A DNA stretch of 32,511 bases from Thermaceae bacterium (GCA_026981865.1 JALSIA010000013.1:1-32511); one strand, 5' to 3'. Numbered from the stretch's first letter, positions 1 to 32,511 are shown. Program-made: numbers and translations. Notes: generated from the sequence alone by a model not told the origin.

Positions 1-1
1 G

Positions 2-976
2 CCGGAGGCGGTGAAACGCTTCGACCTGCGCGAGGCCTACTACGATCGGCTCGCCCAGATCGTAGACCTGAGCGCCCTAAAGAGCTACTCCGGCGCGCTC
101 TACCACGACGCCATGGGCGGGGCCGGCGGCGGCTGGCTCGCCGGCTTCGTGAAGCACGCAGGGCTGGCGCTCGACCTGCGCGAGCTCCACGGCGTGCCCC
201 ACCCCCTCTTTTACGGCGTGCATCCCGAGCCCATTCCTCAGAACCTGGTCACCCTGCGCGCGGTGATGAGCGCCGAACAGGACCCGGTCTTCGCCGCGGT
301 CACCGACGGCGACGCCGACCGCATCGGCGCGGTGCTCGCCGGCGGGGCCTACTTCAACAGCCATCAGATCTTCGCGGTGCTGCTGCACCACCTGCACCGC
401 AAGGGGCTGCGCGGGCGGGTGGTCAAGACCTTCTCGGTCTCGCAGGTGGTGGACCGGCTGGCCGAGAAGCTGGGGCTCGAGGTCGTGACCACGCCCGTCG
501 GCTTCAAGTACATCACCGACGAGTTCCTGAAGGGCGACGTGCTCATCGGCGGCGAGGAGTCGGGGGGCATCGGCGTGGCCGGCCACATCCCCGAACGCGA
601 CGGCATCCTCAACGCTCTTTTGCTGCTCGAAAGCGTGGTGACCACCGGCAAGGGCCTGGGAGAACAGTTCGCCGAGATCGAGGAGCTCGTGGGGCTCTCG
701 CACGCCTTCGACCGCCTGGACCTGAAGGTGGCGAGCCCCGAGGCGCGCGACGGCGTGATGAAGCGCCTTAGCGAGGCGCCGCCCGACCGCGTGGGGCGCT
801 TTAGAGTCGAGGGGGTGGAAACCCTGGACGGCGTCAAGCTCCACCTCGAAGGCGGCGCCTGGCTGCTCTTCCGTCCCTCGGGCACCGAACCGCTGCTGCG
901 CATCTACTGCGAGGCCGGGGACACCGGTACCGTGAAGCGCATCCTCAAGGAAGCGCGCAAGCTCGTCGGCGCCTGA
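2..976 (+). CDS. Phosphoglucomutase/phosphomannomutase, 5'-truncated by the window edge
   Basis: This is the C-terminal part of an alpha-D-phosphohexomutase, which interconverts hexose 1- and 6-phosphates in the cytoplasm. The frame is open to the left edge, so the true start and the N-terminal catalytic phosphoserine loop lie outside the window. Counting from the GTG at 11, the metal-binding loop DGDADRIG is at about residues 99-106. The sugar-specificity loop GGEESGGIG is near 180-188, and the phosphate-binding loop RPSGTEPLLRIY is close to the C-terminus. These are domains 2, 3 and 4 of the family in the usual order. A strong terminator follows 20 bases after the stop. The motifs do not decide between glucose and mannose as substrate. 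Confidence 0.93.
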   Translation, partial: PEAVKRFDLREAYYDRLAQIVDLSALKSYSGALYHDAMGGAGGGWLAGFVKHAGLALDLRELHGVPHPLFYGVHPEPIPQNLVTLRAVMSAEQDPVFAAVTDGDADRIGAVLAGGAYFNSHQIFAVLLHHLHRKGLRGRVVKTFSVSQVVDRLAEKLGLEVVTTPVGFKYITDEFLKGDVLIGGEESGGIGVAGHIPERDGILNALLLLESVVTTGKGLGEQFAEIEELVGLSHAFDRLDLKVASPEARDGVMKRLSEAPPDRVGRFRVEGVETLDGVKLHLEGGAWLLFRPSGTEPLLRIYCEAGDTGTVKRILKEARKLVGA

Positions 977-996
977 CCCTCCCCGATCGTCGCGAA

Positions 997-1020
997 GGCG
1001 GGCCGTGCCCGCCTTTTTTT
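997..1020 (+). terminator. Rho-independent terminator of the phosphohexomutase gene
   Basis: A perfect 7-bp stem GGCGGGC/GCCCGCC (997-1003 and 1007-1013) with a CGT loop is followed directly by seven T residues (1014-1020). It sits between convergent genes and only has a T-tract in the plus orientation. Confidence 0.93.
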
Positions 1021-1111
1021 CGGTTTGTGAAACCCGGAACGCTTCTCGTTCGTGAATTATTTCCCTTTTCATACCGCACGAATTCCACGGGTTCCACCCG
1101 GCGGCAGGGGT

Positions 1112-2125
1112 TCAGCGACGGTAACGACCGCCCACGAACTCGCCCATCCCCCAAGCGCGCACGTCCTCACCGAACCAGGTACCCGAGCCCTCGACCGGAC
1201 CCTCCCAGTAAGCCACGGGGAGGCCCGGAGGCCGGATCTCCTGCGCCAGGCGCAGCGGCTTGAGCTGCAGGCGCCAGCCCTCCCCCTCCACCCGCCAGGC
1301 CACCGCGTAGCGCAGGCCGGTGACCGGCGAGGACCAGTAGGCGAGCGGTTCCATCCGCACCCCTTCAAGCCGGGTGGCCCGGCCCAGGGCGTCCACACGG
1401 GTGGCGTGCAAGACCTTGAGGTTGCCTTGGGCGTCGCGGATGCGGTAGAGCATAAGGTCGTCGCCGTTCGTAAGGTGAACGCCGTACCAGTCCCAGAGCG
1501 CGGCCACGCCGCTCATCTGCTCGCCCCACTGGTGGTCGATCCAGGCGGTGCCGCGAACCTCGCGGCCCAGAACGGTGCCGCGCAGCTCGGCGCGGGTGTA
1601 GGAGATGTAGTACATGCGGCCGGTCTCGGCCGTGCCCGACCAGCCCGGGGGGTGGACCACGGACGGCTTGGTTGGCGTCAGGGTCACGTCCACGGAACCG
1701 GCCTGCAGGCGGAAGCCTTCGGGCGTGCGCTGGAAGCGCCAGCCGTCGAGGTCGAGGAAGAGCGGGTTCGCGCGCACCTCTGCGCGCAGCTCGGGGAAGT
1801 CGTGGCGCTCTTGGAAGTCGAACCGATCCGCACGCAGGTCGGTGACGGCCAGGTGCTCACTGGCAAAGGGATACGGGAAGACCGCTCGCGCCGGCAGCCC
1901 AACGACCCGGTACCCCTCGGGGGCGTAGTACTTGAAGAAGGCCCAGTGAAAGGCGAGCCCGTCGTCGGGCAGGTAGGCGGAGACGTACCACCACTCGATC
2001 GGTGCCGGCTGCGGATCCCACTGTTCGGGGCTTGGCGGCCGGGAAGGATCCACGCCCTGCAGGCGCGGAGCGCAGGCGGCGAGCAGCACGATCAGCGAAA
2101 TCCACCACCAGGTTCGGCGTGCCAT
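1112..2125 (-). CDS. CrtC/AttH-like lipocalin-fold lipoprotein
   Basis: The 337-residue protein begins with a lipoprotein signal: basic MARR, a hydrophobic stretch, and the lipobox LLAAC with Cys18 as the lipidation site. It should therefore be anchored on the outer face of a membrane. The body resembles the hydroxyneurosporene synthase/AttH family (two lipocalin-like beta-barrel halves). Landmarks are PIEWWYVSAYL near the N-terminus, the WIDHQWGEQ stretch in the middle and the GxGxWFGEDVRAWG end. Family members include carotenoid 1,2-hydratase CrtC and lipoproteins of unknown function. No carotenoid gene is adjacent, so a hydratase role is not supported here. The gene follows korB in the same direction but behind a terminator, and probably has its own promoter. 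Confidence 0.8.
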   Translation of the reverse strand: MARRTWWWISLIVLLAACAPRLQGVDPSRPPSPEQWDPQPAPIEWWYVSAYLPDDGLAFHWAFFKYYAPEGYRVVGLPARAVFPYPFASEHLAVTDLRADRFDFQERHDFPELRAEVRANPLFLDLDGWRFQRTPEGFRLQAGSVDVTLTPTKPSVVHPPGWSGTAETGRMYYISYTRAELRGTVLGREVRGTAWIDHQWGEQMSGVAALWDWYGVHLTNGDDLMLYRIRDAQGNLKVLHATRVDALGRATRLEGVRMEPLAYWSSPVTGLRYAVAWRVEGEGWRLQLKPLRLAQEIRPPGLPVAYWEGPVEGSGTWFGEDVRAWGMGEFVGGRYRR

Positions 2126-2131
2126 GCCCGC

Positions 2132-2137
2132 AGCATA
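2132..2137 (-). promoter_or_regulatory. -10-like box for the CrtC-like gene, leaderless arrangement
   Basis: On the minus strand TATGCT ends 6 bases before the ATG at 2125, and no Shine-Dalgarno sequence is present. This spacing would start the transcript at or next to the ATG. No -35 box is evident because the upstream bases are the korB terminator stem. Confidence 0.4.
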
Positions 2138-2140
2138 CCG

Positions 2141-2166
2141 AAAAGGGCCCCGCGCCGGCGGGGCCC
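2141..2166 (-). terminator. Terminator downstream of korB
   Basis: A 9-bp stem GGGCCCCGC/GCGGGGCCC (2145-2153 with 2158-2166, loop 2154-2157) is followed on the minus strand by TTTT (2144-2141). It lies 20 bases after the korB stop and separates korAB from the lipoprotein gene. Confidence 0.8.
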
Positions 2167-2185
2167 GGTCCGAACGAGGCGGGCG

Positions 2186-3046
2186 CTAGCGGAAAACCTC
2201 GATCAGCTCGGTGGTGCTTTCGAAGCTGCGGCGCTCGCGCGCCTTCTCGCGCGCCTCCTCGGCCACGCCCTCGAGCGTGGGCACGCCTTCGATCTTGTAG
2301 ATCACCCCCAGGGGCACCTTGTCGGTCCACTGGGTGACCTCGTGGGCCTGGTTCCAATCGCTGGGGTCGTGGCTCTCGTCGAGGTAGACCCCGTGCTCGC
2401 GAATGACGTTGAACTCCTGGCGGCCGCGGAAGGTCACGCAGGGGCTCTTGACGTTCACGAGCGCAAAGCCCTTGTGCCGGGTGGCCTGGACGATGAGGTC
2501 GCGCAGGTGCTTGACGTTGCCCGAAAAGCCCTGGGCGATGAAGGTGGCCCCCAGCTCGAGCGCCAGCGCCAGCGGGTTGAGCGGGCGCTCGGGGTTGCCC
2601 TGCGGGGTCGACTTGGTCACGTCGCCGTGGGGCGTGGTCGGCGAGACCTGGCCCTTGGTGAGGCCGTAGATGTGGTTGTCCATCACGATGTAGGTGATGT
2701 CGGGGTTGCGGCGGATCGTGTGGACGAAGTGGTTCGTGCCGATCGAGTAGCCGTCGCCGTCGCCACCCGAAACCCAGACGGTCAGTTCGGGGCGGGCCAG
2801 CTTGGCCCCCGCGGCGATGGGGAGGGCGCGGCCGTGGATCGAGTTGAAGCCGTAGCTGTTGATGTAGCCGGCGATGCGGCTCGAGCAACCGATGCCGGAG
2901 ACGACCATCAGGTTCTCGGGCGGCAGCTGCAGCTCGGCGGCCGCCTGCTGCATGGCGTTGAGCACGCCGAAGTCGCCGCAGCCCGGGCACCAAACGATGG
3001 GAACGGAGGTCTTGTAGTCCTTGGCGGTCAGCTTTACCGGTTCCAT
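2186..3046 (-). CDS. korB: 2-oxoacid:ferredoxin oxidoreductase, beta subunit (TPP and 4Fe-4S)
   Basis: This is the thiamine-diphosphate subunit of a KorAB-type enzyme, which oxidatively decarboxylates a 2-oxoacid (probably 2-oxoglutarate) to the acyl-CoA and reduces ferredoxin. The 286 residues show the TPP/Mg motif from GDGDG (95-99) to the Asn in VMDN (124). Four cysteines, C20, C23 (in WCPGCG), C54 (GIGC) and C203, fit a [4Fe-4S] ligand set. The start lies 1 base after the korA stop, and its GGAGG ribosome binding site overlaps the end of korA, so the two are translationally linked. It is the last gene of the operon, before the terminator at 2141-2166. The exact 2-oxoacid is inferred from overall resemblance, not from residues I can name. 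Confidence 0.92.
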   Translation of the reverse strand: MEPVKLTAKDYKTSVPIVWCPGCGDFGVLNAMQQAAAELQLPPENLMVVSGIGCSSRIAGYINSYGFNSIHGRALPIAAGAKLARPELTVWVSGGDGDGYSIGTNHFVHTIRRNPDITYIVMDNHIYGLTKGQVSPTTPHGDVTKSTPQGNPERPLNPLALALELGATFIAQGFSGNVKHLRDLIVQATRHKGFALVNVKSPCVTFRGRQEFNVIREHGVYLDESHDPSDWNQAHEVTQWTDKVPLGVIYKIEGVPTLEGVAEEAREKARERRSFESTTELIEVFR

Positions 3047-3047
3047 C

Positions 3048-4823
3048 TCAGGCCTCCTGGAGCGCGCCGAGGGCGGCCGCGTGTTCCTTGATGGTATCGA
3101 AGACTTCGCTCACCAACAGTGGGTTGGCGCCCGATCGCGCGTAGGAGTAGGTCTCCTTGGGCAGACCGTCGTAGTAGGCGCGCAGGTAGCGGTAGAACTG
3201 CGCCCCGAAGGAGAGCTCCACCACGACGGCGCGTTTCACGCCCTTGAGCGCCTCGTCGAGGGCCTTCTCGGGGATCGGGTAGATGAGCTGGGGCACGATG
3301 GCCTTCACCTTGAGGCCCTGCGCCTGAGCACGCTCGATGGCCTCGCGCACCGCGCCCTTGGACGAGCCCCAGGCCAGGACGGCGAGCTCGGCGTCCTCAT
3401 CGCCGTAGACGCGCACGAAGCCCGACTCCTCGGCGATCAGGGGCAGCTTGCGGGCGCGCTTCTCGCTCATGACCTGGTGCAGGGTGCCGCTCGAGGTGGG
3501 GCGACCGTCCTCGTGGTGCTCGAGGCCGCTGATGATGTGCTGGCCGCCGGGCATCCCGGGCACGGCCATGGGCGAGACGCCGGTGTCGGTGAGCTTGTAG
3601 CGCTTGTACTCCTTGAGGTCGTTGGCCCCCGCCAGCTGGCGGCTGATCACCCGCTTGCGGGCGAAGAGCACGTCGGCTTCTACGGTCTCGCTGCGCTCGC
3701 CCAGGAACTGGTCGGAAAGGATGATCACCGGGATCTGGTACTTCTCGGCCAGGTAGAAGGCCTCGACCGCGACCTGGAAGTTGTCCTCGACGTCGCTGGG
3801 GGCAAGGACGACCCGGGGCACGTCGCCGTGGGTGCCGCCGACGGCCTGGAAGAGGTCGGCCTGTTCGCTCTTGGAGGGGATGCCGGTGGAGGGGCCGACG
3901 CGCTGGACGTTGACGACGACTAGGGGGATCTCCGCCATCGCCGCGAGGCCGAAGGCCTCCTGCTTGAGCGCGATGCCGGGGCCGCTCGAAGCCGTCATGG
4001 CCTGCTTGCCGGCCCAGCTGGCGCCGATCGCGTAGGTGATGGCCGCGATCTCGTCCTCGGTCTGCACCACGGCGCCGCCGAAGTGGGGCAGCCATTTGGA
4101 GAGGAACTCGAGGATCGGGCTTGCCGGGGTGATGGGGTAGCCGGTGAAAACCTTGACGCCGGCGTGGATGGCGCCAAAGGCCACCGCGTCGTCGCCGGTC
4201 ATGACCAGCTTGGGCTCGCCCGAGCCCTCGGCGTCGAGGGCGACCTGGGTCCCCTGCGGCAGGTGCTCGCCCACCCAAGCCTTGCCCAGGTCGATGGCCT
4301 GCAGGTTCACCTGCGCGGCCTCGGGCTTGCGCTTGCCGAACTTCTTCATGACCGCGTCCTTGATGGCCTCGAGGGGAAGGTGCAGCAGCTCGGAGATCAC
4401 CCCCAAGGCCACCATGTTCTTGGTAAGGGGGACCTTGATCTCCTCGGCGGCCATCTTCTTGAAAGGCACGGCGATGTATTCGACCTCGAGGTCCGCGTCG
4501 ATGGGAAACTCTTCGCGCGGGGTGGTGTCGGCCTCGTCGTAGAGGACCACCGCCCCCTTCCGCAACTGGATCTCGTCGAGGAAGCGGTTGAAGTCCTTCC
4601 AGCTGAAGACGACCAGGAAGTCGACGTAGTCGCCCTGACTGTAGATGGGCCGGTCCGATATGCGAATCCGCGCCGAAGATTCTCCGCCGCGGATCTGAGG
4701 CCCGTAGGACTTGAGCATGAAGGCATGAAGACCCTTCCGGGCCGCGGCTTGGACGATGAAATCACCTGCGGTGATTACCCCGTCCCCACCCGAACCGGCG
4801 ATGGCCAGCGTTACGTCTCGCAT
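3048..4823 (-). CDS. korA: 2-oxoacid:ferredoxin oxidoreductase, fused gamma-alpha subunit
   Basis: The 591-residue protein is the partner of korB. Residues 1 to about 190 form the gamma (CoA-related) domain, beginning IAGSGGDGVITAGD and containing SYGPQIRGGESSARI. The rest is the alpha (pyrimidine-binding) domain, with GYPITPASPILEFL, the conserved QTEDEIAAI and the TSSGPG stretch. This gamma-alpha fusion is the usual form of two-subunit Kor enzymes. I chose the ATG at 4823, which has GGAGGG five bases upstream. The longer open frame to 4871 adds only low-complexity residues (GGFGAGAPTPTEG) and lacks a ribosome binding site. The gene is first in the operon, divergent from tatD. Confidence 0.92.
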   Translation of the reverse strand: MRDVTLAIAGSGGDGVITAGDFIVQAAARKGLHAFMLKSYGPQIRGGESSARIRISDRPIYSQGDYVDFLVVFSWKDFNRFLDEIQLRKGAVVLYDEADTTPREEFPIDADLEVEYIAVPFKKMAAEEIKVPLTKNMVALGVISELLHLPLEAIKDAVMKKFGKRKPEAAQVNLQAIDLGKAWVGEHLPQGTQVALDAEGSGEPKLVMTGDDAVAFGAIHAGVKVFTGYPITPASPILEFLSKWLPHFGGAVVQTEDEIAAITYAIGASWAGKQAMTASSGPGIALKQEAFGLAAMAEIPLVVVNVQRVGPSTGIPSKSEQADLFQAVGGTHGDVPRVVLAPSDVEDNFQVAVEAFYLAEKYQIPVIILSDQFLGERSETVEADVLFARKRVISRQLAGANDLKEYKRYKLTDTGVSPMAVPGMPGGQHIISGLEHHEDGRPTSSGTLHQVMSEKRARKLPLIAEESGFVRVYGDEDAELAVLAWGSSKGAVREAIERAQAQGLKVKAIVPQLIYPIPEKALDEALKGVKRAVVVELSFGAQFYRYLRAYYDGLPKETYSYARSGANPLLVSEVFDTIKEHAAALGALQEA

Positions 4824-4840
4824 CTTACCCTCCGTAGGGG

Positions 4841-4878
4841 TTGGGGCTCCGGCCCCAAAACCGCCGCTCATTCTAGCA
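4841..4878 (-). promoter_or_regulatory. korAB promoter (extended -10) and leader hairpin
   Basis: On the minus strand TGC-TAGAAT (4878-4870) is an extended -10 box with no good -35. The predicted leader of about 40 bases carries a hairpin, TTGGGGC/GCCCCAA (4841-4847 with 4852-4858), just upstream of the korA ribosome binding site. Confidence 0.5.
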
Positions 4879-4937
4879 CTAGTTTTGTGAGCCTACGCAT
4901 GGGAAATAAGCCCCTGGCCAGGGCGGTTAGACTTTTG

Positions 4938-4946
4938 TGCTACCCT
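4938..4946 (+). promoter_or_regulatory. tatD promoter, extended -10
   Basis: TGC-TACCCT (4938-4946) ends 9 bases before the tatD ATG at 4956, and no Shine-Dalgarno sequence lies between. The transcript would have little or no leader. No clear -35 is visible. Confidence 0.4.
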
Positions 4947-4955
4947 ACGTTCGGC

Positions 4956-5714
4956 ATGACCGACACCCACGCCCACCTGGACCGCCTTGAAGCCCCCAGC
5001 GAAGCCCTGGAGCGCGCCCGCGACCTGCACGCGGTGCTCAGCCTGGGCACCGATACGACGAGCAGCGCGGCGGCGCTGGGGTTCGCCGAGGCCTGGTCCA
5101 ACGTCTACGCCGGCGTGGGGCTGCACCCCACCGAGGCCGAAGCCTTCTCGGACGAGGTGGCCGAGCGGCTGCGTGCGCTCGCCGCCCATCCGCGCGTGCG
5201 CGCCAGCGGCGAGACGGGAATCGACTACTACTGGGACGCGGCCACCCCCGAGGCCCAGTTCCGGCTGCTCGACTTCCAGCTCGAGCTGGCGATCGAACAC
5301 GACCTGGCCCTGGTCTTCCACGTGCGCTCGAAAGAGGGAAGCGACGCCGCCGAGCGCGACCTCGAAGCCTGGCTGCGGGAGCACCGCCCGCCCCGCTTCG
5401 TGCTGCACGCTTTCGGCGGCGACATGAAGCTGGCGGAAACGGGCCTCGACCTCGGGGGCTACGTCAGCTTCGCGGGCAACCTGACCTACAAGAAGAACGC
5501 CCGCCTGCGCGAGGCCGCGGCCGCGCTGCCCGCGGACCGGCTGCTCGTCGAGACCGACAGCCCCTACCTGCCGCCGGTCCCCAAACGCGGCAAGAAGAAC
5601 GAACCCGCCTACGTGCGCTACACGCTCGAGGCGCTGGCGCTCGCCCGCGGCGTCGCCTTCGAGGAGATGGAACGCATCACCGACGCCAACGCCCGGAGGT
5701 TGTTCCGGTGGTAG
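4956..5714 (+). CDS. tatD: TatD-family metal-dependent deoxyribonuclease
   Basis: The 252-residue protein is a TIM-barrel metal hydrolase of the TatD/YcfH family, which includes 3'-5' DNA exonucleases involved in DNA repair and degradation. The metal motif HAHLD is at residues 5-9, followed by GETGIDYY, the His in FHVRSKEG, the His in VLHAFGGD and the closing ETDSPYLPP motif. Length is typical for the family. I start at the ATG opening MTDTHAHLD because family members begin a few residues before HxH; the upstream open frame is the reverse of korA. The stop overlaps the thiI start by 7 bases, so the two form an operon. Confidence 0.93.
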   Translation: MTDTHAHLDRLEAPSEALERARDLHAVLSLGTDTTSSAAALGFAEAWSNVYAGVGLHPTEAEAFSDEVAERLRALAAHPRVRASGETGIDYYWDAATPEAQFRLLDFQLELAIEHDLALVFHVRSKEGSDAAERDLEAWLREHRPPRFVLHAFGGDMKLAETGLDLGGYVSFAGNLTYKKNARLREAAAALPADRLLVETDSPYLPPVPKRGKKNEPAYVRYTLEALALARGVAFEEMERITDANARRLFRW

Positions 5715-6874
5715 AACCCGCGCGCTTCCTGGTCCACTACCACGAGATCGGGCTCAAGGGCAAGAACCGCCGCCACTTCGAGCAGCTGCTGGCGCAGCGC
5801 CTGCGCGACGCCCTGGGGGCGGAAGCGACGGTGCGGCTGTTGCACGGCCGCCTGCTCGTCGAGGTGGAATCCGGTCGCGCGGCCGATACCCAGACGCGGC
5901 TGGCCCGCGTCTTCGGGGTGGCCTACTTCGCCCGGGTGCGCACCGCTCCGGTGGATTTCGATCGGATCGCCGCGCTGGCCCTCGAGCTGCTCGAAGCGCA
6001 CCCCGGCAGCTTCCGGGTGCGCGCCAAGCGCGCCAACAAGCGGCTGCCCTTCACCTCGCCCGAGGCCGAGCGCGCCATCGGCGCGCGCATCGTGGAGGTC
6101 ACCGGCCGCCCGGTGCGGCTCAAGGGTGCGGACGTGGAGCTCTTCGTCGAGTTTTACGAAGACGAAGCCTGGGTCTACACCTCGGCTCAGCGCGTCCCCG
6201 GTCCCGGCGGCCTCCCCGTGGGCGCGAGCGGAAGGGTGGTCGTGCTCATAAGCGGCGGAATCGACTCCCCCGTCGCCGCTTGGCGCATGGCCAAGCGCGG
6301 CGCCCGCCCCGTCTACGTCCACTTCCACTCCTACCCCCACACCAGCCTCGACTCGCTGCGCAAGACGGTGGCCGAGCTCGAGGTGCTGGCCCGCTGGCAC
6401 GGCCCCGCGCGCCTCTACGTGGTGCCGCTCGCGGAGGTCCAGGAGCAAATCTTCGCCCACAGCCCCGAGCGCTACCGCACCCTCCTCTACCGCCGCTTCA
6501 TGTACCGCATCGCCGAGCGCGCCGCCGAACGTGAGGGCGCGGGGGCGCTGGTCACCGGCGACGCTTTGGGGCAGGTGGCGAGCCAGACGTTGGAGAACCT
6601 GCACGCCGTCGAACGGGCGGTCGCCATGACGGTGCTGCGCCCGCTCATCGGCATGGACAAGACCGAGGTGATCGTCGAGGCCCGGCGCATCGGCAGCTAC
6701 GAGATCTCGATCCAACCTCAGCAGGACTGCTGCAGCTTCCTCGAACCCAAACGCCCCGCCACCAAGAGCACCCCCGAGCAGCTCGAACGCGCCGAGTCAC
6801 GCCTGGACGTGCCCGCCCTGGTCGAAGCCGCCTGGAGCCAGGCCGAGCTGCGCCGGATCGAACCGGCCGATTAA
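5708..6874 (+). CDS. thiI: tRNA 4-thiouridine synthase ThiI, without rhodanese domain
   Basis: ThiI adenylates U8 of tRNA and transfers sulfur to make 4-thiouridine; it can also supply sulfur for the thiazole of thiamine. The 388-residue protein has the N-terminal ferredoxin-like region, a THUMP domain (about residues 60-165) and a PP-loop ATP-binding domain with SGGIDSPVAAW at 182-192. A conserved cysteine region QDCCSFLEP lies near residue 340. The C-terminal rhodanese domain of the E. coli enzyme is absent, as in many Gram-positive and archaeal ThiI proteins. In those, sulfur comes from a partner or the internal cysteines. It starts with GTG, overlapping tatD by 7 bases. Confidence 0.93.
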   Translation: MVEPARFLVHYHEIGLKGKNRRHFEQLLAQRLRDALGAEATVRLLHGRLLVEVESGRAADTQTRLARVFGVAYFARVRTAPVDFDRIAALALELLEAHPGSFRVRAKRANKRLPFTSPEAERAIGARIVEVTGRPVRLKGADVELFVEFYEDEAWVYTSAQRVPGPGGLPVGASGRVVVLISGGIDSPVAAWRMAKRGARPVYVHFHSYPHTSLDSLRKTVAELEVLARWHGPARLYVVPLAEVQEQIFAHSPERYRTLLYRRFMYRIAERAAEREGAGALVTGDALGQVASQTLENLHAVERAVAMTVLRPLIGMDKTEVIVEARRIGSYEISIQPQQDCCSFLEPKRPATKSTPEQLERAESRLDVPALVEAAWSQAELRRIEPAD

Positions 6875-6897
6875 CCAACGCTTCCGCGCCCGCGGTC

Positions 6898-6915
6898 TAG
6901 AATGCCCTTAGGAGG
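6898..6915 (+). promoter_or_regulatory. -10-like TAGAAT and strong ribosome binding site for the PLD-family gene
   Basis: TAGAAT (6898-6903) is followed by AGGAGG (6910-6915), which is 4 bases before the ATG at 6920. The ribosome binding site decides the start against the in-frame ATG at 6902, which overlaps the -10 box. No -35 is convincing. Confidence 0.4.
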
Positions 6916-6919
6916 ATCC

Positions 6920-8221
6920 ATGCGCGGACGCATCTTCGCCCTGCTCGCCCTGTTCGGACTGGCCTTCTCCGCCCCCGGCCCCACGCTCTGGGTTCAGCCC
7001 GACGACGGCGTGAAGCCGCTGATCCAACTCATCGACGGCGCCGAGTCCACGATCCGGCTCAAGATCTACCTCTGGACCCCCAGCCGCATGGACGTGATCG
7101 AGGCCCTGGGCCGCGCGGTGGAGCGCGGGGTGAACGTGCGGGTGCTGATGGAGCGCGAGCCCGCCGGCGGCCGCCCCAGCATGGAGGTGATCAGCGCGTT
7201 GCGCGACCGCGGCGTGGAACTGCGCCTCTCCAAACCCTTCCGATTCGTCTTCGTCCACGAAAAGAGCATGGTCGTCGACGACCGCATCGCCTGGTTCGGC
7301 AGCGGCAACCTCACCGGGTCCACCTTCAAGGCCAACCGCGAGTACATGCTCGTCACCGCCCGCCCCGACTGGGTCGCCGAGATCGCCCGCGTCTTCGATG
7401 CCGACTGGCACGGCGAGCGCATCGACCTCTCGCAGGCCCGCCTCGTCTGGAGCCCGGATCGGGTCGTGCGCGGGGTGCGCGAGGGCAACGCCCGCGAGAA
7501 GGTGCTGGGCCTCATCCGCGGGGCGCGCTCCACCCTCTTCCTGGAGCAGGCGGGGATGGTGGACGAAGAGGTCATCGCCGCCCTGGAGGAGGCGGTGCGT
7601 CGCGGCGTCGACGTGCGCCTCGTCGGCAGCCCCGCCGACCCGGAGGAGAACACCTACTTCGTGCCGGGCGCCGAGCGCCTGCGCAAGGCCGGCGTGCGGC
7701 TGCGCTACCTCCCCAGCCCCTACGTGCACGCCAAGGTGATCGTCGCCGACGGCAACACCGCGCTCGTGGGCTCGATCAACATGAGCCAGAGCTCGATGAA
7801 CGCCAACCGCGAGCTGGGCGCAATCCTCACCGCCGCGGGCGAGCCCGAGGCCTTCTTCCGGCTGCTGCGCACCATGGAGCGCGATTGGCGGGAAGCCCGG
7901 CCCGACAACCCGTTCCTGCTGCCGCCGGTGGAAGGGGTGATCCCCTGGACCGAGGCGCCCAAGTACTACGGCCGCATCGTGACCGTGGAGGGGCGCATAG
8001 CCGCGGTCGAGAGCCGCACCGGCGTGGCCTTCCTGAAGTTCGAGGACACCCCCGACGCCTTCCGCCTGGTCTTCTTCCCGCGGGTCTACGGCCAGTTCGA
8101 CCAGCCCTTCCCCGAGGCCTACCTGGGCAAGAGGGTGCGGGCGACGGGGAGGGTGAAGATTTACGCAGGCTATTACGAGATCATCATCAACGGCCCCAGC
8201 CAACTGGAGGTGCTGCCATGA
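6920..8221 (+). CDS. Secreted phospholipase-D-family protein with C-terminal OB-like domain
   Basis: The 433-residue protein starts with a signal peptide (MRGRIFALLALFGLAFSA, cleavage near residue 18), so it acts outside the cytoplasm. It has two HKD repeats: HEKSMVVD at 113-120 with N130, and HAKVIVAD at 270-277 with N287. These form the bilobal catalytic centre of the PLD superfamily, which includes nucleases (Nuc, bfil) and phospholipases. Residues 348-433, starting KYYGRIVTVEGRI and ending in a beta-rich GYYEIIINGPSQLEV, resemble an OB-fold of the type found in nucleic-acid-binding proteins. A secreted nuclease is therefore the favoured reading; lipid hydrolysis is possible. The stop overlaps the next gene by 4 bases (ATGA). 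Confidence 0.83.
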   Translation: MRGRIFALLALFGLAFSAPGPTLWVQPDDGVKPLIQLIDGAESTIRLKIYLWTPSRMDVIEALGRAVERGVNVRVLMEREPAGGRPSMEVISALRDRGVELRLSKPFRFVFVHEKSMVVDDRIAWFGSGNLTGSTFKANREYMLVTARPDWVAEIARVFDADWHGERIDLSQARLVWSPDRVVRGVREGNAREKVLGLIRGARSTLFLEQAGMVDEEVIAALEEAVRRGVDVRLVGSPADPEENTYFVPGAERLRKAGVRLRYLPSPYVHAKVIVADGNTALVGSINMSQSSMNANRELGAILTAAGEPEAFFRLLRTMERDWREARPDNPFLLPPVEGVIPWTEAPKYYGRIVTVEGRIAAVESRTGVAFLKFEDTPDAFRLVFFPRVYGQFDQPFPEAYLGKRVRATGRVKIYAGYYEIIINGPSQLEVLP

Positions 8222-8523
8222 GCGCGAAGGTTGCATTGGACGACGCACGCAAGGTATTGCAGGCTTTGGATTACGAGGTCTGGGAGAACGAAAACGGCCT
8301 CGAGGCCGAACGCCGCCAGGTGGGGCTGGTCTACCGGGTCTACTACGCCCCCTCGGGCGACCTCAAGCTGGAAAAGGTGCGCATCAAACCGGAGGAGGTG
8401 CGGGAGGCGCTGCTCGCGGACCACCACGGCCAGTTCGTGCGCCAGGAAGAGGTGCGCGAGTCGTTCTTCACCGTCTGCAAGCCGGGAGAGCTGCTTGAGC
8501 TGCTCAAGGCCTGGGAAGCTTGA
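8218..8523 (+). CDS. Small uncharacterised protein coupled to the PLD-family gene
   Basis: I do not recognise this 101-residue protein. It begins MSAKVALDDARKVLQALDYEVWE and ends in a leucine-rich helix (LLELLKAWEA). Its charge-rich mix of predicted helix and strand, with a middle segment VGLVYRVYYAPSGDLKLEKVRI that looks like a beta hairpin, suggests a small cytoplasmic alpha/beta fold. It has one cysteine and no signal peptide. The ATG overlaps the stop of the PLD-family gene (ATGA), so it is very probably translated from the same mRNA. Codon use and GC content match the host genes, unlike the AT-richer DNA that begins directly after its stop. Confidence 0.75.
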   Translation: MSAKVALDDARKVLQALDYEVWENENGLEAERRQVGLVYRVYYAPSGDLKLEKVRIKPEEVREALLADHHGQFVRQEEVRESFFTVCKPGELLELLKAWEA

Positions 8524-8549
8524 TATAGACAGATAAAAAGGGTGCATAG

Positions 8550-8624
8550 ATGAAGTCTTCGTGAACCAAAAAGGCAACACAGTCATACAAGCACGCTCGA
8601 AACGCGCTAAAGACTGTTGACGAT
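8550..8624 (+). other. Probable original 5' end of the HEPN gene, interrupted by TGA
   Basis: An ATG at 8550, preceded by AAGGG seven bases upstream, lies in the same frame as the downstream HEPN gene. It reads Met-Lys-Ser-Ser and then meets TGA at 8562-8564. After that the frame is open (TKKATQSYKHARNALKTVDD) straight into the gene. Those residues look like a natural N-terminal helix. A single base change (for example CGA or TGG to TGA) would explain the stop. The only later in-frame start candidate is TTG at 8625, which has no ribosome binding site. Confidence 0.6.
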
Positions 8625-9242
8625 TTGTTCCAGTTTGTTAAATCAACAGGCGGGAAACCGTCTACGGCAGAGCGGGCTCTTTTTGCTGCAACTATCGTAT
8701 TCATTTATGGTATTTGGGAAAATTACATTGAGCAGCTTGCCATCGAAATAGTTAGCAATCTAGCCCCAGTCATTGAGCCCTCCAAACTACCTAACAAAGT
8801 TCGTAAGAAACTTGAAGGAAAATCTGCATGGGAGCTTCTAGTTCACCCAGGGTGGCGGGAGCTATGGCTTGAACTCGTACAAACTGAAGCGGTGGGTAAC
8901 GGCAGCAGGCATGGCTTAAACACCGCGAAGTCTTCTAGTGTTCAACACTTACTAGAGTTGGCTGGCTTGGAAAATGTTTTTGCTAGCTTACCGCATTCCG
9001 TATTCGATGCCATTCCTGAGCATACGATGGATAGCAGCGTCGGCCTAGAAGGAGATTCTGGTGTCTCCGTATCAAACGCCTTAGACTCGTTCGTCATCTT
9101 GCGTGGTGAAATTGTACACACCGGTAAAGTCCCACAGACATTAAAAAAGCACCATGTTAAAAGTTGGAAATCATTTATCGAAGTCTTAATTGAGGAAATC
9201 GATTCAAGCTGTAGAAATATGAGCAAAGGGTATTTGTCTTAG
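8625..9242 (+). CDS. HEPN-domain protein (RiboL-PSP-HEPN-like), possibly 5'-disrupted
   Basis: The 205 residues read from TTG are mostly helical and fit the HEPN superfamily, many of whose members are RNases in toxin-antitoxin and phage-defence systems. The key motif is RGEIVH at residues 160-165, an exact R-x4-H, which is the HEPN catalytic signature. The N-terminal part, ERALFAATIVFIYGIWENYIEQL, resembles the first helices of the RiboL-PSP-HEPN type. The gene is much AT-richer than its neighbours: three sampled 60-base lines at 8641, 8701 and 9121 give about 53, 35 and 37% GC. That suggests recent acquisition. No nucleotidyltransferase or other antitoxin partner is adjacent. The start is doubtful because the better start at 8550 runs into a TGA after four codons. 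Confidence 0.65.
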   Translation: MFQFVKSTGGKPSTAERALFAATIVFIYGIWENYIEQLAIEIVSNLAPVIEPSKLPNKVRKKLEGKSAWELLVHPGWRELWLELVQTEAVGNGSRHGLNTAKSSSVQHLLELAGLENVFASLPHSVFDAIPEHTMDSSVGLEGDSGVSVSNALDSFVILRGEIVHTGKVPQTLKKHHVKSWKSFIEVLIEEIDSSCRNMSKGYLS

Positions 9243-9325
9243 CACTCGAAGGCGTATTGACCTTCTAAGCGTGAGCGCATAGACTTGCATTAGCATGCGC
9301 GGGCTGCTGAATAACGACCGCTAGC

Positions 9326-9374
9326 GGGGGAACGTGGCCTTCCCCCCGGTTCCCTATTGAACCGGGGGCTTTTT
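9326..9374 (+). terminator. Terminator hairpin with competing upstream hairpin before aspS2
   Basis: A perfect 10-bp stem CCCCCGGTTC/GAACCGGGGG (9343-9352 with 9359-9368) is followed by CTTTTT, which is a strong intrinsic terminator. It ends 17 bases before the aspS2 ATG. An alternative stem, GGGGGAA (9326-9332) with TTCCCCC (9340-9346), uses part of the terminator's 5' arm, so both cannot form together. It may simply end HEPN-gene transcription, or act as an attenuator for aspS2. I see no T-box specifier region. Confidence 0.8.
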
Positions 9375-9391
9375 CGTGAAAGAGGACGACG

Positions 9392-10666
<1,275 letters not shown>

Positions 10667-11220
10667 TAAGGCGGTGCGTGGTACTCGGTATGTAGTTCGT
10701 GGTGCATTGTAGGGGCGGGCACGCAGGCCCGCGCCATCGGTTCGTAGTACGTAGTAAGCAGCAACGGCAAGGCTTGCGGCAAGCGGCCCGTGGCTTGTAG
10801 TGGGTTGTCAGCAGCGACGAAATCTCCGCTTATCGCCGAGCATGGGCCCTGAATCAAGTTCAGGGCAGGCCCCGGATCTCGTTCACCACCAGGCCCACCC
10901 GTCCGGGGAAACGGCAAAAGCGGCTCGTGATGGGCTCGTCAACGGCGACGAAGTTTCGGCTTTGCTTACAGCCTTGGCCCCGGAGACGGTACGGAGCCAA
11001 GGCCGCGTCGTTTCTCCACGGCTTGCTCGCCGCACGAGGAGACACGCCCCTCGGGGAGGGCCGGGATGGGGGTGTTGCGACGCGCGTGCCGAGCGCTTGT
11101 TTTTGATGCGCCTTCTGCCCGGCCCCGTGCCCGACGGCCTGCAAAGGGCTGAGCCGCGCCAAGGCGGCGCGGTCGTCCCGCCAAGGCCTGCGGAGAAAGC
11201 GAGAAGCCACGGCCCGCAGC
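10667..11220. other. Gene-free stretch between convergent aspS2 and murJ
   Basis: I see no credible gene in these 554 bases. Open frames here lack start signals and family resemblance. The first third has low-complexity GTAGT/GGTTCGTAG-type sequence. The rest carries several inverted repeats: GCGGGC/GCCCGC at 10715-10732, GCCCTGAA/TTCAGGGC at 10846-10866, CCCCGGA/TCCGGGG at 10870-10908, CCCCTCGGGG at 11047-11056, and CCGCGCC/GGCGCGG at 11154-11172. None has a clear T-tract. Confidence 0.6.
10846..10866. repeat. Palindromic hairpin with CTTGA loop
   Basis: Arms GCCCTGAA and TTCAGGGC pair perfectly around a 5-base loop, which reads CTTGA on the minus strand. The loop matches that of the hairpins at 20046-20066 and 32085-32101, suggesting one repeat family. 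Confidence 0.6.
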
Positions 11221-12696
11221 CTACCGCCCCAGGCGGACGGGCAGACCCAGCAGACGGGCGGCCAGAAAATAGACCGCGCTGCCCGCGGCCGCACCCGCCA
11301 GCAAGGGAAGGAGCGAAACCGCGAGGTCGCGCGCCGGCCCCACCCCCGCCGCCGCCCAGCCCGCCGCGAAGCCGCCGCCCAGCATGGCGAGCGCCACCTT
11401 GAGGACGAGCGCGCCTTGCCGGGCAGGCTCGAGCACCTTCTCCCGTCCGTACAGGACCACCATCCACCCCAGGCCCACCAGCCCCGCCCCCAGCGTCGCC
11501 AGGTTGAGCACGAACATTCCGTAGGGTACGAGCAGGTAGTACCCAAGGGTGTTGAGCAGGAGCAGGCCGGCGCTGATCTGCACGGCCGCCCGGATCAGCT
11601 TCTGGGCGTACAGCCCCCGCACGTAGAGGTTGTACAGCCCCCAGGGCACCAGCGCCAGGCCCAGGGCCCGCATCGCCTCGACGCTGAAGCGGAAGACGTC
11701 GGCGTCGAAACCCGGTTTCCAGGCAAAGAGCACGGCCACGATCCAGGGCGCGAGCGCGGCCATCAGCGCACCCGACCAGCCGAGCAGCACGGCCACCCGC
11801 TCGAGCCCCTGCCCCAAAAGCCGTGCGAAGCCCGCGCCGTCGCCCGCGGCGGCGAGCGCCGAGAGCCGCGGGTAGAGCGCCGTCGCCGGCGAGACCGAGA
11901 ACAACCCCAACGCCATCAGGTAGGTCATGTCGGCGTTGCTGAACCCGGTCACCGCCCCCTCGGGCATGCCGGTAATGAGGGCGTAGAGCACCACGATCAG
12001 GAACTGGCGCGTGGAGGTGGTGAAGACGAACGGAGCCATCAGCAACGAGGCCTGGCGGATGGCGGGATGCCAGGCCAGCTCGAGGGCGAACCCCTTGAGC
12101 GCAGGAACCTGCACCGCCGCTTGCAGAAAGCCGCCCAGCACATAGGCCAGCGCCAGGGCGGTGGCGCTGCCCGGCCAGGCGAGCATCACGGCGATCGCCG
12201 CCGCGTTGTAGGCCAGGGGCGCGAAGCTGGGGCCGAAGAAGCGTTCTTCCGACTGCAAGAAAGCCCCGAAGAGCGCGGACATGCTGATGGCCAGCAGGAA
12301 GGGCATGACCAGCCGGATCAGGTAGGTGACGAGTCCGGGGTCGAGCGGCGTATCCGCGGCCAGCAGCAGTGCGGCCAGCTGCGGTGCGAAGAGGACCCCC
12401 AGCCCCACGACCAGCAGGTTCACCCCCAGCAAGAAGGCGGCAAACCGCCGTTTGAAGCGCTCGCGCTCGCCTTCGGGCAGCTCGGCAAGGACGGGGATGA
12501 GGGCGTTGGTCACCGCCCCCTCGGCCAGGATCTCACGGAAAAGGTTGGGGACCCGGTAGGCCACCAAAAAGGCGTCGGTGAGGGCCTTGTCGAAAAAGTT
12601 GTTGAGCACGCCCTGGCGCACCACGCCCAGCACCCGGCTGGCGAGGGTCCCCGCCATGACGATGAGGGTGTTGTGCAATATGCGCTTCTTACTCAA
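11221..12696 (-). CDS. murJ: Lipid II flippase MurJ (MviN family)
   Basis: MurJ moves undecaprenyl-PP-linked peptidoglycan precursor across the inner membrane. The 491-residue protein starts SKKRILHNTLIVMAGTLASRVLGVVRQ, followed by the family hallmark region DAFLVAYRVPNLFREILAEGAVTNALIPVL. About 14 hydrophobic segments continue to the C-terminus, as expected for the MOP exporter fold. The start is TTG at 12696 with no Shine-Dalgarno, and a TATACT box ends 9 bases upstream. It lies 109 bases after the sbcC stop on the same strand. A 10-bp hairpin between them and its own promoter-like box suggest separate transcription from the DNA-repair genes. Confidence 0.93.
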   Translation of the reverse strand: MSKKRILHNTLIVMAGTLASRVLGVVRQGVLNNFFDKALTDAFLVAYRVPNLFREILAEGAVTNALIPVLAELPEGERERFKRRFAAFLLGVNLLVVGLGVLFAPQLAALLLAADTPLDPGLVTYLIRLVMPFLLAISMSALFGAFLQSEERFFGPSFAPLAYNAAAIAVMLAWPGSATALALAYVLGGFLQAAVQVPALKGFALELAWHPAIRQASLLMAPFVFTTSTRQFLIVVLYALITGMPEGAVTGFSNADMTYLMALGLFSVSPATALYPRLSALAAAGDGAGFARLLGQGLERVAVLLGWSGALMAALAPWIVAVLFAWKPGFDADVFRFSVEAMRALGLALVPWGLYNLYVRGLYAQKLIRAAVQISAGLLLLNTLGYYLLVPYGMFVLNLATLGAGLVGLGWMVVLYGREKVLEPARQGALVLKVALAMLGGGFAAGWAAAGVGPARDLAVSLLPLLAGAAAGSAVYFLAARLLGLPVRLGR

Positions 12697-12705
12697 ACCG
12701 AGGCC

Positions 12706-12714
12706 AGTATAGCA
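12706..12714 (-). promoter_or_regulatory. murJ promoter, extended -10
   Basis: On the minus strand TGC-TATACT (12714-12706) ends 9 bases before the TTG start. No -35 is visible, which is usual when an extended -10 is used. Confidence 0.5.
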
Positions 12715-12725
12715 CCGGCGTCGGC

Positions 12726-12751
12726 CGCCGCCTGCCCGCCCGCAGGCGGCG
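12726..12751 (-). repeat. 10-bp GC-rich hairpin between sbcC and murJ
   Basis: CGCCGCCTGC (12726-12735) pairs perfectly with GCAGGCGGCG (12742-12751) across a 6-base loop. It lies 55 bases after the sbcC stop and just upstream of the murJ promoter box. There is no T-tract, so it is either an atypical terminator or an mRNA 3' stabiliser. Confidence 0.6.
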
Positions 12752-12805
12752 AACCCCCGCCGCCCGTGGCGTACCGGCGGACCCGTTGCCCGGGCTTGGG
12801 CCGGC

Positions 12806-15499
12806 TCATTCTTCCCAACGCACCCGGCTGCCCTGGGGAGATTTTTCGACCATCAGCCGCGCCGGCAGGCGCTGCGCCAGCTCGGGAACGTGGGTCACCA
12901 CCCCCACCATCCGCCCCTGGGTGGGCAGCGCCTCCAGCACCTCGGCGGCCAGCTCCAACGCCTCGGCGTCGAGGGTGCCGAAACCCTCGTCGAGGAAGAG
13001 CGCCCCCAAGCGGCCGCGCGAAAGGTGTTCCGAGAGCGAAAGCGCCAGGCTGAGCGAGGCCAGAAAGGTCTCGCCGCCCGAAAGCGTCTTGGCCGGGCGC
13101 AGCGCACCGGTCCAGAGGTCCTCGACGTGGTAGACGCCGTCGGCCAGCCGGAAACGGTAGCGGTGCTGGGAAAGGGTGAAGAGCAGCTCGGAGGCCTGGG
13201 CCAGCATGTCCAGCTGCAAGCGTTCGAGCAGGTAGTCGGGGAACTTATGGCCCTTCAGGTCCTCGGCCAGCTGTTCCCAGACGCCCACCTGCTGCACCAA
13301 CGCGGCGGCCTCCTTTTCGGCCTCGCGCCTCCGCTGCAGGTCGCGCTCGAGCCGTTCGAGACGCTCCTCGGCCGCACCGAGCCGCGACTCCAGCTCCGCC
13401 CTCCGCCGGCCGAGGCCGGTGAGCTGCGCCTTCTTCTGCTCGAGCTCCGCCGCTTCGATCCGGGGCTTGTTCTCGAGCAACCGGCCGACCTCTTCCAGTC
13501 GCTTTTCGACGTAGCCGCGCTCCTCGCGCCAGCGCGCGAGCTGCGCTTCCAGCCGCGCCCGTTCTTCGGGGCTGCGCCGCGCCGGGGCGACCTCGGCGGC
13601 GCTCGCAAACCCCAACTGCTGCAAAAGGGCGGCAACGCTCTCTTCCAAGGGCCCCAGCGCTTCGGCCAGCGCCTGGCGGCGTTCCCGAGCCGCGCGCAAG
13701 GCGGCGGACGCCTCTTCGACCTGCCGTCGCAGCCGCTCGCCCTCGCGGGCCTGCTTTTCCAGGCGGGCCAGACGCTCGCGCAGCGTGCGGGCGTAGGCCC
13801 CCGGCTCCTGGCCGCCGGTCTGGCGGGCCACCTCTTCCGCGAGGCCTCGGCGCATGGCGGCGAGCCTCCGCTCCAGCTCCGCGAGCTCGTCCACCTCCAC
13901 CGGCGCGCCGGCTTCGAGGCGCTTCAGGTCGTCTTCGAGCAACGCCAGCTGCTGGTCCAGCTCGGCGATCTGACGTTCGACGCCCTTGACCTCGCCGCTC
14001 GTTTCCGACCACCGGTCGCGCAGCTCTTGCAGCTCGGCCTGCTTCGCCCGCACCGCCTCCCCCAGCCGGGCGAGCGGGCCCGCTTCGGTAGCCTCGGGGA
14101 GCCTGCCGACCTCTTGCAGGCACAGCGGGCAGGGCTTGCCGGGCTCGAGCAGGTGGCGGTAGGCGGCCACCGAAGCGCGCTTCTGTTCCTCTTCGTAGCG
14201 GGCCCGCAGCCTTTCCACCTCGTCCGCCGCGCGCTTGCCCTCGGCAGTCAGGCTTTCGAGCGCCGCTTTTTTCTGCCGCAGCTCCCCCGCCAGCTCCTCC
14301 CGCCGACGGGCCAGCTCGTCGCGGCGCTTGCGCAGGCGCTCCGCCTCGGCGGCCGCCCGCTGCCGCTCCCGCAAAGCCCGCAAGCGCTCCTCGGCCTCGC
14401 GGTAGACCCGCTCGTCGTAGGCCTCGGCCGGGCCCGGCCCCTCCGCTCCGCCAAGGACCGCCAGCGTGCGGGCCTTGGCCTCGAGCAGCGGCAGCGTCGC
14501 CACCCGGCCGCGCAGCGCTTCCAGTTCGCCTTCGTCGAAGGCTTCGTTATGCTTTTCCCATTTCTTGTTTGCCGCTTCGTACGCGGTTTCCAGCTTTTCA
14601 AGTTCGCGTTCCTGCTTCGCGAGGCGCGCCCGCGCCTCTTCCAGCCGAAGCACCTCGGGCAGCGCCTTCTCGGCCGCGCGGGCGCGCTCGAGCCAGCCCT
14701 CCACCTCGGCCATCCGCCCGGCCTCGGCGGCGAGCGCCTGCCGGCGGGCTTCCAGGCGCGCCTTCTCCTGCCACAGCTCGGCCACCTCGTCCAGCCGCCG
14801 GACCTCTTTTTCCAGGCGTTCGATCTCCCCGCCCAGCCGCTCGCGCTCCTCGCGCAGGCCTCGCAACTCCTCGCGCGCCGCCTCCACCGCCGCCTCGCTG
14901 GCCTCCCGGTAAACTTCGGCGCGCTGCTGCGCCGCCGCCAGACGCTCACGCAGCTCACCCAGCCGCACCACCGCCCGCTCGCGCAGCCCGGCCAGGCCGG
15001 CCAGGCCGTAGAGCGAGAAGAGCAGCTCGCGCCGCTCGCGGCTGTCGCCCTTCAAAAAGGCGTCGAACCGTCCCTGCGGCAGCAGGATCGCGCGGGTGAA
15101 GGCGTCGTAGTCGAGGCCCAACAGCCGCTCGACGGCGGCGTTGAGCGTCTTCACCTTTTCCGAGGCACTCGACAGCTGCCACTCGGCGCCCAGCTGGCGC
15201 TCGAGCCGCGCCTCCGTCTTGCCGGCGATCACCCGCGTCACCCGCCAGACCTCGTCCCCCAGCCGAAAGACCAGCTGCACCCAGGCCTTCTTCGCACCGG
15301 GGTGGAGCAGCGCCTTCAGCCCCTTGCGTCCCATACGCGGGGTCTCGCCGTAAAGAGCGAAGGTCATGGCGTCGAGCAGCGTCGTCTTGCCCGAACCGGT
15401 GGGGCCGGTGATGGCGAAGAGCTCGACGTCGGAAAAGTCGACCGAAGCCTGCCGGGCAAAGGCGCCGAACCCCTCGAGTTCGAGCCTAAGCGGACGCAT
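12806..15499 (-). CDS. sbcC: SbcC/Rad50-type DNA exonuclease ATPase subunit
   Basis: SbcC is the SMC-like ATPase that with SbcD (Mre11) opens hairpins and processes double-strand breaks and protein-blocked ends. The 897-residue protein has Walker A GPTGSGKTT near residue 35, then long coiled coils to about residue 700. The zinc hook CPLC is at residues 457-460, midway. The C-terminal lobe has the ABC signature LSGGETFLASLSLALSLS and Walker B LGALFLDEGFGTLD. I start at the ATG opening MRPLRLELEGFGAF (15499), with a GAGGAGG-like ribosome binding site inside the end of sbcD. The two genes overlap by 14 bases. The far upstream in-frame start would place seven extra residues inside sbcD. Confidence 0.95.
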   Translation of the reverse strand: MRPLRLELEGFGAFARQASVDFSDVELFAITGPTGSGKTTLLDAMTFALYGETPRMGRKGLKALLHPGAKKAWVQLVFRLGDEVWRVTRVIAGKTEARLERQLGAEWQLSSASEKVKTLNAAVERLLGLDYDAFTRAILLPQGRFDAFLKGDSRERRELLFSLYGLAGLAGLRERAVVRLGELRERLAAAQQRAEVYREASEAAVEAAREELRGLREERERLGGEIERLEKEVRRLDEVAELWQEKARLEARRQALAAEAGRMAEVEGWLERARAAEKALPEVLRLEEARARLAKQERELEKLETAYEAANKKWEKHNEAFDEGELEALRGRVATLPLLEAKARTLAVLGGAEGPGPAEAYDERVYREAEERLRALRERQRAAAEAERLRKRRDELARRREELAGELRQKKAALESLTAEGKRAADEVERLRARYEEEQKRASVAAYRHLLEPGKPCPLCLQEVGRLPEATEAGPLARLGEAVRAKQAELQELRDRWSETSGEVKGVERQIAELDQQLALLEDDLKRLEAGAPVEVDELAELERRLAAMRRGLAEEVARQTGGQEPGAYARTLRERLARLEKQAREGERLRRQVEEASAALRAARERRQALAEALGPLEESVAALLQQLGFASAAEVAPARRSPEERARLEAQLARWREERGYVEKRLEEVGRLLENKPRIEAAELEQKKAQLTGLGRRRAELESRLGAAEERLERLERDLQRRREAEKEAAALVQQVGVWEQLAEDLKGHKFPDYLLERLQLDMLAQASELLFTLSQHRYRFRLADGVYHVEDLWTGALRPAKTLSGGETFLASLSLALSLSEHLSRGRLGALFLDEGFGTLDAEALELAAEVLEALPTQGRMVGVVTHVPELAQRLPARLMVEKSPQGSRVRWEE

Positions 15500-16643
15500 G
15501 CCCCTCCTCGTAGAGTTCACGGAAGGCGGCCAGCAAGGCTTCGGCCTGTTCCAGGCCGCGCACCTCGCGCAGGTAGCGCTCGTAGGCCTCGGGCCAGCTC
15601 AACGTCTCCACCTCGGCCGCGGCCTCGACCAGCGGATCGGGGGCCTCGGTCTCGAAGCGGACCTCGAGCAAGTGCGCGTTTTCCTGATAGAGCCGCTCGC
15701 GCAGGGCGCTGTTGGCCGGTCCGGTGAGGATCAGCTTGGCGTAACCGGGCCAGTTTTCCACCTCGGCGAGGCGCCGGTCCAGCCGGTCCGGGTCCAGGCG
15801 AAAGGTGCGCAGCGGCTTGCCCCAGCCGGGGTTGATGGGGTGGACGACGGGCGGCCGGTCGGCCTCGAGCTCCACCACCAGCACACCGCGCTCGGCGTCC
15901 TCGCCCTCGCCGAAGTCGAGCTGCACCAGCGAACCCGAGTACCAGGCCGCCGGCGCGTCCGAAACCTTCTGCTGCCGGTGGATGTGCCCCAGGGCCACGT
16001 AGGTCGCGGTCGTCGGCAGCTTGTCCGGCTCGACCGCGTAGCTGTTGCCTACGTAGAAGCTGAACTCCCCTCCGCCCAGCTTCAGGTTGGCCCCGGCGAG
16101 GGTCAGGTGGGCGACGAGCAGGTTGACCTGTCCGGGCCCAAAATTCGCGGTCAGGTTGGCGATGAGCTTGCCGACGGTTTCCGAGTAGCCGTGCTGCCAG
16201 CTCCCCTCGTCGGCCTCGAGCAGCTGTGCCGCCTTGACGGCGCGGCGTTCGGAAAGGAAGGGCAGGAGCGCCGCTTCGCCCCACTCCCGGTGCACCGCCC
16301 CGCCCTCGCCGCGTACCCGCACCTCGCCGCGGACGTGGGCGCCGGCCAGCTCCAGGAGCGGCGCCAGCGCCTCCAGACGCGGGCGCGAATCGTGGTTGCC
16401 GCTGATCACCAGCGCCGGAACCCCAAGTTCGCGCAGCCCCAAAAAGAACTCGAAGGCCGCCGCTTCGGCCTCGGCGCTCACCCGCGGGCGGTCGAAAAGG
16501 TCGCCGGCAACGACCACCAGGTCGATCTTCTCCTCCCGCACGATGCGCAGGTGATCCCTTAGGGCGCCGGCGATCTCCGGGGTGCGGTCGACCCCCTTGA
16601 GCACCTTGCCCAGGTGCCAGTCGGCGGTGTGGAGGAGCCTCAT
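15486..16643 (-). CDS. sbcD: SbcD/Mre11-type nuclease subunit
   Basis: SbcD is the Mn-dependent phosphoesterase of the SbcCD complex. All family metal motifs are present in order: DWHLG near residue 8, GDLFD near 48, GNHDSR near 82, the His in VAHLTLAG and the GHIH motif in VALGHIHRQQ. The 385-residue length is typical, with a C-terminal capping/SbcC-binding region after about residue 270. The ATG overlaps the vapC stop by 4 bases (ATGA) and its end overlaps sbcC by 14 bases. It is therefore translated from the same message as vapB, vapC and sbcC. Confidence 0.95.
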   Translation of the reverse strand: MRLLHTADWHLGKVLKGVDRTPEIAGALRDHLRIVREEKIDLVVVAGDLFDRPRVSAEAEAAAFEFFLGLRELGVPALVISGNHDSRPRLEALAPLLELAGAHVRGEVRVRGEGGAVHREWGEAALLPFLSERRAVKAAQLLEADEGSWQHGYSETVGKLIANLTANFGPGQVNLLVAHLTLAGANLKLGGGEFSFYVGNSYAVEPDKLPTTATYVALGHIHRQQKVSDAPAAWYSGSLVQLDFGEGEDAERGVLVVELEADRPPVVHPINPGWGKPLRTFRLDPDRLDRRLAEVENWPGYAKLILTGPANSALRERLYQENAHLLEVRFETEAPDPLVEAAAEVETLSWPEAYERYLREVRGLEQAEALLAAFRELYEEGHASA

Positions 16644-17035
16644 CCGACCACCTCGATCGTTCCGTCCTTCGCAAGAACGTAAAAGTGCCGGTCCTGGGTG
16701 AGGACGCGGCCGCCTTGCGCCTCGGCCAACGCCGCAACCCCCGCGTCGGCGACCCCCAGCGGCAGGTCCGCGTAGCGCACGACGAGCTCCGCGGCGCGTT
16801 GCAGGTAGGGCGCGATGGGCATCAGCTTCCAGTATCCAGCGACGGCGTCGGCGAGAAAGGGAACGATCGCATGCGGCCCCACGCGCCGGCTCAGCAGGTA
16901 GTCCAGCTCCGCCAGCACCGGCTCGGGGACCAAAAACGGAGGCCGCTCATCCCGCAAGCGCGCAACCATGGCCTCGTGATGGGGGTCGCTTTCCAGCAAC
17001 AGGGCCACCAGGGCCGAGGTGTCGAGGGTGATCAC
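16640..17035 (-). CDS. vapC: VapC-type PIN-domain toxin RNase
   Basis: The 131-residue PIN-domain protein has the acidic active-site set in the expected places: D5 (TLDTSAL), E43 (VLAELDYLL), D97 (GVADAGVAAL) and D115 (TQDRHF). VapC toxins are Mg-dependent RNases that cut tRNA or rRNA and are held inactive by VapB. It starts with GTG, overlapping the vapB stop by 4 bases (GTGA), and its own stop overlaps the sbcD ATG by 4 bases. That places a toxin gene inside the translational chain leading to the SbcCD nuclease. All catalytic residues are intact, so it is probably active. The RNA target cannot be read from sequence. Confidence 0.9.
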   Translation of the reverse strand: MITLDTSALVALLLESDPHHEAMVARLRDERPPFLVPEPVLAELDYLLSRRVGPHAIVPFLADAVAGYWKLMPIAPYLQRAAELVVRYADLPLGVADAGVAALAEAQGGRVLTQDRHFYVLAKDGTIEVVG

Positions 17036-17283
17036 GGTTCAGAAACCTCGAGGTCGTGCGCCCAGTGCTCACGCAGCCAGCGTTTCACCTCGTCGGAGGG
17101 AAGGCCGAGGTCTTCTTTAACCGAGCCGACGCTGGGGGGTAGCCCGCGGAGTCGCCCCGACGTTTCGACATAGCGCCGCAGCGCCTCGCGGATCAGTTCC
17201 GCCTTGCTCGTTCCCTTCGTGCGCGCCAGCTGCTCGAGCCAAGCGTCCAGCTCGTCGGGAAGGTAGACGGTGGTCTTCTTCAT
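17032..17283 (-). CDS. vapB: VapB-type ribbon-helix-helix antitoxin
   Basis: The 83-residue protein begins with the RHH DNA-binding fold MKKTTVYLPDELDAWLEQLA, followed by the second helix SKAELIREALRRYVE. The C-terminal half (about residues 45-83), with KRWLREHWAHDLEVSEP, would be the toxin-binding tail. RHH antitoxins bind palindromes at their own promoter, and a perfect 14-base palindrome lies 11 bases upstream of the ATG. It is the first gene of the vapB-vapC-sbcD-sbcC run. No good Shine-Dalgarno is visible before the ATG. Confidence 0.88.
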   Translation of the reverse strand: MKKTTVYLPDELDAWLEQLARTKGTSKAELIREALRRYVETSGRLRGLPPSVGSVKEDLGLPSDEVKRWLREHWAHDLEVSEP

Positions 17284-17293
17284 GGTTCTATTT

Positions 17294-17307
17294 TGCCATA
17301 TATGGCA
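17294..17307 (-). promoter_or_regulatory. Probable VapB(C) operator palindrome
   Basis: TGCCATATATGGCA is a perfect 14-base palindrome in the 31-base gap between herA and vapB. Its AT-rich core stands out in GC-rich surroundings and could contain or overlap the vapB -10 element. RHH antitoxins usually autorepress from such a site. Confidence 0.6.
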
Positions 17308-17314
17308 CCCTACA

Positions 17315-19045
17315 TTACAGCCCCAGCTCGTCCTTGAGCGCCTCGTCGGAGACGTCTTCGTTCGCCTCGCTGGCCTTGGTCGCCCAGGCGGGGTAGGGGA
17401 ACTGCACCGCGATGGGCACGGGCACCTCGGGCTGGTGCAGGATCATCGTGCCCTGGGGCAGGATCAGCGCCCGGTCGCGGAAGGCTCCGGGCAGGTAGCG
17501 GTACTCGGGGCGTTCGGCCTCGGCGGCGTCGAGCCGACCCACCACCCGGATGGCGGCGTTGCCCACCACCCGCCGCTCCACCTCGCTGGCCGTCTGCTGG
17601 GCGCCGATGAGGATGACCCCCAGCGAGCGGCCGCGCTCGGCGATGTCCAGCAGGATGTCCTTGATGGGGCTCTCCCCTTCGCGCGGCGCGTACTTGTTGA
17701 GTTCGTCGAGCACCACGAAGACCTTGCCCCGGTGACGCTCCGACTCCTTGGCGGCGAAGACGCGGCGCAAAAGCGCCCCCACCACGAACATCTGGGCCTG
17801 AGGGCTGAGGTTGTGGAGGTCCACGACGTTGACTTGTGCTGGACTTCCCAAGGGATCGGGCACGTTGCCTGGCGCATCTCCGCGAACGAGGTGGCCCACG
17901 TTGCGAACGGCGGCGCGCAGGCGGCGCACGAAGGCCTGGAGGGTGCCGGTGTGCTGGCGGGCGGTCCACTGAGGGTTGCCGCTCGCCGCCTCGCCCTCGC
18001 CTTCGGCGCCCAAGAGCTGGAACTCCAGATAGTCCACCAACCGCCCGAAGCTGTCGATCTTGATCCGGCCAAGCGAGTCGAAAGCACCGGCCTCGGCGGT
18101 CGGCCCTTCGGGCCAGTCGTCCACGTAGAGCTCCGGACCTTGCTGCCCGCGGGCCAGCGCCGCCAGGCGTGCCGTCACGTGGTCGATCAAGAAACCCAGG
18201 TTGCTCATCGACCCGCGGTCGGTGAAGAGGAAGGGCAACAGGGCGTCCTGGCAGAAGTCGACGATGGACCAGTGGTACGGCCTGACCCCTTCGGCGCGGC
18301 TGCTCGCGGCCACCAGGTGGCCCTGCCCCTGGGCCAGCCGCGGCGGGGCGAAGAAGGCGACGCTGGAAAAGGGTTCGGGCTCGAGCCCCAGCCGCCGGTA
18401 GCGCGCGCGTTCCTCGGGGGCGAGCTCGCGGTTGGGCTTGTCCAGGTAGAAGAGGTCCTGCCCCTTGACGTTGAAGATCAGCGTCTTGGCGCTGGCGGCG
18501 TCCTCGAGCACGCCCGAGGTGTAGAGGCTGTGGAGCAGGAAGAGGGCGTAGCTGGTCTTGGCGGCCACGCCCGAGATGCCCGAGATGTTGACGTGGCCGC
18601 CCTGGCGACCGTCGAGGAAGGCGAGGTTGACGTAGGCCGGCTCGCCGCTCTTCATGAAGCCGACCGGCAGCTTCTGCTTCATGCGGTCGTAGTAAAGGGC
18701 ATTCTCCAGCGCTTCCTGCCGCGCCAGATAGACGGGGCTGCCCGGGTCCGGGGGCAGGTACTCCTCGGGCTCGAGCCGGGTCACGGTCACGTGGGCGACG
18801 TAGGCGGTGTTGGTGGGGATCAGGTTGCCCGCGGCCAGAAAGGTGTCGGAGTCGAACTGGGTGCCTTCCAGCACCTTGTGCACCCGGTCGACCATGCCGT
18901 AGTAGCGGACCGCGAGGCTTCCGTGGTCGGCCTCCACCCAAACCACGTCGTCGAGGCGCACCAGCCCATCTTGAATGCCGATCCAGAACTCCAGGGGGCT
19001 CGCCTCGCGGCTGCCGAGGACGACGCCGATCGCTTCTTGCTTCAT
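17315..19045 (-). CDS. herA: HerA-type DNA translocase ATPase
   Basis: HerA is a hexameric FtsK/HerA-superfamily ATPase that works with NurA to resect DNA ends. The 576-residue protein has an N-terminal beta-rich HAS-barrel (about residues 1-95). A P-loop reads GISGVAAKTS (156-165), with Ala rather than Gly before Lys163. Walker B is VFVVLDELNKY at about 442-452, followed by the conserved GAQQTASEVERRVVGNAAIRV region with the sensor/arginine-finger residues. The ATG at 19045 has GGGAGG five bases upstream and overlaps the nurA stop by 4 bases (ATGA). The 31 bases after its stop hold the VapB palindrome, so vapBC may be partly read through from herA. Confidence 0.9.
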   Translation of the reverse strand: MKQEAIGVVLGSREASPLEFWIGIQDGLVRLDDVVWVEADHGSLAVRYYGMVDRVHKVLEGTQFDSDTFLAAGNLIPTNTAYVAHVTVTRLEPEEYLPPDPGSPVYLARQEALENALYYDRMKQKLPVGFMKSGEPAYVNLAFLDGRQGGHVNISGISGVAAKTSYALFLLHSLYTSGVLEDAASAKTLIFNVKGQDLFYLDKPNRELAPEERARYRRLGLEPEPFSSVAFFAPPRLAQGQGHLVAASSRAEGVRPYHWSIVDFCQDALLPFLFTDRGSMSNLGFLIDHVTARLAALARGQQGPELYVDDWPEGPTAEAGAFDSLGRIKIDSFGRLVDYLEFQLLGAEGEGEAASGNPQWTARQHTGTLQAFVRRLRAAVRNVGHLVRGDAPGNVPDPLGSPAQVNVVDLHNLSPQAQMFVVGALLRRVFAAKESERHRGKVFVVLDELNKYAPREGESPIKDILLDIAERGRSLGVILIGAQQTASEVERRVVGNAAIRVVGRLDAAEAERPEYRYLPGAFRDRALILPQGTMILHQPEVPVPIAVQFPYPAWATKASEANEDVSDEALKDELGL

Positions 19046-19986
19046 ACCGCCTCCCGTTGGATGTATTCGAGCAAACGCCGACGGACGAGCGCCGCGCTCC
19101 CCAGCCTGCGCCCCAGCTCGCGCTCGAGCGCCCCCACCGGCACCAGGTTCTGCGGGGCGCGCGGATCGCGGAAGGGCCGCGAGGCCAGGCGCGGAAAAAC
19201 GCCGAGCGCGACCCGGGCAAGCTCCAGGGCTTCGGCCTCGGGCGCGGCGGTCTCGACCCGCAAGAGCGTCGCCGCGGCCGCGTAGGGCCGGTCGGGCTCG
19301 AGCGGCAGGCGCAGGTACCACGAATAGAAACGGTGCTCGCCGCGGGTAAAGGTGAAGACCGGCGTCCGCTCCCCCGCCGCCAGCCGACCCAGCAACGCCG
19401 CACGCTCGGCGTTCAGGTAGCCGCGGTGGTGGGTCTTGGCGAAGCCGAGCCGGCCCGCGGTCTGAGCCGCCGGCAGCCGGTGCAGCGGGCCGTCGTGGAG
19501 GATCAGCGCCCCGGGATGGCGCTCCAGGAGGCCCTCGCCCAGGGCCATCTCCAGCGAGGCCCGGCGCTCCATCGCCGCGGTGCGCAACGACTCGGGCTCG
19601 CCGTCGGCTTCGACGAGTTGATAGTCGAGCCCCGAAGCCGGAGAGAACCGTGGCTCCGGCCAGGCGCCGGGCGGCGCGACCAGGTAGCGGCGCACCGCGA
19701 AGGCCGCCTCGTCGTAGAAGGCGCGCTCGGACTCGAGCCCCACGGCCCCAACGGCTACGCTGACGAGCAGGGCGGGCGCGTCGTCGAGGTAGATCAGAGC
19801 GTCGGTGCGGAACCGGCCGTCCACGAAGAAGAGCGGGCCCGCCCAGTCCGAAACCTCGCGCTTTGGCGCCCAGGGGCCGTCCGCGGCGACGGGCTCGGCC
19901 TGCAGCTCCGGAAGGGGCTGGGCGAGGGACGCCTCCGGCGCGGCGTGCTCCGGGCTCCAGACGTCGAGGCGCAGGCGCGGTTTCAT
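19042..19986 (-). CDS. nurA: NurA-domain 5'-3' nuclease
   Basis: NurA is a metal-dependent nuclease that docks on the HerA hexamer and degrades DNA ends. In this 314-residue protein the first metal-binding aspartate is D56 in LFFVDGRFRTDALI, and a second acidic motif is D165 in LILHDGPLH. Conserved FTRGEHRFYSWYLRLP follows towards the C-terminus. The order matches the PIWI/RNase-H-like NurA fold. The start is uncertain among ATGs at 19986, 19995 and 19998. I give the one opening MKPRLRLDVW; the others add only MMDS or MDS. It is first in the nurA-herA unit, and a palindrome overlaps its promoter. Confidence 0.87.
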   Translation of the reverse strand: MKPRLRLDVWSPEHAAPEASLAQPLPELQAEPVAADGPWAPKREVSDWAGPLFFVDGRFRTDALIYLDDAPALLVSVAVGAVGLESERAFYDEAAFAVRRYLVAPPGAWPEPRFSPASGLDYQLVEADGEPESLRTAAMERRASLEMALGEGLLERHPGALILHDGPLHRLPAAQTAGRLGFAKTHHRGYLNAERAALLGRLAAGERTPVFTFTRGEHRFYSWYLRLPLEPDRPYAAAATLLRVETAAPEAEALELARVALGVFPRLASRPFRDPRAPQNLVPVGALERELGRRLGSAALVRRRLLEYIQREAV

Positions 19987-20010
19987 GGAATCCATCATAC
20001 GTGGCGCGGC

Positions 20011-20040
20011 GTTATGTTTCAAACATAATCGCACCGGCAA
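20011..20040 (-). promoter_or_regulatory. nurA promoter overlapped by a 17-base perfect palindrome
   Basis: On the minus strand TTGCCG (20040-20035) and CATAAC (20016-20011) form a -35/-10 pair with an 18-base spacer. The palindrome TTATGTTTCAAACATAA (20012-20028, 8-base arms around one base) covers the spacer and most of the -10. A repressor bound there would block RNA polymerase. The regulator is unknown. Confidence 0.65.
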
Positions 20041-20045
20041 GAACG

Positions 20046-20066
20046 GGCCCGGGCTTGCCCCGGGCC
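20046..20066 (-). terminator. Hairpin downstream of the TPR gene (CTTGN family)
   Basis: GGCCCGGG (20046-20053) pairs with CCCGGGCC (20059-20066) around CTTGC. On the minus strand it lies 16 bases after the TPR stop and is followed by CGTTCTT, a poor T-tract. It may end the hslVU-TPR transcript. The core matches the hairpin at 32085-32101. Confidence 0.55.
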
Positions 20067-20082
20067 GCGGTCCTGGATGGGC

Positions 20083-21177
20083 CTACTTGAGCGCGGAAAG
20101 GGCCTTCTTGGCTTCCTGGTGGTTGGGGGCGAGCTCGAGGGCGCGTTCCAGCTCGGTCCGGGCCGCGTCGTTCTCCCCCGCGGCCATCAGCGCCCGCGCC
20201 AGCCAGTAGTGGTAGTCGGCGTTGTCGGGAGCGAGCTTGATCGCCTTCGTGAGGTTGAGGCGCGCGTCGTCGACGTGGCCGGCCTCCAGGTGGGAGCGCC
20301 CCAGGTAGAAGTAGGCTTCGGGGAAGCCGAGGGGGTCGAGCTCGATCGCCTTGTCCAGGGTGTCGATGGCCTCGGCGAACTTCTTTTCGAGGTAGTAAAC
20401 CTGCCCCAGGTTGAGCCAGGTGCTCGCGTTCAGCGGCGCCAGCTCGGTGGCCTTGGCCAGCGCCTGCTCCGCCTCGACCAGGCGGCCCTTGACGGCCAGC
20501 ACCTTGCCGTAAAGCAGCTGCAGCTGCGCCGAGGTCGGATCGAGGGCCACGCCTTGCGCCAGCATATCGAGCGCCTCGTCGAGCTTGCCCTGGGACAGGT
20601 AGACCTGGGCGAGGTTGTAGCGCACCACGGCGTCGTCGGGCGCGATCGTCAGGGCCTGCTCGAAGGCGGTCTCGGCCTTGTCGAGCTCACCCTTGTACTG
20701 GTAGACGAGTCCGCGCTGGTTGTAGATGGCGTGGTAGTTCGGGTCGATCGTGCGTGCGTCGTCGAGGATCAGCAGCGCCTGGTCCAGGAACTTCTCGGCG
20801 GCCGTCTTGTCCTCGGCGTACAGGTAACGGTCGGTGTAGGCCTGCGCCAGCGCCACGTAGAGCGGCGCGTAGCTGCCGTCAATGGCGATCGCGCGTTTCA
20901 GGTTCTCGATCGCCGCCGTGAACTGGTGCATCTTGAGCTGGGTGCGGCCCAGCCCGTAGAGCGCGTAGACGTTGTTGGGCTCCTTTTCCAGCGCCCTGCG
21001 AAAGGCGATCATCGCCGCATCGTATTCCCCGGAGGAATAGTAGACGTCGCCCACCAGCAGGTAAGCCTTGACGCTCGGCTCCTTCTGCTCGGGCTGGGCC
21101 TGCTCCGACTGAGCCCAGGACGAGCCGATCATCGCCATCGTCAGGGTAAGTAACCAAATCCAGGACCGTTTTCGCAT
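20083..21177 (-). CDS. Exported tetratricopeptide-repeat protein
   Basis: The 364-residue protein has a cleavable signal peptide (MRKRSWIWLLTLTMAMIGSSWAQ, cleavage after about residue 22). A continuous array of about nine TPR units follows from residue 36 to 355, with typical signatures such as ALYGLGRTQLKMHQFTAAIENLKRAI and AYFYLGRSHLEAG. TPR arrays bind proteins or peptides, so this is probably a periplasmic scaffold or assembly factor; no partner can be named. The ATG has AGGAGG upstream, overlapping the hslU stop, and lies 10 bases after hslU. That places an envelope protein at the end of the hslVU message. Confidence 0.88.
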   Translation of the reverse strand: MRKRSWIWLLTLTMAMIGSSWAQSEQAQPEQKEPSVKAYLLVGDVYYSSGEYDAAMIAFRRALEKEPNNVYALYGLGRTQLKMHQFTAAIENLKRAIAIDGSYAPLYVALAQAYTDRYLYAEDKTAAEKFLDQALLILDDARTIDPNYHAIYNQRGLVYQYKGELDKAETAFEQALTIAPDDAVVRYNLAQVYLSQGKLDEALDMLAQGVALDPTSAQLQLLYGKVLAVKGRLVEAEQALAKATELAPLNASTWLNLGQVYYLEKKFAEAIDTLDKAIELDPLGFPEAYFYLGRSHLEAGHVDDARLNLTKAIKLAPDNADYHYWLARALMAAGENDAARTELERALELAPNHQEAKKALSALK

Positions 21178-21187
21178 GATCTGCCTC

Positions 21188-22447
21188 CTAGAGGATGTAG
21201 CGCGACAAATCTTCCGACTCCAGAACCGAAGCCAGGCGCTCTTCGACGTATTCCTTGGTGATCTCGACGCGGCCGAGCTCGACCTGGAAGCTCACCTCTT
21301 CGAGCAGGTATTCGAGCACGGTCGCGAGCCGGCGCGCGCCGATGTCCTCGAGCTCGCGGTTGGCGCGGTAGGCGAAGTCGGCCACGGCCCGGATGGCCTC
21401 GTCGGCGAAGACCAGCTCGGTGCCGTCGGTGGCCAGCAGCTCGGTGTACTGCTTTATGAGCGAGTTTTCGGTGTGGCGCAGAATGCGCTCGAAGTCCTCG
21501 GCCGTGAGCTCGGCGAGTTCGACGCGGATCGGAAAGCGCCCCTGCAATTCGGGGATCAGGTCGCTGGGCTTGGCGACGTTGAACGCCCCGGCGCCGATGA
21601 AGAGGACGTGCTCGGTGGAGATGGGGCCGAGGCGGGTGTTGACCACCGTGCCCTCGACGATGGGCAGCAGATCGCGCTGCACCCCCTCCCCGGAGACGTC
21701 GGGACCCTGGACGGCCGACGAACCGGCGATCTTGTCGATCTCATCGAGGAAGACGATGCCGTCCTCCTGGGCGCGACGCACCGCCTCCTGGCTGACCTCC
21801 TCCTTGTCCACCAGGCGTTCGGCCTCCTGGTTCTTGAGCACCTCGCGGGCCTCCACCACGCGCATGCGCTTGCGCACCGGGCGCTTGGGCAGCAGGCCCG
21901 AAAGCATGTCCTGGAGGCCCTGCATCTGCCCCTCCATGCCGCCGAGCATCCCCATGAAGGGGAGCTTCGGCTCCTCGGGCACCTCGACCTCGACGTACTC
22001 GTGGTCGTAGAGGCCGGCGCTGACGTCCTCGTGGGGAACGTTCAGCATCTGCGCAATCTGGCTGCTTGCGAGGCGCGCCGCCACCTCGGCCACCTTCTCG
22101 GTCTTCTCCCGCATGACGAGCTGGTAGGCCACCTCCGCAAGGTCCCGGACGATCGAGTCCACGTCGCGGCCCACGTAGCCCACCTCGGTGAACTTGGTGG
22201 CCTCGATCTTGAGGAAGGGCGCGCCCGAGAGCCGGGCCAACCGGCGGGCGATCTCGGTCTTGCCCACGCCCGTGGGGCCGATCATCAGGATGTTCTTGGG
22301 GCTCACCTCGCGGCGCAGCTCGGGGGGGAGCTTCTGGCGCCGGTAACGGTTGCGCAGGGCGACGGCCACGGCCTTCTTGGCTTCCTGCTGGCCGATCACG
22401 TACTTGTCGAGCTCGGCGACGATCTCGCGGGGCGTCAGCTCGGTCAC
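21188..22447 (-). CDS. hslU: HslU (ClpY) ATPase of the HslUV protease
   Basis: HslU is the AAA+ unfoldase that feeds proteins to HslV. The 419-residue protein opens TPREIVAELDKYVIGQQEAKKAVAVAL, with Walker A GPTGVGKT at 57-64. The I-domain insertion is about residues 110-200, followed by Walker B GIVFLDEIDKI, the GAFNVAKPSDLIPELQGRFPIRV sensor region and the typical C-terminal tail LSRYIL that activates HslV. It starts with GTG and overlaps the hslV stop by 4 bases (GTGA). Cytoplasmic protein quality control is the expected role. Confidence 0.96.
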   Translation of the reverse strand: MTELTPREIVAELDKYVIGQQEAKKAVAVALRNRYRRQKLPPELRREVSPKNILMIGPTGVGKTEIARRLARLSGAPFLKIEATKFTEVGYVGRDVDSIVRDLAEVAYQLVMREKTEKVAEVAARLASSQIAQMLNVPHEDVSAGLYDHEYVEVEVPEEPKLPFMGMLGGMEGQMQGLQDMLSGLLPKRPVRKRMRVVEAREVLKNQEAERLVDKEEVSQEAVRRAQEDGIVFLDEIDKIAGSSAVQGPDVSGEGVQRDLLPIVEGTVVNTRLGPISTEHVLFIGAGAFNVAKPSDLIPELQGRFPIRVELAELTAEDFERILRHTENSLIKQYTELLATDGTELVFADEAIRAVADFAYRANRELEDIGARRLATVLEYLLEEVSFQVELGRVEITKEYVEERLASVLESEDLSRYIL

Positions 22448-22989
22448 GCGCCACCCCCTACCCGCAACACCGTGGCGTTGCCGTTGGTGTAGAGGTCGAT
22501 CTCCGCGGCGATGCCCAGCGCCTTTTCGGCAATCTCGGCCGCGCCCAGCCGCGTTTCTCGGTAGAGCGCCTTGGCCGCCGAGAGCGCGTAGGGCGCGCCG
22601 GAACCGACGGCGACGAGGGGCTCGTCGGGGGCGATCACCTCGCCCGTCCCCGAAAGCAACAGGATCTCGCGGGCGTCGGCAACGATCAGCATGGCTTCGA
22701 GCTGCCTGAGGATGCGGTCGGTACGCCAGAGCTTGACGGTCTCGACCGCGGCGCGCTTGAGCGAGCCCTTGGCGATCTCGAGCTGCTCCTCGAACTTCTC
22801 GAGCAGCGTCAGCGCGTCGGCCACCGCTCCGGCGAATCCGACCAGTACGTCGTCCTCGAGCTTACGCACCTTCACGGCCCCCTGCTTCATGACGGTGTCG
22901 CCGAAGGTGACCTGTCCGTCCCCGGCGATGGCGGTTTCGCCGTCCTTGTGAACGGCCAGGATGGTGGTGCCGTGCATGGGTTCCATCAT
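22444..22989 (-). CDS. hslV: HslV (ClpQ) peptidase of the HslUV protease
   Basis: HslV is the proteasome-beta-like threonine peptidase. The family signature HGTTILAVHKDGETAIAGDGQVTFG starts near residue 6. The first Thr of TTIL is the expected N-terminal nucleophile after processing. The 181-residue length is typical. Candidate ATGs are at 22989, 22986 and 22977; the last gives MHGTTILAV, closest to other family members, and the true start may be there. The gene lies 58 bases after trmFO, and a hairpin just upstream of its ATG includes the only G-rich stretch that could serve as a ribosome binding site. Confidence 0.95.
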   Translation of the reverse strand: MMEPMHGTTILAVHKDGETAIAGDGQVTFGDTVMKQGAVKVRKLEDDVLVGFAGAVADALTLLEKFEEQLEIAKGSLKRAAVETVKLWRTDRILRQLEAMLIVADAREILLLSGTGEVIAPDEPLVAVGSGAPYALSAAKALYRETRLGAAEIAEKALGIAAEIDLYTNGNATVLRVGGGA

Positions 22990-22998
22990 GCAAACCGT

Positions 22999-23022
22999 AC
23001 CCCCGCTTACTTAGGCGGGGGT
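22999..23022 (-). promoter_or_regulatory. 8-bp hairpin in the hslV leader
   Basis: ACCCCCGC (22999-23006) pairs with GCGGGGGT (23015-23022) around an 8-base loop, ending 9 bases before the ATG at 22989. No T-tract follows on the minus strand, so termination is doubtful. The stem hides the GGGGGT that could bind the ribosome. Confidence 0.5.
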
Positions 23023-23047
23023 GAGAGATGCGCGCCTGGGCGGGGGC

Positions 23048-24367
23048 TCACCGCCCCCTCACGTCGACGCGGGCGAGCCAGTCCATGAACGCCTGCAGCC
23101 CCCGCTCGTACATGCGCGCACGCTTTTCCCGTTTGGGCATCCGCCCGGATAGGCCGGGCACCAGCCCCCAGTTGGCGTTCATCGGTTGGAAGTCGTTCGG
23201 GTTGGCGCCCGCCAGGAAGCGCACCAGCCCGCCGAGCATGCTCTCGGGCGGCGGCGGACCGGGCGCGGCTCTGCCGCGCGCCAGCGCGCCCGCCTGCAAC
23301 GCCGCCAGCCAGCCGGTGGCCGCCGACTCCAGGTACCCTTCCACACCCGCGAGGACGCCCGCGACGAAGACGCCCGGCAGCCGCTCCAGCTCCAACCGTT
23401 CGTTGAGCAACCGCGGGGCGTTCAGGTAGGTGTTGCGGTGCATGACGCCATAGCGCACGATCTCGGCCCGCTCCAGTCCCGGGATCAGGCGCACGACCTG
23501 CTTCTGGTCCCCCCACTTGAGGCCGGTCTGGAACCCCACGAGGCTCCACATCCGCCCCTCGCGGTCCTCCTGGCGCAGCTGCACCACCGCGAACGGTCGC
23601 TCGCCGGTGCGCGGGTCGAGCAGACCCACCGGCTTCAGCGGCCCGAAGAGCGGGGTCTGGTAGCCACGGCGCGCCAGCTCCTCGATCGGCATGCAGCCTT
23701 CGAAGAAATCGAGTTGCTCCCAGTCGTGGGGCGTGTGCCGCCGCGCCTCGGCAATGGCCCGGTGAAAGCGGCGGTACTCTTCCTCGGTCATCGGGCAGTT
23801 GAGGTAGTCGGCGTCCTGGCCGTAACGACCCGCGCGGTAGCAGACCCCCATGTCGATGCTCTCGCCCAGCACCACCGGCGCCGCGGCGTCGTAGAAGCTG
23901 AGGAAGGGTTCGCCCAACCGCGTCCGCAGGACCTCGGCCAGGGCGTCGGAGGTGAGCGGTCCGGTGGCCAGGATCAGCGGGCGTTCGCTGGGGAGCTCGG
24001 TTACCTCGGCGCGCACCGCCTCGATGCGCGGGTGCGCCTCGATGCGCTCGGTGATGAAGTCGCTGAAAACCTCGCGGTCCACGGCCAGCGCACCCCCCGC
24101 GGGCAGCCGCGCCGCCTCGGCCGCCGCCATGACCAGCGAGCCCGCCGCGCGCAGCTCGGCCTGCAACAGCCCCTTGGCGTTCGTGCGCGCCTCGCCCCCG
24201 AGGGAGTTGGAGCAAACCAGCTCGGCGAACCGGTCGGTCGAATGCGCCGGGGTCGTCTTGCGGGGGCGCATTTCGTACAACCGCACCGGCACCCCGCGAT
24301 CGGCCAGGGCCATGGCCGCTTCGGAGCCCGCGAGGCCGGCACCGATGATGTGAACGCGCTCCGCCAC
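23048..24367 (-). CDS. trmFO: TrmFO, folate/FAD-dependent tRNA (m5U54) methyltransferase
   Basis: TrmFO makes 5-methyluridine at position 54 of tRNA using methylenetetrahydrofolate and FADH2. The 439-residue protein opens with the FAD-binding motif IIGAGLAGSEAA (7-18). The catalytic cysteine region ELVCSNSLGG follows with Cys52. Conserved NCPMTEEEY, DFFEGCMPIEELA and the C-terminal NPNDFQPMNANWG come next. I start at the GTG at 24367, which gives MAERVHIIGAG. A TATGAT box ends 6 bases upstream, fitting a leaderless transcript. The open frame continues far upstream only because it runs antisense to the ABC ATPase gene. Confidence 0.94.
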   Translation of the reverse strand: MAERVHIIGAGLAGSEAAMALADRGVPVRLYEMRPRKTTPAHSTDRFAELVCSNSLGGEARTNAKGLLQAELRAAGSLVMAAAEAARLPAGGALAVDREVFSDFITERIEAHPRIEAVRAEVTELPSERPLILATGPLTSDALAEVLRTRLGEPFLSFYDAAAPVVLGESIDMGVCYRAGRYGQDADYLNCPMTEEEYRRFHRAIAEARRHTPHDWEQLDFFEGCMPIEELARRGYQTPLFGPLKPVGLLDPRTGERPFAVVQLRQEDREGRMWSLVGFQTGLKWGDQKQVVRLIPGLERAEIVRYGVMHRNTYLNAPRLLNERLELERLPGVFVAGVLAGVEGYLESAATGWLAALQAGALARGRAAPGPPPPESMLGGLVRFLAGANPNDFQPMNANWGLVPGLSGRMPKREKRARMYERGLQAFMDWLARVDVRGR

Positions 24368-24373
24368 GTCGGC

Positions 24374-24379
24374 ATCATA
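24374..24379 (-). promoter_or_regulatory. -10 box for trmFO, leaderless arrangement
   Basis: TATGAT on the minus strand ends 6 bases before the GTG start at 24367, with no Shine-Dalgarno. It lies back to back with the ABC ATPase promoter. Confidence 0.5.
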
Positions 24380-24412
24380 GCCCCCGCCCCGACCCCTTCC
24401 GTGAGAGGCGCG

Positions 24413-24421
24413 TGCTAAACT
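24413..24421 (+). promoter_or_regulatory. Promoter for the ABC ATPase gene, extended -10
   Basis: TGC-TAAACT (24413-24421) is an extended -10 box about 60 bases before the ATG at 24482. The leader includes a good ribosome binding site, GGAGGT at 24472-24477. Confidence 0.5.
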
Positions 24422-24481
24422 TAGTTCGATCAACAACTCCCCGATGCGCCCCGAGCGCACAGCGCGGGAGCGGAGGTGACG

Positions 24482-25600
<1,119 letters not shown>

Positions 25601-25606
25601 CCCGGC

Positions 25607-26641
25607 ATGCGGGGGTACGCACCGAGCCTCAAGTTCTGGCTCACCCTGACGATCGGAACGCTCGCGTTCCTGCCCAACCTGATCGTGATCTTCGTGCTGA
25701 GCCGCAGCTCGCCCGAGCTGCTGGCTCAGCAGAACGTCCGCATCGCGGTCTGGCTGCTCTCGGTGGGTTTCTTCGCCACTGCGATCGGTTACCTGCTGGC
25801 GAACCGGCTCCTGGCGCCGCTGGACGAGCTGACGCGCTCGCTGCGCTACCTCAAGGTCAGCTCGCGCACCCTGGCCGACCTCAGCCTGCCCCCGCCCAAG
25901 ACCCAGCTCCCGCAAGAAGTGGCCACCCTGCGCGAGCAGTTCGAGACCCTGATCCACCACCTGCGCGGCCTCACCGAAAGCCGCGAGGCCGTCTTCGCCA
26001 CGTTGGCGCACGACCTCAAGACGCCGCTCATCGCGGCGGTGCGCGCGACCTCCTACCTGATCGACGCCGACGAGATCTCGCGCGAGCAGCGCATCCAGAT
26101 GCTGCGTCAGCTGCAGGAGGAGTTCGACCGCACGTACCGGCTGGTGGAAAACCTGCTCACCGCGAGCAAGCTCGAGACCACGCGCCCCCAGCTCGAGCTC
26201 GTGAACATCGGGGCCATGCTCGACGACCTGCGGCTGCGCTACCTCAAGGACGCCGCCAAGCGCGGGATCACCATCGAGGTGACGGGTTCCGGCGAAACGC
26301 GGGCCGACCGAATGATGCTCGAGCGCGCCGGGGCCAACCTCATCGAAAACGCCCTGCGCCACGCGCGCAGCCGTATCATCCTGCGGGCGGGCCCGGGGTT
26401 CTTCGAGGTGGAGGACGACGGACCGGGGCTGCCGGCCCCGCTCGAATCGCTCTCCCAGCCCTTCCACAGCAAGAAGCTCAAGGGGGTGCGTTCGGGCAGT
26501 TCGGGCCTCGGCCTCTACATCGCCCGCCAGGTTGCCGAGCTGCACAAGGGCGTCTTCCGCAGCTGCCAGGGAACGCTGGGCGGCGCCTGCATCCGCCTCG
26601 AAGCCAACGATCGCCGCCTCTCGACCTACACCTTGCTATGA
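25607..26641 (+). CDS. Membrane sensor histidine kinase (HisKA type)
   Basis: The 344-residue kinase has two membrane segments (about 10-31 and 46-70) with only a short external loop. A HAMP-like linker follows, then a HisKA domain with the phospho-acceptor His135 in ATLAHDLKTPL. The HATPase_c domain has N-box NLIENALRHA, G1 VEDDGPGL and G2 SSGLGLYIARQV. The very small outside loop suggests it senses the membrane or a partner protein. It begins 6 bases after the ABC ATPase stop and ends 7 bases before the response regulator. A role linked to the ABC ATPase is inference. Confidence 0.9.
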   Translation: MRGYAPSLKFWLTLTIGTLAFLPNLIVIFVLSRSSPELLAQQNVRIAVWLLSVGFFATAIGYLLANRLLAPLDELTRSLRYLKVSSRTLADLSLPPPKTQLPQEVATLREQFETLIHHLRGLTESREAVFATLAHDLKTPLIAAVRATSYLIDADEISREQRIQMLRQLQEEFDRTYRLVENLLTASKLETTRPQLELVNIGAMLDDLRLRYLKDAAKRGITIEVTGSGETRADRMMLERAGANLIENALRHARSRIILRAGPGFFEVEDDGPGLPAPLESLSQPFHSKKLKGVRSGSSGLGLYIARQVAELHKGVFRSCQGTLGGACIRLEANDRRLSTYTLL

Positions 26642-26648
26642 TGATCGC

Positions 26649-27239
26649 ATGAGACTGCTGATCGCCGACGATCACCCGCTTTTCCGCATTGGCCTGCGGG
26701 CCGCCCTCGAAAAGGAAGGGTTCAGCGTCGTGGCCGAGGCCGGAGACGGGGACGAGGCGGTCCGGCTGGTGGAAACCCACCAGCCCGAAGTCGTGATCCT
26801 CGACATCCGCATGCCGCGGATGGACGGCATCGAAGCCTGCGCCGCGCTGCGGCAGAAGGGCTATTCCGGCCTTGTGGTCATGTTGACCACCTTCACCGAG
26901 GCGGCGATCCAGAACAAGGCCGCCTCCGCGGGGGCCAACGCCTATTACTCCAAGGAAGTCAGCCCCGCCGAGCTGGCGCGCCGCATCCTGCGACTCACGC
27001 AAAACCCCGAAGACTCCTCGTTCACCCCGCCGCCGGTGCCGAGCCTGACCCCGCGGGAGCGCGAGGTGCTCGACCTGCTGGCACGGGGGCTGACGGCGCG
27101 CGAGATGGGCGACATTCTGGGCCTCAAGCCCGACACCGTGCGCGACTACCTCAAGCGGCTCTACGGCAAGCTCGACGCGGGCAACCGCATTGAGGCGCTC
27201 GAGCAGGCGCGACGGCTGGGTTTTCTCGATTCACCCTAA
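26649..27239 (+). CDS. NarL/FixJ-family response regulator
   Basis: The 196-residue regulator has a receiver domain with D7/D8, phospho-acceptor D52 ([13 protein letters not shown]), T80 and K102. A LuxR-type helix-turn-helix follows (about 132-196: [40 protein letters not shown]). It is 7 bases behind the kinase gene and almost certainly its partner. Kinases of the HisKA class usually pair with OmpR or NtrC types, while NarL types usually pair with HisKA_3 kinases, so the combination is less common. Targets cannot be deduced. The gene is followed by a promoter-like box for the next gene. Confidence 0.92.
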
Positions 27240-27254
27240 GCTAAGCCAACCCGT

Positions 27255-27260
27255 TAAACT
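27255..27260 (+). promoter_or_regulatory. -10 box for the PII-like gene, leaderless arrangement
   Basis: TAAACT ends 7 bases before the ATG at 27268, and the intervening bases contain no Shine-Dalgarno. It lies in the 28-base gap after the response-regulator stop. Confidence 0.5.
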
Positions 27261-27267
27261 GAAGTGG

Positions 27268-27597
27268 ATGAAACTCGTGATCGCCGTGGTTCAAGATGCC
27301 GACGCGCCGGCGCTGACCCGTGCGTTGGGCGAAGCCGGCCTGACTTCCACCAAGCTGGCCTCCACCGGGGGCTTCCTGCGCGAGGGCAACACCACCTTGC
27401 TCATCGGCGTGGACGACGCGCAGCTGGAGCAGGTCAAGCAGATCATCCGCGACACCTGCCGCACCCGCACCCGACTGATCACGCCGGGCCTTCCCATGGC
27501 CGAGACCCCGGAAGCCATGGTGGGCCAGCCCGTCGAAGTCCAGGTGGGCGGGGCGGTGGTCTTCGTCCTGGACGTTGCCGAGTTTCACAAACTCTAG
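27268..27597 (+). CDS. darA: PII-like cyclic-di-AMP receptor (DarA/PstA family)
   Basis: The 109-residue protein belongs to the PII-like family that binds cyclic-di-AMP (DarA/PstA/YaaQ). It opens [24 protein letters not shown], followed by the family's [25 protein letters not shown], where the [10 protein letters not shown] stretch is the nucleotide-binding turn. The protein ends in [17 protein letters not shown]. The trimeric fold signals c-di-AMP levels to unknown partners. No diadenylate cyclase or c-di-AMP phosphodiesterase gene is in the window. It is followed 11 bases later by a DsbA-like gene whose ribosome binding site overlaps its stop. Confidence 0.88.
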
Positions 27598-27608
27598 GAG
27601 CCCTGCCC

Positions 27609-28529
27609 ATGAACCCAAGAATCCTATTTGCGGCCGCGGTGCTGTCCCTTTCGCTGGCCTCGGCCCAGATCGCCGGTGACCCGGCGGCCTTCAAAGCGGC
27701 GCTCGGCCTGCCGGGCGCGTCGGACACCTTTCGCTACGGCGGCGCGGAGGTGCGGATCGAGACCCTCGCCGACCTGCTCTACAAGGTTCACTACGAGGGC
27801 GCGCTCGAGGACTACGCCACCGCGGGCGACGTCATCGGGGCGGCCATCGGGGACCCCGGCATCAAGGGCCCCTTCGTCGACTGGATGAAGCAGAACGGTG
27901 CTGGAATCGCGGCCCGGAACGAGCCCGTGAGCGTGGGCCTTGGAGACGGCCACACCCTGACCTTCCAGCCCGGGGACACGCTGGCCTTCGTCGTCGCGCC
28001 CATCGAGGTGCCCCCGACGGCCTTTGGCGAGCCGCGGCACGTCCTGGGCAGCGGCCCGGTGACGATCCGCGAATACTCCGACTTCGAGTGCCCCGCCTGC
28101 CAGGCGCTCTTCAACCGTGCCCTGGCGCAGATCAAGGCCCGGTACGTCGAAACCGGCCGGGCCCGGTTCGAATACCGCCACTTCCCCCTCTTCGAGATTC
28201 ACAAGCAGGCCGTGCCTGCGGCCGAAGCCAGCGAGTGCGCCGCTGCGCAGGGGGCGTTCTGGGCCTATCACGATGCGCTCTTCGAGAAGGGCGTGGGCAA
28301 CTACGTGGGCTTAGCGAAGCAGCTCAACCTTGACGTGGGCCGCTTCGCGGAATGCATCGCCAACCGCACCTTCCGGGAAGTCGTCGAGGCGCACCGCAAC
28401 GAGGCCGACCGTCTTGGGCTGCGCGGAACCCCCAGCGTCTTCGTGGGTCCCTTCCTGCTCCCCAACCCCTTCGACACAGGCAGCTACGACCGCTACCTGC
28501 GGATGGCCGCCGCCCAAGCCGAGCGTTGA
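27609..28529 (+). CDS. Exported DsbA/DsbG-like thioredoxin-fold oxidoreductase
   Basis: The 306-residue protein has a signal peptide (MNPRILFAAAVLSLSLASA). A domain of about 120 residues of unclear type follows, then a thioredoxin-fold DsbA-like domain from about residue 148. The active site is CPAC (C161 and C164) in YSDFECPACQAL, and the cis-proline motif is in RGTPSVFVG. It probably oxidises or isomerises disulfides, or reduces a periplasmic partner. The ribosome binding site AGGAG overlaps the stop of the PII-like gene, and its own TGA shares one base with the trmI ATG (TGATG). The three genes therefore look co-translated. Confidence 0.9.
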   Translation: MNPRILFAAAVLSLSLASAQIAGDPAAFKAALGLPGASDTFRYGGAEVRIETLADLLYKVHYEGALEDYATAGDVIGAAIGDPGIKGPFVDWMKQNGAGIAARNEPVSVGLGDGHTLTFQPGDTLAFVVAPIEVPPTAFGEPRHVLGSGPVTIREYSDFECPACQALFNRALAQIKARYVETGRARFEYRHFPLFEIHKQAVPAAEASECAAAQGAFWAYHDALFEKGVGNYVGLAKQLNLDVGRFAECIANRTFREVVEAHRNEADRLGLRGTPSVFVGPFLLPNPFDTGSYDRYLRMAAAQAER

Positions 28530-29362
28530 TGCTGAAACCCGGCGACTGGGTTCTCCTTCTCGATCCCAAGGCGCGGCGCTACCTGGTGCGCCTGAAGGAA
28601 GGGGGTCGTTTCGGCCACCACGTGGGCGGCGCGACCCACGAGCAGATCATGGCCGCCGGCTACGGAGGGCGGGTGCGCACCACCAAGGACGCCTGGCTCT
28701 GGGTGCTCAGGCCCAGCCTGGAGGACTACGTCCTGCTGATGAAGCGCGGCGCGACCGTGACCTACCCCAAGGACGCGGCGGCCATCGTATTGATGCTCGA
28801 CCTGGCGCCGGGGGAACGGGTGCTCGAGGCGGGCAGCGGCTCCGGCGCGCTCGCCCTCTTCCTGGCCCGGGCCGTGGGGCCGCAGGGTGAGGTGGTGAGC
28901 TACGAGCGCCGCCCCGACTTCCTGGCCCGCGCCCGCGAGAACACCGAATCCTGGGGGGCCCGCAACGTCGACTTCCGCCTCGGCGACCTCGCCGAGGCCG
29001 CGCTCGAACCCGAGGGCTTCGACGGCGTGGCCCTGGACGTGATGGAGCCCTGGAAGGTCCTGGCTACGGCGGTGCACGCGCTCAAGACCGGGCGGTCGCT
29101 GGTGCTCTACCTGCCCAACATCACCCAGGTCGTGCAGGCGGTTCGCGAGGCCGAAGGGCAGCCCCTCCTTCTCCGGCGCGTCGTCGAGGTGGCCCACCGA
29201 GACTGGGACGTCCGTCCGCCGGTCGCCCACCCCCATTTCCGCCAGGTGGGGCACACGGCTTTTTTAGCCCAGTTCACCAAGGTCCGGCCGGTCGGGGGGC
29301 AGGCGCAGCACGAAGAAGAGGGCGGCGGCGAGCCCCAGGGCGGTCAGGGCGAAGACGGCTGA
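28529..29362 (+). CDS. trmI: tRNA (adenine-N1)-methyltransferase TrmI, with extended C-terminus
   Basis: TrmI methylates A58 of tRNA, a modification important at high temperature. The 277-residue protein has the small N-terminal beta domain (MLKPGDWVLLLDPKARRYLVRL). The class I SAM site VLEAGSGSGALALFLARAVGP and the conserved VALDVMEPW follow. The T. thermophilus enzyme is about 255 residues and should end near HTAFLAQFTK. Here another 25 or so low-complexity residues (VRPVGGQAQHEEEGGGEPQ and on) run antisense over the end of the MFS gene. The overlap is 99 bases (29264-29362). The extension is probably a neutral lost-stop product. Confidence 0.93.
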   Translation: MLKPGDWVLLLDPKARRYLVRLKEGGRFGHHVGGATHEQIMAAGYGGRVRTTKDAWLWVLRPSLEDYVLLMKRGATVTYPKDAAAIVLMLDLAPGERVLEAGSGSGALALFLARAVGPQGEVVSYERRPDFLARARENTESWGARNVDFRLGDLAEAALEPEGFDGVALDVMEPWKVLATAVHALKTGRSLVLYLPNITQVVQAVREAEGQPLLLRRVVEVAHRDWDVRPPVAHPHFRQVGHTAFLAQFTKVRPVGGQAQHEEEGGGEPQGGQGEDG

Positions 29363-30490
29363 GTACCCGAAGCCCGAGGCGATCAGCCCGCCCGCGAGCG
29401 GCCACAAGGCCCGGGGGGCGCTGGCAAAGGCCATCAGGGCCGTGGCCGTGGCCGCCTCGCGCGACCGCGTGAAGGAGAGCAGGTAGGCGCTGTAGGCGTT
29501 CTCGATCCCATTCAGCGTGACCCCCACGAGAACGAAGGTCACCACGGCGCCCGCCAGACCGGTGCCCAGAAGCGCCGAGATCGGGATGGCCAGGGCCAGC
29601 ACCCCTACGTAGACGAGGCCGACGTGGGTGCCGCGCAGATCCATCTGCCTTCCGATCCAGAGGTTGAGCCCCTCGGCCAACGCCTGCGCCGCGACCAGGT
29701 AGCCGATGAACGCGGCGGGCAACCCGTGTTCGCGTGCGGCCACGACGTAGAAGGGCAAGGCCAGATAGTAGAGCCCGGTCAGCAGGTAGGCGAGCAGGAA
29801 GCCGCGCATGCGGGGGGTCCGCGCCAGCTCCCAGGCGCCGCGCAGGTGGCGGCCCAAGGGGGCCCGCGGCCGCGGCGGATCACGCCGCTCGGGAATCATC
29901 CAAAAGCCCAGGAAACCCACGGTCAATGCGGCCACCGCGAAGGCGAAGGCGAGCACGTAGCCGTCCGGGAAACGCGCCCAGAGCGGACGGCTCGCTAGGC
30001 CCACCCCGGCCGCGAAGAGCGCCCCTAGGAGGCTGCGCCAACCGAAGAAGCGCCCCCGTAGCCGCCGGGGGATGGCCTTGCCGATCACGGGCAGGTAGGC
30101 GACGCCGCCCAACCCGCCGGCCAGCGCGAACAACCCCAGGAAGACGACGAGGGCGGTGTAGACGAGTGCAGGGCCGTCGAGCGCGTATCGGGCCGTCAGG
30201 AAGGCGAGCACCGCGAAGGCCCCGGCGCGGGTCCAGATGGCCAGGTAAAGAAAGACCTTCTTGCGCCGCGCCGCCTCCACCCAGCTCGAGGCCGGCAGAC
30301 CGGCGAGCGCCGCCCCCAGCGCCAGGGCGCTGAGCACGCCGCCCACGGCGACGCTGGAACCCGTAAGGTGGGCGATGAAGGCGGGCAGCACGGTGCTGGG
30401 GCTCGTGAGCGCGGTGGCGGCCTGGAGCATCACTCCGTGGAGGATGCCCCCGAAGAACGCCCGCTTCACCGCCCCGTTCACGCGCTCCAT
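29264..30490 (-). CDS. Major facilitator superfamily transporter
   Basis: The 408-residue protein has about 12 hydrophobic segments in two halves of six, separated by the charged loop near PERRDPPRPRAPLGRHLRG (about residue 205). Typical MFS loop residues are present (the RRLRGRFFGWRSLLGA loop 4-5 region). I cannot assign a substrate. I start at the ATG opening MERVNGAVKRAFFGGILHG, because the frame upstream is antisense to rqcH. AAAGGG lies 8 bases before it. The gene is convergent with trmI, overlapping its last 99 bases, and divergent from rqcH with a 36-base gap. Confidence 0.88.
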   Translation of the reverse strand: MERVNGAVKRAFFGGILHGVMLQAATALTSPSTVLPAFIAHLTGSSVAVGGVLSALALGAALAGLPASSWVEAARRKKVFLYLAIWTRAGAFAVLAFLTARYALDGPALVYTALVVFLGLFALAGGLGGVAYLPVIGKAIPRRLRGRFFGWRSLLGALFAAGVGLASRPLWARFPDGYVLAFAFAVAALTVGFLGFWMIPERRDPPRPRAPLGRHLRGAWELARTPRMRGFLLAYLLTGLYYLALPFYVVAAREHGLPAAFIGYLVAAQALAEGLNLWIGRQMDLRGTHVGLVYVGVLALAIPISALLGTGLAGAVVTFVLVGVTLNGIENAYSAYLLSFTRSREAATATALMAFASAPRALWPLAGGLIASGFGYSAVFALTALGLAAALFFVLRLPPDRPDLGELG

Positions 30491-30513
30491 CGTAGCGGCC
30501 CTTTGCGTCCGTG

Positions 30514-30519
30514 TACAGT
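30514..30519 (+). promoter_or_regulatory. -10 box for rqcH, leaderless arrangement
   Basis: TACAGT ends 7 bases before the GTG at 30527, and no Shine-Dalgarno lies between. It sits in the 36-base divergent gap with the MFS gene. Confidence 0.45.
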
Positions 30520-30526
30520 GAGGGCC

Positions 30527-32047
30527 GTGGAGGGTCTGCAGATCGCCGCGGTGCTGCGCGCGCTCCCCGAACGGCCGCTGCCGACCCGGGGATGGCGCTT
30601 CCCCGCCGAAGACGCCGCGGTGCTGGCGCTGGCGGGCAGACGGGACCTGGTGCTGCGCTACCGGCCCCCAAGCCCCGAACTGGCGCTCACCGAGGACGCC
30701 GGCGGCGGGCCTCCCCGAACCTCCTTTCAGAAGCTGCTCGTCGTCCGAGCGCGCGGCCCGCTGCTGCGCGTCGAACAGCTCAAGCTGGACCGGGTCGTGA
30801 TCTTCGAGTTCGGCGGCGAGGAAGGCTTCGTGGACGCGCCGCCGGTGCGCCTCGTCTTCGAGCTGACCGGCCGCAACGCCAACCTGATCCTCACCGATCT
30901 GGAGGGACGCATCCTCGGGGCCGACCGCGTCGTGACCCCGGAGCAGAACCGCTACCGCCAGATGCGTCCGGGGCTCTTCTGGACCCCACCGCCCCCCTAC
31001 GACAAGATCGATCCGCGCACGCTCGAGGAGGGCGACCTGAAGCCCTTGCTGGGCCGGCCGCTGGCCCGCGCCCTGGTGCAGACGGTGGACGGCCTCGGGC
31101 CCCGGCTCGCCGCGGAAGCCGCGCACCGCGCGGGTCTGGAACCGGACCGCAGCGTCCGCTCCGAAGACCTGCCGCAGCTGCGGCAGGCCCTCGCCTCGCT
31201 GGTGGACGACCCCACCCCCAGCCGCGCGGCGCCCGCGCCCGGCTGGCGCGAGGAGACCGAGGCCGCGTTGCGCAAGCCGCTGCTCGCGGCCCTTCAGCGC
31301 CGCAAGAAGACGCTCGCGCGCCGCCTCGAGGACTACGCCCGCGCCCACGCGGACCTCGTGAAGGCGGAGCGCTGGCAGCGCTACGGCGACCTCCTGCTCG
31401 CCTACGCCCACCAAATCCCCGGCGGCGCCCGCCAGGTGGAGCTGGAGGACTGGGAAAGCAGCGAACCCGTCGATATCGCCCTCGACCCCGCCCTTTCCCC
31501 CAGCGAGAACGCTGAGCGCTACTACCGCCGCGCCAAACGCGCCCGCGCCCGCGCGGAGCGTGCGGAGCGCGAAGCCCCGCGCACTCGGCGGGAGCTGGAG
31601 GCGCTCGAGCGCGAGATCGAAACGGTCCGGAAGCTGCCCCTAGCCGAACTGCAGCGCCGCCTGCGCGAACGGCGGCGGCACGAAACCGCAGGCCCCGGGC
31701 TCCGGCTCGAGGCGCCCGGTGGCTTCGAGGTCTGGGTGGGCCGTAACCGCAAGGAAAACGACTGGCTCACCCGCAGCGCCCACTCGGGCGACGTCTGGAT
31801 GCACGCCCAGGGGGTGCCCGGTTCGCACGTGATCGTACGCGCCCGCGGCAAGCCGGTACCGCTGGAAACGCTGCTCTTCGCCGCCCGCCTGGCGGCCTAC
31901 CACTCGCGCGCCCGCGGAGAGAAGAACGTGCCCGTGGACTACACGCTCAAGAAACACGTCTGGCGGCCCAAGGGCGCCGCGCCCGGCGAGGTGCTCTACA
32001 CCCAGGCCAAGACGCTCTTCGTCGACGCCGAAGCGCCGGAAGGCTAA
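30527..32047 (+). CDS. rqcH: RqcH, NFACT-family ribosome quality-control factor
   Basis: RqcH binds stalled 50S-peptidyl-tRNA complexes and recruits tRNA-Ala to add C-terminal alanine tails that mark the peptide for degradation. The 506-residue protein has an NFACT-N domain, with the DR motif at D88-R89 in LKLDRVVIFEF, which is needed for tRNA binding in studied RqcH. Helix-hairpin-helix and coiled-coil regions follow (about 240-390, with RRLEDYARAHADLVKAERWQ). The NFACT-R domain contains VWVGRNRKENDWLT, DVWMHAQGVPGSHVIV and the end KKHVWRPKGAAPGEVLY. The start is GTG at 30527; the frame upstream is antisense to the MFS gene. Older annotation would call this a fibronectin-binding protein. Confidence 0.9.
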   Translation: MEGLQIAAVLRALPERPLPTRGWRFPAEDAAVLALAGRRDLVLRYRPPSPELALTEDAGGGPPRTSFQKLLVVRARGPLLRVEQLKLDRVVIFEFGGEEGFVDAPPVRLVFELTGRNANLILTDLEGRILGADRVVTPEQNRYRQMRPGLFWTPPPPYDKIDPRTLEEGDLKPLLGRPLARALVQTVDGLGPRLAAEAAHRAGLEPDRSVRSEDLPQLRQALASLVDDPTPSRAAPAPGWREETEAALRKPLLAALQRRKKTLARRLEDYARAHADLVKAERWQRYGDLLLAYAHQIPGGARQVELEDWESSEPVDIALDPALSPSENAERYYRRAKRARARAERAEREAPRTRRELEALEREIETVRKLPLAELQRRLRERRRHETAGPGLRLEAPGGFEVWVGRNRKENDWLTRSAHSGDVWMHAQGVPGSHVIVRARGKPVPLETLLFAARLAAYHSRARGEKNVPVDYTLKKHVWRPKGAAPGEVLYTQAKTLFVDAEAPEG

Positions 32048-32063
32048 GTTGCAGCGGGCGCTT

Positions 32064-32101
32064 CCGGGCTTGGCCCGGGGCAGTCCCGGGCTTGACCCGG
32101 G
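32064..32101 (+). repeat. Pair of hairpins of the CTTGN type after rqcH
   Basis: CCGGGC/GCCCGG (32064-32069 with 32073-32078, loop TTG) is followed by CCCGGG/CCCGGG (32085-32090 with 32096-32101, loop CTTGA). The second matches 20048-20064 apart from the last loop base. They may act as a terminator for rqcH, although no T-tract follows. Confidence 0.65.
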
Positions 32102-32140
32102 GACCCGCGCCAAGCGCCATCCAGTGGTGCGAACCGCGCT

Positions 32141-32210
32141 GGTTTCTGGCGCGCGCTTCGGGGTTCCGGATCGCGGAAACCTTGCGGTTCCCCCGTCCCG
32201 AGCGACGAGG
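32141..32210 (+). repeat. 70-base direct repeat, copy 1
   Basis: It starts GGTTTCTGGCGCGCGCTTCG and matches 32386-32455. The first 50 bases differ at only two positions (15 and 37), and the last 20 diverge. It contains a small hairpin, GGAAACC-TTGC-GGTTCCC-like. Confidence 0.85.
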
Positions 32211-32226
32211 TTTTTCTCTTTTCGTC

Positions 32227-32262
32227 ATCCCGGACGAGGCCGAGAGGGGCAAGATCCGGGAT
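32227..32262. repeat. Inverted repeat ATCCCGGA/TCCGGGAT
   Basis: Perfect 8-base arms at 32227-32234 and 32255-32262 flank 20 bases. It lies between the two direct repeat copies and resembles the CCCCGGA/TCCGGGG pair at 10870-10908. Confidence 0.7.
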
Positions 32263-32385
32263 CTCGCGGTTGACGTAAGCACCCGATGCGGGTGCGCGCG
32301 AGCTTCACGACGGTCGGTCGCATCCGCAGCGGATACTAAGGTTCCGCGCCCGTCCCGGACCCGATCCGGTGATGTGAGCTACGCC

Positions 32386-32455
32386 GGTTTCTGGCGCGCA
32401 CTTCGGGGTTCCGGATCGCGGGAACCTTGCGGTTCCCTGGTCCGGAACGACGGGT
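32386..32455 (+). repeat. 70-base direct repeat, copy 2
   Basis: This is the second copy of the 32141-32210 repeat, 245 bases downstream. The internal hairpin here is perfect: GGAACC-TTGC-GGTTCC. Confidence 0.85.
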
Positions 32456-32511
32456 GATCCATGCGCACTTCAGCCTCCCCCACCGGCCGATTCTTCCTCT
32501 TCGTCACCCCG

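Follow-up and report, generated by a model that had tools for sequence, protein, structure and literature searches.

In one Thermaceae bacterium (genome G000), a complete and presumably mobile vapBC toxin-antitoxin cassette appears to have inserted at the herA|sbcD joint of the Deinococcus-Thermus DNA end-resection block. We give a probability of about 0.6 to the overall reading that this cassette brought its own operator and promoter, replaced the leaderless -10 box of sbcD, and thereby left SbcCD partly dependent on VapB. The locus lies in a stretch of 32,511 nt, referred to here as the window, and comprises six genes in the order nurA-herA-vapB-vapC-sbcD-sbcC, all on the minus strand. This order, the single strand and the gene overlaps had been given in a preliminary description of the window and were borne out by direct reading. 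Gene content, conservation, the presence or absence of vapBC, operator and promoter signatures and catalytic residues were all read from the sequences themselves.

Gene content of the locus

The nurA gene (19042-19986, minus strand) encodes a protein of 314 residues, the 5'-3' nuclease of the HerA-NurA complex. Its Pfam NurA match (5.6e-8) is over the cut-off, the NurA of PDB 7f6d is matched at 6.6e-23, and the gene adjoins herA. A promoter-like site detected by consensus scan precedes nurA (19994-20022, minus strand) and consists of TTGAAA, a 17-nt spacer and TATGAT, the latter forming a TANNNT box 7 nt 5' of the nurA ATG. The herA gene (17315-19045, minus strand) shares an ATGA overlap with nurA and encodes a hexameric DNA translocase of 576 residues. 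No Pfam match was obtained for HerA and its NCBIfam matches were weak; its identity was fixed by the HerA of PDB 7f6d (E 3.4e-165, residues 2-565 covered), which marks it as an orthologue of the characterised HerA. This HerA-NurA structure, presumably from Deinococcus radiodurans, is the closest solved relative of both proteins.

A gap of 31 bases (17284-17314) separates herA from vapB (17032-17283, minus strand), which encodes a ribbon-helix-helix antitoxin of 83 residues (Pfam RHH_1, 3.4e-11). It lies directly upstream of vapC with a 4-nt overlap, an organization that fits the VapBC type II arrangement. The vapC gene (16640-17035, minus strand) begins with GTG and encodes a PIN-domain toxin of 131 residues (Pfam PIN, 2.1e-15; VapC26, 1.5e-15), in which alignment revealed a complete acidic quartet (D5, E43, D97 and D115). 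The sbcD gene (15486-16643, minus strand) overlaps vapC by ATGA and encodes an Mre11-type nuclease of 385 residues (TIGR00619, 3.2e-46, above cut-off), while sbcC (12806-15499, minus strand) encodes a Rad50-type ATPase of 897 residues (TIGR00618, 2.5e-87). The SbcC score is below the 478.5-bit cut-off of the full-length TIGR00618 model, and the AAA_23 and SbcC_Walker_B matches are above theirs. The 14-nt overlap between sbcD and sbcC is counted from the ATG of sbcC; an alternative upstream GTG start at 15520 is possible. With the SbcD phosphoesterase adjoining the SbcC ATPase, the SbcCD pair (the bacterial Mre11-Rad50) is present. Matches to defence systems in a PADLOC search reflected weak ATPase similarity and were not accepted.

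Conservation of the nurA-herA-sbcD-sbcC block

The four-gene end-resection block nurA-herA-sbcD-sbcC is real and conserved, and the retention of its order across genomes argues against chance. Orthologues of herA were found in 85 of 111 genomes of the order. Within the family of the window, both herA and sbcD were found in 10 genomes, and every one of these has the two genes side by side on the same strand; hslU, a TPR gene, nurA, herA, sbcD and sbcC follow one another in order where the contig reaches. A second family of the order (f5) has 15 genomes with both genes found; in 9 of them herA is close to sbcD and on the same strand, with nurA and sbcC flanking the pair where the contig allows. 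Among the listed genomes of a further family (f4, Thermus and relatives), herA adjoins sbcD in none. One f4 genome (G022, loci L097 and L098) carries hslU-TPR-nurA-herA at one place and sbcD-sbcC-murJ at another, as if an ancestral joined block had been split at the herA|sbcD joint.

The block itself is not new, as it has already been published for Oceanithermus profundus, in which sbcD and sbcC lie directly downstream of hepA (herA) and were proposed to have been recruited there (Blesa et al. 2017, PMC5448004). The linked block also recurs in f5 genomes, which suggests that the herA-sbcD link is older than a recruitment restricted to Oceanithermus, and the published view that SbcCD joined herA in that genus only is thereby called into question.

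Distribution of vapBC at the herA|sbcD joint

The vapBC cassette occupies the herA|sbcD joint in only two of the 10 family genomes, G000 and a distant congener, G004. It is not at the joint in G001, G002, G003, G006, G007, G008, G010 or G012; G005, whose contig ends inside herA, was left out of this comparison. The nearest relatives by HerA identity, namely G003 (95%), which we take to be O. profundus, G002 (91%) and G006 (90%), all have an empty joint of 18 bases, a length that includes the stop codon of herA and the two initial codons of sbcD, and a genome-wide search of these three detected no close vapB or vapC homologue. No vapBC was present at the joint among the 9 clustered f5 genomes, and an examination of their herA-sbcD gaps for hidden ORFs gave no convincing gene. 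In two genomes, G099 and G083, the herA|sbcD joint holds another insertion, an opposite-strand ORF (L085 1966-3372 and L086 8034-9419) that by eye resembles an RsmF-type rRNA methyltransferase.

Both cassettes are preceded by a gap of 31 bases and overlap sbcD by ATGA. In the VapC of G004 (L038), alignment places a tyrosine at the fourth conserved aspartate, and because this acidic residue is lost the toxin may be inactive or decaying there. The view that vapBC regularly belongs to the resection unit is not supported, with eight family genomes lacking it at the joint and two carrying it there. The preliminary description had considered that vapBC might occur in this strain only, which agrees with its absence from the nearest relatives and disagrees with its presence at the joint in G004. 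Judged by this distribution, vapBC is a variable insert and, since it is polymorphic in the genus, would not be a required part of end resection.

A putative operator and promoter upstream of vapB

The 31-base gap contains a perfect 14-bp palindrome, TGCCATATATGGCA (17294-17307), which is the only match in the window with 0 expected and is a putative VapB operator. The sequence CCATATATGG occurs once in the whole G000 assembly and was not found in G002, G003, G005 or G006. The other CCATATATGG sites in G004 are not located 5' of vapB-like genes and were set aside. Abutting the palindrome is a -10-like box, CAAAAT (17290-17295, minus strand), located 6 nt before the vapB ATG and preceded by TGG, as in an extended -10.

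Comparison across the order covered 18 vapB loci, 16 of them elsewhere than this joint and several from closely related Thermus species, hence partly non-independent. The operator motif with at most 2 mismatches is upstream of 14 of the 18 (0.3 expected by shuffling), and a TANNNT box lies 5-7 nt before the vapB ATG at 15 of the 18 (0.75 expected), with the in-frame upstream ATG used as start for the G077 and G079 loci. Stand-alone vapBC loci across the order have the same operator and leaderless promoter. Leaderless -10 promoters have experimental support in the phylum (PMC12340547), and in 400 kb of G003 the TANNNT box peaks 6 nt before start codons (4.9%, as against 0.1% at internal codons). 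These results suggest that the 31-base gap serves the cassette as a switch of its own, combining a putative VapB operator, assigned by its conservation, with a leaderless promoter. The embedded pair reads CAAAAT in G000 and GAAAAT in G004, missing the first T that is kept in most stand-alone copies. This loss may have weakened the cassette promoter, in which case upstream transcription may supply the greater part of the sbcDC mRNA.

The start region of sbcD

What this locus adds is a promoter arrangement before sbcD that differs between genomes with and without the cassette. In the three empty-site genomes, sbcD is preceded by TAGGAT or TAGAAT exactly 6 nt before its ATG, a box that draws on the stop codon of herA. 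A similar TACACT stands about 7 nt before sbcD in f5 genomes. No such -10 box was found before sbcD in the genomes that carry vapBC (G000 and G004). Their sbcD has instead a Shine-Dalgarno-like GAGGTGG inside the 3' end of vapC (16648-16654, minus strand, by direct reading; the same in G004), together with the ATGA overlap, and the close coupling of vapC and sbcD noted in the preliminary description is well founded in these two features. Not all members of the family have this candidate sbcD promoter, since herA and sbcD of the g3 genomes overlap by ATGA and leave no space for a -10 box.

Proposed effect of the cassette on SbcCD

From these signatures we infer VapB repression, promoter use, translational coupling and an effect on SbcCD. 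Most likely, VapB binds TGCCATATATGGCA by itself or together with VapC and represses the gap promoter in the manner of usual type II antitoxins, with VapC acting as an RNase that VapB would restrain. The cassette would take the place of the leaderless -10 found before sbcD in empty-site relatives. Because that box is missing from the vapBC-bearing genomes, sbcD and sbcC would depend on readthrough from nurA-herA plus the output of the VapB-controlled promoter, so that the insertion probably shifts sbcDC partly to the latter. The Shine-Dalgarno sequence in vapC and the stop-start coupling would direct the start of sbcD translation, and VapC and SbcD would thus be co-translated. A dependence of SbcCD supply on VapB was probably gained as a side effect, and the earlier proposal that VapB also sets SbcCD levels is structurally plausible given the operator, the promoter and the absent sbcD -10.

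Two other accounts assign the cassette either no regulatory effect or a dedicated one. Transcription of the whole block could start at the nurA promoter, with vapBC as a hitchhiker whose own promoter is dead. The good promoter-like site before nurA, the T missing from the -10 of both embedded copies and the tight gene overlaps all agree with such neutrality. However, the palindrome has remained perfect in both copies despite an identity of only about 54% between the two for VapB and VapC, and most type II toxin-antitoxin modules are autoregulated; on balance we regard a transcriptionally neutral cassette as rather unlikely. The preliminary description took the opposite position, in which vapBC is an adapted regulator of a resection operon, VapB sets SbcCD, and loss of VapB after DNA damage couples growth arrest to end processing. 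The placement, the ATGA overlap and the Shine-Dalgarno sequence kept in both carriers speak for adaptation, as do a cassette with its own operator-promoter and the lack of a separate sbcD -10 beside it. Nevertheless, neither the closest relatives nor any of the other genera checked have vapBC at the joint, and so patchy a distribution is difficult to reconcile with a needed role in end resection. Moreover, the operator also accompanies stand-alone vapBC loci of this type elsewhere in the order, the VapC of G004 is possibly inactive, and no damage-linked motif was present. Nothing was found to connect VapB loss with DNA damage, which leaves the damage-arrest circuit unsupported, and we consider adapted regulation highly improbable. 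A capture of vapBC as the sbcDC promoter, whereby a toxin-antitoxin repressor would control the Mre11-Rad50 nuclease and the growth arrest caused by free toxin would be linked with SbcCD induction, appears improbable as well, if a little less so. The preferred reading remains a mobile cassette that has partly changed the promoter supply of sbcDC.

History of the insertion

How the cassette reached the joint is a separate question, and the likelihoods given to its possible histories are not additive with those of the mechanisms above. The VapB and VapC proteins of G000 and G004 are sisters (UFBoot 90 and 94, respectively; 96 in the concatenated tree). The shared gap, the shared overlap and this common branch make one original insertion at the joint likelier than two.

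We lean towards an entry of vapBC before the genus split. The cassette would then have been deleted in the line of G002, G003 and G006, leaving a scar of vapB leader and ATG that now serves sbcD, while G000 would have kept it or regained it by recombination. In keeping with this history, the flanking genes place G004 furthest away among the congeners, and it carries the sister cassette. The empty-site sbcD also has two extra codons (ATG-GCy-yTG), its third codon standing at the position of the sbcD ATG of other genomes, and the G002 sbcD leader (...GAACC-ATG) matches the vapB leader of G000 (AGAACC-ATG). The scar amounts to only about 6 informative bases, however, and the nesting of G000 beside G003 requires several losses or a regain. 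Near the joint, any excess of G000-specific substitutions is weak at best on the herA flank and absent from the sbcD flank, and a search for a G000 recombination tract spanning the joint did not demonstrate one. The other history, in which the joint was filled twice independently, either from a single source lineage or through interspecies exchange, would account for a VapB/VapC identity between G000 and G004 of about 54%, far below that of herA (78%) and sbcD (81%). It fits poorly with the identical 31-base gap, the identical ATGA overlap and the sister grouping, and we hold it to be possible but doubtful. A search for a vapBC carrier among plasmids and viruses returned one weak plasmid match and no viral relative.

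Comparison with known systems

The window resembles several described arrangements without coinciding with any of them. The O. profundus-like G003 has no vapBC, and its sbcD retains its own leaderless -10 box, unlike that of G000. The preliminary description spoke of an archaeal-like resection unit, which holds insofar as all four homologues are clustered in a bacterium. The resemblance probably does not extend to gene order, which in archaea would differ from nurA-herA-sbcD-sbcC; the window is further set apart by a bacterial SbcCD, a Deinococcus-type HerA and the interrupting vapBC. Clustering of the same four functions is known from archaeal herA/nurA/mre11/rad50 operons (PMC2288612, PMC4351679), and in D. 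radiodurans the connection of HerA-NurA with SbcCD has been described as open (PMC4663267).

VapBC type II systems, including VapC26 and the stand-alone vapBC of the Thermus line, have the same ribbon-helix-helix antitoxin, the same PIN toxin with four acidic residues and a palindromic putative operator at the promoter. In contrast to the stand-alone loci, the G000 copy is embedded in a repair operon and its vapC overlaps the start of the next gene. In T. thermophilus, which belongs to the same phylum, an MNT-HEPN toxin-antitoxin-like module lies within the lysine operon of strain HB8 and is absent from HB27 (PMC2701414). It is likewise a cassette in a housekeeping operon that a near relative lacks, so the vapBC insert belongs to a known kind of arrangement, although the type of module and the operon differ. 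The locus offers a compact natural experiment, since thermophiles that are closely related either carry or lack a toxin-antitoxin cassette at one repair-operon joint, and one can ask how a selfish cassette alters the expression of its neighbours and whether toxin-antitoxin autoregulation can be co-opted to control a housekeeping nuclease.

Variation elsewhere in the block

Three further observations concern other parts of the block. In genome G100 the nurA/herA/sbcD/sbcC cluster is present twice (L093 and L094); the two copies have diverged, and one of them has nurA at its far end. In G003, murJ (L035 4074-5546) is oriented opposite to sbcC, unlike in the window and in the other relatives. Finally, the coiled coil of sbcC (13170-15110 in the window) is only 55-77% identical between G002 and G000, with both gene ends near 90%, whereas the G003 gene is about 92% identical to that of G000 throughout; the G002 coil looks as if it had been replaced or were evolving very fast.
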